A stretch of 64,000 nt of DNA from positions 1 through 64,000 of the forward strand of contig NZ_JAKZLF010000016.1 of assembly GCF_022808855.1 (NCBI RefSeq), read 5' to 3'. The notes beneath the pieces are model-generated. The model was not told the DNA's origin and ran no database searches. It was given only the letters and a program-made list of their open reading frames with translations. Shown here in pieces: positions 1-64,000 of this stretch; position 1 is the first letter of the stretch, and every line of letters starts with the position of its first letter. This DNA comes from Anaeromyxobacter soli. GTDB lineage: Bacteria > Myxococcota > Myxococcia > Myxococcales > Anaeromyxobacteraceae. Both the position numbers and the translations under genes were made by a program.

Positions 1-30
1 GGGGGGGGCCCCCGGGCCGCCGCCCGGCCC

Positions 31-166
31 AGGGATGCAATCCCTCCCGGCGGGGAACGGTCGCGAACCCGCGAAGCGGGCGCGACCGTTCACGGGCCCC
101 GCCGAGCGGGGGTGGGGCCCCGACGACGGCGGTCAGCCGTCGGCGGGGCGGGGGACGCAGTCCCCC
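31..166. repeat. cluster of five consecutive hairpins downstream of ftsH
   Basis: Five inverted repeats lie end to end. 31-45 has 6-bp arms and a GCA loop. 56-90 has perfect 10-bp outer arms enclosing a second 5-bp hairpin with a GAA loop. 94-120 has 7-bp arms. 124-142 has 7-bp arms. 150-166 has perfect 7-bp arms and again a GCA loop. The last begins one base beyond the ftsH stop codon (read on the minus strand) and could end its transcript, although no T-tract follows. The first and last share the pattern GGGRY-GCA-RYCCC. What the group does is unknown; a REP-like or transcript-stabilising element is one possibility. Confidence 0.75.
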
Positions 167-167
167 G

Positions 168-2027
168 CTAGACTACCGGCGCCGCCGCGGCGACGCGCGT
201 GCCCTCGGCGCGGACGCGGCCGAGCGTCGCGGCGAGGTCGTCACCGGCGAGCGTCTCGCGGCGCAGCAGCTCCTTCGCGGACTCCTCGAGGAGCGGGCGG
301 TTGTCGAGCAGGATCGCGCGGGCGCGCTGGAAGGCGGCGTCCACCGTCTCGCGCACCGCGACGTCGATCTCGCGCGCGGTCTCCTCGGAGTAGAGCCGCC
401 GCGTCCCGGTCACCTGGCCGAGGAAGCCCTCCGGCTCGGACTCGTAGGTCACCGGTCCGAGCGAGCCGTCCATGCCGTAGCGGGTGACCATGTTGCGCGC
501 GATGTCGGTCACCTTGGCGAGGTCGTCGGCGGCGCCGGTGGAGTAGTGGCCGAACACGACCGCCTCCGCGGCGCGGCCGCCGAGGAGCACGGCCATCTTC
601 GATTCGAGCTCCTCGCGCGTCATGAGGTAGCGGTCCTCGGTCGGCCGCTGGATGGTGTAGCCGAGCGCGCCGATGCCGCGCGGGATGATCGAGATCTTGT
701 GGACGGGGTCGGTGCCGGGCAGCGCCTGCGCCACGAAGGCGTGGCCCAGCTCGTGGTGGGCGACGATCTCGCGCTCGCGCGGGTTGAGGAGCCGGTTCTT
801 CTTCTCCAGGCCCGCGATGATGCGCTCGATCGCGACGTTGAAGTCCTCCATGGTGATCTCGTCGGCGTTGCGCCGGGTCGCGACGAGCGCCGCCTCGTTC
901 ACGAGGTTCGCGAGGTCGGCGCCGGTGAAGCCGGGCGTGAGCGCCGCCACCTCGTCGAGCTTCGTGCCGGGGGCGAGCTTCACCTTGCGCGTGTGGACCT
1001 CCAGGATCTGCGCGCGCCCGACGCGATCGGGCCGGTCGACGAGCACCTGCCGGTCGAAGCGCCCGGCCCGGAGCAGCGCCGGATCCAGGATCTCCGGCCG
1101 GTTCGTGGCGGCGATGAGCACGATGCCGACCGACGGGTCGAAGCCGTCGAGCTCGACGAGGAGCTGGTTCAGCGTCTGCTCCTTCTCGTCGTGGCCGCCC
1201 ATCATGCCGGGCATGGAGGCGCGGGCGCGGCCGAGCGCGTCGAGCTCGTCGATGAAGATGATGGCGGGGGCCTTCAGCCGGGCCTGCTCGAAGAGATCGC
1301 GCACGCGCGCGGCGCCGACGCCGACGAACATCTCCACGAACTCCGAGCCGGAGATGGAGAAGAAGGGGACCCCGGCCTCGCCGGCGACGGCCTTCGCGAG
1401 GAGCGTCTTGCCCGTGCCGGGCGGGCCGACGAGGAGGACGCCCCTCGGCATCCGCGCGCCCAGGCGGCCGTAGCGCTTCGGGTCCTTCAGGAACTCGACG
1501 ACCTCCTTCAGCTCCGCCTTCGCCTCGTCGACGCCGGCCACGTCCCCGAAGGTCACCTTGGTGTCGGTCTCGACGTACACCTTGGCCTTCGACTTGCCGA
1601 TGGCCATGAGCCCGCCGCCGGGCCCGCCGAGCTGCTTCGCCATGCGGCGCCCGAGGAAGACCCAGATCCCGAAGAAGAGCGCGATCGGGAGGACCCAGGA
1701 CAGGATGAGGGGGACGAGCTCGTTCTGGAAGCGGCCCGCGTAGACGACGCCGTGCTGGTCGAGCTCCTTCGCCATCTCCGGGTCGACCCGGGTGGTGACG
1801 AAGCGCGTCTTGCCGTTGAGCGGCTCCTTCAGCTCGCCCTGCACGTCGTCCTGCGAGACCACCACGCGGACGACCTTGTCCTCGCGGACGAGCTTCTGGA
1901 ACTCGCTGTACGGCAGGGTCTGGACCGCCTGCGACTGGGACCACCAGTTCTGCAGGAGCATGACCCCGAGGGCGGCGAGCAGGACGTAGCCGAGGTTGAA
2001 GCTGGTGGTCTTCTTGTCGAGGGGCAT
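168..2027 (-). CDS. ftsH: ATP-dependent zinc metalloprotease FtsH
   Basis: Membrane-anchored AAA+ protease that extracts and degrades membrane proteins and short-lived regulators. The 619-residue product has two N-terminal membrane segments (about 13-27 and 104-126) flanking the small periplasmic domain. The ATPase follows, with Walker A GPPGTGKT at 201-208, Walker B IIFIDE near 257-262 and the second region of homology [19 protein letters not shown] near 308-325. The peptidase has HELGH at 425-429 and a likely third zinc ligand at Asp502. The ATG at 2027 is chosen because GGGAG lies about eight bases upstream and it gives the usual FtsH N-terminus; the frame is open 56 codons further upstream without such support. 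Length and motifs are normal. It is divergent to the NtrC-type gene at 2179. Confidence 0.97.
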
Positions 2028-2162
2028 CGAGGGCTCCCGCCGCCAAAAGCGGCGTCTCCCGATCCGTAACCACCCTGCGGGCGATGACAAACACGAAATG
2101 TCGCAGCCAGACCTTCGGAAAAACGAGGGCGAGCGAGCGAGCGTCCCTGGGGGAGCGTCGGT

Positions 2163-2168
2163 TACACT
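2163..2168 (+). promoter_or_regulatory. candidate -10 element (TACACT) of the NtrC-type gene
   Basis: TACACT lies exactly 10 bases before the ATG at 2179, and no Shine-Dalgarno sequence lies between. The same spacing occurs at purL and purF, which suggests a nearly leaderless transcript. No good -35 hexamer is visible. Confidence 0.35.
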
Positions 2169-2178
2169 CTGGCCCCCG

Positions 2179-3582
<1,404 letters not shown>

Positions 3583-4092
3583 GTGACCGCGCTCGCCCTG
3601 GCGCTCGCGCTCGCCGCCGCGCCGCTCGAGTGCCCGCCCGGCGCCGAGCACCGCGGCCTCGCGCCGCCCGAGGGCTTCGAGGAGTGGTGCGAGGCGAAGG
3701 ACGCGGCGGGGCAGCCGCGCCGCGAGGGGCCGGCGCGCCGCTACTACGACGACGGCGGGCTGTGGGTCGAGGAGCGCTTCCGCGCGGGCAAGCGCGACGG
3801 CGCCTTCGTGGAGCACCACCGCGGCGGGGGCGTGGCGGTCGCGGGGAGCTACGCGGACGGCGCGAAGACGGGGCTCTGGACGGTGTTCGCCCCCTCGGGC
3901 GCGCGCGAGGAGGAGGCGGAGTGGCGGGACGGCGTCCCGCACGGGCGCTTCGTCGCCTACTGGCCGTCGGGCGCGAAGCGCACCGAGGGCCGCCGCTGCG
4001 GCGGCGTCCAGTGCGGCACCTGGCGCAGCTGGGACGAGCGCGGGAGCCTCGTCGGCAGCGGCGAGTACGGGGTGCCGTCGCTCACGCCCTGA
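3583..4092 (+). CDS. MORN-repeat-like exported protein
   Basis: A 169-residue protein with a hydrophobic Ala/Leu N-terminus (residues 2-14) that looks like a secretion signal. Four or so repeats follow, of the type YYDDGGLWVEERFRAGKRDG, then G-x-W-x-V-F-x-P-S-G and F-V-A-Y-W-P-S-G. These resemble the MORN or antitoxin-YwqK-like repeat, a short beta-hairpin module. The GTG start directly abuts the TGA of the preceding regulator gene, so translation is probably coupled. The function is not evident; such proteins are common in Myxococcota and may be periplasmic or surface scaffolds. Confidence 0.75.
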   Translation: MTALALALALAAAPLECPPGAEHRGLAPPEGFEEWCEAKDAAGQPRREGPARRYYDDGGLWVEERFRAGKRDGAFVEHHRGGGVAVAGSYADGAKTGLWTVFAPSGAREEEAEWRDGVPHGRFVAYWPSGAKRTEGRRCGGVQCGTWRSWDERGSLVGSGEYGVPSLTP

Positions 4093-4107
4093 CGAGGCGC
4101 GGACGAG

Positions 4108-4130
4108 GCGCCCCGGCATCCCCCGGGCGC
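4108..4130 (+). terminator. possible hairpin terminator after the MORN-repeat gene
   Basis: GCGCCC at 4108-4113 pairs with GGGCGC at 4125-4130, 16 bases after the stop codon. No U-tract follows, so the call is tentative. Confidence 0.3.
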
Positions 4131-4260
4131 GTGACGGGTGCGTGACGGATTTCCGAGGCTTCCGACGGCTTTGCGCAACTCCGGCCCCGCGCGCCGCGTG
4201 TAAGTGCTTGATCCGGGGCGAGACGCGCGCGGGCACGTGGGTTGCTCTCCAGACCCGCAG

Positions 4261-4776
4261 ATGTTCGAAGGCCTCGCCCTCGCCCTGCTCCTCTGCGCGC
4301 CTCCCGAGCTCGAGGCGCATCGCGCGGAGCTCGACGCCCTCGCCGGCCGGATCCAGGAGCTGAAGCTCCGCCAGATCCACGGCGAGAACGTGCGCCGCGA
4401 GCTGGAGCGGCTGCTCGTGCGCGCGCAGGAGGTCGCCGGCGCCATCGAGGCGGAGCTCCAGCGCGAGGGCGCGCTGCCGACGGCGCTGCCGCCCTCTCCC
4501 GACGAGCTGCGCGAGCGGGCCGACGCCGCCCGCGACGAGGCCGACCGCCTCGCGGCGGCGATCCACGCGCTCGACATCCGCATCACCACCGCGAGCAACG
4601 AGCTGCGCATGGCCCAGTTCGGCGCCTCGCTCACGACCGGGCAGGATCCGGAGCGCCACCGCCGGCTCCGCGTGCTCGTCGAGCAGCGGCAGCTCCTCGC
4701 GCACCGCCTGCGCCTCGTGCTCGCAGACGCGGCGCGGCTCGAGAGCGAGGCCAAGGCGATCGAGGGCGAGCGCTGA
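4261..4776 (+). CDS. small exported coiled-coil protein, function unknown
   Basis: I do not recognise a family. The ATG at 4261 gives 171 residues beginning with a short hydrophobic stretch (FEGLALALLLCAPPELEAH). A region rich in Glu, Arg, Ala and Leu follows, with heptad-like spacing that suggests a long alpha-helical coiled coil broken by a Pro-containing turn near residue 80 (LPPSPDEL). The frame is open 19 codons upstream, but that part has no export-signal character. A Cys at position 12 inside the hydrophobic start could be a lipid-attachment site, although the lipobox is poor. It stands alone between the MORN gene and a convergent unknown gene. Confidence 0.65.
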   Translation: MFEGLALALLLCAPPELEAHRAELDALAGRIQELKLRQIHGENVRRELERLLVRAQEVAGAIEAELQREGALPTALPPSPDELRERADAARDEADRLAAAIHALDIRITTASNELRMAQFGASLTTGQDPERHRRLRVLVEQRQLLAHRLRLVLADAARLESEAKAIEGER

Positions 4777-4931
4777 ACGAGGGTCGGCGGTTGGCGATCA
4801 CCTCGCGAACGGCGCCATCTTCCGCCGCCCGGGCGTGATCCTCTCCCGGTCCGTGAACGCGGCACCTCTCCGCGACGGAGGCCCCCGCGACGGCTCGAGC
4901 CGCCCCGTTCCGCGCCCTCGCTACCGGAAGC

Positions 4932-5453
4932 TCAGCTATCCCGGCGCGTCACGCGCCGGGGCGCGGACTCGCTCTCGAGGTAGGCGTCGAGCGCGGCCGA
5001 GGGGACCGGCACGGCGAGCCAGGTCGCGACGAGCGCCCCGTCGGCGAGCGCGATCCGCTGCTCGACGCCCGGCGTGAGCTGCACGGTCCCACTCGCCTTC
5101 ACGTCGTGTCCGGGCACCCACAGTGCGTACGCGAGCGAGATGTCGCCCGTCGCGTCGCGCACCGCCTCGACCCGGAACGCGACCCGCACCGCGCCCGCCT
5201 CGCCGGGCTCGTGGAGCACCACCTCGGCGGCCTTGCCGGCGGGGGCGATGATCCGCGGGCGCGCCACGACCTCGCCGCTCGGATCCCTGAGCTCCAGCGC
5301 GACGAGCTGGCCGGCCGAGCCGATCTCGCGCTCCGCGCGGGCGCGGGCGATCGCCCCGTGTGTCCGGACCGCCACCTCTGTCGAGGCGCCGCCGACCAGG
5401 AAGGCCGACACCAGCAGGAGACCGACGCGGGCGGCTGACGCGCGGGGGAGCAT
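4932..5453 (-). CDS. hypothetical exported protein
   Basis: A 173-residue protein from the ATG at 5453. The N-terminus (MLPRASAARVGLLLVSAFLVGG) reads as a signal peptide or single membrane anchor. The rest is beta-rich, with phrases such as LVALELRDPSGEVVARPRIIAP and RVAFRVEAVRDATGDISLAYALWVPG that suggest an immunoglobulin-like sandwich. I cannot name a family. An in-frame TTG six codons upstream is a possible alternative start. A perfect 8-bp hairpin at 4941-4959 lies inside the last codons and might also serve as a terminator. Confidence 0.6.
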   Translation of the reverse strand: MLPRASAARVGLLLVSAFLVGGASTEVAVRTHGAIARARAEREIGSAGQLVALELRDPSGEVVARPRIIAPAGKAAEVVLHEPGEAGAVRVAFRVEAVRDATGDISLAYALWVPGHDVKASGTVQLTPGVEQRIALADGALVATWLAVPVPSAALDAYLESESAPRRVTRRDS

Positions 5454-5569
5454 GGGACCGTCCGGCTGCAACGCACGTGCCCGTTCCGCCGTGCGGAATT
5501 TCGGGGGTTTGGGGAATTCTGGCGGGGGGTGCGCGTGGCATTCCCGAGGTGCCGCTCGGAAATCCGCGA

Positions 5570-7036
5570 TCAGGCTCTCCGCCAGCCCTCCCCCGTCTGC
5601 GTGACCCTCCCCTCGGACGCGAGCTTCTGGAGCGCGGCGAGGCAGCTACGCTCGGCGAGGGGGAGCGCCGCGGGCGGGGTGTCCGCGTAGGCGAGCGCCG
5701 TGACCGCGGGGAGCGAGCGCGGGGCGTCGTCGAGCGCAGCGGCGATGAGCGCCTCGCGCGCGTGGCGATGCGCGAGGTAGGCGCCGAGCCGCTCCGGCGC
5801 AGCGGGCGCGGGCGGCCCGTGCGCCGGGTAGAGCGTGCGGGGCCCGAGCGCGCGGAGCCGCTCGAGCTGCCGCTCGTACTCGGCCATGTCGCCCTCCGGC
5901 GGGTCGATGACGATGGTCGACAGGGTCGAGACCATGTCGCCGCACACGAGCGCGCCGGTGTCCTCGTCGAGGAAGGCGAGGTGCTCGCGCGCGTGGCCGG
6001 GCGTCTCGAGGACCCGGAAGCGGCCGCCGAGCAGCTCCCCGTCGCGCACCGGGCGCACCTCGACGCCTCCCGGCACGCGCCCGGCGGCGAGCCGGTGGCC
6101 GAGGACGGGCACGCCGTAGCGCTCCGCCACGCGGGCGACCGCACCGGTGTGGTCGGGGTGGACGTGCGTGAGCCACACCGCGCGCGGCGGCCGCCCCTCC
6201 GCGGCGAGCGCGTCGAGCATTGCGAGGAGCGCCGCCTGCTCCGCCGGATCGGACGCGCCGGGATCGACGACTGCGAGCCCGTCGCCGGCCGGGACGAGCC
6301 AGGCGTTCGTGTGCGTCGCCGGCGGGATCGTGGGCGTGCGCAGCGCGGCGAGGAAGAAGCCCTCCTGGAACTCGATGCGCCGGGAGACGAACGCGTCGCA
6401 GTGCGGCGGCGCCGAGAGCGCTGCGACGGACGGCTCGCCCGGGCGCGCGAGCACCCGCAGCGCGTGGAGGTTCGGCGGGTGGAGGAGCAGCTCGCCTGCG
6501 GCCCAGCGGCGGAGCGCCCGCGCCACCGGGACGAGCGCGCCGGCCGCGAGCTCGCCCGCCCACACCTCCGGGGCGTCGTGCGACGCGAGCCGGACGAGGA
6601 AGAGGCGCGCGTCGTAGCGGAGCGGCAGGTGCGGTGGGGTGATCCAGCGGCCGGCGGGGGCGAGGCGAGCGGGGTCGAGGGCGAGGCGGTGCCGCTCGAG
6701 GAAGGCGCGGAACGGGAGCGTCCCGTCGAGCACCGCGCGCCGTCCCTCGGCGAGCTCCGCCCGTGACGGCGCCTCGCCCGCGCGGCGCGCGAGGAGCACC
6801 CCCGTCTCCTCGAAGAGCTCGCGGGCCGCGCAGGCGACGAGCGCGGCCGCCTCGCCCGCGTGCCCGGGGACCTCCAGCTCCGCGTCCTCCGGATCGAGCC
6901 GCCCGCCCGGGAAGGCGTGAAACCCCGCCGCGAACCGCCGCTCCACGCCGCGGCGCACGAGGAACACCTCGCGGCCGGCGGGCCCGTCGCGGAACAGGAC
7001 GACCGCGGTGGCGACGGCGGCGGGCGAGGCGGTCAT
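5570..7036 (-). CDS. Nudix domain fused to a LACTB2-like metallo-beta-lactamase fold hydrolase
   Basis: A 488-residue two-enzyme fusion. Residues 1-200 form a Nudix domain: FPGG at 42-45 and REL-FEETG at 72-79 are the two halves of the Nudix box, separated by about 25 residues, as in NUDT19-type proteins, so a CoA-ester or similar pyrophosphate substrate is plausible. Residues 240-430 form a metallo-beta-lactamase fold with the metal motif HVHPDH at 291-296, a GHAREH segment, CGDM and a late PAHG. The last 50 residues look like the winged helix of the LACTB2 group. The ATG overlaps the stop of the upstream peptidase gene as ATGA, so translation is coupled. The substrate is unknown. Confidence 0.88.
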   Translation of the reverse strand: MTASPAAVATAVVLFRDGPAGREVFLVRRGVERRFAAGFHAFPGGRLDPEDAELEVPGHAGEAAALVACAARELFEETGVLLARRAGEAPSRAELAEGRRAVLDGTLPFRAFLERHRLALDPARLAPAGRWITPPHLPLRYDARLFLVRLASHDAPEVWAGELAAGALVPVARALRRWAAGELLLHPPNLHALRVLARPGEPSVAALSAPPHCDAFVSRRIEFQEGFFLAALRTPTIPPATHTNAWLVPAGDGLAVVDPGASDPAEQAALLAMLDALAAEGRPPRAVWLTHVHPDHTGAVARVAERYGVPVLGHRLAAGRVPGGVEVRPVRDGELLGGRFRVLETPGHAREHLAFLDEDTGALVCGDMVSTLSTIVIDPPEGDMAEYERQLERLRALGPRTLYPAHGPPAPAAPERLGAYLAHRHAREALIAAALDDAPRSLPAVTALAYADTPPAALPLAERSCLAALQKLASEGRVTQTGEGWRRA

Positions 7037-8256
7037 CGGATCCGCACGAGCTCCCGCTGGATCTTGGAGAACACCTTCGGCCCGTCGTCGGCGAGGAACA
7101 CGTCGATCTCGCTGCGCACGCCGAGCCCCTCCTCCGGCAGGTAGATGCCGGGCTCGATCGAGAAGCCGAGCCCGGGCACGAGCGGGCGGGTGTCGTGGGT
7201 CTCGAGGTCGTCGAGGTTCGCGCCGTCGCCGTGGACCGACAGGCCGATGGAGTGGCCGGTGCGGTGGACGAACTTCTCGCCGAAGCCCTGAGCGGCGATG
7301 TGATCGCGGACGACGCGGTCGACCTCCCAGCCCTGTAGCGTCTTGCCCTCGCGGTGGGCGCGCTCGAGCGCCGCGAGCCCCGCGTCGCGCGCGTCGGCGG
7401 TGACGCGGAAGATCCGCTCCAGCCGCTCCAGGGGCCGCTCGCCGCAGTAGCCGACCCAGGTGATGTCCGCGTACACGTCGCGGGGGCCCGTGCCGCGGGC
7501 CCACAGGTCGATGAGCACGAGGTCGCCCGGGCGGATGGGCGTCGGCGTCCGCTTCGAGGGCTCGTAGTGCGGATCGCCCGCGTGGGCGTTCACCGCCACG
7601 ATGGGCGGGTGGTCCGTCTCGAGCCCGGCGGCCGCGAAGCGCTCCATGAGGAACGCCTGCACGTCCGTCTCGAGCAGCGTCTCGCCGGCGCGGTGCGCCT
7701 CGCCGATGCGCGCGAAGGCGGCGTCCTTCGCGGCGTCGATCGCGGCGAGCGCGCGGCGGTGGCTCTCCACCTGCGCCGCGTCCCAGCGGCACAGGAAGCG
7801 CTGGACGAGCTCCGCCGAGGAGACGACCTCCACGCCGAACGTGCGCACGAGCTCCAGCGTCCCCGCGTCGACGCGCGAGAGGTACGGGATGGCCCCCTTC
7901 GGGAAGTACTCCATCGCCACGCGCGCGCCGGGCCGAAGGGCCCCGAGGAGCCGCCCGAGCGCGTCGAGCAGCGAGGCCCAGGAGGCGTACTTCTCGCGCC
8001 GCCCGGGGATCTCGGGCGGGAAGGAGCCGAGCTCGATGGCGTGCACGAGCGCCACGGCCTCGCCCGCCGCGGGCACGAGGTAGAACCAGCGCCGGGTGAG
8101 CATGTGGCCCTCGAGCCCCACCGCGCTCACCGCGGTCGGGTTCTGGCCGTGGAAGTCGTAGAGCAGCCAGGCGTCGAGCTTCGCCTCGGCGAGCGCGCGC
8201 TGCAGGGCGGGGAGGCCGGCGGCGGGGATGGGCGCGGCGGGGGTCGGAGAGGCCAT
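7033..8256 (-). CDS. M24-family metallopeptidase (Xaa-Pro aminopeptidase type)
   Basis: A 407-residue cytoplasmic protein with the pita-bread fold of methionine/Xaa-Pro aminopeptidases. The N-terminal creatinase-like half is about 1-190. The catalytic half shows the expected order of metal ligands: Asp in LVLIDLWARG, Asp in VYADITWVG, His in HRTGHSIG, Glu in FSIEPGIYLP and Glu in GVRSEID. These support a dinuclear metal enzyme that removes N-terminal residues next to proline, or acts on a related substrate. No signal peptide is seen. The stop overlaps the start of the Nudix/MBL gene (ATGA), and pyruvate kinase ends 23 bases upstream, so it is probably part of a five-gene minus-strand operon. 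Confidence 0.9.
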   Translation of the reverse strand: MASPTPAAPIPAAGLPALQRALAEAKLDAWLLYDFHGQNPTAVSAVGLEGHMLTRRWFYLVPAAGEAVALVHAIELGSFPPEIPGRREKYASWASLLDALGRLLGALRPGARVAMEYFPKGAIPYLSRVDAGTLELVRTFGVEVVSSAELVQRFLCRWDAAQVESHRRALAAIDAAKDAAFARIGEAHRAGETLLETDVQAFLMERFAAAGLETDHPPIVAVNAHAGDPHYEPSKRTPTPIRPGDLVLIDLWARGTGPRDVYADITWVGYCGERPLERLERIFRVTADARDAGLAALERAHREGKTLQGWEVDRVVRDHIAAQGFGEKFVHRTGHSIGLSVHGDGANLDDLETHDTRPLVPGLGFSIEPGIYLPEEGLGVRSEIDVFLADDGPKVFSKIQRELVRIR

Positions 8257-8279
8257 GTCGTCGAGGATCTCCCTGGGTG

Positions 8280-9743
8280 CTAGATGGGCACGCGGTAGCG
8301 CTGGGCCGGGCCGCGGTCCGAGGGGTGCGTGATCTCGTGCAGGCGGATGGAGTTCGTGGCGCCGGTGATGCCGAGCGGTGAGCCGTGGACGAGGACGACG
8401 CGGTCGCCGGGGCTCACGACGCCCTCCTCGAGCAGCCGGTCGGAGACGAGCTCGGCCATGAGGTCCGCGCTCTTCACCGGCTCCATGATGCGCGGCACGA
8501 CGCCCCAGTAGAGCGCGAGCCTGCGCCGGATCGACTGGTCGGGCGAGAAGGCGATGATCGGCACGCGCGGCCGGAAGTGCGAGAGGAGCCGCGCGGTGGT
8601 GCCGGAGAGGGTGAAGCAGCAGATCGCGACGGCGCCGGCGGCCTCGGCCGCCTCGCAGGCGGCGGCGGAGGTGACGAGGTTGAAGGGCGCGGGGCCGCGC
8701 GGGACGTCGAAGACCCCGGTCGTCGAGGGGCTCGTCTCCGCCTCGCGCACGATGCGGTCCATCATCTGCACGGCGTTCACGGGGAAGCGGCCGCTCGCGG
8801 ACTCGGCCGAGAGCATCACCGCGTCCGCGCCGTCCCACACCGCGTTCGCCACGTCGGAGGCCTCGGCGCGCGTCGGCCGGGGGTGCTCGATCATGGACTC
8901 GAGCATCTGCGTGGCGATGATGACCGGCTTCCCCGCGATGTTGGCGCGGCGGCAGATGTCCTTCTGGAGGAGCGGCACGCGCTCGGGGAGGATCTCCACG
9001 CCGAGGTCGCCGCGGGCGACCATGACGCCGTCGGCGGCCTCGATGATCGCGTCGATCGCCCCGAGCGCCTCCGGCTTCTCGATCTTCGCGATGACCGGCA
9101 CGATGCGGCCGGCGCGCTCCATCTCGTCGCGGCAGGCGCGCACGTCGTCCGCGGAGCGCACGAACGAGAGCGCCACCGCGTCCACGCCGTGGGCGAGCCC
9201 GAAGGCGATGTCGGCGCGGTCCTTGTCGGAGAGCGCCTCGGCACGCAGCGTCACGCCGGGCAGGTTGATGCCCTTGTGCTCGCGCAGGATGCCGCCCTCC
9301 ACCACCTCGCAGCGGGCCCGCACGCCGTCCGTCCCGAGGACCCGCAGCTCGATGAGGCCGTCGTCCACGAGCAGCCGGTCGCCCGGCCGGACGTCCTCGG
9401 CGAGGTGCGAGTACGTGGTGGAGACGCGGTGCGCGTCGCCCTTCACCTCGGCCTCGGTGGTGATCTCGATCTCCGCCCCGGGCTCCAGCCGGACGCCCTC
9501 TCGCCCGACGGCGAGCGGGCCGGTGCGGATCTTCGGGCCCTGGAGATCCTGCAGCACCGCGACGGCGCGGCCGAGGTGCCGCGAGGCCGTGCGGATGCGA
9601 TCGAGCATCTGGGCGTGATCCTCGTGGTGCCCGTGCGAGAAGTTGAGCCGCGCGACGTCCACCCCCGCGCCGAGCAGGCGCTGGAGGACGTCGGGATCGG
9701 ACGAGGCGGGACCTAGGGTGGCGACGATCTTGGCGCGGCGCAT
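8280..9743 (-). CDS. pyk: pyruvate kinase
   Basis: Converts phosphoenolpyruvate and ADP to pyruvate and ATP, the last step of glycolysis. The 487-residue product starts RRAKIVATLGPASS and contains the family landmarks in order: VARLNFSHG, KIRTGPL, the B-domain, the catalytic IAKIEKPEAL, ARGDLGVEI for the metal, and IATQMLESM with RAEASDVANAV. The usual MLSGETAxGxYP segment reads MLSAESASGRFP, a modest variant near the active site. The ATG at 9743 follows the preceding lipoprotein gene by 11 bases with no clear ribosome-binding site, so it probably depends on upstream translation. Confidence 0.95.
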   Translation of the reverse strand: MRRAKIVATLGPASSDPDVLQRLLGAGVDVARLNFSHGHHEDHAQMLDRIRTASRHLGRAVAVLQDLQGPKIRTGPLAVGREGVRLEPGAEIEITTEAEVKGDAHRVSTTYSHLAEDVRPGDRLLVDDGLIELRVLGTDGVRARCEVVEGGILREHKGINLPGVTLRAEALSDKDRADIAFGLAHGVDAVALSFVRSADDVRACRDEMERAGRIVPVIAKIEKPEALGAIDAIIEAADGVMVARGDLGVEILPERVPLLQKDICRRANIAGKPVIIATQMLESMIEHPRPTRAEASDVANAVWDGADAVMLSAESASGRFPVNAVQMMDRIVREAETSPSTTGVFDVPRGPAPFNLVTSAAACEAAEAAGAVAICCFTLSGTTARLLSHFRPRVPIIAFSPDQSIRRRLALYWGVVPRIMEPVKSADLMAELVSDRLLEEGVVSPGDRVVLVHGSPLGITGATNSIRLHEITHPSDRGPAQRYRVPI

Positions 9744-9754
9744 GGGGACATCGT

Positions 9755-10486
9755 TTAGCGCCAGGCGGCGAACTGCGTCCAGGCTTCTGCCTGGTTCCCG
9801 CAAGTTCCGCGCCGGTGCCAGGAGAGGGCGTGCAGGACGGTCCACCGCTCCGGGTCCGGCGCGGCGATCGACAGGTCGCCTCTTTCCCCACGGCTCAGGC
9901 TGATGACCTCGTCGTCGCCGGTCACCTCGAGGAAGTCGTAGTAGACGGGGCCACACTCCGCGGGCTCGAACTCGGTCCAGTCGTCGCGGACCCGGATCTC
10001 GAGCGGCCCGACGAGGATCGCGTCCGTGCCGCTCTCGCCCTCGTAGGCGGACTCCACGACCGCGAACTGGCGCACGTCCGCCGCGAGGACCCCGGTCGTC
10101 TCGATGCGGAAGCCGGGGTAGTTGAGCGGCTCGCCCACGGGGCCCTTGCCGGCGGGATCGGAGAGGAGCGTCACCGTGAGCTGCGCGCCGTCGAACTGCG
10201 CCGGGTACGCGAGCCCGCCCGTCGCGTCCGCGCGGAAGCTCAGCGTCACGTCGAAGGGTTCACCGCCCCCCTCCGGCACGACGCCCGCGACGCGCAGCAC
10301 CGTCGGCTCGAGTAGCGCGCCGGTCCCGGTGAAGCGGAAGGCGGCCCGCGCGTCGAGGAGGAAGCTCCCCGCGTCCGAGCGGGCGACCTCCACGTGGAAC
10401 GGCCTCGTCTCGACGTCGCGCGTCTGGCAGGCCGCGAGGGCCAGCGCGAGGGACAGCGCGGCGGCGCTAGATCGCGAACCCGGCAC
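9755..10486 (-). CDS. predicted lipoprotein, function unknown
   Basis: A 243-residue protein. The GTG at 10486 is preferred because GGAGG lies about four bases upstream and because it yields a lipoprotein signal: a short n-region, SLALALAAC as hydrophobic core and lipobox, and Cys at about residue 19. The mature part is beta-rich (FHVEVARSDAGSFLLDARAAFRF and so on) and has two further Cys near the end that could form a disulfide. No family recognised. It overlaps the end of the outer-membrane-like gene upstream by 20 bases, which argues for coupled expression and a shared envelope role. Confidence 0.7.
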   Translation of the reverse strand: MPGSRSSAAALSLALALAACQTRDVETRPFHVEVARSDAGSFLLDARAAFRFTGTGALLEPTVLRVAGVVPEGGGEPFDVTLSFRADATGGLAYPAQFDGAQLTVTLLSDPAGKGPVGEPLNYPGFRIETTGVLAADVRQFAVVESAYEGESGTDAILVGPLEIRVRDDWTEFEPAECGPVYYDFLEVTGDDEVISLSRGERGDLSIAAPDPERWTVLHALSWHRRGTCGNQAEAWTQFAAWR

Positions 10487-11219
10487 GGAGCCTCCACTGG
10501 CCGAGCTTCGAGAGGCCCGGCCTGGCCCACACGAAGCCCTCGGCGCCAAGGATGAACCTCCCGATCGCGCGCTCCACGCCCGCGCCGAGCTCCGCGTCGT
10601 GGACCCAGCCCGGCCCGGCCCGCTGCGTGCCGGACAGCCAGCGGACGTCCGCGCGCCCGTAGAAGGTGGCCCAGTCGAGCACCAGCCCCGCGGCGACGGA
10701 GCCGCGGATCGCGGTCAGGTTGGCCGTGGCGACGTCGGCCGGGACGAAGATCTGACCGACGGTGAGCTCCGCGCTCCCGCGCACCGTCCCCTGCGGCGTG
10801 AAGGACGTGCGCAGGCCGGCGTAGATTCCGTTCTGGCCGCCGAAACGCTCGTACAGCAGGAGCGAGTCGGCGCGCAGCACGAGGTTCAGCCAGCTCGCGA
10901 GCCCGATGTCCGCGCGGAGACCGCTGCGGAGCCAGCCGAGATCGAGGGACGCGATCATCCCGCCGCGGGGGACGGGGCCGAGCGCGAGCGAGCGCGCGGG
11001 CACCTCCGGCTCGAAGTCCCGGTCGTCGCCGGTGACGTAGGTCTCGCCGCTCGCCGGAGGGGGCTCGGACGGCGGCGGCTGCGGCTGCGGCTCCTCCTGC
11101 GAGAGGGCCGCGGCCGGCGCCGGCTCGGTCCCGGCGGCGCTCGGGCCATCGCGCTCGGCGCGGGCGCTCCCGGCGGCTCCCAGAGCCGCGACGACGACGA
11201 TGATCGCGAGGGGCCGCAC
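10467..11219 (-). CDS. putative outer-membrane beta-barrel protein
   Basis: A 250-residue protein with a typical signal peptide (MRPLAIIVVVAALGAAGSARA). A Pro/Glu-rich linker follows (about 28-60). The rest is a series of alternating-residue beta strands ending in aromatics (GMIASLDLGWL, NLVLRADSLLLYERF, GIYAGLRTSF, ATFYGRADVRWL, RFILGAEGFVWA, QWRLRAGFAI). That pattern fits a small outer-membrane barrel, although the final residue is Ile rather than Phe. It uses a GTG start with no clear Shine-Dalgarno and is first in the run that continues into pyk, the M24 peptidase and the Nudix fusion. Confidence 0.65.
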   Translation of the reverse strand: MRPLAIIVVVAALGAAGSARAERDGPSAAGTEPAPAAALSQEEPQPQPPPSEPPPASGETYVTGDDRDFEPEVPARSLALGPVPRGGMIASLDLGWLRSGLRADIGLASWLNLVLRADSLLLYERFGGQNGIYAGLRTSFTPQGTVRGSAELTVGQIFVPADVATANLTAIRGSVAAGLVLDWATFYGRADVRWLSGTQRAGPGWVHDAELGAGVERAIGRFILGAEGFVWARPGLSKLGQWRLRAGFAI

Positions 11220-11417
11220 GGCGAGGAGGGAGCCTAGCGCGCACCACCGGAGCCGTCCCGGGAAAGTAGCGGCGCTGTCCGCTTGGGGTGATCCCTGCTG
11301 CGGCGCACGCCGACGCCATCGTGCGCCTCGCGACGGCCTCTACCCGAACGTCGCCGGGTCATCCGCGGGGGGCGCTTGACGCCCGCCGGTCCCGGGCTGG
11401 TACCGTCGGCGCACCTG

Positions 11418-12002
11418 ATGAAGCTCGACCGGGAGTTCTACGCCCGCGACACGCGCGAGGTGGCGCGCGACCTGCTCGGGAAGGTGCTCGTCCACTGCGA
11501 CGGCGGAGTGCGTCGCGCCGCGCGCATCGTGGAGACCGAGGCGTATCACGGCCCGGACGACCTGGCCTCCCACGCCCGCTTCGGCCCGACGCGCCGCGCC
11601 GCTGTCATGTTCGGGCCGCCCGGCGTCGCCTACGTCTACCTCATCTACGGCACGAGCCACTGCATGAACGTGGTCACCGGCGGAGAGGGGTTCCCCTCCG
11701 CGGTGCTGCTCCGCGCGGGCGAGCCGGTCGAGGGCTGCCTCCACTCGACGCGCGGCCCGGGCAACCTCTGCCGCGCCCTCGGCATCCGGCGCGAGCACGA
11801 CAACGGCCGCGAGCTCACCGGAGACGACCTGTACGTGCTCGACGCGCCGTCGCCCCGGGAGCCGATCATCGCCGCGCGCCGCGTGAACGTGGATTACGCC
11901 GGCCCGTGGGCGGAGCGGCCGTGGCGCTTCGCCCTCGAGGGGAACGCCTTCGTGAGCCGCGCTCCGGGCGCGTGGCGGCGCGTCCGCCGCGGGCGGCCCT
12001 GA
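11418..12002 (+). CDS. 3-methyladenine DNA glycosylase, AAG/MPG family
   Basis: Base-excision repair enzyme that flips out and removes alkylated purines. The 194-residue length is typical for bacterial AAG proteins. Recognisable segments are [18 protein letters not shown], the catalytic Glu in [32 protein letters not shown], and the late [12 protein letters not shown]. The TACCGT at 11401-11406 is a possible -10 element 11 bases before the ATG, with no Shine-Dalgarno between. It stands alone, divergent to the minus-strand operon that starts at 11219. Confidence 0.93.
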
Positions 12003-12110
12003 GCGCGTCCTCGCCCCGCGTCCGGGATCGGTCCGGCGGCCGGAAGCCACGAGCCGCCGAGGGGGAGACCTCTCGCCCGGGCGAGGGCTCCCGCCGGCCG
12101 GAGTTGGGCT

Positions 12111-13136
12111 ATGGTGCGCCGCGTGCTCCACCTCCTCGGCCAGGACAGCCGCGCCCTCGCGACGCGGGCCGGCATCGCCCTCGACGACGCCCGGCGCATC
12201 ACCGGCGCGGTGATCGGCCGGGGCGCGCCGCTCCGCTCGGCGCGCAACGTCCGGCGCGAGGTGCTCGATCGGGTCGAGGCGCTCGCCACGCCCGGCGAGC
12301 TGCGCCGCGTCACGACCGTCGACGCCAGGGACGGCTTCCGCCGCTACCTCTTCGAGCTGCCGGACGGCGCGCGCGTCGAGGCGGTGCGCATCCCGCTCTT
12401 CGACACGCACCACACGGTCTGCCTCTCCTCCCAGGCGGGCTGCGCCCTCGCCTGCGCCTTCTGCGCGACCGGCGCGCTCGGGCTCGTGCGCTCCCTGCGC
12501 GCCTGGGAGATCGTGGCGCAGCTCCTCCACGTCCGCGCGGACGCCGTTCGCCCCGTCACCGGCGTCGTCTTCATGGGCCAGGGAGAGCCGTTCCTCAACT
12601 ACGACGCGGTGCTCGACGCGGCCTACACGCTGTGCGACCCGGCCGGCGGCCGCATCGACGCGCGGCGCATCTCGATCTCCACGGCCGGGGTGGTGCCCAT
12701 GATCCGCCGCTACACGGCGGAGGGGCACAAGTTCCGGCTGTGCGTCTCGCTCAACGCCGCGATCCCCTGGAAGCGGCGCGCGCTCATGCCCATCGAGCTC
12801 GGGTTCCCGCTCGACGAGCTCGTGGAGGCGATCCGCGAGCACGCCGCGAGGCGCGGCCGCGTGACGCTCGAGTACGTCATGATCTCCGGGGTGAACACGG
12901 GCGAGGAGGACGCCGCCGCGCTCGGCCAGCTCCTCGCCGGCATCCCGGTGCGGCTGAACCCCATCGCCGTGAACGACGCGAGCGGACGCTACCGCCCGCC
13001 CGACGAGGCGGAGTGGAACGCGTTCCGCGACGCGCTCGGGCGCGCGCTGCCGGGGCAGCCCATCGTGCGGCGCTACTCGGGCGGGCAGGACGAGCACGCC
13101 GCGTGCGGCATGCTCGCCTCGCGATCGCGCAGCTGA
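12111..13136 (+). CDS. rlmN: RlmN-family radical SAM 23S rRNA/tRNA methyltransferase
   Basis: Methylates C2 of an adenine in 23S rRNA (and in tRNA, in characterised RlmN) using two SAM molecules. The 341-residue protein carries the radical SAM cluster motif CALACAFC with Cys111, Cys115 and Cys118, the SAM-contacting [10 protein letters not shown], and HAACG with Cys332, which matches the methyl-carrying Cys of RlmN/Cfr. The sequence is rather divergent from the main RlmN line (VKFMGMGEP appears here as VVFMGQGEP), so a second paralogue is possible. The ATG at 12111 sits inside TATGGT; the GTG at 12123 would be an alternative start if TATGGT is a -10 element. Confidence 0.82.
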
Positions 13137-13172
13137 GGCGAAAGACCGCCGAGCGGGATCGCCGCCGCGGCG

Positions 13173-13191
13173 GGCACCGGCTGCCGGTGCC
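13173..13191. terminator. possible bidirectional terminator hairpin
   Basis: GGCACCGG at 13173-13180 pairs with CCGGTGCC at 13184-13191 around a CTG loop, between the convergent rlmN-like and pit genes. The stem is strong but there is no T-tract on either side. Confidence 0.4.
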
Positions 13192-13206
13192 GCGCGGAGA
13201 CGTCGT

Positions 13207-14268
13207 CTACGAGAGCGCCCTGACGATCGCGTGCGTCAGGAAGAAGACGATCGCGGCCACCACCGCCGAGGCGGGGATGGTCAGGATCCAGGCCCAGACG
13301 ATCCGCCCGGCCACGCCCCAGCGCACCGCCCGCGTGCCCTTCGTCGAGCCCACCCCGACGATCGCGCCGGTGATGGTGTGCGTCGTCGAGACGGGGATGC
13401 CGTAGTGGGCGAGGGCGAGGATGGTGACGCCGCCGCCCGTCTCGGCGCAGAAGCCGCCGATGGGCTGGAGCTTCGTCAGGTTGTGGCCCATCGTCCGCAC
13501 GATGCGCCAGCCGCCGAACATCGTGCCGAGCGCGATGGCGGCGTGGCAGGCGAGCACGACCCAGAACGGCACCGGGAACTTGTGCGCCACGTCCGCGGCC
13601 GAGACGCGGTCCGCCCAGATCGTGCCGTACAGCACGACCGAGATGATCCCCATGACCTTCTGCGCGTCGTTCGTGCCGTGGCTGTAGCTGAAGATGCCGG
13701 CCGACACGAGCTGCAGCCGGCGGAACCAGTGGTCGACGCGCGCGGGCGTGCTCTTCCGCACCACCCAGGCGGTGAGGACCATCATCAGCGAGCCGAGCAC
13801 CATGCCGATGAGCGGCGACAGCACGATGAACGCCGCGATCTTGGCGATCCCCGAGCCGATGAGGCCCCCGACGCCGAGCGGCGGGAGGGCGGCGCCGATC
13901 ATGCCGCCCGCGAGCGCGTGCGAGGACGAGGACGGCAGCCCCCACCACCAGGTGAGGAGGTTCCAGACGATCGCGCCCATCAGCGCGGCGAAGATCACGG
14001 TGAGGACGAGGGGCGTCCCGTGGGTGCGGAGCTGGTCGAACTGCACGATGCCCTTGCCCATGGTCGCGGCGACCTTGAGCTCGACGCCCCACAGCACGGG
14101 CGCCGCGGAGATGAAGTTGAAGAACGCGGCCCACGCCACGGCCCACAGCGGCGAGAGCACGCGCGTCGAGACGACGGTCGCGATCGAGTTCGCGGCGTCG
14201 TGGAAGCCGTTGAGGAAGTCGAACGCGAGGGCGACGAGGATGAGCCCGACGACGATGGGGAGGAGCAT
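13207..14268 (-). CDS. pit: inorganic phosphate transporter, PiT family
   Basis: Low-affinity phosphate (metal-phosphate) symporter of the inner membrane. The 353-residue protein is almost entirely hydrophobic helices. It has the duplicated PiT signature: FDFLNGFHDAANSIAT near the N-terminus and FSYSHGTNDAQKVMG in the second half, each with the GxND/GFHDxAN core. LPSSSSHALAGG and VSTTHTITGAI are the matching inner repeats. It follows the PhoU-like gene by 30 bases on the same strand, the classic pairing for phosphate uptake and its control. Confidence 0.94.
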   Translation of the reverse strand: MLLPIVVGLILVALAFDFLNGFHDAANSIATVVSTRVLSPLWAVAWAAFFNFISAAPVLWGVELKVAATMGKGIVQFDQLRTHGTPLVLTVIFAALMGAIVWNLLTWWWGLPSSSSHALAGGMIGAALPPLGVGGLIGSGIAKIAAFIVLSPLIGMVLGSLMMVLTAWVVRKSTPARVDHWFRRLQLVSAGIFSYSHGTNDAQKVMGIISVVLYGTIWADRVSAADVAHKFPVPFWVVLACHAAIALGTMFGGWRIVRTMGHNLTKLQPIGGFCAETGGGVTILALAHYGIPVSTTHTITGAIVGVGSTKGTRAVRWGVAGRIVWAWILTIPASAVVAAIVFFLTHAIVRALS

Positions 14269-14298
14269 GGAGGGGGGCTGATCGTGCGGCGTTCTGCG

Positions 14299-14934
14299 CT
14301 AGGCGTGCTCGAGGACGACGCCCTCGAGCACGTTCGCGACGTCCTCGGCGCGGTCCGTGGCGGTCTCGATGAGATCGATGATCTCCTTCCACTTCATGAC
14401 CGTGAGCGGGTCGTTGCCGCGCTTGAAGAGCTTCGCCATGGTGCGGCGCGTGAGCGTGTCGGCCTGGTTCTCGAGGACGTTCATCTCCTTGCACGCCTCC
14501 AGGATCCTGCCGGGGTTCTTCTTCATGTCCCGCAGTCCGGCCACCGCCTCGCGCATCTTCTCCGACTGGGCGACGAGCACCGCGGCGAGGTCGCGCGCGT
14601 CGGGGAGCACCTGGTCGAGATCGTAGAGCCCGAGCCGCTCCGCCGCGGCGTCGGCGAGGTCGAGCACGTCGTCGATGCGCGACAGCAGGCGGTGGATCTC
14701 GGTGCGATCGAAGGGCGTGATGAACTGGGTGTGCAGCCGGGCGAAGGCGCGGTGGGTGATGTCGTCCGCGCGGTGCTCGACGTCCTTGATGGCCTGGACC
14801 TTCGCCGGCACGTCCGTGAAGTCGTCGAGGAGCGCCTTCAGGAGCTTCGCTCCCTCCACCACGGTGGCCGCCTGGGCCTCGAAGTCGGAGAAGAAGTCGT
14901 CCGACTTCGGCATCAGCTTCTCGAGCAGTGTCAT
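14299..14934 (-). CDS. PhoU-like regulator (DUF47 family) paired with Pit
   Basis: A 211-residue all-helical protein of the DUF47/TIGR00153 group, distant relatives of PhoU that are nearly always encoded beside pit. Helical blocks with charged residues typical of the family are visible: ALLDDFTDVPAKVQAIKDVEHRADDITHRAF, FITPFDRTEIHRLLSRIDDVLDLADAAA, and EIIDLIETATDRAEDVANVLEGV. They suggest the metal-binding E/D-x3-D clusters of PhoU proteins. The ATG at 14934 has only a weak AGGG nearby. It is the first gene of the Pit operon and probably regulates or gates the transporter. Confidence 0.9.
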   Translation of the reverse strand: MTLLEKLMPKSDDFFSDFEAQAATVVEGAKLLKALLDDFTDVPAKVQAIKDVEHRADDITHRAFARLHTQFITPFDRTEIHRLLSRIDDVLDLADAAAERLGLYDLDQVLPDARDLAAVLVAQSEKMREAVAGLRDMKKNPGRILEACKEMNVLENQADTLTRRTMAKLFKRGNDPLTVMKWKEIIDLIETATDRAEDVANVLEGVVLEHA

Positions 14935-15252
14935 GGAAGGGCTCCGGGGTGCGGCAAGGCGCGCGAACCATACTCGACCTCGCACGGCAGTCCAACGGAG
15001 CCGTGCCGCGCCCGGCCCTTGGCGCTCAAAACATCATCCCCCTAACGGGGTGGTCCTGAAGCGGGAAACCGAGTGTTTTTCCGGGGATGAGTGGCCGCAT
15101 GTAGGCCATCCCACCACCCAGAGGCTTGCTCGCTCGTGCGGTGACCTTTCATATTGGACGTCCCGGGAGGGCGGGACGCCGGAACAGGATCGCTCCGCCT
15201 CGCGTTCCCGACCCGGGCGCGCACGCGCTCACCCGAGGGCCTGTCACCGCAC
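14935..15252. other. 318-base intergenic region between divergent Pit and kinase operons
   Basis: No gene is seen. Two inverted repeats stand out. At 15084-15112 a GGGAT...ATCCC outer stem encloses TGGCC...GGCCA with a small internal loop. At 15159-15178 a perfect 7-bp CGTCCCG/CGGGACG stem encloses a 6-base loop. CATATT at 15150-15155 is a weak -10 candidate for the kinase operon. The second hairpin lies about 75 bases before the kinase ATG and may be part of its leader or an operator. Confidence 0.5.
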
Positions 15253-17124
15253 ATGCGATTCGCCGCCAAGATCGGCCTCCTGCTCCTCGCCGTTGGCGTC
15301 CTTCCGGTCGCCCTGCTCGGCATCGCCTCGTACACGGTGAGCCGGGCCGAGCTGCAGCGGACCGTCGGGCGCATGCAGGAGCAGTCGGCGGAGGATCTGG
15401 CCCTCTTCACCGAGCGGTTCGTGTCGGGGGCGCTCGAGAACCTGCGGCTCTCCACGAGCGCGGTGCTGCCGCTCGACGTCTACTCGCGCTCCGAGCTCCG
15501 CAACATCCTCGGGCTCCAGTACCGGCAGCTCCCGTTCCTCTCGATCCTCGCCATCGTCGACGACGACAAGTCCCCCGTGGCCGGGCCCATCTTCGTACCG
15601 GTCCCGCGCTCGCCCGCCGACGCCCGTCCCGAGGATGCGCCCCTCGCGGGCCGCGTCCAGGTCACGGACGACGCGCTCGACTCCTTCGCGCGGCGCCTGC
15701 CCGCGCCGCCCGCCGAGGTCGGGAGGCTCGAGCTGTCCCAGCCCTACCGTGGCGCGGACGGCGTCCCGCGCCTCGCGGTCGCGCTGCGCCTCGAGCCGAC
15801 GCGCACCCTCGCCGCCGAGATCGTCCTCACCGACGTCGCGACCCGGGTGTCCGCGCTCACGCGCAAGGGCGCGGGCGTCGCCTACCTCGTGGACGGGCGC
15901 GGGGAGCTCCTGGCGCACGGGGAGCCGGACGGACGCATCGCACGGGAGGAGAAGGCGCTGCCCGAGCTCGGGTCCGCGCGGACCGGCGCCCTCTCGCGGC
16001 TCGTCCAGCGCGCGGACGGCCGGCGCTGGCTCGCCGCCTTCGCGCCGGTTGGGACGTACGGCTGGGGCGCGGTCGTGGCGCAGCCCGCGACCGTCGCCTT
16101 CGCCGCGGCGCAGAACCTCGGCGCCTACACCGTCACGATCGCCGGCCTCGCCATCCTGCTCGCGCTCGCGGTGGGGACGCTCCTCGCGCGGCGGGTCACG
16201 CGGCCGGTGCAGCGGCTCTCGTCCGCCGCCGCGGCCATCGCGGCGGGCGACTACGGCACGCCCGTCGAGGCGCGCGGCCGGGACGAGATCGCCGAGCTGG
16301 GGCGCGCCTTCGGACGGATGACCGCCGAGATCCGGCGCCGCGACGAGGAGATCCGCGGCTGGAACCGCGAGCTGCAGGCGCGGGTCGAGGAGCGCACGGC
16401 CGAGCTCAAGGCCGCGCAGGATCAGATCCTCCGCACGCGCCGCCTCGCCGCGCTGGGCTCCCTCGGCGCCGGCATCGCCCACGAGCTCAACAACCCGATG
16501 ACCGCGATCACCGGGTACCTCGCCATCGTGAGGAAGCAGCTCGGTCCGGGCTCCCCCCAGGGCGAGCTCATCGCGAACGCGCAGGAGCAGGCGGCGCGCG
16601 TCGCCCGCGTCATCGAGGACCTGCGCAGCTTCGCGGACCAGGAGCGGTCCGCCCAGGGCCAGCGGTTCTCGCTCGTGCGGCCGGTGCGCGCCGCGCTCGA
16701 CCTCTATGAGGATCGTCTGCGGGCGGCCGGCATCGCGGTCCGCGCCCGCTTCGACGAGCCGCTCCCCGACGCGCAGGGCGACGTGGTCCAGCTCCAGCAG
16801 GTGGTCGCGCACCTCGTCGAGAACGCGATCAACGCCATGCCCCGCGGCGGCACGCTCGAGGTGTCGCTCGGCTCGATCGACGGTGAGGCCATCCGGCTGC
16901 GCGTCGCGGACACGGGAAAGGGCATCCCGGCCGGCCTCCGCGAGCGGATCTTCGATCCCTTCTTCACCACGAAGGACCAGGCGGGCCGCGTGGGTCTCGG
17001 GTTATCGGTGTCGCACAGCATCGTCGAGGCGCACCGAGGAAAGATCCTCGTCGAGAGCGAGGAGGGGGCCGGCGCCGCTGTCACCGTCCTCCTCCCGGCC
17101 GCCACGGCGGCGCACCTCGCCTGA
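15253..17124 (+). CDS. membrane sensor histidine kinase
   Basis: First gene of a five-gene signalling operon. The 623-residue protein has an N-terminal membrane segment (about 6-27) and a periplasmic sensor region of some 265 residues with Cache-like features (YRQLPFLSILAIVDD, AYLVDGRGELLAHGEPDG, YGWGAVVAQPA). A second membrane helix lies near 297-318, followed by a HAMP linker and a coiled region. The dimerisation domain has the phosphoacceptor His410 in GIAHELNNPMTAI. The ATPase contains HLVENAINAM, DTGKGIP, FDPFFTTK and GLGLSV. All catalytic motifs are intact. The ATG at 15253 is chosen because it begins the membrane anchor; the frame is open 33 codons upstream. Confidence 0.92.
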   Translation: MRFAAKIGLLLLAVGVLPVALLGIASYTVSRAELQRTVGRMQEQSAEDLALFTERFVSGALENLRLSTSAVLPLDVYSRSELRNILGLQYRQLPFLSILAIVDDDKSPVAGPIFVPVPRSPADARPEDAPLAGRVQVTDDALDSFARRLPAPPAEVGRLELSQPYRGADGVPRLAVALRLEPTRTLAAEIVLTDVATRVSALTRKGAGVAYLVDGRGELLAHGEPDGRIAREEKALPELGSARTGALSRLVQRADGRRWLAAFAPVGTYGWGAVVAQPATVAFAAAQNLGAYTVTIAGLAILLALAVGTLLARRVTRPVQRLSSAAAAIAAGDYGTPVEARGRDEIAELGRAFGRMTAEIRRRDEEIRGWNRELQARVEERTAELKAAQDQILRTRRLAALGSLGAGIAHELNNPMTAITGYLAIVRKQLGPGSPQGELIANAQEQAARVARVIEDLRSFADQERSAQGQRFSLVRPVRAALDLYEDRLRAAGIAVRARFDEPLPDAQGDVVQLQQVVAHLVENAINAMPRGGTLEVSLGSIDGEAIRLRVADTGKGIPAGLRERIFDPFFTTKDQAGRVGLGLSVSHSIVEAHRGKILVESEEGAGAAVTVLLPAATAAHLA

Positions 17125-17133
17125 AGGAGCTCG

Positions 17134-17865
17134 ATGCCACGCGGGACGGACGACGTGCTGGTGGGCCTCGACGCGGAGCTCTTCGCGCCCGGGCTCCTGC
17201 ACGAGCTCAAGCAGCCGCTCATGGGCGCGGAGGCCGCCCTGACGCTGCTCGAGCGGAGCCTGGGGAGCTCGCTCGAGGCCGTCGAGGAGTGGCGGATGCT
17301 GCGCGGGCAGGTCGCGCGCATCGCCGAGATCGTGAGCGGGTACGAGGAGCTCCTGCGGCCGCAGGGGTCAGTGCCCGAGCCGTTCGAGGTCGGCCCGGTG
17401 GTGGGCCGCTCGGTGGAGCTCCTCGCCCACCGCGTGCGGCCGCTCGGGCCGCGCTTCGCGCTCGCCCTCGGGCCCGGCCGGCTCGCGGGCTTCGGTCGCC
17501 CCACCGCCCTCGTCCACGCCGCGACGAACCTCCTCGCGAACGCGCTCGACGCGATCGAGGACGCCCCGGGCGCGCGTGTCGAGGTGCGCGTGCTGGAGCA
17601 GGGCGCGAGCGCGGTCGAGGTCCGCGTCTCCGACGAAGGCGCCGGCGTCCCCTCCGAGGCGCGCCCGCGCATCTTCGAGGCGCGCTTCACCACGAAGGCG
17701 CCGGGCAAGGGGACGGGGCTCGGCCTCCACATCGCGCGTAGCCTGATGGCGCAGGACGGCGGACGGGTGTACCTCGTGCCTGAGGAGGATCCCGCCCGCT
17801 TGCCCTGGGCCGTGACCGAGTTCTGCGTGGTGGTGCCGGCCTCGGCCGGCGGAGGTGCGCCGTGA
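17134..17865 (+). CDS. small soluble histidine kinase without sensor domain
   Basis: A 243-residue protein that is just the transmitter core. The H-box HELKQPLMG carries His23, and the ATPase has LLANALDAIED, DEGAGVP, FEARFTTK and GTGLGLHIA. With no sensory or membrane part, it probably receives its input from a partner; the neighbouring full-length kinase is the obvious candidate, and hetero-dimerisation is possible. AAGGAG lies eight bases before the ATG, and the gene follows the first kinase by nine bases. Its TGA overlaps the next GTG (GTGA). Both proteins end in a kinase ATPase domain but are only distantly similar. Confidence 0.88.
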   Translation: MPRGTDDVLVGLDAELFAPGLLHELKQPLMGAEAALTLLERSLGSSLEAVEEWRMLRGQVARIAEIVSGYEELLRPQGSVPEPFEVGPVVGRSVELLAHRVRPLGPRFALALGPGRLAGFGRPTALVHAATNLLANALDAIEDAPGARVEVRVLEQGASAVEVRVSDEGAGVPSEARPRIFEARFTTKAPGKGTGLGLHIARSLMAQDGGRVYLVPEEDPARLPWAVTEFCVVVPASAGGGAP

Positions 17866-18281
17866 CCGCCCTCCGGGTCATGGCGGGCTTCGCCGCCGGC
17901 GCGACCCTCGCCGGCATGGTGGTGGGGGTCGCGCGGCTCACCGAGACGGTCGAGCCCGCGACCGCCGTGGCGGAGCAGCCCGCCGCGACGGCCCCCGCTG
18001 CGACGGCCTCCGCGCCGAGCGGACCGCGTCCGGAAGAGCCGCCCGCCCGCTGGCACGCGCCGGAGGGCGCGCCGGAGGAGGTCACCGCCGGCGTGCTCGC
18101 GAAGGTCGCGTCGCAGCGGGCGGAGGCTGCGCGCGGGTGCAGGACGAGCCGCGAGCCCTCCGCGACCGAGAAGCACGGCCGCAAGGGCGCGCGGGCCGAG
18201 CCGAAGGCGGCGCGCTGCCCACCCGAGGAAGGGATCGAGTCGGTCGAGATCGACTGGAATGGCCCTCCCGCGACGCGCTGA
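17862..18281 (+). CDS. small membrane-anchored protein with Ala/Pro-rich linker
   Basis: A 139-residue protein of no recognised family. It begins with a membrane segment (MTALRVMAGFAAGATLAGMVVGVA) likely to act as an anchor. An Ala/Pro/Thr-rich stretch (30-65) that could cross the periplasm follows, then a short charged C-terminal part with two Cys (in RGCRTS and ARCPPEE) that may form a disulfide. The GTG overlaps the stop of the small kinase (GTGA), and its end overlaps the next gene by 23 bases, so all three appear co-translated. A role linking the kinases to the surface protein is an inference from position only. Confidence 0.65.
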   Translation: MTALRVMAGFAAGATLAGMVVGVARLTETVEPATAVAEQPAATAPAATASAPSGPRPEEPPARWHAPEGAPEEVTAGVLAKVASQRAEAARGCRTSREPSATEKHGRKGARAEPKAARCPPEEGIESVEIDWNGPPATR

Positions 18282-20220
18282 GCCGGGGGTGCACGCCCTC
18301 CTGTGGGTGGTCGCGAGCGTGCTGCTCGCGACGGCGGCACCCGCGCGCGCGGCGCCTGGTGCGCGCGCCGCCGAGGGAGGCGCCCCGGCCGGCGGCGGCG
18401 CGCTCAAGCTCAGCGCCCGGCCGACCCGCCTCGTGCTCGGGCAGGACGGCACGGCGGAGCTTCGGATCTGGGCGCCGCCGGAGGTCGAGGAGCTCACCCT
18501 CAGCGCGAGCGCCGGGCGGGTGGAGGGGGTTCGCCGGCTCCCGAACGGCGGGTTCGCCGCGCGCTACCGTCCGCCCGCCGAGCGCTTCCCGCAGGTCGCG
18601 ATCATCGCCGCGACCGCCCGCGGCGCCGCCGGCCCGCTCGACGGCTGGATGGCACTCCCGCTCTACGGCCAGGGCGACGCGAAGGTACGGGCGAGTCCAG
18701 GCCAGAGCATCACCCTGCGCATCGGCGACCGCGCCTTCGGCCCCAGGATCGTGGGCGAGGACGGGCTCGCCGTCATCCCGGTCGTCGTGCCGCCCGGCGT
18801 GCACGAGGCGCACCACGGCTTCCGGCCCATCGACCTGCACGTCCCGGAGACGCCGCTCGTCCACGCCGTCGCGCTCCGCGCCACGGTGCAGGCGGACCGG
18901 CAGGAGCAGGTGCGCGTCGTCGCGTACGTCGTCGCGCCGCACGGCGCGGCGCGGCGAGGGGACGTGCCGGTCGTCGAGCCGTCGCGCGGCTCGGTGTCGG
19001 TGTCGGCGCGCGAGGCCGGCGCGTACGAGGTGCTCTGGACGCTCCCTCCCGGCCCGGCCGGCGAGGAGCGGCTCGCGGTGCGGCTCGCAGGGGCGCCCGC
19101 GTCGAAGGCGCTCGTCCGCGTGGGGGTCGTGCCCGGGCGCGCCGCCGCGGTGGCGCTCGCCTTCGACCGCGAGGCGTTCGTGGCCGACGGGGATGCGCCG
19201 GCGGAGGTGGTCGTCACCGCGCGCATGGTCGACGCGGCGGGGAATCCCACCCCGGGCGGCGCCGTGACCCTCGGGGCCGAGGGCGGAACGATCTCCCGCC
19301 CGGTGGAGCGCGCCCCCGGCGTCCACGAGGCGCGGCTCGTGGTACCGCAGAAGTTCGGGAGCCGCCGCGAGGTGCTCGTGACCGCTCGCGCCGAGGCGGA
19401 GGGGCTCTCCGGCTCGCGCGCCCTGCCGCTCTTGCCGGGGCCGCCGGCGAGCGCGCGGGTCGAGGAACGCGTCATCGTGGCCGACGGGGTTCGCGAGGCG
19501 ACGCTCCGCGCCACCGTGCAGGATCGCTACGGGAACCCGGTCACCCAGGCGCCCGTCGTCACCGCCGCGCGAGGCAAGGTCCTCGAGGTCGCGCCGGCCG
19601 GCGAGGGCGTCTACCGCGTGCGCTACCTGCCGCCGATGGTGGCGGCGCGCAGCGAGGACTCCCTCGCGTTCGCGGCAGGCGACGTGCGCTCTCGCAAGAC
19701 GCTCGTGCTCGTCCCGCCGCGCGGCCGCGACGGGCTCCTCCTCGCCGCCGGCGTCGCCGCGGGGCGCGGGGGCGCGCTCGGGCCCCGGGTCGGCCTCGCG
19801 CTCGAGCGCGACCTGGCGAGCGCGCCCGCCGGGCTCCTGCTGTCCCTGCGCCTCGAGGCCGAGTGGATGGGCCAGCGGCGCCGGCGCGAGCTCGCGGGCG
19901 ACGGCGAGGAGGTCGAGATCACCTCCAGCGCCGGCGGGCTCCTCGCCGGCGTGAGCGCGCGGCGCGAGCTCGGCGGCCTCACCGCCTGGGTCGCCGGCAG
20001 CGCGGGGCTGGTGCTCGAGTCGTCGCGTCCGGGCGACGCCGGGGCGGCGCCGGGCGGGAGGCTCTCGCTGGGGCTGGGCAGGCCGCAGCAGCGGGGCATG
20101 CCGTTCGTGGAGGCGGCGCTCCTCGCGGCGGGGCGCGGCGCCCTGCCGGCGTTCACGTTCTCCGTGGGAGTCCGGCTCGGCCGGGAGAGGTCGCATGGCG
20201 ACGATCCTGATCGTCGATGA
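18259..20220 (+). CDS. exported Ig-like (invasin/filamin-type) repeat protein with C-terminal barrel-like region
   Basis: A 653-residue envelope protein. The signal peptide (ALLWVVASVLLATAAPARA) starts at about residue 13; an in-frame GTG at 18289 would give a shorter, equally good signal. Residues 40-480 contain several beta-sandwich repeats, the clearest being LAFDREAFVADGDAPAEVVV...DAAGNPTPGGAV and RVIVADGVREATLRATV...DRYGNPVTQAPV, which have the D-x-x-G-N-P signature of bacterial Ig-like/invasin domains. The last 170 residues are glycine-rich alternating strands ending FTFSVGVRLG, suggesting an outer-membrane barrel. Embedding in a kinase operon suggests it is a surface sensor or a target of the pathway. 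Confidence 0.75.
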   Translation: MALPRRAEPGVHALLWVVASVLLATAAPARAAPGARAAEGGAPAGGGALKLSARPTRLVLGQDGTAELRIWAPPEVEELTLSASAGRVEGVRRLPNGGFAARYRPPAERFPQVAIIAATARGAAGPLDGWMALPLYGQGDAKVRASPGQSITLRIGDRAFGPRIVGEDGLAVIPVVVPPGVHEAHHGFRPIDLHVPETPLVHAVALRATVQADRQEQVRVVAYVVAPHGAARRGDVPVVEPSRGSVSVSAREAGAYEVLWTLPPGPAGEERLAVRLAGAPASKALVRVGVVPGRAAAVALAFDREAFVADGDAPAEVVVTARMVDAAGNPTPGGAVTLGAEGGTISRPVERAPGVHEARLVVPQKFGSRREVLVTARAEAEGLSGSRALPLLPGPPASARVEERVIVADGVREATLRATVQDRYGNPVTQAPVVTAARGKVLEVAPAGEGVYRVRYLPPMVAARSEDSLAFAAGDVRSRKTLVLVPPRGRDGLLLAAGVAAGRGGALGPRVGLALERDLASAPAGLLLSLRLEAEWMGQRRRRELAGDGEEVEITSSAGGLLAGVSARRELGGLTAWVAGSAGLVLESSRPGDAGAAPGGRLSLGLGRPQQRGMPFVEAALLAAGRGALPAFTFSVGVRLGRERSHGDDPDRR

Positions 20221-22117
20221 CGAGCCGGTGATCCTGGACGTCTTCCGGCGCTTCCTGGAGGGCGAGGGCCGCCGGCTCCTGCTGGCCGGCTCCGTGCGCG
20301 AGGCGCTCGCCATCGCCCGGGAGGCGCGCGAGATCGACGTCGCCATCATCGACAAGAACCTGGGCGACGGCTCGGGGCTCGACGTCGCCCGCGGCCTCAA
20401 GGCGGCGAAGCCGGACGCGGAGGTCATCCTCGTCACCGGCTACGCCTCGATCGACTCCGCCATCGCGGCCGTCCAGATCGGCGCGTTCGACTACGTGACG
20501 AAGCCGGTCTCCGACTACGACGCGCTGAACCTCAAGGTGCAGAACGCGATCGACAAGGGCCGGATGCGGCGCGAGCAGCGCGACCTCCTCGTGCGGCTGG
20601 TGCAAAGCGAGGCGCTCCACCGCGGCGTGTTCGAGACGTCCTCCGACGCGATCCTCCTCGTGGACAGCGCGAGCGGCCAGATCGACGACGCGAACCCCGC
20701 CGCCGAGCGGCTCTACGGCGAGTCGCGCGACGCGCTGCGCGCCCGCCGCTTCTCGGAGCTGCTCGCGGCGGAGGGCGGGGACCCGGCGGCGCTGCCCGCG
20801 CCCGGCGCGCGCTCGGTCCCGTCGCGCCACCGCCGGGCCGACGGCTCCGAGCTCCCGGTCGAGCTCACCGCCGGTGAGCTTCCCCTCCAGGACCGCGCGC
20901 TGCGGGTGCTCTCGATCCGCGACGTCTCGGAGCGGGAGCGCGCGGAGGAGGAGCGCCGCGCGCTCGAGCAGAACCTGCGTCAGGCGCAGAAGATGGAGGC
21001 AGTGGGGCGGCTCGCCGGCGGGGTCGCGCACGACTTCTCGAACGTGCTCGCCGTGATCCTCGGCTACTCCGAGCTGCTCATGCGCGATCTCCCAGCCGGA
21101 GACCTGCGCTCGCGCGAGAGCGCGGAGGGGATCATCGAGGCGGCGCACCGCGCGGCGGGGGTGACCCGGCAGCTCCTCACGCTCTCGCGCAAGAAGCTGC
21201 TCCGCCCGGAGGTCCTCTCCCTCAACAAGGTCGTGCAGGACCTCGGCCGCCTCCTCTCGCGCGCCATCGGCGAGCGGATCGAGCTCACGACGCGGCTCCA
21301 GGACGCCCCCTGGCCCGTGCTCGCGGACGCGGACCAGCTCGCCCAGGTGCTCCTGAACCTCGCCGTGAACGCGCGCGACGCGATGCCCGAAGGCGGCCCG
21401 CTCGTCATCGAGACCGCGAACGCCGAGCTCGCGGAGGCGCCGCGCGACCTCCCCATCCCGGCCGGACGCTACGTGACGCTCTCGGTGAGGGACGGCGGCT
21501 GCGGCATGAACGACGAGGTCCGCTCGCGGATCTTCGACCCGTTCTTCACCACCAAGGAGACCGGCACCGGGCTCGGGCTCGCCACCGTCTACGGCATCGT
21601 GCGCCAGGCGGGCGGCGCGATCCGCGTCGAGTCGCGGCCAGGCCGGGGCGCCACGTTCACGGTGTTCCTGCCGGTGGGCGTGGAGCAGGTCGGGCGCGCG
21701 CACGCTCCGGTCGCGGCGGCCGCGCCGCGCGGGCTCGGGGAGACCGTCGTGCTCGCCGAGGACGAGGACGCGCTGCGCGTCCTGCTCGGGCGGGTCCTCG
21801 TCGGCAGCGGCTATCACGTGGTCGCCGGCCGCAACGGCGCCGAGGCGCTCGAGGCGGCCCGCGCCCGGGGCGCGCGGGTGGATCTCCTCCTCGCCGATCT
21901 CGTCATGCCGCGCATGACCGGCGCGGAGCTCGCCGAGGTGCTCCAGGGCGAGCAGCCGGGCCTGAAGGTGCTCTTCATGACCGGCCACACCGAGGACGCG
22001 CTCGTCGAGGACCGGCTCCGCGACGGCGACGTGGAGCTCATCCAGAAGCCGTTCACGAGCGAGGCGCTGCTCGGGCACGTGCGGCGGCTGCTCGGGCCGG
22101 CGAAGGCGAGCGCGTAG
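20195..22117 (+). CDS. hybrid signalling protein: receiver-PAS-histidine kinase-receiver
   Basis: A 640-residue cytoplasmic protein. The N-terminal receiver (1-118) has Asp53 in AIIDKNLGDG and Lys in TKPVSD. A PAS domain covers about 130-245. The kinase core has His279 in GGVAHDFSNVLAVI and an ATPase with NLAVNARDAMPEGG, FDPFFTTKETGTGLGL. The C-terminal receiver has Asp568 in LLADLVMPRMTG and Lys in IQKPFTSE. With receivers at both ends and no output domain, it looks like a phosphorelay hub that can receive from the kinases encoded upstream. It overlaps the Ig-like gene by 26 bases, with GGGAGAGG before its ATG. The downstream response regulator is not in the operon. Confidence 0.92.
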   Translation: MATILIVDDEPVILDVFRRFLEGEGRRLLLAGSVREALAIAREAREIDVAIIDKNLGDGSGLDVARGLKAAKPDAEVILVTGYASIDSAIAAVQIGAFDYVTKPVSDYDALNLKVQNAIDKGRMRREQRDLLVRLVQSEALHRGVFETSSDAILLVDSASGQIDDANPAAERLYGESRDALRARRFSELLAAEGGDPAALPAPGARSVPSRHRRADGSELPVELTAGELPLQDRALRVLSIRDVSERERAEEERRALEQNLRQAQKMEAVGRLAGGVAHDFSNVLAVILGYSELLMRDLPAGDLRSRESAEGIIEAAHRAAGVTRQLLTLSRKKLLRPEVLSLNKVVQDLGRLLSRAIGERIELTTRLQDAPWPVLADADQLAQVLLNLAVNARDAMPEGGPLVIETANAELAEAPRDLPIPAGRYVTLSVRDGGCGMNDEVRSRIFDPFFTTKETGTGLGLATVYGIVRQAGGAIRVESRPGRGATFTVFLPVGVEQVGRAHAPVAAAAPRGLGETVVLAEDEDALRVLLGRVLVGSGYHVVAGRNGAEALEAARARGARVDLLLADLVMPRMTGAELAEVLQGEQPGLKVLFMTGHTEDALVEDRLRDGDVELIQKPFTSEALLGHVRRLLGPAKASA

Positions 22118-22138
22118 CGGCGGGACCCGTCGCGATCC

Positions 22139-23647
22139 TCAGTACGTCGACTGCAGGTATGCCCATCGATCACGCACCCACTGCCGCACGTAGGCGATCT
22201 CCTCGTCGTACCCCCAGCCCGTCCGCCCGTACACGCTGCTGAAGTACGCCACCTGCTCGGCGTTCCAGCGCAACTGGTCCCGCCGCGCGGCCTCGTCGTG
22301 CTGATGAGTGTAGTCGTCGATCATGGCGAGCACGTCAGTGACGGGGACCTGCTGCACGAGGTCGCCGAGCCGCGCCCGCGTCGCCTGCTCGAAGGGAGGG
22401 AGCAGGAGGCGCCGGAATAGGTTGTTGTCGGGCGTGAACTCGGTGGCCGTGCTCGGCGGAAACCGGAGGATTCCTCCCAGGGCCTGCGCGCAGTCCCACA
22501 CCGCCGTGCGCCAAGGCCCTCCCGCTGGGTCGTGGTAGTGGAAGCTGTTGTGGTTTGCTGAATCGATAGCAAGGGTTAGCATCACGAGTGCCCACCATTG
22601 GCGGTACTCGTCGACATCGATGAGCCCGGGAAGCAGCGCCGCGAACGTCGCGTCGTCGGACTCGACCACGAACCGGACGAACGCGTCGAGGTCGTCGTAG
22701 GCGCCGGGCTCGCCGTCCAGGGGGAATCCCTCCTCCTTTGTGTACCCGTCGTGCCACGTGGTCTTCGGCAGCCCGGCGGAGTCGTACGGGTAGAAGTTCG
22801 CGGTGCGATGCTTCGCCATGTACAGGTTCGCGTCACCGTCGAGCCCCCCTCTCGAGAGCACCTGTCCGGCGATCTTCTCGCTCATCGTGTACAGCCCGAA
22901 GTACTCGCCGTTCAGGAAGAGCACCGCGCTCGCGGTTTGCACCCAGATCGGGCCGCCTAGCTTCTTCCAGAGATCGAGCACGAGGCGATCGCGGAGGTAG
23001 CTCTGATCGTCGAAGGTCGTGACGAGCAGCACCTTCTTGCGATCGAAGAACCCGAGGACGGGGTCGCTGAAGAGCTCGTTCGGGAAATCGATCGTGAAGC
23101 TCTTCTTCGGAAAGAGCAGGGACTTGTTTCCGCGGTACTTCACCTGCACGTCGAAGGTGTGCCCGCGGTACGTGAGCACCGCCGGCGTGTACTCCAGATC
23201 CGAGATGACCCCCGGCACTGACAGGTGGAACACCGGAAGGCCGTACTCCTCCGTATAGCGCGCGGGGTCCGGCGGGGTGTTCCCGGAAGCGTCGAACCTG
23301 TCCGCGACGCCGAGCGTGAACTTCTTCTCAATGGGCTCGATGGGCACGCTCGCGGCGATCTCGTAGACGCCCGCGTCCGCGGGCCCGGTCGTCCAGCGGA
23401 TCTCCCCGGCCGAGGCGTCGACCTCCGCGCCCGGCGGAAGTCCCGCGATCGCGGGGTCGGATGGGAGCTCGCGCCCCGTGGCGCAGGCGATCGCGATGCG
23501 CACGGGATCGCCCTCGACCACCCAGGCCGGCCCGGTCAAGGTCAAACCGCAGGGACGCTGCGCCGGTTCTCGCAGCGCGTCACACGCCGCGAGCGTCCAC
23601 ACGAAGACGAGCGCGGCTGCCCCCCACGCGCGCGGCCCTTCCATCAT
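22139..23647 (-). CDS. CotH-kinase-family lipoprotein
   Basis: A 502-residue exported protein. The start MMEGPRAWGAAALVFVWTLAAC gives a lipoprotein signal with lipobox LAAC. An Ig-like domain (about 30-125) precedes the CotH domain, recognisable from VQVKYRGNKSLLFPKKSFTIDFP, LRDRLVLDLWKKLG, FLNGEYFGLYTMSEKI and NLYMAKH. CotH proteins are secreted atypical protein kinases. The usual W-D-x-D-x-x-x-G metal segment appears here as WDCAQALGG, so catalysis may be altered. Base composition is lower in GC than the neighbours (53 % in the 60 bases from 22561). The start at 23647 has GGGGA about nine bases upstream. It converges on the hybrid kinase gene. Confidence 0.85.
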   Translation of the reverse strand: MMEGPRAWGAAALVFVWTLAACDALREPAQRPCGLTLTGPAWVVEGDPVRIAIACATGRELPSDPAIAGLPPGAEVDASAGEIRWTTGPADAGVYEIAASVPIEPIEKKFTLGVADRFDASGNTPPDPARYTEEYGLPVFHLSVPGVISDLEYTPAVLTYRGHTFDVQVKYRGNKSLLFPKKSFTIDFPNELFSDPVLGFFDRKKVLLVTTFDDQSYLRDRLVLDLWKKLGGPIWVQTASAVLFLNGEYFGLYTMSEKIAGQVLSRGGLDGDANLYMAKHRTANFYPYDSAGLPKTTWHDGYTKEEGFPLDGEPGAYDDLDAFVRFVVESDDATFAALLPGLIDVDEYRQWWALVMLTLAIDSANHNSFHYHDPAGGPWRTAVWDCAQALGGILRFPPSTATEFTPDNNLFRRLLLPPFEQATRARLGDLVQQVPVTDVLAMIDDYTHQHDEAARRDQLRWNAEQVAYFSSVYGRTGWGYDEEIAYVRQWVRDRWAYLQSTY

Positions 23648-23664
23648 GTCGTCATCCCCGCGAA

Positions 23665-23695
23665 GTGCACGCTCACCGTGTATGGCAGCGTGCAC
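23665..23695. promoter_or_regulatory. dyad-symmetric operator candidate upstream of the CotH gene
   Basis: GTGCACGCT at 23665-23673 and its exact complement AGCGTGCAC at 23687-23695 are separated by 13 bases and lie 18 bases before the CotH start codon. The spacer reads, on the minus strand, GCCATACACGGTG and could hold a -10-like TACACG. The geometry suits a dimeric repressor binding over the promoter or a leader hairpin. Confidence 0.5.
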
Positions 23696-23927
23696 ATGCG
23701 CACCTGCTCGAACAGGGCTCCGCAGGCGTGTTCGCCGTGGCTCTTTCGGGCGTTTGAGCTTCTGCGCAAATTGCCGCCGAGCGGCGCCCGTATCCTCAGC
23801 GGGACGGCCTCGCCGAAATCGGCGCCCGAGGGGCACAGCAGACGAAGACGACGACGGCGTGCCCTCCGCGACAAACGACGCGGATTCGGGTGAGATGCGG
23901 AGAGGACGCTCTCGCTTCAGAGCTGCT

Positions 23928-24338
23928 TCAGAGCGCCGCCGGATCGCCGTCCGGCGTGACGCCGCCGCGCGTGGAGCGCTCGCGCCAGGTGCGCCCGAGC
24001 GGGCGGTGCATCGGCTTGCGGGAGGTCGCGCGCATCCGGTCGACCTGCTTCCTCACGTGCCGCTTCAGGCGCTCGGAGGCGTCGAGGAGCGCCTTGTAGA
24101 GATCCTCCTGCACGCTCTCGACGTGGAGGGTGCGCGCGCCGGGCATCCGGAAGGAGAGGCGGCAGGTCTTGTCCACGCCGCCCTGCTTCGGACGGGAATC
24201 GGAGAAGTGGATGGAGAGCTCCGCGGCCTGGTCGTCGTACACGCGCGCGAGCGGGCGCGTGACGTGCTTCACGATGAAGGCGGCGACGTCCTTCGGGAGC
24301 GAGATGCGGTTCGCGTGGATGGAGAGCTTCATGCCCAT
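23928..24338 (-). CDS. HPF/RaiA-type ribosome-associated factor
   Basis: A 136-residue protein similar to hibernation-promoting factors, which bind the 30S subunit and silence or protect ribosomes. The N-terminal 105 residues show the family beta-alpha-beta-beta-beta-alpha order: MKLSIHANRISLPKDVAAFIVKHV, a second strand AAELSIHFSD, CRLSFRMPGARTLHVESVQEDLYKALLDASERLKRHVRKQVDR. The C-terminal 30 residues are basic and unlike the long-HPF dimerisation domain. ATGs at 24338 and 24332 are both possible starts (MGMKL); no strong Shine-Dalgarno distinguishes them. It is divergent to the AlaX gene. Confidence 0.82.
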   Translation of the reverse strand: MGMKLSIHANRISLPKDVAAFIVKHVTRPLARVYDDQAAELSIHFSDSRPKQGGVDKTCRLSFRMPGARTLHVESVQEDLYKALLDASERLKRHVRKQVDRMRATSRKPMHRPLGRTWRERSTRGGVTPDGDPAAL

Positions 24339-24377
24339 ACCCTGGTCACCGTTCCGCTCCGCGGAGCCCCTCCCGGT

Positions 24378-24383
24378 TAGACT
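24378..24383 (+). promoter_or_regulatory. candidate -10 element (TAGACT) of the AlaX gene
   Basis: TAGACT ends six bases before the GTG at 24390 and no Shine-Dalgarno is present, so transcription would begin at or beside the start codon. Confidence 0.3.
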
Positions 24384-24389
24384 CCTTCC

Positions 24390-25598
24390 GTGACCGAGCG
24401 CCTCTACCTCGCCGACAGCGGTCTCCTCGAGTTCGAGGCGACCGTCACCTCCACCCGCCCGCACTCGGGGCGCACCGCCGTCCTCCTCGACCGCACGGCC
24501 TTCTACCCCGAGGGCGGCGGCCAGCCCGCCGACCGCGGCACGATCGGCGGCGTGCCGGTCGTGGACGTGCAGGACGACGGCGGCGAGATCCTCCACGTCC
24601 TCGACGGGCCGGCGCCCGCGGGCCCGGTCGCCTGCCGCGTGGACGGCGCGCGCCGGCGCGACCACGTCCAGCAGCACCACGGTCAGCACCTCCTCTCGGC
24701 GGCCTTCGAGGCGACGCGCGGCGCGCGCACGCTCTCGTTTCACCTCGGCGAGGTCACCTGCACGATCGACCTCGACGTCGCCGCGCTCGGCGACGACGCG
24801 CTGCGCGCGGTGGAGGCGGCCGCGAACGACCTCGTCTTCCGCGACCTGCCGGTGGTGGCGAGGGAGCTCTCGGCGGAGGAGCTCGCAGCGCTGCCGCTGC
24901 GCAAGGCGCCGACCAAGGGTGCGCGAGTCGTCGTCGTCTCCGATCCTGCCGCCGGCGGGGAGATCCTGGACGCCTCGCCGTGCGGCGGGACGCACCCGCG
25001 GCGCACGGGCGAGGTCGGCGCGATCGCGGTGCTCGGCTCGCAGAAGTGGGGCGCCGGGTCGCGCGTCGAGTTCGTCTGCGGCGGGCGCGTCGTCGCCGCG
25101 CTCTCGCAGGCGCGGAGCCGGCTCGGCGAGGCGGCGCGCGCGCTCCGCTGCGCGCCGGCGGAGCTGCCGGCGGTGGCGGCCCGCGCGGCCGAGGACGGGG
25201 CGGCGCGGCGCAAGGAGGCGGAGCGGCTCACGCTGGCGCTCGCCGCGGTCGAGGCGGAGCGGCTCGCCGCGAAGGCCGGCGGCGTGGTGCGGGCCGTGGT
25301 GGTCCCGCCCGCGCCGGGCGCCGCCGCGTTCGTGAAGGCCGTGGCGGCGGCGCTCGCGGCGTCGGGGCGCGTGGCGCTCGTCGGCGCCGTCGAGGATGGT
25401 CGCGCGCACCTCGCCTTCGCGCGGCCCCGAGGCGAGGGCCCGCACCTCGGGGAGCTCGTCCGGGCTGCGGCGGCCGCGCTCTCCGGCAAGGGCGGCGGCG
25501 CCCCGGACCTCGCGCAGGGGAGCGGGCCGGATGGGTCCCGGCTCGAGGCGGCGCTCGCCGAGGCCGAGGCTGCGCTCGGCGCCGCCCGCTCGGGCTGA
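24390..25598 (+). CDS. AlaX-type alanyl-tRNA editing protein with DHHA1 domain
   Basis: Trans-acting hydrolase expected to remove Ser or Gly mischarged onto tRNA(Ala). The 402-residue protein matches the long AlaX form. An N-terminal alanyl-tRNA synthetase-like domain contains FYPEGGGQPADRG. The editing site has HHGQH (zinc ligands His96 and His100) and CGGTH (Cys198 and His202). A helical linker leads to a C-terminal DHHA1-like domain ending in the G-rich KGGGAPDLAQGSG motif. Both zinc motifs are complete. The GTG start is preceded by TAGACT rather than a Shine-Dalgarno sequence. No synthetase gene is nearby. Confidence 0.9.
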   Translation: MTERLYLADSGLLEFEATVTSTRPHSGRTAVLLDRTAFYPEGGGQPADRGTIGGVPVVDVQDDGGEILHVLDGPAPAGPVACRVDGARRRDHVQQHHGQHLLSAAFEATRGARTLSFHLGEVTCTIDLDVAALGDDALRAVEAAANDLVFRDLPVVARELSAEELAALPLRKAPTKGARVVVVSDPAAGGEILDASPCGGTHPRRTGEVGAIAVLGSQKWGAGSRVEFVCGGRVVAALSQARSRLGEAARALRCAPAELPAVAARAAEDGAARRKEAERLTLALAAVEAERLAAKAGGVVRAVVVPPAPGAAAFVKAVAAALAASGRVALVGAVEDGRAHLAFARPRGEGPHLGELVRAAAAALSGKGGGAPDLAQGSGPDGSRLEAALAEAEAALGAARSG

Positions 25599-25943
25599 TC
25601 ACTCCTCGCCGCGATCGGCGCGAGAAGGCGACGGCGAGAGCGACACGAGCGTCGCGCCCCAGCCCCCCGCGCCCTCGTCGGCCGCGCGGAAGGCGGCGAC
25701 CGCCGGGTGCCGCGCCAGGATGGCCTCGACCGAGCGGCGGAGGGCGCCGGTTCCCTTTCCGTGAACGATGCGGAGCTCGAGCAGCCCGGCCGCGCGGCAC
25801 GCCTCGAGCCATTCGGGGACGAGCGCGCCGACCTCGGAAGGCCGGAACGTGTGCAGATCGAGCGTCCCCTCGAGGGGGATCGGGACCGGATCGTCGAAGG
25901 GCGGATCGCCGGGCGGTCCGCCGCCGTCGGGCGTGGGCGGCAT
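25599..25943 (-). CDS. Smr-domain protein
   Basis: A 114-residue protein consisting of a proline/acid-rich lead and a single Smr (MutS2 C-terminal-like) domain. The [20 protein letters not shown] segment corresponds to the family LDLHG...A...L motif, and [12 protein letters not shown] is the conserved HGxGxG loop. Smr domains are DNA or RNA nicking nucleases. The usual LDLHG reads LDLHT, a small change at the first motif. The start at 25943 gives the compact form; the frame remains open upstream over the divergent PAP2 gene start, which is unlikely to be coding. Convergent with AlaX, whose stop directly abuts it. Confidence 0.85.
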
Positions 25944-25960
25944 GGGGATCCCGGCGATGA

Positions 25961-25966
25961 TAGCCT
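25961..25966 (+). promoter_or_regulatory. candidate -10 element (TAGCCT) of the PAP2 gene
   Basis: TAGCCT is the same hexamer as in the strong nuoE promoter and ends six bases before the ATG at 25973. There is no Shine-Dalgarno in between. Confidence 0.3.
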
Positions 25967-25972
25967 CTGCGC

Positions 25973-26782
25973 ATGCTCGCCGCCCGCGCCGCCGCCCTCG
26001 CGCTCGCCGCCGCCGTCGCGGCGCCGCTCCCCGCTCGCGCCGCACCCCACGCGCTCCACTACGACCTCGCCCTCGACGTCCCGCTCACGGCCGGAGCGAG
26101 CGTCGTCTGGTTCGGGACGGAGCTCGCGAAGTCGCACCTCGCGCCCACCACCTGCCGCTGGTGCGATCCGCCCGCCTTCGACCGCGAGGCGCGGCAGCTG
26201 CTCGTGTGGGGCTACGGCAAGCAGGCCCGCACCGCCTCGGACGTGCTCGCGTTCGGGGTGGTGCCCGCGGCGGCGCTCGCGCAGTTCGCGCTCGTGGCGG
26301 ACTCCCGGCGCGACGCGCTCCTCGACGCGCTGTTCGTGGTGGAGGCGGTGGCGCTCGCCGCGGACGTGAACCAGATCGTGAAGCTGTCGGTGGGCCGCGA
26401 GCGGCCCTTCGTGCGCTACGGGAACTACCCCGAGCCCGTGCGGAAGCCCGATCCCGACGACCAGCTCTCGTTCTACTCCGGCCACAGCTCGCTCGCGTTC
26501 TCCTTCGCCGCCGCGGCGGGGACGGTGTCGAGCCTGCGCGGCTACCGGAGCGCGCCGTGGGTGTGGGGCGTGGGGATGGCCCTCGCGAGCGGCGTCGCTT
26601 ACTTCCGGGTCGCCGCGGACAAGCACTACCTGTCCGACGTCGTCACGGGCGCCGCCGTCGGCACCGCCATCGGCATCGCCGCCCCGCGCCTCCTGCACCC
26701 GCGCGAGCGCGACGCGGAGGTCGGCACGCCCGAGCGCGTCACCCTCGTGCCGCTCCCGCTCGGCGTGCGCGTGGCGTTCTGA
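25973..26782 (+). CDS. PAP2-family (acid) phosphatase, exported
   Basis: A 269-residue membrane-associated phosphatase, probably acting on lipid phosphates in the inner membrane or periplasm. A signal peptide ([23 protein letters not shown]) is followed by several hydrophobic helices. All three PAP2 motifs are present: KLSVGRERP (K-x6-R-P), YSGHSS for the PSGH box, and [11 protein letters not shown] for the S-R-x5-H-x3-D box, in which the first residue is Phe instead of Ser (FRVAADKH). The catalytic His and Asp are therefore present. Two extra Cys (CRWC) lie near residue 60. Substrate unknown. Confidence 0.88.
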
Positions 26783-26792
26783 TCGCGTCCCG

Positions 26793-29213
26793 TCAGCAGG
26801 CAGCCGCTGCGCCGGCGAGGAGCCGCGCGATCGCGGCGCGGAGCGCCTCGAGCTCGAACGGTTTCTCGAGGCAGTCGGCGCCCGACGCGTCGAGGAAGAC
26901 GCGGGCGGACGCGGTGAACGCGCCGCCGGTGAGGAAGAGCATGCGCCGGGCGTGCGGATCGCGCGCCGCGACGAGGGCGCGGTGCAGGTCCATCCCGCTC
27001 ATCTCCGGCATGAGGAGGTCGCAGAGGATCGCGTCGAAGCGCTCGCCGCGCTCGAGCTGCGCGAGGGCCTGCCGCGCGGCCCCCGCCACGACCACCTCGT
27101 GATCGGGCTGCAGCGTGCGCTGGAGCACCGTCGCGACGAGCGGCTCGTCGTCGACGACCAGGATCCGCGCGCGCGGGCGGACCCCCGGCGCCGTCCCCGG
27201 CGTCCCGGACGCCGCCGCAGCAGCAGCAGGCGCGGGCGAGCTCGGGAGGACGACGCGGAAGATCGCGCCGGCGCCGGGCGTGCTCTCCACCTCGAGCGCG
27301 CCGCCGAGCCCGGTCACGATCCCGTGACAGATGGAGAGGCCGAGCCCGGTACCCACGCCCGGCGGCTTCGTCGTGAAGAACGGGTCGAACACGCGCGGGA
27401 GGTGCTCCGCGGCGATCCCGCAGCCCGTGTCGCGCACCTCCACGGCCACCCGGCCATCGGGGCGTGTCCGGGTGACGACGCGGATCTCGTTCCGCTCCGG
27501 CGCGCCCTCCGCGATGGCCTGCGCCGCGTTGACGAGAAGGTTCAGGAACACCTGCCCGAGCCGGGCGGCGTTGCCGTGGACGGGCGGCACGGGCGCGAGG
27601 TCGCGGGTGAGCCGCGCGCGCCGCCGGATCTCCGCTCGCGCCATGTTGATGCACGACTCGATCACCGGCGCGAGATCCACCGGGCCGGAGCGGTCGTTCT
27701 CGCCGCGCGAGAAGGTGCGCAGATCGCGGACGATGACGCGCATGCGCTGCGCGCCGTCGCGCGCCTCGCTCACCGCGTCCTGGAGCTGGCGCGCGAGCTC
27801 CGCGTCGGACGGCGAGGGCGGCGCACCGGTGAGGAGACGACCGACGCGCTCCAGCCGGTCCGAGAGGAAGGCCAGGTTCGCGCTCACGTAGGCGAGCGGG
27901 TTGTTGAGCTCGTGCGCGACGCCCGCCGCGAGCGTCCCCACCGACGCGAGGCGATCCGCGAGCGCGAGCCGGGTGTGGAGCAGGCGGGTCTCGGTGACGT
28001 CGCGCAGGGCCACGAGCGCGCGTCCGGGGAGGATCCCCGGCGTGACGGTGACCTCGACCTGCCGGCGGCGCCCGCCGGCCTCGAGCTCCGCCTCGCCGCG
28101 GTCGCCGCCGCCCGCGAGGAGCGCGCGCCAGCCCGACCCACCGGCCCGGGACGCCGTGGGCGTCGCGACCTCGTCGAGCGGCCGCCCGACGAGCGACGCG
28201 CGGGTCCCGCCGAGCAGGGCGCAGCTCGCGGCGTTCGCGCCCACGATCGCCCCGCCGTCGTCCACGATGAGCATCGGGTCCCGCGCGCCGTCGAACACGG
28301 CGCGGAGCTGGCGCTCCTGCGCGAGGAGCTCCTGCTCCGCGTCGGAGCGGGCGAGCGCCGACGCGAGGACGCTCGCCGCGGTGGCGAGGAACCGCTCGTG
28401 CTCGAGCGAGAACGCCCGCGGGGTCCGCGCGTACGCGCCGAGCACGCGCGCAGGTCCGTCCCGTCCCGGCAGCGCCACCTCGAGCGCCGCCACGAAGCCG
28501 AGCGCAGCGAGGTGGCCGCCCGGCCGGCTCCGCGGGTCGGCCGCCGGGAGCGCCACGTGGCGGACGTCGCCCGCGATCCCGGCCGCGGCGAGGACCGTCG
28601 TGCCCGCGGGCCCCGCCTCCACCACCGCCGCCGCGTCGAGCGCGAGGAGCTCCGCGGCCGTGGCACAGACCGCGTGCAGGAGCGCCGTGACGCTCTCGGC
28701 GTTCACGGCGAGCTCGCCCAGGGACGCGAGCGCCGCCTCCTGAGCGACGCGGTCGCGCAGCTCGGTCTCGTCTCGCCTGCACCGGGTGATGTCGTGGAAG
28801 ACCACCACCCGGGCCTCCATCGCGCCGTGCGGGCCGAGCGCCGGCGCGACGTGCCGCTCGAGGACGCGCCCGTCGCGGAGCACGATCTCGTCCGTGTACG
28901 CCGCGGTGGGATCGCGAAGGCTCAGGCAATCGAGCTCGGACGCCGCGCGGCGCGCGAACGCGTGTCGCAGCGCCTGACGGGCCAGCACCGTGTCACCGAG
29001 GTCGCGTATCTCCGCGCGCTCCCCCGCGGGAATCCCCCACAGCTCGAAGAGCCGCTCGTTCGCCGCGAGCAGCCGCCCGTCGGCGGACGAGATGAGGAAG
29101 CCGTCCGGTGAGGCCGCGGAGAGCGCGTCGAACAGCGCCCCCGGGTTGCGGAGCAGGTCCGGTGCGCGTGCGATCGGAAGACGCCGGACGTTGGAGGGTA
29201 GCGGGTCGGTCAC
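26793..29213 (-). CDS. cytoplasmic hybrid histidine kinase: PAS-GAF-PAS-kinase-receiver
   Basis: An 806-residue soluble sensor. A first PAS domain covers about 28-150 (DGFLISSADGRLLAANERLFELWG). A GAF-like domain covers about 165-315. A second PAS covers 325-420. The kinase core has His434 in AGVAHELNNPLAYV and an ATPase with LLVNAAQAI, DTGCGIA and FDPFFTTKPPGVGTGLGL. A C-terminal receiver has the phosphorylation Asp in LCDLLMPEMSG and Lys in LEKPFE. The absence of membrane segments means it senses a cytoplasmic cue. The GTG start at 29213 has GGAGG upstream on the minus strand (GTTGGAGGG lies inside the early codons, so initiation signals are uncertain). No response regulator gene is adjacent. 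Confidence 0.9.
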   Translation of the reverse strand: MTDPLPSNVRRLPIARAPDLLRNPGALFDALSAASPDGFLISSADGRLLAANERLFELWGIPAGERAEIRDLGDTVLARQALRHAFARRAASELDCLSLRDPTAAYTDEIVLRDGRVLERHVAPALGPHGAMEARVVVFHDITRCRRDETELRDRVAQEAALASLGELAVNAESVTALLHAVCATAAELLALDAAAVVEAGPAGTTVLAAAGIAGDVRHVALPAADPRSRPGGHLAALGFVAALEVALPGRDGPARVLGAYARTPRAFSLEHERFLATAASVLASALARSDAEQELLAQERQLRAVFDGARDPMLIVDDGGAIVGANAASCALLGGTRASLVGRPLDEVATPTASRAGGSGWRALLAGGGDRGEAELEAGGRRRQVEVTVTPGILPGRALVALRDVTETRLLHTRLALADRLASVGTLAAGVAHELNNPLAYVSANLAFLSDRLERVGRLLTGAPPSPSDAELARQLQDAVSEARDGAQRMRVIVRDLRTFSRGENDRSGPVDLAPVIESCINMARAEIRRRARLTRDLAPVPPVHGNAARLGQVFLNLLVNAAQAIAEGAPERNEIRVVTRTRPDGRVAVEVRDTGCGIAAEHLPRVFDPFFTTKPPGVGTGLGLSICHGIVTGLGGALEVESTPGAGAIFRVVLPSSPAPAAAAAASGTPGTAPGVRPRARILVVDDEPLVATVLQRTLQPDHEVVVAGAARQALAQLERGERFDAILCDLLMPEMSGMDLHRALVAARDPHARRMLFLTGGAFTASARVFLDASGADCLEKPFELEALRAAIARLLAGAAAAC

Positions 29214-29361
29214 CGACCCGGCTGGGATGCATGAACGGTGCGGGCCGGCGACGGTGTGCGCCTGCCGAAATGCTCAAGGACTCCCGCCAGCTTCGCCACG
29301 ACGCATCCGACATTCCACGCAGGTGTAGGCGGACCCGGGTGCGTTGAGCCCCGTTGCGAAT
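29214..29361. other. intergenic region upstream of the hybrid kinase
   Basis: 148 bases between the ArsC-fold gene stop and the hybrid kinase start, both on the minus strand. The composition is slightly AT-richer, and it should hold the kinase promoter, but I see no convincing hexamer pair. Confidence 0.4.
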
Positions 29362-29733
29362 TCACCCCCCGTGGGGGGCGAGGGGAAAGAGCTCCCCGAT
29401 CCGCTCCGGGGGCCTCGCGACCACGGCGCGTTCACCCGACACGACGATGGGGCGGTCGAGGATCCGCGGGTGCTGGGCGAGGGCGCGGATGAGCTCTTCG
29501 GCCGGCGTGCGCTCCGAGAGGCGGAGCGCCTGGTACTCGTCGGCGTCCGTACGGGCGAGCGCGTGGGGGGGTGCGCCCAGCAGCCGGAGCAGCGCGCCTA
29601 TCTCCTCGACCGTGGGCGGCTCCTCGAGGAAGCGGCGGAGCTCGGGCTCGACGCCCCGTTCCCGCAAAAGCTCCAGGGCGCGCCGGCTCGTGGAGCAGCG
29701 CGCGTCGAACCAGAGGACGCAGTCGGCGGGCAT
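29362..29733 (-). CDS. ArsC/Spx-fold thioredoxin-like protein
   Basis: A 123-residue protein of the ArsC/Spx/YffB family. The N-terminal WFDARCSTSRRALELLRERG contains the single redox Cys (residue 13) in the position of the ArsC nucleophile, in the family's C-x-x-S/T-R setting. LSERTPAEELIRALAQHPRILDRPIVV and AVVARPPERI match the C-terminal ArsC pattern (HPxLixRPIvv, vgRPpe). It could be an arsenate reductase or a YffB-like thiol protein of unknown substrate; no arsenic genes are nearby, so the specific function is open. It is divergent to the helicase gene, with only 22 bases between start codons. Confidence 0.85.
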   Translation of the reverse strand: MPADCVLWFDARCSTSRRALELLRERGVEPELRRFLEEPPTVEEIGALLRLLGAPPHALARTDADEYQALRLSERTPAEELIRALAQHPRILDRPIVVSGERAVVARPPERIGELFPLAPHGG

Positions 29734-29755
29734 CGCGGCGGATAATAGGAGAGCC

Positions 29756-31633
29756 TTGGATCTCGCGCACCACCTCGACCACCTGTCCTCCCTCCTCGCC
29801 GCCGAGCGCGAGGAGGAGCGCGCCCGTCTCGATGACGCCCGCCGCCGCCTCGGCCTCGCGGAGCGGGAGGCGCGCGGGCTCGCCCTCGCGGACGTCGAGG
29901 CGATCGAGGAGGCGGCGCTCGCCGGGCGAGCGCTCGTCACCTACGCCCGCCCGGGCGGGCGTCCGCTCGGCGGCGCGCGCGTAGGAGTCGGCAGCCTCGT
30001 GTCCGTCACGCTGCGGCGCGAGGAGCGGCTCGACGCGCCGCGCGGGGTGGTGGCGCGCCGGACCCGTGCGTCCCTTTCGGTGGCGTTCGACGAGCCCCCG
30101 CCCGACTGGGCGACGGACGGGCGCGTGGTGCTCGAGCTCGAGCCCTCTCCGGTGACGTGGGAGCGGCTCGCCGGCGGCCTCGCGCGCCTCCGGGACGATC
30201 CTGCCGGGCGGCGCTGGCACGGCGTGCTGTCGGGAACGCCCCCGCGATTCGAGCGAGCGGCGCGGGGGCCCGACCTGCCGGGCCCGCTCAACGCGGAGCA
30301 GGCGGCGGCGCTCGACCTCGCGGACCGGGCGGTCGACCTGGCCCTCGTGCACGGTCCGCCCGGGACGGGCAAGACGACCGTGCTCGTCGAGGTCATCCGG
30401 CGCGCCGTGGCGCGGGGCGAGAAGGTGCTCGCCACCGCACCCTCCAACCTCGCGGTCGACAATCTCGTCGAGCGGCTCGCTGCCGCCGGGCTCGCGTGCG
30501 TGCGGGTCGGCCACCCGGCGCGCGTGCTCCCCGCCGTGCTCGCCCACACGCTGGAGGCGCAGGCGGAGGCCCACGAGGCCGCGCGCATCGCGAAGGGCCT
30601 CGTGGAGGAAGCCATCGCGCTCAGGCGCTCGGCGGCGAAACGGCGCCAGCAGCGCGGCCCCGGCCGCTACAGCGCCTCGCGCGAGAAGGAGCGCGACGCG
30701 CGCGCCCTCTTCGCCGAGGCGCGCGCGCTCGAAGCCCGCGCCGAGGCCGAGGTGCTCGATCGCGCCGACGTGGTGCTCGCGACGCTCACCGGCCTCGACG
30801 CCCCCGCGCTGGCCCGCCGGAGGTTCACCCTCGCGGTCGCGGACGAGGCCACACAGGCGGTGGAACCCGCCCTGTACCTCGCCCTCCTCCGCGCCGAGCG
30901 GGCGGTGCTCGCGGGCGATCACCTCCAGCTCCCGCCGACGGTGCTCTCCGCGGCGGCGCAGGCGGGCGGGCTCGGCGTGTCGCTGTTCGAGCGGCTGGTC
31001 GCGGTGCACGGCGACGCCGTCAAGGTCACGCTGGCCGAGCAGCACCGGATGAACGCACGCATCATGGCGTTCCCCTCGGAGGCGCTCTACGGTGGGGCCC
31101 TGCGCGCGCACCCCGCCGTCGCCGAGCGCGCGATCGACGGTGCGCCGCTCGAGGTCGTGGACACGTCGGGTCGGGGCTTCGAGGAGGAGACGCCGGAGGG
31201 CTCCGACTCCAAACAGAACGCGGGCGAGGCGGCGCTCGTCGCCGCCGAGGTGGAGGCGCTGCTCGCGCGGGGGCTCGACCCCGCGGAGGTGGCGGTGATC
31301 TCGCCGTATGACGCCCAGGTGCAGCGCCTCCGCCAGCTCCTCGCCGCGCACCTGGATCGCGGGCTCGAGGTCGACACGGTGGACGGCTTCCAGGGGCGAG
31401 AGAAGGACGCGGTCGTGGTCTCCCTCGTGCGGGCGAACGAGACCGGTGAGGTCGGCTTTCTCGCGGACGTGCGTCGCATGAACGTGGCGCTCACCCGCGC
31501 GCGCGTGAAGCTCGTCGTGGTCGGTGACGGCGCGACCGTTGCGCGCCACCCGTTCTACGCGCGGTTCCTGTCGCACGCCGAGGCGAGCGGCGCGTGGCGC
31601 AGCGCCTGGGAGCGCGCGCAGGAATTGCCGTAA
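29756..31633 (+). CDS. superfamily 1 helicase, IGHMBP2/Upf1-like
   Basis: A 625-residue DNA/RNA helicase. The TTG at 29756 is preferred because AGGAG lies five bases upstream; the longer open frame would run through the divergent ArsC-fold gene. An N-terminal OB-like region (about 60-140) precedes the helicase core. Motif I is GPPGTGKTT, Ia is ATAPSNLAVDNL, II is DEATQ, III is LAGDHLQLPPTV, IV is EQHRMN, V is VDTVDGFQGREKDAVVVS and VI is MNVALTRARVKL. This matches the Upf1-like SF1B group, which unwinds 5' to 3'. All motifs are intact. Confidence 0.9.
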   Translation: MDLAHHLDHLSSLLAAEREEERARLDDARRRLGLAEREARGLALADVEAIEEAALAGRALVTYARPGGRPLGGARVGVGSLVSVTLRREERLDAPRGVVARRTRASLSVAFDEPPPDWATDGRVVLELEPSPVTWERLAGGLARLRDDPAGRRWHGVLSGTPPRFERAARGPDLPGPLNAEQAAALDLADRAVDLALVHGPPGTGKTTVLVEVIRRAVARGEKVLATAPSNLAVDNLVERLAAAGLACVRVGHPARVLPAVLAHTLEAQAEAHEAARIAKGLVEEAIALRRSAAKRRQQRGPGRYSASREKERDARALFAEARALEARAEAEVLDRADVVLATLTGLDAPALARRRFTLAVADEATQAVEPALYLALLRAERAVLAGDHLQLPPTVLSAAAQAGGLGVSLFERLVAVHGDAVKVTLAEQHRMNARIMAFPSEALYGGALRAHPAVAERAIDGAPLEVVDTSGRGFEEETPEGSDSKQNAGEAALVAAEVEALLARGLDPAEVAVISPYDAQVQRLRQLLAAHLDRGLEVDTVDGFQGREKDAVVVSLVRANETGEVGFLADVRRMNVALTRARVKLVVVGDGATVARHPFYARFLSHAEASGAWRSAWERAQELP

Positions 31634-31718
31634 CTGCGCGCTCCGCCGCACTCCGCAGGGGGCCGCGTCAAGCTCGACCCGCCGCCATAGGTTCGGTTTC
31701 GGCGGGGGCCACGGAACG

Positions 31719-33239
31719 ATGGGGACGACGGGCGAGGACTCGGGGCGTCGGCTCGTCCCCGCGCCGGGGGACATCCTCCGGAACGGGATCAGCGTCTCGA
31801 TGCTCGAGGCGGTGTTCGACGCGTCGCCCGTCGCGCTCATGCTGCTCGTCGGCCCGGAGCTCGTCGTCGATCACGTGAACGTGGCGTGCCGCGCGCTCAC
31901 GCGGCCCGACGTCGATCCCGTCGGGCAGCGCTTCGCGGACGTCTGGCCTACGGGCGATCCCGTCGTCGTGCCGGCGCTCCACAACGTGCTCGCGACCGGC
32001 GCTGCCCTGTGCGTGGAAGACTACGTGGTGCCGTTCGCGGGGGCCTCGCGGCGCTTCTCGGTGCAGGTGAAGCGCGTCCCGTGGCGCCGGGGCCTCGCGC
32101 TCCTCCTCTCGGCCTGGGAGACCTCCGAGGCGTGGGAGGCGCGGCTCGCCGCGGAGCAGGCGGCGGAGGCCGCGCTCCGTCGCGCCGGGGAGCTCGACGC
32201 GGCCGTGAACGCGATCGCAGACGGCCTCATCCTCTACGACCGCAGCGGCGAGATCGTCCGCATGAACGAGACGGCGACGAGGAGGCTCGGCTACGCGCCC
32301 GACGAGGCCTCCCCGGATCTCGCGGAGCGGTTCGGCGCGCTCCGCGTCTACACCCCCGACGGCCGGCTCATGCGCCTCGAGGAGACGCCCGTCGCCTGCG
32401 CGCTGCGGGGGGAGACCGTCCGCAGCCTGCACCTGCGCGTCGAGTACCGCGGTGAGTCGGTCTGGGTCCTCGCGAGCGCCGCCCCCGTGCGCGGCCCCGA
32501 CCTCTCGATCGTCGGCGCGGTCCTCACCTTCTCCGACGAGACCGCGCTGCACGAGATGGAGCAGGCGCGCGACGACCTCGTGCGGATGATCTCGCACGAC
32601 CTGCGGACGCCGCTGAACGCGATCTTCAACCAGGCCCACCTGCTCCGCCGGCACCCCGAGGACGTCCCGAGGGTCGAGGCGCGGACGAACGCGATCCTGA
32701 AGAGCTGCGAGCGGATGAGCAGCATGATCCAGGACCTCGTCGAGGCGACCCTGCTCGAGGACCGGCAGCTGCACCTCTCCCTCGAGCCGGTGGATCTCGC
32801 CGAGCTCGTACCGGAGCTCCTCGAGCGCTTCCGCGGCGCCCTCGACACGGACCGCGTGAAGCTCGTCGTCCACCCGGACGTCCCGCGCGCGCAGGCCGAT
32901 CCGCAGCGGCTCGAGCGCATCGTCCTGAACCTCCTCACGAACGCCCTCAAGTACTCGCCGCCGCAGGGGGAGGTCACCCTGGAGGTCGCGGCGGATCCGG
33001 AGGGGGTCGCGATCGTGGTGACGGACCGGGGCGTCGGGATCGCGCCGGAGGACGTACCTCACGTGTTCGAGCGCTTCTTCCGGGCGCGCGGGGCTCGCCA
33101 GCCGGAGGGGCTCGGGCTCGGGCTCTACATCACCCGCCTCCTCGTGCAGGCCCACGGCGGCCGCGTCGACGTGTCGAGCCAGCTCGGCCAGGGCAGCACC
33201 TTCCGCGTGGTCCTCCCGGCCGCCGCCGCTTTGCACTGA
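31719..33239 (+). CDS. soluble PAS-PAS histidine kinase
   Basis: A 506-residue cytoplasmic sensor kinase. Two PAS-like domains cover about 24-145 and 155-275 (the second has NAIADGLILYDRSGEIVRMNETATRRLGY). The dimerisation domain has His293 in MISHDLRTPLNAIF, and the ATPase has NLLTNALKYSPP, DRGVGIAPED, VFERFFRARG and GLGLGLYITRLL, typical of the HPK1a class rather than the NtrB class seen in the neighbouring kinases. Start ATG at 31719 with CGGAA upstream but no real Shine-Dalgarno. No response regulator is adjacent, so this is another orphan kinase. Confidence 0.9.
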   Translation: MGTTGEDSGRRLVPAPGDILRNGISVSMLEAVFDASPVALMLLVGPELVVDHVNVACRALTRPDVDPVGQRFADVWPTGDPVVVPALHNVLATGAALCVEDYVVPFAGASRRFSVQVKRVPWRRGLALLLSAWETSEAWEARLAAEQAAEAALRRAGELDAAVNAIADGLILYDRSGEIVRMNETATRRLGYAPDEASPDLAERFGALRVYTPDGRLMRLEETPVACALRGETVRSLHLRVEYRGESVWVLASAAPVRGPDLSIVGAVLTFSDETALHEMEQARDDLVRMISHDLRTPLNAIFNQAHLLRRHPEDVPRVEARTNAILKSCERMSSMIQDLVEATLLEDRQLHLSLEPVDLAELVPELLERFRGALDTDRVKLVVHPDVPRAQADPQRLERIVLNLLTNALKYSPPQGEVTLEVAADPEGVAIVVTDRGVGIAPEDVPHVFERFFRARGARQPEGLGLGLYITRLLVQAHGGRVDVSSQLGQGSTFRVVLPAAAALH

Positions 33240-33336
33240 CCTCGCCTCCGCGCGTAAGCTCGCCCGCCCCCGCGTCCCCGCCCGCCGCGGCGCGGAAGGC
33301 CCTCCTCACCCGAACCCCTCGCACGGACCGAACCGC

Positions 33337-34137
33337 TTGATCCGCAGCACCTTCCGGCTCGCCCCCGGCATCGGCCCCTGGCTCGAGTCGAAGCTCTGGA
33401 CGAAGGGCGTGCGCACCTGGGACGAGTTCCCCGCGCCGCCCGCCGTCGCGCTCTCCGCCCGCACCGACGCGCGGCTGCGCGACGCGCTCGCCCTCGCGCG
33501 CGCCGCGCTGGCGCGCGGCGACGCGGAGACGCTCGCGGCGATGCTCCCGCGCGCCGAGCGCTGGCGGCTCTACGCCGCGTTCGCCGCCGACGCGGCGTTC
33601 CTCGACATCGAGACGGACGGCGAGGCCGTCACCGCCGTCGGCATCCTCGATCGCCACGGCCCGCGCGTGTTCCTGGCGGGCCGCGATCTCGACGACTTCC
33701 CCGACGCGACGGCGGAGTGGAAGCTCCTCGTCACGTTCAACGGCCTCTCCTTCGACGTTCCCATCCTGCGGAGCGCCTTCCCGGGCTGGCGCCCGCCGCG
33801 CGCGCACGTGGACCTCCGCCATCTCTGGGCGCGGCTCGGCCACAAGGGCGGCCTGAAGCTCCTCGAGAAGGAGACGGGCGTCGGGCGCGCCGCGAGCCTC
33901 GACGGCCTCGACGGACGCGACGCCATCCGGCTGTGGCGCCTGCACCTCCGCGGCGACGCGGCCGCGCTCCGCACGTTCGTCGAGTACAACCTGCACGACG
34001 CGGTGAACCTCCGGACGCTCATGGACCTGGGCTACAACCGGATGATCGAGCGGCTGCGCCTGCCCGCCTCGCCGGTGCCGGTCTGCGAGCGCGGCGATCA
34101 CCGCTACGACATGACGAAGCTCCTGCTCGCCCTGTAG
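33337..34137 (+). CDS. RNase H-fold exonuclease, YprB-like
   Basis: A 266-residue protein that fits the YprB/RNase H-like exonuclease family. The first acidic motif is AFLDIETDG, the second FNGLSFDVPIL, and the third NLHDAVNLRTL, together giving the DEDD pattern of 3'-5' exonucleases. VDLRHLWARLGHKGGLKLLEKETG is the family's middle segment. The TTG at 33337 is the only plausible start near the N-terminus and no good ribosome-binding site is visible. TAAGCT at 33255-33260 could be the -10 element. Substrate (RNA or DNA end) unknown. Confidence 0.85.
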   Translation: MIRSTFRLAPGIGPWLESKLWTKGVRTWDEFPAPPAVALSARTDARLRDALALARAALARGDAETLAAMLPRAERWRLYAAFAADAAFLDIETDGEAVTAVGILDRHGPRVFLAGRDLDDFPDATAEWKLLVTFNGLSFDVPILRSAFPGWRPPRAHVDLRHLWARLGHKGGLKLLEKETGVGRAASLDGLDGRDAIRLWRLHLRGDAAALRTFVEYNLHDAVNLRTLMDLGYNRMIERLRLPASPVPVCERGDHRYDMTKLLLAL

Positions 34138-34145
34138 CGGCGCCG

Positions 34146-34177
34146 CTCGCCCGAGCCGCCGGCCGGCGGCAGGCGAG
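34146..34177 (+). terminator. strong hairpin after the YprB-like gene
   Basis: CTCGCC/GGCGAG outer arms enclose the 16-base perfect palindrome at 34155-34170. It starts nine bases beyond the stop codon. No U-tract follows, as is common in very GC-rich genomes, so terminator function is likely but not proven. Confidence 0.45.
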
Positions 34178-34257
34178 GGTTCGGGGCGCCGCCGCGAGGG
34201 CCTCGGGAGGTGGCTCGAGCGGCGCCGCCGGCTCGCGTCCGCTGCTATGTACTCGCC

Positions 34258-35256
34258 ATGCCCGTCTTCGCCTTCGAGCAGCCGCACGATCGAGCAGGAC
34301 GGTTCGTGAACCTCGACGGCTCGCGCCCCGTCGGGCTCGCGACCGTCCTGCGCTGGGCAGTCTGGGACCGGCTCACCGGCAAGCGGAGGCGCGCCCCGGA
34401 GCGGGGCTCCGTCCTCACCGTCGCGGCCGATCGCGCGCGTCTCGCCCGCCCGCCCGCGGAGGGCGAGCCCGCACGGCTCACCTGGCTCGGCCACGCGAGC
34501 TTCCTCGTCCAGCTCGACGGCGTGTCGCTCCTCGTCGATCCGGCGCTCCGGCCCGCGATCTTCGGGGGCATCGTCCGGAACGTCCCGCCCGGCGTGCCGC
34601 TCGAGGACCTCCCCCCCATCGACGCGCAGCTCGTCACGCACAACCACTACGACCACCTCGATCTCCCCACGCTGCGCTCGGTCGGGGCGCCCGTCGTCGC
34701 CGGCCTCGGGCTCGCGCGCTGGCTCGAGGCGCGCGGTCTCCCCGCGACCGAGCTCGGCTGGTGGCGCTCGACGCGGGTCGGTGCCGTGCGGGTCACCTTC
34801 GTCCCCGCACACCACTGGAGCCGGCGCGGGCCGCTCGACACCAACGCGACGCTGTGGGGCGGCTTCGTCGTCGAGGGCAGCACCGCGACCGTGTACCACT
34901 CGGGCGACAGCGCGTACTTCGCGGGGTTCCGGGAGATCGGCGAGCGCTTCCCGGGCATCGACGCGGCCCTCCTCCCGATCGGCGCCTACGACCCGGGCTG
35001 GTTCATGCTCCGGCAGCACATGGACCCCGAGCAGGCGCTCCAGGCCTTCGAGGACCTCGGCGCCCGCGCCTTCGTCGCGATGCACTGGGGCACCTTCAAG
35101 CTCGCCGACGAGCCGCTCGACGAGCCGCCGCGGCGCGTCGAGGCGGAGCGCGTCCGGAGAGGCCTCCCGCCGGAGCGGGTGCGCGTGCTCGCGGTGGGCG
35201 AGACGCTGGAGGTCGCGCGCCCGCTCGCCGTGCGCGAGCCCGCGACGCCCCGCTGA
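34258..35256 (+). CDS. metallo-beta-lactamase fold hydrolase, UlaG/NAPE-PLD-like
   Basis: A 332-residue protein of the family that includes bacterial relatives of N-acyl-phosphatidylethanolamine phospholipase D. The sequence has LTWLGHASFLVQLDG, LLVDPAL, the metal motif THNHYDHLD (H-x-H-x-D-H), FVPAHHWSRRG, YHSGDSAYF and a C-terminal AMHWGTFKL. FML-RQHMDPEQALQAFEDLGA is also typical of this branch. All metal ligands are present. The ATG at 34258 begins the conserved part; TATGTA at 34246-34251 may be a -10 element six bases upstream. A phospholipase or lactonase function is possible. Confidence 0.88.
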   Translation: MPVFAFEQPHDRAGRFVNLDGSRPVGLATVLRWAVWDRLTGKRRRAPERGSVLTVAADRARLARPPAEGEPARLTWLGHASFLVQLDGVSLLVDPALRPAIFGGIVRNVPPGVPLEDLPPIDAQLVTHNHYDHLDLPTLRSVGAPVVAGLGLARWLEARGLPATELGWWRSTRVGAVRVTFVPAHHWSRRGPLDTNATLWGGFVVEGSTATVYHSGDSAYFAGFREIGERFPGIDAALLPIGAYDPGWFMLRQHMDPEQALQAFEDLGARAFVAMHWGTFKLADEPLDEPPRRVEAERVRRGLPPERVRVLAVGETLEVARPLAVREPATPR

Positions 35257-35345
35257 GCCGTCATCGGCTTCCCCACGCGCTCCCACCTCGCGCCGCGCCG
35301 TGCGCCCGTCCCGGAGGCTTCTCGCGGGGACGGGCAGAGGAGGAA

Positions 35346-35374
35346 TTCTCCGGCGAGCATGTTGCAGCTATCCT
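35346..35374 (+). promoter_or_regulatory. weak sigma-70-like promoter for the GIN-domain gene
   Basis: TTCTCC at 35346-35351, a 17-base spacer, then TATCCT at 35369-35374. The -35 match is poor; the -10 and spacing are reasonable. Confidence 0.3.
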
Positions 35375-35504
35375 GAGAGACGGCACGCTCCCGCGCGACG
35401 GGAGCCGCCGGGGAGCGTCGATCGTGAACGCTGGCGCGCATCTCCTCGGGATCCCGCGGTCCACTTCCTCCGCGCGCGCCTCGAGCGCCGCCCCGGGGCG
35501 TGCC

Positions 35505-36236
35505 GTGGGGGCGCGCCGTCGCCGGGGCGCGACACCCGCTCGCCGCCCGCATGCCCGCCGTGCTGCCGCCCTCCTGCCGGCGCTCGTCTCGCTCGTCCTC
35601 GGCTGCGACCCCTACGTGAAAGGCAACGGCGTCCTCCGCGAGGAGACGCGCCAGGTCGGCGGGTTCGAGGGTCTCCGCGTCGAGGACGGGATCCAGGCGG
35701 AGGTGACGGCCGGCGTCACTCCCCAGCGCGTGGCGGTGAGCGGCGACGAGAACCTGCTGCAGCACATCTCGACCTCGGTGAAGACGGACCCGGTGCACGG
35801 CCAGGTGCTCGAGGTCCGCTCCACGCTGTCGTCCTTCGACTCCACCCACCCGATGCGCGTGGTGGTCTCGGTGCCGGTGTTCCGCTTCCTCGCCGCGACC
35901 GACTCCTGCTACGCCACGGTGAGCGGCGCCGCGACCGACGCCTTCGCGGTGGACGCCGACGACGGCGCGGACATGCGCCTGAGCGGAGCGGGCGGCGCCG
36001 CGCTCTCGGTCCGGCTCGCCGGCGGCCAGGGCGGCGGCGCCCACCTGGACGCGCGCGAGTACCGCGTCACCGACGCCTCGGTCGAGCTCGGCGGCGGCGC
36101 CCGCGCGGAGCTGCACGTGGACGAGCGGGTGACGGGCACGCTGAGCGGCGGGGCCGCGCTCGAGAACGTCGGCGGCGGCGTCTGCGAGGTCACCGCCACG
36201 GACGGCGCGACCGTGAGCTGCCCCCCTGCCCCCTGA
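35505..36236 (+). CDS. DUF2807 (GIN-domain) lipoprotein
   Basis: A 243-residue exported protein if the GTG at 35505 is used; it has an arginine-rich n-region, the core AAALLPALVSLVLGC and a lipobox ending at Cys34. A GTG at 35424, with GGGGAG eight bases upstream, has the better ribosome-binding site but would place 61 residues before the lipid Cys. The mature part is the DUF2807 beta-helix: GNGVLREETRQVGGFEGLRVEDGI at the start, then repeats in which short strands are followed by small residues (SGAATDAFAVDADDGADMRLSGAGG, and so on). Such proteins are extracellular or periplasmic; the function is unknown. Confidence 0.8.
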   Translation: MGARRRRGATPARRPHARRAAALLPALVSLVLGCDPYVKGNGVLREETRQVGGFEGLRVEDGIQAEVTAGVTPQRVAVSGDENLLQHISTSVKTDPVHGQVLEVRSTLSSFDSTHPMRVVVSVPVFRFLAATDSCYATVSGAATDAFAVDADDGADMRLSGAGGAALSVRLAGGQGGGAHLDAREYRVTDASVELGGGARAELHVDERVTGTLSGGAALENVGGGVCEVTATDGATVSCPPAP

Positions 36237-36282
36237 AGCGCGCCTCCCGACCCGCGACGCCCCTCCGGCTGCCGTCCGGGCG

Positions 36283-36310
36283 GGCGCCCGCGGGGCGCGC
36301 CCCGGGCGCC
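36283..36310 (+). terminator. hairpin terminator candidate after the GIN-domain gene
   Basis: GGCGCCC at 36283-36289 pairs with GGGCGCC at 36304-36310, enclosing the perfect 12-base palindrome GGGGCGCGCCCC. It is 47 bases past the stop codon and before the purL promoter. No T-tract follows. Confidence 0.5.
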
Positions 36311-36370
36311 TCCCGTCACGAAGCGGGCACGACTCGCTCCTTGACGGTTTCGGAATCATGGACCGCCGTC

Positions 36371-36376
36371 TAGAAT
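36371..36376 (+). promoter_or_regulatory. -10 element (TAGAAT) of purL
   Basis: TAGAAT matches five of six consensus bases and sits exactly 10 bases before the purL ATG. The stretch TAGAATCCGCCGCCTCATG is nearly identical to the one before purF. TTGACG occurs at 36341 but the spacer would be 24, too long for a classical promoter. Confidence 0.45.
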
Positions 36377-36386
36377 CCGCCGCCTC

Positions 36387-38690
<2,304 letters not shown>

Positions 38691-38721
38691 AGACGAACCA
38701 GTCCGCGCTTGCACCCCGGGT

Positions 38722-38808
38722 CGCGGGGTCGGGTATGCTGCGACCCCGCGCGGCGGCGACCCGCGGCAGGACGCCCGGATCACGGGCGTCTCGACCCGGC
38801 GCCCGGGT
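38722..38808 (+). promoter_or_regulatory. three hairpins in the purL/PilZ-receiver intergenic region
   Basis: In the space between purL and the PilZ-receiver gene lie three perfect inverted repeats. 38722-38750 has 10-bp arms and a 9-base loop containing TATGCT. 38770-38790 has 8-bp arms and a 5-base loop. 38794-38808 has 6-bp arms and a CGC loop. The first may end purL or, because TATGCT is -10-like with TTGCAC 19 bases upstream, act as an operator. The other two would then lie in the leader of the next gene. Confidence 0.5.
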
Positions 38809-38839
38809 TGCAGGAGCGCCACGCCTCGACCCCGCACGG

Positions 38840-40318
38840 ATGAGCACCGCCGACCACCTCTGCATCTTCGAGCGCGCCACCGGCGAGCGGCTCCTCGCCG
38901 CCGAGCGCTTCGTGCTGGCGCTGCCGCAGCTCCTCGGCGCCGCCCTGGACGGCTGCGACCTCGGGCTCGACCCCTCCTCGCGCCGGCTGATCGTGCTCCT
39001 GCGCTTCTCGCCGGCCTCCGCGCCTCCCGGCGCGAGCGAGCGGCTCGCGTTCTGGGCCGCGCGCGCCGGGGGCCGCGCGAGCGACATCGGCCAGATCCCG
39101 CCCGGCGACCTCGACGAGCTGAAGACGCTCCTCGCCGCCTGCGAGCCCAGGCTCGCCGACGTCGCCGGCGCCGAGCTCTACCTCGCGACCGCCGCGTTCT
39201 TCACCGACGCCGGCGCGCCCGCGCTCCGGCGTCGGAGCCCCGGCGAGCGGCCCGCGCTCGTGCTCGACCTCGCCGGCGCGGCCGCCGCGGGCGCGAGCTA
39301 CGACCCCGCCGCCGCCGCGCTCTTCGTCCCCTCGCCGATGGCGCCGCCCCAGGGCGACGAGCTCGTCCTCGCCGTGCGCGTGCCGGGCCTCGCGCGCCAG
39401 GTGGAGGGCCGCGCCCGGGTCGCGGCCGTGCGCTCCCCGGCGGCGGCCACCTCCGGGGCGCCCGCCGGCTACACGCTCGCGGTCGAGCCCGCGCCGCCCG
39501 CCCTCGCCGCCGCGCTGGCCGCGCACGTCGCGCCGCCCGCGCCGTCGCAGTGGGAGATCTCGCGCTCCGCCCCGCGGCTCGAGCTCCACGCGCCGGTGAA
39601 GGTGCTCGGCCGGATCGCGCTCCGCCCGGCCGAGGCGGCCTCCGCCATCGCCTGCGCCACGCTCGCCTACGAGACCGGCGCCGAGCTCGAGCAGGACTTC
39701 GTGGAGAACCTCTCCCAGGGCGGAGCGTTCGTGCGCACCGCGAGCCCGGCGGCCGTGGGCGCGCCCGTCGCGCTCGCGATCCGGCTGCCGGACGGCGGCG
39801 ACCTCCACACCCGCGCCACCGTGGCCTACGTGAGCGACGAGGGCATGGGCGTGCGCTTCCAGCTCGAGCCCGCGGAGGAGGCGCGCCTCTACGCGGCCAT
39901 CGTCCAGCTCACCGCGAGGCCGCGCCGCGCGCTCGTGGTGGACGACGACGCGCTCCACCGCCGGATGCTGGGCGACGCGCTCGGGGCCCGCGGCTACGAG
40001 GTGGTGACCGCCGCCGACGGCGCGGAGGGCCTGCGGGCGCTCGCCGACGAGCTCCTCACCCTCGACCTGCTGCTCACCGACGCCTGCATGCCGGGGATGG
40101 ACGGCGAGGCGTTCGTCCGCACCATCCGCGAGGCCGGCGGCGAGACCGAGCTCGCGGTGGTCGCGGTGACCGGCCGCTCCGACCCCGAGCTCGCCCCCCG
40201 GCTCCGCGCCGCGGGCGCGGACGAGGTGCTCGAGAAGGCGCTCGGGGCGGAGCGGGTGGCGGAGGCGGCGGACGCGGTGCTCGAGCGGAAGCGGCTCACC
40301 ACGCGCACGAGCGGGTGA
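38840..40318 (+). CDS. PilZ-domain protein with C-terminal receiver
   Basis: A 492-residue signalling protein. The first 260 residues are an Ala/Pro-rich region of no recognised family with weak internal beta-strand pattern. A PilZ domain follows (about 236-357): RSAPR supplies the R-x3-R of the c-di-GMP site and ENLSQGG the second motif, with Asn in place of the usual Asp. The C-terminal receiver (about 362-480) has phosphoacceptor Asp in LLTDACMPGMDG and an LEKALG end segment. It could integrate c-di-GMP with a phosphorelay, for example in motility. A second, shorter PilZ-receiver gene lies at 52064. Its end overlaps the convergent lipoprotein gene by 23 bases. Confidence 0.85.
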   Translation: MSTADHLCIFERATGERLLAAERFVLALPQLLGAALDGCDLGLDPSSRRLIVLLRFSPASAPPGASERLAFWAARAGGRASDIGQIPPGDLDELKTLLAACEPRLADVAGAELYLATAAFFTDAGAPALRRRSPGERPALVLDLAGAAAAGASYDPAAAALFVPSPMAPPQGDELVLAVRVPGLARQVEGRARVAAVRSPAAATSGAPAGYTLAVEPAPPALAAALAAHVAPPAPSQWEISRSAPRLELHAPVKVLGRIALRPAEAASAIACATLAYETGAELEQDFVENLSQGGAFVRTASPAAVGAPVALAIRLPDGGDLHTRATVAYVSDEGMGVRFQLEPAEEARLYAAIVQLTARPRRALVVDDDALHRRMLGDALGARGYEVVTAADGAEGLRALADELLTLDLLLTDACMPGMDGEAFVRTIREAGGETELAVVAVTGRSDPELAPRLRAAGADEVLEKALGAERVAEAADAVLERKRLTTRTSG

Positions 40319-42134
40319 CCACGAAGGTGGCCGGAGTGCTCGCGGCCCCGTCGGTCGCGCTCATCGTGTAGGTGCGGCTGGTGCTCTCCGAGCACGTCCG
40401 ATCCGCGGCGAACGAGACCTCCAGGGCGCACTGAGAGGCGAGGCAGACCTGGGTCTGGCCCGTCTGGCTCACGGTCCACTCCACCGGATCACCGTCCGGA
40501 TCGGTCACGAAGTCCGTCACGGTCCCGCTGGCGCTCGAGACGGCGAGCTCGTTGACGAGGCACTGGCCGTACTCCCAGCGACAGCAGGTCGCGGTCTCGA
40601 CGCACTGGGCGCCGAGGCCGAAGGCGTTCTTCGTGAAGACGGGGGCACGGTTCTGGATCTGGATCTGCGCGACGCTCGCGACGGGAGCGGACTCCCAGGG
40701 GTCCCGGACCCGCTGCTGGATGTCGTGCGCGCCCACGAAGTTGCCGGCGACGGCGGCGACCGCCGAGGCGAGGGTGCACTGGATCACCACCATGCCGGAG
40801 GCGTCGAGGACGTAGCTCGGGCAGACCGCGTCCCCCGTCGGATCTCCCTGCGCCATGGGATCGCCGTCCGGATCCCGCCACTGGCTCAGCTTGGCGGAGG
40901 CGCGGTACTCCCCGGCCGCCGCGTCGTACACGTGCTGCGGGGACACGACCGTCGCGGCCCAGGCGACCTCTGGCGGCCGGTTGCCGATGACGACGGGCCA
41001 GGTCTCGCTCGTCTCGGCGCCGTTCACGTCGCGAACCGAGTACGTGATGGCCCGCTCGAGACCCTCGCCGCCGATGAGGAGGAGCGCGTCGGCCGGGGCG
41101 GTGTACGGCAGCTCGATGCTGAAGGCGGCGCGGTCGCCGAGGTCCTCGACCTGGAACGTCGCCGCGCCGTCGCCGACGTGATGCCCCGCGACGGTCCGCC
41201 CCTCGAGCGGGTCGCCGTCGGGATCCTCCGCCACGACGCCGATCGCGCCATGCGCGGAGAAGCGCGACGAGGCCGCGTCGAAGGCGTGGTTGAAGACGGG
41301 GATCGCCTCCGTCACCACCGGCGGCGCGTTCCCGATGCTGAGGCGCGTGGCCGCGACGCCGATCACGCCGGCCTCGTCCCGGGCCTCCACGCGCAGCACC
41401 CAGTCACCCGAGATGGCGGTGCCGTCCGTCTCGATGCGCACGGTCGGGCTGGGCGCGTCGGGCCCTGGCTCGAAGATCGCGCGCCGCTGGGCGTCGAGCG
41501 CGTGCCCCGCTGGCGGCTCGACCGTCCAGTGGAAGCTCGCGCCGGCGACGGCCGAGGTCGCGGAGAGCGCGACCGCGCCGCCGAGCTCGGTGACCGGCCG
41601 GCACGTGATCGGCTCGCCCTCGCACCGGTGGTCCACCGCGACGTCGGCGCCAGCGGTCACGAGGGGCGCGCCGGAGCGCGGGGCGACCTCCACGAGCGCG
41701 CTCGCGGGCGCGCTCTGGACGGAGAGCTCGTCCGCCACGACGAGCGAGATCTCGTAGCGCCCGGGGCAGGCGAACCGCACCGGGGTGGTGGCGGTGGTGC
41801 CCGCGACGACGGGAGGCTCGCACGGCGCGTCCACGGCGCGGACCGTCCACGCGTACGCGACGACCGCGTCCTCCGGCGCGTCCGGGTCCGAGCTGCGAGA
41901 GCCGTCGAGGGTGACCACGTCGTTCGCCTGGACCGCGCTCAGCGGGCTGATGCGCGCGAGCGGCGCCGCGTCGGCGACGCACGCGAACGCGAGGCACCGC
42001 GCGGCGGGCGGGCACGACTCGGTCGTGTCGCAGGTGATGGGGGCGGGCCCGCCCTGCGAGCAGGCGAGCGCGGTCGCGAGCGCGAGGGGAAGCGTGGCGT
42101 GGAGCGCGGGGACCGCTGTGCGGTGGGTCGGCAT
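40296..42134 (-). CDS. exported lipoprotein with PKD-like and DPDGDP repeats
   Basis: A 612-residue lipoprotein. The signal ends in LALATALAC (lipobox). A Cys-rich patch ITCDTTESCPPAARCLAFACV follows; its spacing resembles that in the divergent gene's lipoprotein. The body contains a PKD-like domain (DVVTLDGSRSSDPDAPEDAVVAYAWTV) and three DPDGDP segments (EDPDGDPLEG, WRDPDGDPMAQG, TDPDGDPVEW) typical of cadherin-like or PKD-type surface proteins. It ends with more Cys-rich strands (CVETATCCRWEYGQC). Probably on the outer surface; function unknown. The promoter at 42172-42199 drives it. Confidence 0.8.
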   Translation of the reverse strand: MPTHRTAVPALHATLPLALATALACSQGGPAPITCDTTESCPPAARCLAFACVADAAPLARISPLSAVQANDVVTLDGSRSSDPDAPEDAVVAYAWTVRAVDAPCEPPVVAGTTATTPVRFACPGRYEISLVVADELSVQSAPASALVEVAPRSGAPLVTAGADVAVDHRCEGEPITCRPVTELGGAVALSATSAVAGASFHWTVEPPAGHALDAQRRAIFEPGPDAPSPTVRIETDGTAISGDWVLRVEARDEAGVIGVAATRLSIGNAPPVVTEAIPVFNHAFDAASSRFSAHGAIGVVAEDPDGDPLEGRTVAGHHVGDGAATFQVEDLGDRAAFSIELPYTAPADALLLIGGEGLERAITYSVRDVNGAETSETWPVVIGNRPPEVAWAATVVSPQHVYDAAAGEYRASAKLSQWRDPDGDPMAQGDPTGDAVCPSYVLDASGMVVIQCTLASAVAAVAGNFVGAHDIQQRVRDPWESAPVASVAQIQIQNRAPVFTKNAFGLGAQCVETATCCRWEYGQCLVNELAVSSASGTVTDFVTDPDGDPVEWTVSQTGQTQVCLASQCALEVSFAADRTCSESTSRTYTMSATDGAASTPATFVVTRSCAW

Positions 42135-42171
42135 CTCTGTTCTCCGGAGAGCGTCGGCAGGAACGACGAAG

Positions 42172-42199
42172 AGTAAAGGTTCGCCGAGGGTGGGTTCAA
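42172..42199 (-). promoter_or_regulatory. sigma-70-like promoter of the PKD-type lipoprotein gene
   Basis: On the minus strand TTGAAC (42199-42194), a 16-base spacer, then TTTACT (42177-42172). CGGAG precedes the ATG, so this mRNA has a normal leader. Confidence 0.45.
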
Positions 42200-42358
42200 T
42201 CGAGGCGCACCAATGCGACGATCGTTCCAGCGCCTGCACCGCGTCCGGCGCGCTTCGTCGAGGGGCGAGGGTCCGCGGCGCGGCCGGTCCGGTCCGACAC
42301 GGGGACACAGGTGCGCCGACTCGCCGACGGGTCGCTGGTCACTCCCGGCGCACATCAC

Positions 42359-42387
42359 TTGCAGTCGCGGCGCGGCTGCTCGAAAAT
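42359..42387 (+). promoter_or_regulatory. sigma-70-like promoter of the envelope operon
   Basis: TTGCAG at 42359-42364, a 17-base spacer, then GAAAAT at 42382-42387. GGAGG follows 12 bases before the ATG at 42427, so the leader is conventional. Confidence 0.35.
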
Positions 42388-42426
42388 CCACGATCCGTCT
42401 CATCCACCCCGGAGGCACCGCCCGAC

Positions 42427-43077
42427 ATGGCTCTGTCCGGAGCGCTCACGCTGACCCTCGCGCTGCTCGCCGGCGCGAGCGGGGACCGCCTCCTCCTGTG
42501 CCGCCCGCGCGTGGGCGGGGACCCGGTGCTGGCGCGCGGAGACGCGATCGCCGAGGCCGCTCGCAAGGCCGGGAAGTTCCTCGACTACGGGGTCGCCTGC
42601 GAGGACGTCGCCGAGGGCGCCCGCGCCGCCCGCCGCGCCGGGCTCCCCTACGCGATCGCCGCCGGGGCCGAGGGGCGGGCGGAGGGGAGCCGCTACGTCC
42701 TCGTGCTCGCGGACGCGGCGAGCGAGACCGAGCGGGCGCGCCGCACGCTCGACGTGGCTCCGGGCGCGGACGCAGTGAAGCCGCTGCGGAACGCGCTTCG
42801 AGAGCTCGTCCGGACGCTGCCGCCCCCGCCCGGCCCGAGCCCGGCGCGCGTCGCCGCGTGGACGACCGTGGGGGCCGGTGTCGCCGCGGTGGCCGCCGGG
42901 ACCCTCCTCGCCTTCTCCGCACGCTCCGCGGCGGGCGAGGCGAACGCCGCCGGCGACCCGGCCTCCTACACGCGCTCGCGCCAGACCTGGGAAGACCGGC
43001 GCCGCTGGAGCGGCATCTCTTTCGCAGCAGGGGGCGCCGCGATCGCCGCCGGGCTCACCTGGCGCTTCGTCTTCTGA
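42427..43077 (+). CDS. exported protein with C-terminal two-helix membrane module
   Basis: A 216-residue protein, first in a three-gene operon. A signal peptide (MALSGALTLTLALLAGASG) is followed by about 110 residues with a CRP/CED pair of Cys. The C-terminal part (about 140-216) has a membrane helix (AAWTTVGAGVAAVAAGTLLAFSA), a polar loop with GDPASYTRSRQTWEDRR, and a second helix (GISFAAGGAAIAAGLTW) ending F-V-F. The third gene of the operon ends with the same arrangement. I do not recognise a named family. Confidence 0.7.
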   Translation: MALSGALTLTLALLAGASGDRLLLCRPRVGGDPVLARGDAIAEAARKAGKFLDYGVACEDVAEGARAARRAGLPYAIAAGAEGRAEGSRYVLVLADAASETERARRTLDVAPGADAVKPLRNALRELVRTLPPPPGPSPARVAAWTTVGAGVAAVAAGTLLAFSARSAAGEANAAGDPASYTRSRQTWEDRRRWSGISFAAGGAAIAAGLTWRFVF

Positions 43078-43088
43078 GGGGACATCCC

Positions 43089-44660
43089 ATGAGGCTCATC
43101 GTCATCTCCGCCGCGGCGCTGGCCCTCGCGTGCAGCTCGGTCGAGGACCGCGCCGCGTGCGCCACCAGCGCGGGCTGCCCGTCGGGCCAGTACTGCGCGC
43201 GGACCTCCGACGGGAGCGTCTGCTGGGCGGACGCGGTCCGGCCGGCGGTCTCCGTGGTCACCGCCTCGTGCGCGACGACCCCGTGCGTGCGCGATGGCGT
43301 CCTGCGGGTCGAGGCCACGGTCGCCGAGGACAAGGAGCTCGCGACCGTCGAGGCGGCGCTCGACCTCGACTCCGGGGCGCGCAAGGTCGCGATGACCGCG
43401 GCCGGAGGCCGCTGGGTCGCGGAGCTCCCTCTCCGCGACTGGCCCTTCGAGGCCTACGCGCGGCCGGTGGTCGCGAGCGTCGTCGCGCGCGACGGCGCCC
43501 GGAACGAGGGCAGCGCAGCGGCGGCGCCGGTGGAGGTGACGAGGTTGAGGTGGGTCTACGACGCCGGCGTGCCGATGAGTCCGGCGGCGGTCATGGATGA
43601 CGGGACGGTCGTCGTCGGGCTGTCGAGAACGGCGGAGCAACTCGTCGCGATTCATCCGGACGGAACGAGAGCGTGGGCAGCGACGGTGGGCACGGGTTTC
43701 ATCACCGCTCCTCCCACCGTCGGAACCGAGGCACTCTGGATCGGGAGCAACGACTTCTGGCTTCGCGGTGCTGCCCTCGACAGCGGTGGATCGCTGACCG
43801 GAGTCGGGGTGAACCTCGAGGGCGCCATACGCGGAGGAACGGCCATCGCGACGACGCTGGGGAAGGAATGGGCGTTCGCGGCCGCGATGTCGGGGCGGGT
43901 TGGAGCAACAAGCACGGTCGTCGGTGAGGACGCGAAGAGTGTTGCGACAAATGCCTACGTTTCAGGTGCCGTCATCGGTCGTGATGGTCGGGTTTGCGGG
44001 GCGACGTCGGGTGCTACATCAAGCTTGAGGTGCTTCGATTTTGATGGTGCGCTTGCCCAAGCGGGCGCCGCGGCCGTCGGCGTGAATGTCGTTGCTCCAC
44101 TTGCTGTCGATGCCCAGGGCGGCATCTGGAGCGGCTCGCAGGATGGCAAGCTGAATCGAAGTGTGTTCGCCGCTGGGGTTCTGGAGACGACGACGGTCGC
44201 GTCGCTCACGGCCTCGATCGGCGATTCGCCGATCGTCGCTGGAGACGGAGACGTCTTCGTGGGCGATGAAGCCGGATATCTCCGCCGTCTTTCGCCCGCT
44301 GGAGTGTCACGCTGGGCGGACGCTCCGAATCTGGGTGCGGCCGTACTCGCTCCGATGATGCTCCGCGGGGGCCCGTGCGCCGTCCTCGTGTCCACAAGAG
44401 GCGGGACCGTCCATGCGGTACGTGGTGATGGTTTGGAGGATTGGCGTGGCGTGCTCGCCGCCGGCACGGAGCTGCGCTCCCCCAACATCTACACGCCGCC
44501 CGGTCAGCCCGCGGGCGCGGTGATGAGCACCGCCTACGTGGCGGGGGCAGACGGGAAGCTGTACGCCGTGATCGTTGACGGCGAGCTCGACACCTCCGCG
44601 CCCTGGCCGAAGGCATTCCACGATCCGCGAAACACCAACAACGCGGGGACGCAGCCGTGA
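43089..44660 (+). CDS. exported lipoprotein with beta-propeller-like (PQQ-type) repeats
   Basis: A 523-residue lipoprotein: lipobox ALALACSS, then a Cys-rich patch (CATSAGCPSGQYCART...VCW) like that in the divergent PKD-type lipoprotein. Residues 60-150 look like an Ig-type domain. The rest carries repeats such as VSPAAVMDDGTVVVG, SPIVAGDGDVFVGDEAGYLRRLSPAGVSRW and STAYVAGADGKLYAVIVDGE, typical of PQQ/WD-type propellers. GC falls markedly in the region 43600-44450 (34/60 and 35/60 in the lines from 43921 and 43981, against roughly 70-80 % elsewhere) with no frame break. It follows the first gene by 11 bases and overlaps the next as GTGA. Confidence 0.78.
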   Translation: MRLIVISAAALALACSSVEDRAACATSAGCPSGQYCARTSDGSVCWADAVRPAVSVVTASCATTPCVRDGVLRVEATVAEDKELATVEAALDLDSGARKVAMTAAGGRWVAELPLRDWPFEAYARPVVASVVARDGARNEGSAAAAPVEVTRLRWVYDAGVPMSPAAVMDDGTVVVGLSRTAEQLVAIHPDGTRAWAATVGTGFITAPPTVGTEALWIGSNDFWLRGAALDSGGSLTGVGVNLEGAIRGGTAIATTLGKEWAFAAAMSGRVGATSTVVGEDAKSVATNAYVSGAVIGRDGRVCGATSGATSSLRCFDFDGALAQAGAAAVGVNVVAPLAVDAQGGIWSGSQDGKLNRSVFAAGVLETTTVASLTASIGDSPIVAGDGDVFVGDEAGYLRRLSPAGVSRWADAPNLGAAVLAPMMLRGGPCAVLVSTRGGTVHAVRGDGLEDWRGVLAAGTELRSPNIYTPPGQPAGAVMSTAYVAGADGKLYAVIVDGELDTSAPWPKAFHDPRNTNNAGTQP

Positions 44661-46381
44661 ACGTGCGCGGGGTCCTCGCCCTCGCCGGCGCCCTGTTCGC
44701 GCTCGGCGCGGGCGCCTCCGAGCGGCTCGGCGTCATCTCAGTCGCCGATCCGCCGGGCGGGCCGGACGCCGACCTGGCCGAGCTCGCGCACCAGCTCCGC
44801 GCGGCCTGCCGCGATCGCATCGGCGGCGTGGTGGACGTGCCGACCATGCGCGCCCGGCTCCTCGGCCAGGCGTCGAACGCCACCCTCTCCGAGCTCGACC
44901 GAGCCTACGGCGGCGCGCTCGCCGTGTACCAGAACGGCGAGTTCGAGAGCGCGGTGCGGACGCTCCGCGCCATCGTCGAGGACCTGGAGAGCCTCCCGGA
45001 GAGCGACGACGCCTACGCGCAGTGGACGCGGGCGCTGCTCCGCCTCGCCCACGCCGCCGCGACGATCGGGCTGGAGCGCGACGCCCAGGCCGCGCTCCTG
45101 AAGCTCGCGCGGATGGAGCCCACGCTCCAGCCGGATCCCGACCAGTACTCCCCGGGGTACCGGCGCAGGTTCGAGGAGGTGAAGGCGAAGGTCCGGGCGC
45201 TCCCGAAGCGCCGGCTGACCGTCCTCGCCGAGGGCGGGTCCGGTGTCGTCTACGTGAACGGTCGCAACATGGGGCCGGCACCCGTCGCCGTCTCGCTGCC
45301 CGCGGGCGCGTACCGGATCGGCGGCGCGGCGGACGCGTTGCGGGTCCCGAGCTTCACCGTCGACCTCGAGGCCGAGGATCGCACCGTGGTGCTCGACTTC
45401 GCCCTCGCCGACGCGATCCGCGTGAACGCGGGGCCGGGCCTCGCGCTCGCGCCCGAGCAGCGGGCTTACGGCATCATCCGCGGGGGTGCCTGGCTCGGCG
45501 TGGACAAGCTCGTGGTCGCGAGCCGCGTGGTGGAAGGCGGCGCCCAGTTCCTGCTCGGCTCCATCTACGACGTCCGTCGCGGGGCGCTCCTGCGCGAGGG
45601 GAGCGTCCGGATGGTGGCCGGCAGCGTGCCTGCGGTGAACCTCGGCGCGCTCGCGTCCTTCCTGCTCACCGGCCAGTCGTCGCGCGACGTGAAGGATCGC
45701 ACGCCCGACCTGCCTCGCCAGCCGCCCGCGCCGCTCATCGTCGCGTCTCCGGCGCCGGTGCCGGCTCCGTCGCCATCCGCAACGGCGCAGCCCGCTCCGC
45801 AGCCGGCGCCGGTCACGGCGTCCCAGCAGCCGAAACGGGCTGCCGCCGCGGCAGCGACGGCTGCGGGCAAGCCGGCCGCGCTCGAGGGCGGCAAGCCGCC
45901 ACCTGCGTCCCCATCGCCCGCTCGCACCGTGGCCGCGCTGGGGTCCGCGACGCCCGACCCGAAGGCCGCGCGGTCGACACCCGCTAGTGCCTCGCTCGCC
46001 TTCACTCCCCCGGCGATCTCGAGTGATTCGCCGGCCGCGGTCCTCACCCTCCGGCCGCGGCGCGCCGCCTGGATGCGCCCCACCGCGATCGCCTCGGGCG
46101 CGGCGGCCGTCGTGCTCGCCGCGGTCGCCGTCCAGCAAGGCCTCTCGGCCTCGGGTAAGTCGAGCGACGCGGACGCGATGGTCGTCGGCGATCCGCCGAC
46201 GTTCAAGTCTGGCGCGGACCCGGCGCGGTACTACGCGCTCAGGCGCGACGCCGACGCGGCGCAGCGGAACGCCTACGTCTCGGCGGGGTTCGGCGTCGCG
46301 CTCGCCGCCGCCGCCGGCGCGCTCGGCTGGATGTCCTGGGATCGGACCCCGGAGCCCGCCGTCGTCGCGTTCAGCTTCTGA
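44657..46381 (+). CDS. exported PEGA-like protein with C-terminal two-helix membrane module
   Basis: A 574-residue protein beginning with a signal peptide (MNVRGVLALAGALFALGAGASE). An alpha-helical TPR-like region covers about 80-170. A short beta domain near 195-245 (KRRLTVLAEGGSGVVYVNGRNMGPAPVAVSLPAG) matches the PEGA motif. A Pro/Ala-rich linker (about 350-460) follows. The last 90 residues have a helix, a polar loop with GADPARYYALRRDADAAQR, and a second helix ending in FSF, as in the first gene of this operon. GTG start overlaps the preceding stop. Probably part of an envelope complex; role unknown. Confidence 0.75.
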   Translation: MNVRGVLALAGALFALGAGASERLGVISVADPPGGPDADLAELAHQLRAACRDRIGGVVDVPTMRARLLGQASNATLSELDRAYGGALAVYQNGEFESAVRTLRAIVEDLESLPESDDAYAQWTRALLRLAHAAATIGLERDAQAALLKLARMEPTLQPDPDQYSPGYRRRFEEVKAKVRALPKRRLTVLAEGGSGVVYVNGRNMGPAPVAVSLPAGAYRIGGAADALRVPSFTVDLEAEDRTVVLDFALADAIRVNAGPGLALAPEQRAYGIIRGGAWLGVDKLVVASRVVEGGAQFLLGSIYDVRRGALLREGSVRMVAGSVPAVNLGALASFLLTGQSSRDVKDRTPDLPRQPPAPLIVASPAPVPAPSPSATAQPAPQPAPVTASQQPKRAAAAAATAAGKPAALEGGKPPPASPSPARTVAALGSATPDPKAARSTPASASLAFTPPAISSDSPAAVLTLRPRRAAWMRPTAIASGAAAVVLAAVAVQQGLSASGKSSDADAMVVGDPPTFKSGADPARYYALRRDADAAQRNAYVSAGFGVALAAAAGALGWMSWDRTPEPAVVAFSF

Positions 46382-46469
46382 CCCGCGTCCCGCCTGGCGC
46401 GCGCGGCCCGAGCGCGCTCGAGTTACAACGCCCGCCGCCGCGGCTCCGCCGCGCCCGGAGGAGCTCACC

Positions 46470-46928
46470 ATGGACCGCTACACCCAGACCTTCACCGTCC
46501 GCTGGGGCGACTGCGACATGAACGGCCACGTGCGGAACACGATGTACAGCGAGTACGCCATCGAGACGCGCATGGCGTACCTGACCGCGAACGGCTTCAG
46601 CTACGAGCACTTCGGGGAGCTGCACCTCGGCCCGGTGCTGCTCAGCGAGGAGATCGAGTACCTGCGCGAGATCCGCGCCGGCGAGACGGTCGCGGTGGAC
46701 TTCGTCCAGCTCGGCCTCTCGCCCGAGGGCGCGAAGTGGAAGCTCCGCCACGACCTCTGGAAGCCGAACGGCAAGCAGGCCGCGAGCATCATCGTCGCGG
46801 GCGGGTGGATGGATCTCCACACCCGCAAGCTCGTCCCCGCGCCCGCGGCGCTCGCCGAGGCGATGCGGCGCGTGCCCAGGGACCCGGCCTTCGAGGTCCT
46901 GCCCGCGCTCGGCTCCTCGCGGAGGTAG
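46470..46928 (+). CDS. acyl-CoA thioesterase, 4-hydroxybenzoyl-CoA thioesterase type
   Basis: A 152-residue hot-dog-fold protein that hydrolyses acyl-CoA esters; substrate unknown. The active segment RWGDCDMNGHVRNTMYSEY is the family's D-x-D-x-x-G-H-V-x-N...Y pattern, with the catalytic Asp in GDCD. The following EEIEYLREIRAGETVAVDF and KWKLRHDLW strands complete the fold. GGAGGAG precedes the ATG by seven bases, one of the best ribosome-binding sites in the window. Its stop directly abuts the stop of the convergent ceramidase-like gene. Confidence 0.9.
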   Translation: MDRYTQTFTVRWGDCDMNGHVRNTMYSEYAIETRMAYLTANGFSYEHFGELHLGPVLLSEEIEYLREIRAGETVAVDFVQLGLSPEGAKWKLRHDLWKPNGKQAASIIVAGGWMDLHTRKLVPAPAALAEAMRRVPRDPAFEVLPALGSSRR

Positions 46929-48302
46929 TCAGCGCTCGCCGGCGGCCCGGGCGGCCGCCTCGGCTCCCGCGTCGCGCCGCAGCGGCGCCTCGCCCCGCAC
47001 GGCAGGATCGGCGCGCACCGCGGCCACCGCCGCCTCGATCCCGTGGCCGAGCCGCGCGGCGAGCTCCGGACCGTAGTACGTGCGCACCGCCTCGCCGCGG
47101 CGCGCCGCGATCTGCTCGGGCGTTTCCACGTAGCCCACGTAGCCACCGGCGAGCGAGACGATCTCCGTGCCGGGACCCGCCTCGGCGCGCCATGCCTCCC
47201 CCACCTCGGCCACCGGCTCGCCGGGCACGAACGCGAGCACCACCGGGCCGAGGCGCAGCGCGGACAGCGGGGCGCGCGCCGGGACCGCGCGGTAGGCGAG
47301 GTTGCCCGCCGCGGAGCGGAGGATCGCCGGCAGCGCTCCGGGCGCGGGCGCCGGGAGGACCACCTCGCCCGTCGCGAAGCCGAGCGCCGGGGCGGCGACG
47401 CGCTCGAAGCGGAGCGCCTCCACCGTGCGTGAGAGGGCGTCCGCGTAGCGCTCCGGCGTCACCGGGCCGCCTTCGGGCAGCGCCACCGACTGATCCCCGA
47501 GCGCTCCCTGGAAGAAGAGCCGCACGCCCGCCCCCGCCGCGTCCTCGTGCAGGAAGCGGCCCGGCCAGTCGCCGGAGATGAGCCGGTTCCGCTTTCCGAG
47601 CGTGGTGGGATGCGCGGCGAGCACCGTCAGCTCGGCGAGCGGCGCGCCGCCCCGCCGCGCGAGCCGCACGGCGAGGAGCCGCGCGTCCTTCGGCCCGCCC
47701 CCGCGGCCCCGCACGAGCGCCTCCGCCCGCCCGCGCGCGAGCTGGACCTCGACCGGGGTGAGGGCGCCCGCGGCGCGCCGGATCGCCTCCGCGATCCCCG
47801 CGACGACCGCCTCGCGCATGCGCGGCTCGTAGGGTGCCGCGCCGATGCGCTCGCCGAGCAGGTTGTCCCAGTAGCCGCCCGGTCCGGCGTGCGTGTGCGT
47901 CGCGGCGAGGACGAGGCCGTCGAGGCCGAGGTCCTCGACGCGCGCGCGGACGGCGGCCTCGAGCTCCTCGGGGACGACGAGCAGCTCCGCGGACGCGAGC
48001 GCGATCCTGCAGCCCGGCGCGCCCAGGACGAGCGCGCGGGCGCCCACCGGGTCGCGGACTCCCTCGCTCGTCCAGCGCAGGCGTGCGAAGCCGGCGATGG
48101 GCGCCTCGGCCGGAAGGGTGAAGGCGGCCTCTCCCACGCCTGCCGAGAGGGCGCCCGCTCCGCAGGGGGCGACGGCGATGCGCGCCGGCTCCTCGGGCCG
48201 CTCCGGCCGCCACGGGAGCGACGCGATCGCCAGCACGATCACGGGGATGGCGAGGGCCATCCCGGCGCCGCGCAGCGCGCGGGTGGCGGGCAGCTTTTTC
48301 AA
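46929..48302 (-). CDS. neutral/alkaline ceramidase-like protein (N-terminal domain only)
   Basis: A protein of about 457 residues with the TTG at 48302, whose n-region KK...R followed by [17 protein letters not shown] reads as an export signal; the ATG at 48260 gives 443 residues without that charge. The family pattern is present: [34 protein letters not shown] with metal-binding His, and [10 protein letters not shown]. The C-terminal Ig-like domain of classical neutral ceramidases is missing, so this is the short form. On the minus strand TATAAC (48317-48312) ends nine bases before the TTG, as in other near-leaderless genes here. Substrate may be ceramide or another N-acyl lipid. Confidence 0.78.
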
Positions 48303-48311
48303 GCGTGCATC

Positions 48312-48319
48312 GTTATACT
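48312..48319. promoter_or_regulatory. overlapping divergent -10 elements of purF and the ceramidase-like gene
   Basis: The core GTTATACT reads TATACT on the plus strand (48314-48319), 10 bases before the purF ATG, and TATAAC on the minus strand (48317-48312), nine bases before the TTG of the ceramidase-like gene. No clear -35 is found for either. The two polymerases would occupy the same site. Confidence 0.45.
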
Positions 48320-48329
48320 CCGGCGCCTC

Positions 48330-49784
48330 ATGGGGTACGACGCCGTCTACGACAAGATGAAGGACGAGTGCGGGGTCTTCGGGATCTGGGCGCTCGGCCA
48401 GTCCGAGGAGGCGTCGAACTACGCCTACCTGGGGCTGCACGCGCTGCAGCACCGCGGGCAGGAGTCGGCCGGGATCGTCGCGACCGACGGCGAGACCCTG
48501 CACGTCCACCGCGACATGGGGCTCGTGGCGGACGTGTTCACCGCCGAGACCATCGCGCGCCTCAAGGGCGGCGCCGCCATCGGGCACGTCCGCTACTCGA
48601 CCGCCGGCGGCTCGCACGTGAAGAACGCGCAGCCGCTCGCCGTGCAGTACCAGGGCGGCGCGGTCGCGGTCGCGCACAACGGCAACCTCGTGAACGCCGA
48701 GGCGCTGCGCGCCGATCTCGAGCGCGACGGCTCGATCTTCCAGGCCTCCACCGACACCGAGGTGATCGTCCACCTCCTCGCCCGCGCGCGCGCGCCGGGC
48801 GCACCCGGCTCGGTCGAGCAGCTCGTCGGCGCGGTGCGCGAGGCGCTCTGGCGCGTGACGGGCGCCTACTCGATGCTCTTCCTCTCGCCCAAGGCGCTCG
48901 TCGCCGCGCGCGATCCGATGGGCTTCCGCCCGCTCGTGCTCGGCAGGCTCAAGGGCAGCTGGGTGCTCGCGAGCGAGACGACCGCCCTCGACCTCATCGA
49001 GGCGGAGTACGTCCGCGAGGTGGAGCCGGGCGAGCTCATCATCGTCGACGGCTCCGGGCTCCGCAGCGAGCGGCTCTTCCCCGCCCAGCCGCCCTCCCGG
49101 CTCGGCCGCTGCGTCTTCGAGCACATCTACTTCGCGCGGCCGGACTCGGTGCTGTTCGGCAAGTCGGTCTACGAGGTGCGCCACGCCTTCGGCAAGCGGC
49201 TCGCCGAGGAGCACCCCGTGCCGGCGGACCTCGTCATCCCGGTGCCGGACTCGGGCGTGCCCGCCGCCATCGGCTACGCCGAGAAGGCGGGGATCCCCTT
49301 CGCGATGGGGCTCGTCCGCTCGCACTACGTCGGCCGCACCTTCATCGAGCCGCAGCAGTCGATCCGGCACTTCGGCGTGAAGCTCAAGCTGAACGCGCTC
49401 CGCGGGGTGCTCGCCGGCAAGCGCGTGGTGGTGGTGGACGACTCGGTCGTGCGCGGCACGACGAGCCGCAAGATCGTGAAGATGATCCGCGCGGCCGGCG
49501 CGACGGAGGTCCACCTCCGCATCAGCTCGCCGCCCACCGCCTGGCCCTGCTACTACGGCATCGACACGCCCACGCGGCAGGAGCTCATCGCGAGCACGCA
49601 CTCGATCGAGGACATCGCGACCTACGTCACCGCGGACTCGCTCGGCTACCTCTCGCTGCCCGGCCTCTACGCCGCCATCGGCGAGGACCGCGCCACGTAC
49701 TGCGACGCGTGCTTCTCGGGCGAGTACCTCGTCGCCTTCCCGAAGCGCACCCCCGCGCCGCCCCTGCGCGTCGTCGGCGCCTGA
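48330..49784 (+). CDS. purF: amidophosphoribosyltransferase PurF
   Basis: First committed step of purine synthesis: PRPP and glutamine to phosphoribosylamine. The 484-residue protein has a short propeptide; the nucleophile is Cys14 in [10 protein letters not shown], exposed by cleavage. The glutaminase contains [11 protein letters not shown] and RYSTAGG; the phosphoribosyltransferase has [18 protein letters not shown] as PRPP loop and [11 protein letters not shown]. Cys in [12 protein letters not shown] near the C-terminus may bind an iron-sulfur cluster together with C-R-x-C-V type residues, as in the Bacillus enzyme. Starts 10 bases after TATACT without a Shine-Dalgarno. Confidence 0.97.
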
Positions 49785-49870
49785 GCCGCCGGAGCTCCCG
49801 AAGCCCGAGGTGAGCGCGCTCAATCGGGGCGGCGCCGCGCGTCGGGCGCACCGCGCGGCCCGAGCGTGCA

Positions 49871-49876
49871 TAAGCT
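49871..49876 (+). promoter_or_regulatory. candidate -10 element (TAAGCT) of the RMD1-like gene
   Basis: TAAGCT ends nine bases before the ATG at 49886; the octamer TAAGCTCG recurs at 33255 and 55622 ahead of other genes. Confidence 0.3.
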
Positions 49877-49885
49877 CGGGCGCGC

Positions 49886-51022
49886 ATGGCGGCGAACCCC
49901 GAGCGCTTCGTCATCGCGGACGGCAGCGTCCACGTGTACCGCCTCTTCGACGTCGCGGACGCGATCGACCTCGCCGCCGCGGAGCGCGCCGTCGAGGTGG
50001 CGATGGCGGCGCCCAAGTCGCGCGCGCGCCTCACCGGCGCGCAGTCCGCGACCGCGCTCGAGCTGCCGCGCCCACCGCTGCGCGTCGCGCTCGGCGCGCG
50101 CGAGGCCCCGCTCCGCTCCCGCGGCGCGCGCACCGCCGAGGCGAGCGCGCACGTCTTCGACTACGGCGTCGTCTCGATCCTCTACAAGCTGCCCATCGCG
50201 CCCGGCACCGCGCTCGAGGAGCTCGTCGGGCTCGCGGAGGAGCTGTTCGTCTCGCCGCCGCCGGAGATCGACCAGGGGGCGCGGCGCGAGGCGGAGGAGC
50301 TCTGCCGCGCCCTGGGCGGCGCGCTCGAGCGGCCGCACCGCTGGGACGGCCTCGAGAGTTACCAGATCTTCTTCGTGCGCCGCTTCGCGGACGGACCCCT
50401 CCGCGCCCAGGAGCTGCTCGCCAGCGCCCCCGTGGCGGAGCTGCTCCTCGGCGAGACGAGCCCGGTCCGCCTCTCGACCGCCGAGCGCCAGGAGGTGCTC
50501 TCCCACCACTACACCTACCTGGAGGACGACCTCGCGGTGGTGCACTGGAACAGCGCGCTCGTGGTGGAGCCTTCGGGGGTGGAGGACATCCCCGACCTGC
50601 TGGAGTTCGCGACCGCCCACCTGCTCGAGCTGCGCTATTACGACGCGCTCCTCGACCGCGAGCTGCACCTCATCTACGACGAGATCGAGCGGGGCGGGAG
50701 CCCGGTCGCGAACATCTTCACCCGCCGGTACCGCGGCCTGCAGCGCCGCACCGCCGCCCTCCTGCTCGAGCTCTCCGAGATGGTGGAAAGGCTCGAAAAC
50801 GCAGTGAAAATCGTGGGGGACTTCTACCTCGCGCGGCTCTACCAGAGCGCGGTCCGCCGCTTCCGGCTCCCGGCCTGGCAGGAGACGGTCCTGCGCAAGC
50901 AGCGGCTCCTCGCCGAGGTGAACGACCTCATCGGCGACGCCGCCGACACGAGCCGGAGCGAGCTCCTCGAGCTCGCCATCATCCTCCTCATCGTCTTCGA
51001 GATCGTCGCCGCCTTCCGCTGA
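49886..51022 (+). CDS. RMD1/DUF155-family membrane-tethered protein
   Basis: A 378-residue protein like the RMD1/RMND1 (YagE, DUF155) family. The middle holds VFDYGVVSILYKLP and DDLAVVHWNSALVVEPSGVEDIPDLLEFATAHLLELRYYD, the family's conserved core. A long helical stretch (RREAEELCRAL... and LLLELSEMVERLENAVKIVGDFYLARLYQ) follows. The end, TSRSELLELAIILLIVFEIVAAF, is the single C-terminal membrane helix typical of the group, so the body is in the cytoplasm. Bacterial function is unknown; the eukaryotic relatives act in mitochondrial translation. Confidence 0.85.
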   Translation: MAANPERFVIADGSVHVYRLFDVADAIDLAAAERAVEVAMAAPKSRARLTGAQSATALELPRPPLRVALGAREAPLRSRGARTAEASAHVFDYGVVSILYKLPIAPGTALEELVGLAEELFVSPPPEIDQGARREAEELCRALGGALERPHRWDGLESYQIFFVRRFADGPLRAQELLASAPVAELLLGETSPVRLSTAERQEVLSHHYTYLEDDLAVVHWNSALVVEPSGVEDIPDLLEFATAHLLELRYYDALLDRELHLIYDEIERGGSPVANIFTRRYRGLQRRTAALLLELSEMVERLENAVKIVGDFYLARLYQSAVRRFRLPAWQETVLRKQRLLAEVNDLIGDAADTSRSELLELAIILLIVFEIVAAFR

Positions 51023-51059
51023 GGGTGTGGCACGGCTCCCTCCCTGGAGCGGGATCGAT

Positions 51060-51096
51060 CGTCACGATCGGCCCGTTTTTCAGGCCGATCGTGACG
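51060..51096. repeat. 14-bp inverted repeat upstream of the HU-like gene
   Basis: GTCACGATCGGCC at 51061-51073 pairs perfectly with GGCCGATCGTGAC at 51083-51095 around a 9-base loop (CGTTTTTCA); C51060 and G51096 extend it. It lies just upstream of the HU promoter. No T-run follows it, so it is either the end of the RMD1-like transcript or an operator. Confidence 0.7.
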
Positions 51097-51104
51097 GCGT
51101 GAAG

Positions 51105-51133
51105 TTGACGGGGGGATCGGGAAGCGATATCTC
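51105..51133 (+). promoter_or_regulatory. sigma-70-like promoter of the HU-like gene
   Basis: TTGACG at 51105-51110, a 17-base spacer, then TATCTC at 51128-51133. The leader is about 45 bases and contains GGAGGG before the ATG. Confidence 0.5.
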
Positions 51134-51182
51134 CGAGCCATTCGCCGCCCTGGGCGGGCGGTCGACAGGAGGGCTTTCCAAC

Positions 51183-51470
51183 ATGACGCAGGCTCAGTTC
51201 TTCCAGGCGGTGGCCGAGGGCGCGCAGCTGTCGAAGGCCCAGGTCCGTCAGGTGTTCACGGCGGTCGAGGAGGTCGTGACGAAGCGGCTGAAGGGCGAGG
51301 GGAAGATCCCGCTCGGCGGCCTGGGCGCGGTGAAGCTCGTCGATCGCAAGGCGCGCATCGGCCGCAACCCGGCGACGGGCGAGCAGATCAAGATCCCGGC
51401 TCGCACCGCCATCAAGATCACGCCCGCCAAGGGCCTGAAGGACATCTTCAACAAGAAGGGCAAGAAGTAG
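51183..51470 (+). CDS. HU-family DNA-binding protein
   Basis: A 95-residue nucleoid-associated protein. The sequence follows the HU fold: helices MTQAQFFQAVAEGAQLSKAQVRQVFTAVEEVVTKRL, then the beta arms GEGKIPLGGLGAVKLVDRKARIGRNPATGEQIKIPARTAIKITPAKGLKDIF. The arm tip RNPATGE is the HU signature that wedges into DNA. The C-terminal NKKGKK tail is basic. GGAGGG lies about nine bases before the ATG. It stands alone, with its own promoter and terminator. Confidence 0.93.
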   Translation: MTQAQFFQAVAEGAQLSKAQVRQVFTAVEEVVTKRLKGEGKIPLGGLGAVKLVDRKARIGRNPATGEQIKIPARTAIKITPAKGLKDIFNKKGKK

Positions 51471-51494
51471 CCCTTCCTCGATCGAGGTCCTCGG

Positions 51495-51533
51495 CGCCCG
51501 CCTGGCCCTGCGGCTCGGCGGGCGTCGCTTTTT
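51495..51533 (+). terminator. intrinsic terminator of the HU-like gene
   Basis: CGCCCGCC at 51495-51502 pairs with GGCGGGCG at 51517-51524, followed after four bases by five T's (51529-51533). This is the only textbook rho-independent terminator I see in the window. Confidence 0.75.
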
Positions 51534-51584
51534 CCGGTCATCACCTGTCGTGAACCCAGGGCGCCGCCCCGAGGGAGAGCAGCG

Positions 51585-52022
51585 ATGAGCGTCGTCGTCG
51601 TCCCCGCCGACACCCCGGCCCTGCGCGAGCAGGCGTATGCGCTGCGCCACGACGTGTTCGTCGGCGAGCAGCGGGTGCCCGTCGAGCTGGAGCGCGACGA
51701 GCACGACGACGCGGCCTTCCACGTCGTCGCGCTCGAGGGCGCGCGCTGCGTGGGCACCGGCCGCCTCGTGCGGCAGGCGGGCGGCGTCGGGCGCGTCGGG
51801 CGCATGGCGGTGGAGCGCGGGCACCGCCGCCTGGGCGTGGGCGAGCAGCTCCTCGCCGCGCTCGAGGAGCGGGCGCGCGCCGAGGGGCTCGCCGAGATCG
51901 AGCTGCACGCCCAGTGCTACGTCGAGGCGTTCTACGCGCGGGCGGGTTACGCGCGCGCCGGCGAGCGCTTCGAGGAGGCCGGCATCCCGCACGTGGTGAT
52001 GCGCAAGCGGCTCGTGCCGTGA
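51585..52022 (+). CDS. GNAT-family acetyltransferase (ElaA-like)
   Basis: A 145-residue acetyl-CoA-dependent N-acyltransferase. The N-terminal ALRHDVFVGEQRVPVELERDEHDDAAFHVVA matches ElaA-type GNATs. The CoA-binding segment is VGRMAVERGHRRLGVGEQLLAAL (motif A, R/Q-x-x-G-x-G/A), and the end AEIELHAQCYVEAFYARAGYARAGERFEEAGIPHVVMRKRL is the family's closing motif. Substrate unknown. GAGGGAGAG precedes the ATG. Confidence 0.9.
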   Translation: MSVVVVPADTPALREQAYALRHDVFVGEQRVPVELERDEHDDAAFHVVALEGARCVGTGRLVRQAGGVGRVGRMAVERGHRRLGVGEQLLAALEERARAEGLAEIELHAQCYVEAFYARAGYARAGERFEEAGIPHVVMRKRLVP

Positions 52023-52063
52023 GCGCCGCGCCGCGAGGCCGGATCAGGCGAGGGTCGTGACCT

Positions 52064-52807
52064 TCAGCGGATCCGCAGCAGCGTGCGGACCGTCGCGATG
52101 ATGTCGGCGAACTGGACCGGCTTCTGGAGGTACACGTCGATGCCGAGCTCGGCGGCGCGGTCGCGCGCGTCGGGCCCGCCGGCGCTGATGATGACGATGG
52201 GCGTCCCGGCCAGCGCCGGATCGGCCCGCATCCGCTCGACGAGCGTGAAGCCGTCCATGACCGGCATGTACAGGTCCGCCATGACGAGGTCGACGCGGGG
52301 CGGCTCGACGAGCCGGGCCAGCGCCTCGTGGCCGTTCGGCGCGTACTCGACGGCGACGTCCACGCCGTCCCCCTCCGAGCGGAGCTTCCGGAGGGCGTAC
52401 TGGTACATCTCGACCACCCGCGCGTTGTCCTCGACCACCAGCACGCGGTAGGTGCGCTTCGCCTTGCCGCTGCCGGTGCGGGCGGTCTCGGCGATGCGCG
52501 CGAGCTTGTGCCGGTCGTCCACCCGGTCGATGGGGATCTTGACCGCGACCCCCCGCGGCTGGTCCTTGGCGGCGGCGCGCGTGCGCACGACCTCCACCTC
52601 GACCTCCACGGGCTCGAGCAGCCCGGGGAAGCTCACCTGCAGCGGGACGCGATCGCCCTCGCGCAGGGACCGATCCGTGCGTATGAAGAGCCCGCCGGCC
52701 GACACGTTCTCCGTGACGTCCCGGACGGCCTGCTGCATGCCTGGATAATCCACACGGAGCACGAGCGGGACGCGGGGATCGCGACGCTTTTCTCGACCGA
52801 TTTCCAT
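52064..52807 (-). CDS. PilZ-receiver signalling protein
   Basis: A 247-residue protein with an N-terminal PilZ domain (1-110) and a C-terminal receiver (about 120-245). The PilZ domain has R-x3-R in KRRDPRVPL and ENVSAGG, again Asn in place of the usual Asp of D-x-S-x-x-G. The receiver has the phosphorylation Asp in LVMADLYMPVMDG and Lys in LQKPVQF. It could bind c-di-GMP and be phosphorylated, coupling both signals, but it lacks a DNA-binding or enzymatic output. Transcribed divergently from nuoE from a promoter that shares its -35 region; TATACT ends 12 bases before the ATG and there is no Shine-Dalgarno. Confidence 0.88.
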   Translation of the reverse strand: MEIGREKRRDPRVPLVLRVDYPGMQQAVRDVTENVSAGGLFIRTDRSLREGDRVPLQVSFPGLLEPVEVEVEVVRTRAAAKDQPRGVAVKIPIDRVDDRHKLARIAETARTGSGKAKRTYRVLVVEDNARVVEMYQYALRKLRSEGDGVDVAVEYAPNGHEALARLVEPPRVDLVMADLYMPVMDGFTLVERMRADPALAGTPIVIISAGGPDARDRAAELGIDVYLQKPVQFADIIATVRTLLRIR

Positions 52808-52819
52808 CCGGAGCGGTCG

Positions 52820-52847
52820 AGTATACAGCGGCGGATCTCCTTGACAA
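52820..52847 (-). promoter_or_regulatory. promoter of the PilZ-receiver gene
   Basis: Minus strand: TTGTCA (52847-52842), 16-base spacer, TATACT (52825-52820). The -35 hexamer overlaps the nuoE -35 on the opposite strand. Confidence 0.6.
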
Positions 52848-52869
52848 TCTTACATGTGCTCACTAGCCT
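52841..52869 (+). promoter_or_regulatory. promoter of the nuoEFJK genes
   Basis: Perfect -35 TTGACA at 52841-52846, 17-base spacer, and TAGCCT at 52864-52869. Start of transcription would be near 52876, leaving a leader of about 30 bases before the nuoE ATG. Confidence 0.75.
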
Positions 52870-52905
52870 CGCCCGCGCTTTACGCCCTGCCTTCATCGGA
52901 CCTCT

Positions 52906-53421
52906 ATGACGAATCCACCACTCGTCGGGACGGCCGAAGAACTGCCGCGGGAAAAGGTCGAGCACTTCGACCGTGAGCTCGCGGAGGTCCTTCGTCGCTA
53001 CCCGCCCGATCGAAAGGCCGCGGCGATGCTGCCGGCCCTCCGCCTCGGCCAGGAAGTCTTCGGCTACCTCTCCCCCGCGGTTCAGCGGCTCGCCGCCGAC
53101 CGGCTCGGCACCTCGCCGGCGCGCGCGGAGGAGGTGGCCACGTTCTACGTGATGTTCCACACCGCGCCGATCGGCCGCCACCTCGTGGAGGTGTGCACGA
53201 ACGTCTCGTGCTGCCTCACCGGCGGCGACCGGCTGTTCGAGTACCTCAAGCACAAGCTCGGGGTCGCGAACGGCGGCACCTCGTCGGACGGGCGCTTCAC
53301 GCTGCGCGAGGTCGAGTGCCTCGGCGCCTGCGGCACCGCCCCGGCGATGCTCGTGGACGAGGAGATGCACGAGCGGCTCGACCCGAAGAAGGTCGAGGAG
53401 ATCCTGGGGAGGCTCGAGTGA
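52906..53421 (+). CDS. nuoE: NADH dehydrogenase I subunit E
   Basis: 24-kDa subunit of the peripheral arm of complex I, carrying a 2Fe-2S cluster. The 171-residue protein has VSC-type ligands CTNVSC (C-x4-C) and CLGAC (C-x3-C), and the fold markers ATFYVMFHTAPIGRH and GTAPAMLVDEE. Length is normal for NuoE. It is first in nuoEFJK; the stop overlaps the GTG of nuoF (GTGA). Confidence 0.95.
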   Translation: MTNPPLVGTAEELPREKVEHFDRELAEVLRRYPPDRKAAAMLPALRLGQEVFGYLSPAVQRLAADRLGTSPARAEEVATFYVMFHTAPIGRHLVEVCTNVSCCLTGGDRLFEYLKHKLGVANGGTSSDGRFTLREVECLGACGTAPAMLVDEEMHERLDPKKVEEILGRLE

Positions 53422-54743
53422 GCGAGACGCTCATCCTGACGAAGCGCTGGGGGAAGCCCGACTCCGCCGCGCTGCGCACCTACCGCGCGGACGGCGGCTA
53501 CGCCGCGCTCGACAAGGCGCTCGGCATGGAGCCCGCCGCCGTCGTCGACGAGGTGAAGAAGTCGAACCTCCGCGGCCGCGGCGGCGCCGGCTTCGCGACC
53601 GGGCTCAAGTGGACGTTCCTCCCGAAGGACGTCCGTCCCCGTTACCTCACGGTGAACGCGGACGAGTCCGAGCCGGGCACGTTCAAGGACCGCTACATCA
53701 TCGAGCACGATCCCCACATGCTGATCGAGGGGATCGCCATCACCTGCTACGCGCTCGACATCCACGCCGCCTACGTCTACATCCGCGGCGAGTTCGCGAA
53801 GCAGGCGCGCATCCTCGAGGCGGCGGTCGAGGAGGCGCGCGCGGCCGGCATCCTCGGCTCGCGGCTCCTCGGCAAGAAGGACTTCGACCTCGAGATCGTC
53901 GTGCACCGCGGCGCGGGCGCGTACATCTGCGGCGAGGAGTCGGCCCTGCTCGAGTCGCTCGAGGGCAAGAAGGGCTACCCCCGCCTCAAGCCCCCGTTCC
54001 CGGCGATCGTCGGCCTGTGGGGCAAGCCCACCATCATCAACAACGTCGAGACCATCGCGAACGTCCCCTGGATCGTCGCGAACGGCGGCGACGCGTTCGC
54101 CGCGCTCGGCGTGGGCAAGTCGGGCGGCACCCGGCTCTTCGGCGTCTCCGGCCACGTGAACCGGCCGGGCGTCTTCGAGAAGCCGGTCGCCTACAACCTG
54201 AAGAAGCTCATCATGGAGGACTGCGGCGGGGTCGTCGGCGGCCGGAAGATCAAGGCCGTCATCCCCGGCGGCTCCTCCTCCCCGGTGCTGCGCGGCGACG
54301 AGATCGACATCTCGCTCGAGTTCGACGCGGTGAAGGCGGCCGGCTCGATGTCCGGCTCCGGCGGCGTCATCGTGTTCGACGACTCGACCTGCATGGTCCG
54401 CGCGCTCGCCCGCATCTCCAAGTTCTACGCGGAGGAGAGCTGCGGGCAGTGCACCCCCTGCCGCGAGGGCACCTCGTGGATGGAGGGCATCGTCGAGAAG
54501 ATCGAGCACGGCCACGCCACCGCCGAGGACGTCGCCAAGCTCGAGCAGGTGGCGGGCAACATCGGCGGGCAGACCATCTGCGCGCTCGGTGACGCCGCCT
54601 CGATGCCGGTGCAGTCGTTCGTGAAGAAGTTCCGCGACGAGTTCCTGCGCCACGTCGAGGAGCGGCGCTGCCCGTACGGCGACCACGGCTGGGGTCTCGA
54701 TCAGTCCTCTCGCCCGGCGGTGGTGGGCGGGGTGAGGTACTAG
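53418..54743 (+). CDS. nuoF: NADH dehydrogenase I subunit F
   Basis: 51-kDa flavoprotein that binds NADH and FMN and one 4Fe-4S cluster. The 441-residue protein has the FMN/NADH glycine motif GRGGAGFATGLKW, the NADH segment ICGEESALLESLEGK, and the cluster ligands CGQCTPC plus a later Cys in TICALGD. IINNVETIANVP and GVSGHVNRPGVFE are also typical. Starts with GTG overlapping the end of nuoE. Confidence 0.96.
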   Translation: MSETLILTKRWGKPDSAALRTYRADGGYAALDKALGMEPAAVVDEVKKSNLRGRGGAGFATGLKWTFLPKDVRPRYLTVNADESEPGTFKDRYIIEHDPHMLIEGIAITCYALDIHAAYVYIRGEFAKQARILEAAVEEARAAGILGSRLLGKKDFDLEIVVHRGAGAYICGEESALLESLEGKKGYPRLKPPFPAIVGLWGKPTIINNVETIANVPWIVANGGDAFAALGVGKSGGTRLFGVSGHVNRPGVFEKPVAYNLKKLIMEDCGGVVGGRKIKAVIPGGSSSPVLRGDEIDISLEFDAVKAAGSMSGSGGVIVFDDSTCMVRALARISKFYAEESCGQCTPCREGTSWMEGIVEKIEHGHATAEDVAKLEQVAGNIGGQTICALGDAASMPVQSFVKKFRDEFLRHVEERRCPYGDHGWGLDQSSRPAVVGGVRY

Positions 54744-54746
54744 GCG

Positions 54747-55259
54747 ATGCAAATCACGGCCGAGCTCGTCTGCTTCTGGATCTTCGCCATCCCCCTCGTC
54801 GTCACCGCGCTCGGCGTGGTGGTCGCGCGGAGCCCGGTGTACGCGGCGATGAACCTCGTCGCGGCCTTCTTCTTCATGGCCGGGCTCTACGTCCTCCTCG
54901 CCGCGCACCTCATCGCGTTCATGCAGATCCTGGTGTACGCGGGCGCGGTGATGGTGCTCTTCCTGTTCGTCATCATGCTCCTGTCGCTCGACGAGGAGCA
55001 CCCGCAGCGCGAGCGCCGCAGGGCGATGCAGTACGTGGGCGTGCTCGGCGCGGTCTCGCTCCTCGCCGTGCTCGCCTCCGCCATCGCCCGCGTGCCCGAC
55101 GCGGCCATGTCGACGCTCGCCCAGCCGGACCGCTTCGGCACGGTGAAGGCGGTCGGGCAGGTGCTCTACACCGAGTTCCTGCTGCCCTTCGAGGTGACGA
55201 GCCTCTTGCTCCTCGTCGCCATCGTCGGTGCGGTCGTCGTCGCGAAGGAGAGGATCTGA
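54747..55259 (+). CDS. nuoJ: NADH dehydrogenase I subunit J
   Basis: Membrane subunit of complex I with about five helices in 170 residues. FFFMAGLYVLLAAHLIAFMQILVYAGAVMVLFLFVIMLL is the conserved helix pair with the pi-bulge region, and LLPFEVTSLLLLVAIVGAVVVAK is the last helix. It begins three bases after nuoF, with nuoG, nuoH and nuoI missing between them. Confidence 0.95.
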   Translation: MQITAELVCFWIFAIPLVVTALGVVVARSPVYAAMNLVAAFFFMAGLYVLLAAHLIAFMQILVYAGAVMVLFLFVIMLLSLDEEHPQRERRRAMQYVGVLGAVSLLAVLASAIARVPDAAMSTLAQPDRFGTVKAVGQVLYTEFLLPFEVTSLLLLVAIVGAVVVAKERI

Positions 55260-55262
55260 GCC

Positions 55263-55565
55263 ATGGTCCCCGTCACCTGGTACCTCTGGCTCGCCGCGGT
55301 CCTCTTCACCATCGGCCTCTCCGGCGTCCTCCTGAAGCGCAACGCGCTCATCGTGATGATGAGCGTCGAGCTGATGCTCAACGCGGCGAACCTCACGTTC
55401 CTCGCGTTCGCGCGGCAGTCGGGGAACATCGGCGGGCACGCCATCGCCTTCTTCGTCATCGCGGTCGCGGCGGCGGAGGCGGCGGTCGGGCTCGCGGTGG
55501 TCATCGCCATCTACCGCACCCGCGGCAGCGTGAACGTGGACGAGGTCCGCGCGCTGCGCGAGTGA
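55263..55565 (+). CDS. nuoK: NADH dehydrogenase I subunit K
   Basis: Small (100-residue) antiporter-like subunit of complex I with three helices. FTIGLSGVLLKRNALIVMMSVELMLNAANLTFLAFAR is the diagnostic stretch, with the buried Glu in SVELMLNA. It follows nuoJ by three bases and ends the cluster; nuoL, nuoM and nuoN are not here. Confidence 0.95.
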   Translation: MVPVTWYLWLAAVLFTIGLSGVLLKRNALIVMMSVELMLNAANLTFLAFARQSGNIGGHAIAFFVIAVAAAEAAVGLAVVIAIYRTRGSVNVDEVRALRE

Positions 55566-55621
55566 GCGTCGGTCCCTGACGGCGTCTCGGCCGACTTTCA
55601 CCGCCCCGGCGCGCGCCGCGG

Positions 55622-55627
55622 TAAGCT
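55622..55627 (+). promoter_or_regulatory. candidate -10 element (TAAGCT) of the Yip1-like gene
   Basis: TAAGCT ends six bases before the ATG at 55634, in the same context GTAAGCTCGC as at 33254. Confidence 0.3.
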
Positions 55628-55633
55628 CGCGGC

Positions 55634-56773
55634 ATGATCGCTCGCTGCGCCCGGTGCCAGGGCACGTTCCAGACCGACCGCTTCGGCCGCCAGATCTGCC
55701 CGCACTGCGGCGCGGAGCTGCTCCTCGCCGATCCGAACGCGCCGCCGCCCTCGGCCGTCGAGCCGCCGCCCGCGGCGCCGGCGCAGCCCGAGGCCCCCGC
55801 TCCTGCGAGCGAGGCGCCGGCAGGTGCCGGTGCCGCCCCCGAGGCGCCGCGGGAGCCGCCGCCGCCCTCCCCCGAGGCCCCTGCGCCCGAGCCGGCCTGG
55901 GCGCGCACGTCCAAGCAGCCGGTGTGGGGCGCACCGCCCCTGCCGCCCGAGCAGGCGGCGGGCAGAGGTCCGGAGCTACCGCCTCCGCCCGGCCCGCCGC
56001 CGGGCGGCTACGGGCCGCCGCCCGGGGGATGGGGCCCGCCGCCGCCGGGTGGCTGGGGGCCGCCGCCGGGGGTTCCGCCTGGACCGCAGGGACCGGAGGC
56101 GTCCGCGCCGTTCGCCGAGCGGCGGCAGCGCGGCATCTTCTCGTCCTTCGTCGAGACCCTGAAGCTCGTCGCCACGCAGCCGGGCGCCTTCTTCCGGCGC
56201 GTGCGCGTCGACCAGCCGGGGAGCGCGGTGCTCTTCGCGGTGATCGCCTACACGGTCGGCACGCTGTTCCAGGGGCTCTACAGCCTCGCGACCGGCAGCC
56301 GCGTCGCGGAGATGCTCGAGTCGGTGGCGGAGAACATGCCCGAGGAGCAGGCGCGCTACGTGCGCATGTACGTCGAGAGCATGTCCGGCGCGTCCACGAT
56401 CGCGCAGATCGTGCTCGCGCCCCTCGCCGCGCTCGTCGGCGTCTACCTGTGGGCGGCGATCGTCCACGGGATCCTGCTGCTCGTCCGCGGCGCGCCGCGC
56501 GGCTTCGGCGCGACGCTCACCGCCGTCGGCTACGCGCTCGGCCTCAACGTGCTGCTCATCGTGCCCGGCTGCGGCGGGTTCCTCGCGCTCGTGTGGGGCG
56601 TCGTCGCGATGATCATCGGCCTCGGCGAGACCCAGCGCTGCGGGCCCGGGAAGTCCACGCTCGCGGTGCTCTCGCCCGTGCTGCTCGTGCTCGTCTGCTC
56701 GTGCTGCGCCGCGATCGGCCTCGGCTTCGGCGGCATGCTGCAGGGCGGGCGCGGCCACTCGGTGAGCCTGTGA
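55634..56773 (+). CDS. zinc-ribbon, proline-rich, Yip1-domain membrane protein
   Basis: A 379-residue protein. A zinc ribbon with Cys5, Cys8, Cys22 and Cys25 opens the protein. A Pro/Gly/Ala-rich region (about 35-155) with repeats of GYGPPPGGWGPPP type follows and is probably unstructured. The rest is a Yip1-type membrane domain of about five helices (AVLFAVIAYTVGTLFQGLYSL, IAQIVLAPLAALVGVYLWAAI, LTAVGYALGLNVLLIVPGCGGFLALVWGVVAMIIGL). The function of bacterial Yip1-type proteins is not known; the neighbours are DUF2752 and PlsY, so a lipid or membrane role is possible. Stop overlaps the next start as GTGA. Confidence 0.8.
   Translation: MIARCARCQGTFQTDRFGRQICPHCGAELLLADPNAPPPSAVEPPPAAPAQPEAPAPASEAPAGAGAAPEAPREPPPPSPEAPAPEPAWARTSKQPVWGAPPLPPEQAAGRGPELPPPPGPPPGGYGPPPGGWGPPPPGGWGPPPGVPPGPQGPEASAPFAERRQRGIFSSFVETLKLVATQPGAFFRRVRVDQPGSAVLFAVIAYTVGTLFQGLYSLATGSRVAEMLESVAENMPEEQARYVRMYVESMSGASTIAQIVLAPLAALVGVYLWAAIVHGILLLVRGAPRGFGATLTAVGYALGLNVLLIVPGCGGFLALVWGVVAMIIGLGETQRCGPGKSTLAVLSPVLLVLVCSCCAAIGLGFGGMLQGGRGHSVSL
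55980..56080 (+). repeat. GC-rich tandem repeat coding for the Pro/Gly linker
   Basis: Imperfect repeats of about 27 bases (GGCTACGGGCCGCCGCCCG type) encode G-Y/W-G-P-P-P-G-G units. Inside the coding region, so a protein linker rather than a genomic element. Confidence 0.55.
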
Positions 56774-57180
56774 CGGAGGCGGTGCGCTGGCAGCGGACGG
56801 CGCGGTTCGGGCACGCCGAGGTGTTCGCGGTGATCGGCGCGCTCTCGTTCTTCGCGGCGCGCTTCCTGCCCCTCCTCTCCCTGCCCTTCGTGTGCCCGCT
56901 GCGCGGGCTCGCCGGCATCCCGTGCGCCACCTGCGGCATGACGCACGCCTTCGTCCACCTGGCGCACGGCGAGCTCGGCCGCGCGATCGCCGCGAGCCCG
57001 CTCGGCGCCGCGCTCGCCGCCGCCGCCTGGCTCTTCGCCGCGCTCGACCTGTCGCGCGCGGCGCTGGGCGCGCCGCTGCCGGTGCCCTCCGAGCGGCTCG
57101 CCCGCGGGGCCGTCGCGCTCGGGGTGCTCGCGCTGTTCGTCAACTGGGCGTACCTCGTCCTCCGGGAGATCGGCTCGTGA
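56770..57180 (+). CDS. DUF2752-family membrane protein
   Basis: A 136-residue membrane protein. GIPCATCGMTHAFVHLAHG with Cys52 and Cys55 is the diagnostic DUF2752 motif, C-x-x-C-G-x-T. Three membrane helices are visible (VFAVIGALSFFAARFLPLLSL, ALAAAAWLFAALDL, LGVLALFVNWAYLVL). GTG start overlapping the previous stop, and its own TGA overlaps the GTG of plsY. Function unknown. Confidence 0.82.
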   Translation: MTEAVRWQRTARFGHAEVFAVIGALSFFAARFLPLLSLPFVCPLRGLAGIPCATCGMTHAFVHLAHGELGRAIAASPLGAALAAAAWLFAALDLSRAALGAPLPVPSERLARGAVALGVLALFVNWAYLVLREIGS

Positions 57181-57788
57181 GCCACAGCGCGCTCGGCGTC
57201 CTGCTCGTCGTCGCCGGCTACCTGGCGGGCTCGATCCCGTTCGGCGTCCTCCTCGGCCGGCTGGTGCTCGGCGTCGACGTGCGCACCGTGGGCTCCGGGA
57301 ACATCGGCGCGACGAACGTCGCGCGCGCCGGCGGCAAGAAGATGGGCGTCCTGGTCCTGCTCCTCGACGCGGCGAAGGCCATCGTGCCCGTCCTCGTCGC
57401 GCGGGCGCTCCTCGCCGGCACGCCGCGGGCGGAGCTCTTCACCGTGCTCGTGGCGCTCGCCGCCTTCGTCGGCCACCTCTTCCCGGTGTGGCTCGGGTTC
57501 AAGGGCGGCAAGGGCGTCGCGACCGGGCTGGGCATCTTCGTCGTGCTCGCGCCGTGGGCCGCGCTCGGCGGGGTCGTCGCGTACCTCGTCGCCTACGGGA
57601 CGACGCGCATCTCCTCGGTGGGCTCGCTCGCGGGCACCGCCGTCTGCGCGATCGTGACCTTCGCGCTCCACGGCCCCGCGAGCCCGGTGAGCTGGGCGGG
57701 GGTCGCCCTCGCGGCGCTCATCGTGCTGCGCCACCGCGAGAACATCGGGCGGCTCGTGCGCGGCGAGGAGAAGCGGATGCGCGTTTGA
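57177..57788 (+). CDS. plsY: glycerol-3-phosphate acyltransferase PlsY
   Basis: Inner-membrane enzyme that makes lysophosphatidic acid from acyl-phosphate and glycerol-3-phosphate, the first step of phospholipid synthesis. The 203-residue protein has the three conserved loops: GSGNIGATNVAR, GFKGGKGVATGLG and RHRENIGRL. Five hydrophobic helices fit the family. GTG start overlapping the DUF2752 stop. Its partner PlsX is not in the window. Confidence 0.96.
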   Translation: MSHSALGVLLVVAGYLAGSIPFGVLLGRLVLGVDVRTVGSGNIGATNVARAGGKKMGVLVLLLDAAKAIVPVLVARALLAGTPRAELFTVLVALAAFVGHLFPVWLGFKGGKGVATGLGIFVVLAPWAALGGVVAYLVAYGTTRISSVGSLAGTAVCAIVTFALHGPASPVSWAGVALAALIVLRHRENIGRLVRGEEKRMRV

Positions 57789-57816
57789 GCGCCGCGGCCT
57801 TCCCGCGCGCGCCGCG

Positions 57817-60594
57817 CTACACGTTCGGGATCGGCGAGACCTCGCCCACCGGCCGGATGAGCACCTGGCGAGGCTTCACGCCGTTCGCCGGGCCGACCAC
57901 GCCCTCGCGCTCCATGCGCTCGATGATCTTCGCGGCCTTGTTGTAGCCGAGGCGCATCTCGCGCTGGAGCTTCGAGACCGAGACCTCCTCCATGCGCGAG
58001 ACGAGGTCGAGCGCCTGGTCGTAGACCGGGTCGTCGTCGTCGGAGTCGTAGCGGCCATCCCCGCCGCCCTCGCGCGTCTTGAGGATCGAGTCGTCGTAGA
58101 CCGGCTTGCCCTGCTCCTTGAGGAACTCGACGACGCGCTGCAGCTCCTCCTCGGAGACGAAGGCGCCCTGAACGCGCGTGACCGGCTGCGTGGCGGTCAA
58201 GACGAGCATGTCGCCGTCGCCGAGCAGGGCCTCCGCCCCCGGGCCGTTGATGATGGTCTGCGAGTCGTGGCGCGAGGCGAGCCGGAAGCTGATGCGGGCC
58301 GGGAAGTTGTTCTTGATCATCCCGGTGATGACGTCCGTCGACGGGCGCTGCGTCGCGACGATGAGGTGGATGCCGGTCGCGCGCGCCTTCTGGGCCAGGC
58401 GCGCGAGCGAGATCTCGACCTCGCGCGGCGCGGTCATCATGAGGTCGGCGAGCTCGTCGATGACCACCACGATGTAGGGCAGCTTCTGCGGCAGCTTCTT
58501 CTCGTCGCGGGCCGCCACCGGGTCCGCCGGCGGGGGCGCGGTGGGATCCTCGAACTCGGGGCTCGCGAGCACGGGCTCCGGCGCGGCCTCGGCGGCCGCC
58601 GCGCGCGCGGCGGCCTCCTCCTCGGTCTCGCCGGCGACCTCGTCGACCACCACGAGCTTCCGGGGCGGCGGCGCGTCCTTCTCCTCGAACGTGCGGCTCT
58701 CGGCGCGGAGCTTCTCGACCTTGCCGTTGTAGCTCTTGAGGTCCTTGGAGCCCGTGTCGGCGAGGACCTGCGTCCGGCGCTCCATCTCGTCCACCGCCCA
58801 CTGCAGCGCCCGGGCGGCCTTCTGCGGATCGGTCACGACCGGGAGGAGCAGGTGCGGGATGTCCTCGTAGAGCGACAGCTCCGTCATCTTCGGGTCGACC
58901 ATGATCATCCGCACCTCCGCCGGCGTCTGCCGGTAGAGGAGCGAGCAGATCATGGTGTTGAGGCCGACCGACTTGCCCGAGCCGGTGGTGCCGGCGATGA
59001 GGAGGTGCGGCATCCGCTGCAGATCCACGCAGTACGGGATGCCCTCGATGTTCTTGCCCAGGCCGAGCGGCATGAACCCGCCCGCGGAGGCGAACGCCTC
59101 GGACTCGAGGATGTCGCGCAGGTAGACCGTGGCGCGGTCGCGGTTCGGGACCTCGATGCCCACCACGCCCTTGCCCGGGATCGGCGCGATGATGCGGATC
59201 CGCGTGGCGCTGAGCGCCATCGTGAGCTCCTTGTCGAGGTTCTCGATGCGGGCGAGCTTCACGCCCGCCACCGGAGAGAACTCGTAGAGCGTCACGACCG
59301 GGCCGGGCCGGATGTGCTTGATGACGCCGTCGACGCCGTGCTGCTCGAGCGTCGCGACGATGACGTCGGCGACGCGCGTGAGGGCCTGCTCGTCGACGGC
59401 CTTGGCCTTCTCCTCGTGCGCGTCGAGGATCTCCGCCGAGGGGAGCTTGAAGACGTCGCCCGCCTTGGTGAAGGCGAACGCGGGGACCTCCTTCTTCTTG
59501 TCCTTCTTCTTCCCGCGCTCGAGCATCGCCTGCGAGACGATGATCTCCGGGCGGGCGGGCGGCGTCGGCGGCTCGGGCAGCGGCTCGGGCGCGGCGGCCT
59601 CGGCGGCCGGCAGCTCCACCACCGCAGCGGCCTTCGCCGCGGCGGGCTCCTGCTCCTCGCGCGCCTTGCGGCGCTTCCGGGCCGGGGGCTCGGCGGGCTC
59701 CGGCTCCTCGGCGGGGGCCGGGGCGGCGAGGCCGCTCACCCAGGCCGGATCCTCGAACCCGGTGCGGCGCGCGTGCTCGATGGCGAGCGCGGTCGCGACG
59801 GCGCGCGCCTCCTCGCGCGAGTCGTCGTCATCCGCCTCGACCGAGGCGGCGTCCGCGAGCGCCTCCTCGCCGGCGCGGCGCTTCCGGTCGGCCTCCTCGT
59901 CCGCGCGCAGCTCGGCGACGGCGATGCGGTGCTCCTCGACCGCGGCCGCCACCCGGTCCGACGCGAACCCGAACAGCCCGCGCGCGAGGTCGGTGAGGAA
60001 GCCGCCGATCGTCTGCGGCTTCACGTCGGCCGCCACGATGAGGGCGACGACGCCGGTGGCGGTCACGACGATGGCGCTGCCCCAGGTCGAGAGGAGCCCC
60101 TCGGCGTTCGCGCTGAGCGCGCGCCCCACCGCGCCGCCCGCCGGGAACGACGCGACGACGTGGGCGCCGAGCGCGAGGTGGCCGAGCGTCGCCACGCAGA
60201 GCGTGAGGACGGCGTAGGCGACCGCGGAGACGATGGAGAGCCGCGGCGACGCGCCGCGGAAGAGCCGCCAGGCGGCGGCCCCGAGCGCGACGGGCAGGAC
60301 GAGCGCGGAGAACCCCAGCACGCCGTAGACGGCCGCGGCGAGGCTGTGCCCGACCGGGCCGACGAGGTTCGAGGGGGCCATGCCGCGCGCGATGAGCGCG
60401 CCGTCGAGGGACGAGTAGGTCGCGAGGGCGAGGCCGCTCGTCGCCGCGAGGGCGAGGAGCACCACCGCCCCGACGTCGCGGGCCATCCCGGTGCGCGGCG
60501 CCTTCTGCGCCCCGCCGCGCGGCTCCGCCTTCCGATCGCCCTTCTTCGGGCGCTCCTTCTCGGGAAGACGACGGTTGGACCTGGCCTTGCCCAT
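57817..60594 (-). CDS. ftsK: DNA translocase FtsK
   Basis: Septal DNA pump that moves chromosomes into daughter cells. The 925-residue protein has four or five N-terminal membrane helices (about 40-210), a Pro/Ala/Glu-rich linker (about 210-365), and the motor. The motor has Walker A GTTGSGKS at 535-542, MVDPKMTELSLYEDIPHLLLPV, and Walker B VVIDELADLMM. It ends with the gamma winged-helix domain (VSVSKLQREMRLGYNKAAKIIERMEREGVVG) that reads KOPS. An insert of about 60 residues rich in Glu/Ala/Asp lies between Walker A and B. The GTG at 60606 has GAGGGG upstream and is an alternative start. Confidence 0.95.
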   Translation of the reverse strand: MGKARSNRRLPEKERPKKGDRKAEPRGGAQKAPRTGMARDVGAVVLLALAATSGLALATYSSLDGALIARGMAPSNLVGPVGHSLAAAVYGVLGFSALVLPVALGAAAWRLFRGASPRLSIVSAVAYAVLTLCVATLGHLALGAHVVASFPAGGAVGRALSANAEGLLSTWGSAIVVTATGVVALIVAADVKPQTIGGFLTDLARGLFGFASDRVAAAVEEHRIAVAELRADEEADRKRRAGEEALADAASVEADDDDSREEARAVATALAIEHARRTGFEDPAWVSGLAAPAPAEEPEPAEPPARKRRKAREEQEPAAAKAAAVVELPAAEAAAPEPLPEPPTPPARPEIIVSQAMLERGKKKDKKKEVPAFAFTKAGDVFKLPSAEILDAHEEKAKAVDEQALTRVADVIVATLEQHGVDGVIKHIRPGPVVTLYEFSPVAGVKLARIENLDKELTMALSATRIRIIAPIPGKGVVGIEVPNRDRATVYLRDILESEAFASAGGFMPLGLGKNIEGIPYCVDLQRMPHLLIAGTTGSGKSVGLNTMICSLLYRQTPAEVRMIMVDPKMTELSLYEDIPHLLLPVVTDPQKAARALQWAVDEMERRTQVLADTGSKDLKSYNGKVEKLRAESRTFEEKDAPPPRKLVVVDEVAGETEEEAAARAAAAEAAPEPVLASPEFEDPTAPPPADPVAARDEKKLPQKLPYIVVVIDELADLMMTAPREVEISLARLAQKARATGIHLIVATQRPSTDVITGMIKNNFPARISFRLASRHDSQTIINGPGAEALLGDGDMLVLTATQPVTRVQGAFVSEEELQRVVEFLKEQGKPVYDDSILKTREGGGDGRYDSDDDDPVYDQALDLVSRMEEVSVSKLQREMRLGYNKAAKIIERMEREGVVGPANGVKPRQVLIRPVGEVSPIPNV

Positions 60595-60705
60595 GCGCGC
60601 GACCACCTGCCCCTCGCTCCGTGAAACGCCCGCGCCGCGGTGCTGCCACGCGGGCGCACCCGGGCCCGCCTCGAACGGACGAGGTCCCGTCCAGCCGAGG
60701 ATATC

Positions 60706-60730
60706 GGGGTGACCCCGGGGGTCAATTTTT
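60706..60730. other. palindrome with T-tract between ftsK and the zinc-ribbon/TPR gene
   Basis: TGACCCC-G-GGGGTCA at 60710-60724 is a perfect odd palindrome followed on the plus strand by ATTTTT (60725-60730). GGGGTGACCCC at 60706-60716 is an overlapping hairpin. Reads like a plus-strand intrinsic terminator, yet it stands upstream of a plus-strand gene and downstream of nothing transcribed that way. Confidence 0.45.
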
Positions 60731-60788
60731 CGGCGGACGGCGAAACCTCGCGTAAAATCCGCGGAACTCGCGACTTTTTCGGAGCGCC

Positions 60789-62216
60789 ATGGACGTCCGC
60801 TGCGAGCGCTGCAAGGCCCAGTACGTCTTCGACGACGAGCAGATCACGCCGTCGGGGCTGGCGGTCCAGTGCACCAACTGCGGGCACCTCTTCAGGGTGA
60901 AGAAGAAGGAGCTCGTGGTGACCGTGCCGGTGAAGCCCGGCGAGCTCGACTTCGCGCCCATGCCGGCGAGCGCGGCCGCGCCCGGCGCGACCGCCTCGGC
61001 CGCAGCGCGGAGCAGCGCGCGAGAGTGGCGCGTGAGGCGCCCCGGCGGTGCCGTGCTCACCTGCCGCGAGCTCACGACCGTCCAGAAGTGGATCGTGGAG
61101 GGGAAGGTCGCGCGCGAGGACGAGATCTCGGCCGGCGGCGACTCCTGGAGGCGGCTCGGCGAGATCGAGGAGCTCTCGAGCTTCTTCTCGGTGGTGGCGG
61201 AGGCGGAGCGCGCTCGAGCGACGCCCGTCGAGACGCCGCGCCCGCCCACGCGCGTGCCGCCACCGCCGCCCTCCGGCTTTCCGCCGCCTGCGCTGCCGCT
61301 CCCCCCGCCCGGAGAGCTCACGTGGCCGGCGCGAGCGAGCGAGGCACGCGCGGCCGAGCCGTCGGCGCGGCCTCGCCGCCGGGGCCTGCGCGCCGCTCTC
61401 CTCGTCGCGCTCCTGGCGGTCGCCGCGGGCGCCGGGGCCTACGCGCTCGTCCCGGGCAGGATGGGACGGATGGTGCGCGGGGTCCTGGGGCGCGGCCCGA
61501 CCGAAACCACGATCCCGACCGCGACCGCGACCGCGACCTCAACCCCGACCGCGACCGCGAGCGCGACCCCGTCTGCGACTCCGACCGCGCCCTCGGACGC
61601 GCCCGCTACCCCGACGGCGAGCGCGGCGGCGACACCAGCGGCCGACCCCTCCGCAGCGCCAGCCGGGCGCGCCCCCGAGCCCGCGCCTCCCGCTGAAGCC
61701 GCCCACGCGGACGGACGCCCTGCTGGCTCACCGGCTGCCCCGGGCCCTGAGCTCTCGCCCTCCGCCACGCCTGCCGTCCTCGCGCCCGGGGCGGCGCCCG
61801 CCGCCGTGGTCCCTGCCTCGGCAGAGGCCGCCCCGGCGGCGAAGCCGGCGCGCCCCCGCGGCCCCAAGGCGCTCCTCGCCGAGGCGGGGCGGCTCCGCGC
61901 GCGAGGCGATGCCACCGGTGCGCTCGAGCTCTACGGCCGGCTCGTCTCGGACGATCCCGAGAACGTCGCGGCCCTGACGGGCCGGGGGCTGTGCTATCTC
62001 GATCTGTCTCGTTACGCCCCGGCCGCGGCCAGCTTCGAGAGCGCGCTGAAGCTCGTCCCGTCGCACGCGGACGCGCTCCTCGGCCTCGCCGAGGCGTACC
62101 GGGCGCAGGGACGGGACGCGGACGCCATCCGCTGCTACGAGAGATACCTGGCGGAGCACCCCGACGGCGAAGAGGCCGCCGTCGCGCGCAACGCCATCGC
62201 CGAGCTGAGGAGATGA
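60789..62216 (+). CDS. zinc-ribbon/TPR membrane protein
   Basis: A 475-residue protein. The N-terminus is a MJ0042-type zinc ribbon (Cys5, Cys8, Cys28, Cys31). A GYF-like module follows, with WRVRRPGGAVLTCRELTTVQKWIVEGKVAREDEIS and DSWRRLGEIEELSSFF. A Pro-rich part leads to a single membrane helix near 200-220 (AALLVALLAVAAGAGAYALV). A Pro/Thr/Ala-rich linker follows, then about three TPR repeats at the end (ALELYGRLVSDDPENVAALTGRGLCYLDL and on). This layout is typical of Myxococcota proteins. TAAAAT at 60753-60758 is a likely -10, and CGGAG precedes the ATG. Function unknown. Confidence 0.8.
   Translation: MDVRCERCKAQYVFDDEQITPSGLAVQCTNCGHLFRVKKKELVVTVPVKPGELDFAPMPASAAAPGATASAAARSSAREWRVRRPGGAVLTCRELTTVQKWIVEGKVAREDEISAGGDSWRRLGEIEELSSFFSVVAEAERARATPVETPRPPTRVPPPPPSGFPPPALPLPPPGELTWPARASEARAAEPSARPRRRGLRAALLVALLAVAAGAGAYALVPGRMGRMVRGVLGRGPTETTIPTATATATSTPTATASATPSATPTAPSDAPATPTASAAATPAADPSAAPAGRAPEPAPPAEAAHADGRPAGSPAAPGPELSPSATPAVLAPGAAPAAVVPASAEAAPAAKPARPRGPKALLAEAGRLRARGDATGALELYGRLVSDDPENVAALTGRGLCYLDLSRYAPAAASFESALKLVPSHADALLGLAEAYRAQGRDADAIRCYERYLAEHPDGEEAAVARNAIAELRR
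61515..61580 (+). repeat. tandem GACCGC-type repeat in the linker
   Basis: The hexamer GACCGC and close variants recur about eight times, coding for Thr-Ala pairs (TATATATSTPTATA). A coding simple repeat that could vary in number between strains. Confidence 0.6.
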
Positions 62217-62563
62217 CCGACATGCCGGATCGCGGAACCCCTGGGAAGCCGTCCACCACCGAAGACGAGTACTTCGTCCGCGAGGACGCGGAGAAGAAGC
62301 GCAGGCTCGCCCTCCAGGTGAAGAAGCAGACCGAGGCGGCCGAGCTGCAGCGGCTCAAGGAGCTGCACTGGATGCGCTGCCCCAAGTGCGGGATGCAGAT
62401 GCACGAGGTGCGGCTGCGCGGGGTGGACGTCGACGTGTGCTTCTCCTGCAACGGCGTCTTCCTCGACGAGGGAGAGCTGAGCCACCTCGAGAAGCCCGAG
62501 TCGAAGGGCGTCATGGCCTCGATCCTGAACTGGTTCAAGCCCGAGACGAAGAAGCCGGTCTAG
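62213..62563 (+). CDS. small zinc-ribbon (zf-TFIIB) protein
   Basis: A 116-residue protein with a basic helix (AEKKRRLALQVKKQTEAAELQRLKE) and a TFIIB-type zinc ribbon (C56-P-K-C59 ... C76-F-S-C79). GVFLDEGELSHL after the ribbon is the typical family extension. The ATG at 62213 overlaps the previous stop as ATGA and GAGGAG lies upstream, so it is coupled to the TPR protein gene. Molecular function unknown. Confidence 0.85.
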   Translation: MTDMPDRGTPGKPSTTEDEYFVREDAEKKRRLALQVKKQTEAAELQRLKELHWMRCPKCGMQMHEVRLRGVDVDVCFSCNGVFLDEGELSHLEKPESKGVMASILNWFKPETKKPV

Positions 62564-62570
62564 GCGCGAC

Positions 62571-62858
62571 ATGGCCCTCACGCTCGACGAGGTCCGGCGC
62601 ATCGCGGCGCTGGCGCGGCTCCGGCTTTCGCCGGAAGAGGAGCAGACCTTCGCTGGTCAGCTCTCGGCCATCCTCGATCACGTCGCGCAGCTCTCCGAGC
62701 TCGACGTGTCGGGGGTGGAGCCGATGACGCACGCCCTCGCCGAGGGCGTGCCCCTCCGCGCCGACGAGGTCCGCCCCGGCCTCCTTCCCGACGAGGCGCT
62801 CGCGAACGCGCCCGCCCGCGAGGACACGTTCTTCGTCGTGCCGAGGATCATCGAGTGA
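62571..62858 (+). CDS. gatC: aspartyl/glutamyl-tRNA amidotransferase subunit C
   Basis: A 95-residue subunit that stabilises GatA in the GatCAB complex, which converts Glu-tRNA(Gln) or Asp-tRNA(Asn) to the amide forms. The whole sequence fits Gat[54 protein letters not shown], then the extended [34 protein letters not shown]. The stop overlaps the gatA GTG. Confidence 0.96.
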
Positions 62859-64000
62859 GCGCGCCGTCCACGGAGCTGACCACCCTCTCGCTCGCCGACG
62901 CGAGCGCGCTCCTCGCCGGGAGGGGCGCCTCGTCGCGGGAGCTCGTCGCCGCCGCGCTCGACCGCATCGCCGCGACCGACGGCCGGATCGGCGCGTTCCT
63001 CCGGACGACGCCCGAGCGCGCCCGCGCGGCCGCGGAGGCCGCCGACGCGCGCGCGGCGAAGGGGGCGCGCCGCTCGCCCCTCGACGGCGTCCCCATCGCC
63101 CTCAAGGACATCTTCCTCACGAAGGGCGTCGAGACGACCTGCGCGTCGCGGATCCTCGAGGGCTTCGTCCCGCCCTACGACGCCACCGTCGTCGAGCGGC
63201 TCGAGCAGGCCGGCGCCGTGGTCGTCGGCAAGCTCAACATGGACGAGTTCGCGATGGGCTCGTCGAACGAGAACAGCGCGTTCAAGCCGTGTCACAACCC
63301 GTACGACCTCGCGCGCACGCCCGGCGGCAGCTCGGGCGGCAGCGCCGCGGCCGTCGCCGCCCGGCAGGTGTACGGGACGCTCGGCACGGACACGGGCGGC
63401 TCGATCCGGCTCCCGGCCGCGTTCTGCGGGGCCGTGGGCGTGAAGCCCACCTACGGCCGCGTCTCGCGCTACGGCGTCATCGCCTTCGCCTCCTCGCTCG
63501 ATCAGGTCGGCCCGCTCGGCCGCACCGTGCGCGACGCGGCGCTCCTGCTCCAGGCCATCGCCGGCCACGACCCGCGCGACCTGACCTCCTCGACCCGGCC
63601 CGTGGACGACTACCTCGCAGGCCTCGAGGGCGGCGCGCGCGGGCTGCGCATCGGCGTGCCCCGCGAGTGGCTCGCGGGCGGGCTCGCGCCCGGGGTCGAG
63701 CGCGCGGTGCGCGAGGCGCTCGCACGGTACGAGCGGCTCGGCGCGACGCTCGTCGACGTCTCCCTGCCGCACTCGCGCTACGGCATCGCGGCCTACTACC
63801 TCATCGCCCCCGCGGAGGCCTCCTCGAACCTCGCCCGCTACGACGGCGTGCGCTTCGGGCTCCGCGCGGGCGAGGCGCGCGGCCTCAAGGAGATGTACTC
63901 GGAGACGCGCGAGCGCGGGTTCGGCGCGGAGCCGAAGCGCCGCATCATGCTCGGGACCTACGCGCTCAGCGCGGGCTACTACGACGCCTACTACCTGCGC
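62855..64000 (+). CDS. gatA: aspartyl/glutamyl-tRNA amidotransferase subunit A (partial, cut by window edge)
   Basis: Amidase subunit of GatCAB. The GTG at 62855 overlaps the gatC stop (GTGA), and the frame stays open to the last base (382 codons seen of about 485). The amidase-signature triad is present: Lys in VPIALKDIF, and the cis-Ser/Ser in [34 protein letters not shown] and [11 protein letters not shown] are the other landmarks. The C-terminal end and the following gatB, if present, lie outside the window. Confidence 0.97.

Follow-up and report, generated by a model that had tools for sequence, protein, structure and literature searches.

A TTGACAA element as the putative shared -35 of divergent promoters for nuoEFJK and a pixA-like gene in Anaeromyxobacter soli and related bacteria

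Genes flanking the divergent intergenic region

The window, which is the whole stretch of 64,000 nucleotides analyzed from Anaeromyxobacter soli, contains an intergenic region from which two gene sets are read in opposite directions. On the plus strand, nuoE (52906..53421) encodes the 2Fe-2S thioredoxin-like subunit of complex I (Pfam PF01257, 2Fe-2S_thioredx, E 3.9e-50). It is directly followed by nuoF (53418..54743, start approximate), a reading frame named from its sequence and position, and then by nuoJ (54747..55259; Pfam PF00499, Oxidored_q3, E 5.9e-41) and nuoK (55263..55565; Pfam PF00420, Oxidored_q2, E 2.4e-29). On the minus strand lies a gene for a protein of 247 aa (52064..52807), composed of a PilZ domain (PF07238) followed by a receiver domain (PF00072, Response_reg). 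The RxxxR and NxSxxG motifs and the phospho-acceptor Asp are all conserved in this protein.

An N-terminal PilZ domain and a C-terminal receiver domain are also the parts of Myxococcus xanthus PixA (MXAN_1087), a c-di-GMP-binding response regulator which affects motility and reversal frequency (PMC8316039). In the homologue from a Myxococcus-group genome with divergent nuoE, R9 is situated in the RxxxR motif and the phospho-acceptor Asp is found at position 180. As R9 and D180 are the residues named for M. xanthus PixA, there is a strong but not final sequence-based case that the PilZ-receiver gene is the counterpart of pixA, for which a function is known from M. xanthus alone. The papers searched do not mention that the promoters of pixA and nuo overlap.

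Two predicted promoters on one -35 element

Direct reading of the bases placed both -35 hexamers inside a single 7-mer, TTGACAA (52841..52847), which reads TTGACA on the plus strand and TTGTCA on the minus strand, with spacers of 17 and 16 bp respectively, confirming this part of the preliminary description. The plus-strand TTGACA (52841-52846) precedes the 17-bp spacer (52847-52863) and TAGCCT (52864..52869), the putative -10 box of nuoE, which is situated 36 bp before the nuoE ATG (52906, +). On the basis of this -10 position, transcription of nuoE is predicted to start at 52875..52878. The minus-strand TTGTCA (52847-52842) is separated by a 16-bp spacer from TATACT (52825-52820), which lies 12 bp before the ATG of the PilZ-receiver gene (52807, -). 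The start predicted from this -10 box, at 52811..52814 on the minus strand, would leave a 5' leader of about 4-7 nt. The two -10 boxes are 38 bp apart and the predicted starts about 63 bp apart.

A consensus promoter scan over 4 kb found the minus-strand promoter as its sole match (1 observed against 0.1 expected), and the scan of a Myxococcus-group locus picked the same minus promoter. An extended -10 (TGn) was looked for by eye at the minus promoter and none was seen. The nuo -10 box TAGCCT was missed by the scan because it agrees with the consensus at only three of six positions; its assignment as a probable -10 is backed by comparison with relatives.

To judge the chance expectation, exact TTGACA sites were counted across 464 kb of the genome (74% G+C), comprising the window and 400 kb of other stretches (G000, L205-L224). 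Only 11 sites were found and seven of them possess TANNNN at 16-18 bp; this rarity, together with the frequent TANNNN at promoter spacing, makes the hexamer a good promoter flag in this genome. One of the 11, the site between nuoE and the PilZ-receiver gene, has a divergent TANNNT in addition to TANNNN. At 74% G+C, TANNNT is expected by chance at any of the three spacings in about 0.6% of sites, and a -10 with five of six matches in about 0.05%. The overlap of the nuoE and PilZ-receiver promoters is not a chance arrangement.

Conservation of the hexamers across the order

The divergent order of nuoE and the PilZ-receiver gene is kept in the Anaeromyxobacter, Myxococcus/Pyxidicoccus, Corallococcus and Archangium groups; two other families of the order have it as well. 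For comparison, the loci were oriented and then anchored on the nuo -35. TTGACA with TAGC(C/G/T)T at 17 or 18 bp was found in every Anaeromyxobacteraceae genome for which the upstream region could be read, with or without the PilZ-receiver gene. In the Myxococcus group, the nuo side showed TTGACAAC, with TACGTA or TACGAA about 18 bp away.

On the minus strand, TANNNT stands 16-18 bp from the shared -35 in 67 of the 80 genomes that have the divergent gene (13 of 20 genera), and in none of the 16 genomes and none of the six genera without an intact divergent gene. A Fisher test of minus box against gene presence at genus level gave p = 0.015, the genera not being phylogenetically independent. 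The box has the form TATACT at 16 bp in six of eight Anaeromyxobacter, and TATACT, TACACT or TAGACT at 17 bp in genera g7, g9, g23, g26, g27, g29, g31, g39 and g41. At 18 bp, it appears as TATAGT in g32 and as TAACAT in g8 and g21.

In the nine-genus anchored alignment TTGACAA is invariant, and the main invariant blocks are this element and CAGTNTA, the complement of which (TANACTG) corresponds to the minus -10. In four diverged genera (g7, g31, g39 and g26), the mean pairwise identity is 100% in TTGACAA and 86% in the minus -10, and falls to 44% in each of the two spacers and to 31% in the sequence past the minus -10. The comparison shows that both predicted hexamer pairs are conserved beyond background, with exceptions, and that occurrence of the putative minus -10 follows that of the divergent gene.

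The position of the start codons differs between the families. In Myxococcaceae (L033, L053, L107 and L111), the nuoE ATG is situated 9-10 nt past the -10, and hence the nuoE mRNA would have little or no leader. In Anaeromyxobacter, the almost leaderless mRNA would instead be that of the PilZ-receiver gene (12 nt from -10 to ATG). A stretch of about 40 nt from the pixA-side -10 to the ATG (CCATCAGCAAATTGCCGAGCGATTTCAA..CCTTGTTATG; L053:1443-1485 and equivalents) is very strongly conserved in Myxococcaceae, being present in the Myxococcus, Corallococcus and Archangium groups. It is apparently non-coding and is possibly a leader element or an operator.

Altered minus boxes and loss of the divergent gene

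Not all genomes with the divergent gene possess the minus box in its usual form. Within Anaeromyxobacter, the two genomes G006 and G004 carry the gene and show either TTTACT at 17 bp or no recognizable minus box, and the PilZ start is much more distant in both. The sister genus g3 has TATACT or TATATT at a spacing of 19, with ATGTCA in one member. In g16, g25, g35, g37, g42 and g44 the box is absent. These altered, respaced or absent boxes indicate that the shared -35, though widespread, is not obligatory. The preliminary description expected close relatives to keep both hexamer pairs. This held for the nuo hexamers, which persist in the Anaeromyxobacteraceae examined, and it failed for the minus -10 in two of the eight congeners which keep the gene order.

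Loss of the neighbor was observed as well. In G022 (locus L013), only a remnant of the PilZ-receiver gene is left, in which residues 1-48 and 216-246 are joined by a large internal deletion; TATCGC replaces the minus TATACT beside an intact nuo promoter. An intact neighbor gene is missing from four of six Anaeromyxobacteraceae genera, which still keep the nuo promoter; those without the gene retain TTGACA-17-TAGC.T. The seventh A of TTGACAA, which supplies the first T of the minus -35, was considered as evidence for a minus -35 and rejected. It is present in 11 of 12 Anaeromyxobacteraceae genomes without any trace of the gene at the site, so conservation of this base is by itself no proof that the minus -35 is used.

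Probable overlapping divergent promoters and rival readings

On both strands, -35 and -10 hexamers are situated at 16-18 bp from each other, and the two pairs overlap at the -35. The locus is probably best explained as a conserved pair of overlapping, divergent housekeeping (sigma-70-type) promoters on one -35, with weak mutual influence by default. TTGACAA would present the consensus TTGACA toward nuoEFJK and TTGTCA, with five of six matches, toward the pixA-like gene, so that sigma region 4 could dock in either orientation, and the direction would be set by each -10. The 7-mer differs from its reverse complement, TTGTCAA, at the central base alone. Owing to this near-palindromic nature, any such promoter offers a five-of-six -35 to the opposite strand, and a properly spaced -10 is all that a divergent promoter then requires. 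In the retained sites A occupies the central position, which gives the consensus -35 to the nuo side; the nuo side would thus have the advantage at the -35 and the pixA side at the -10, where its match is better. Judged from the footprint size, polymerase binding to the two promoters is expected to be mutually exclusive. The view of the preliminary description that RNA polymerase cannot occupy both at once is upheld to this extent, as simultaneous occupancy appears sterically implausible when the predicted starts are separated by about 63 bp. With promoters of ordinary strength, the two genes would be expressed with little effect on each other.

A simpler reading, in which the nuo promoter is the sole genuine one, the minus TATACT matches by chance and transcription of the PilZ-receiver gene begins at another place, draws on the facts that TTGTCA comes free with any TTGACAA, that both starts are here predicted from sequence and that several genera have the gene without the minus -10. 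It is made very unlikely by the low chance expectation (about 0.05-0.6% per site), by a minus box which stays at fixed spacing while its surroundings diverge, and by the absence of this box in all 16 genomes without an intact neighbor gene. Still less probable is the idea that TTGACAA with its flank serves, instead or in addition, as an operator through which a transcription factor acts on the two genes. Myxococcaceae do conserve GGGTTTATG beside the -35 and much of the region; this flank does not extend to g7, g31, g39 or Anaeromyxobacter, which have mainly retained the hexamers, and hexamer identity is what sigma-70 predicts.

The preliminary description had gone further and proposed that competition for the single site couples complex I expression inversely to the c-di-GMP protein. 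Steric exclusion does follow from the geometry, an overlap conserved over several families would fit a useful coupling, and competition or repression does arise at E. coli bidirectional promoters, though only with strong activation of one side (PMC12825309). However, of five basal bidirectional promoters put to the test in E. coli, none was strong enough for RNA polymerases to compete (PMC12825309), and M. xanthus pixA is reported to be expressed constitutively during growth and development (PMC8844925). The nuo promoter without an intact neighbor in four of six Anaeromyxobacteraceae genera and the altered pixA-side -10 in two congeners also speak against it. A regulatory switch with inverse output of complex I and the PilZ-receiver protein is hence unlikely, and the proposed coupling found no support. 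Owing to the weak competition in E. coli and the constitutive pixA, weak mutual influence was taken as the default for the overlapping pair; strong inverse regulation is conceivable but not the default expectation. A paper on M. xanthus development, consulted for nuo expression, contained no values that bear on the inverse prediction. A Cappable-seq dataset of M. xanthus has been published (E-MTAB-11042).

Relation to known systems and significance

Overlapping divergent promoters are already known as a kind. In the E. coli bidirectional promoters of Warman et al. 2026 (PMC12825309), one short element likewise serves both orientations with exclusive binding. Those promoters share the -10, with starts commonly 10, 18 or 23 bp apart, whereas here the -35 is shared and the predicted starts are about 63 bp apart; the nuoE/PilZ-receiver pair is therefore not a bidirectional promoter in the sense of Warman et al. 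The Pr/Pc pair of pLS20 (PMC4207663) also consists of two divergent sigma-70-type promoters overlapping over core elements. For that pair, an exchange of -10 and -35 between the strands has been proposed, and the regulator Rco together with DNA looping makes the switch, while the present pair is not known to have a regulator. An earlier report of a shared -35 with such deep conservation was not found among the open-access papers covered, most subscription journals lying outside the search.

The central base of TTGACAA gives the consensus to only one strand, which amounts to a built-in setting of direction, and the retained sites favor nuo. Bidirectional promoters with a common -10 have by now been well described. 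Persistence of a shared -35 over several bacterial families provides a clear natural setting in which to ask if selection maintains such overlaps or only tolerates them, and the lineages which lost the neighbor gene serve as natural controls. It is conceivable, though doubtful, that the shared -35 is kept by selection, in which case competition might link electron-transport capacity to a c-di-GMP-binding polarity regulator, or might buffer the expression noise of both genes.
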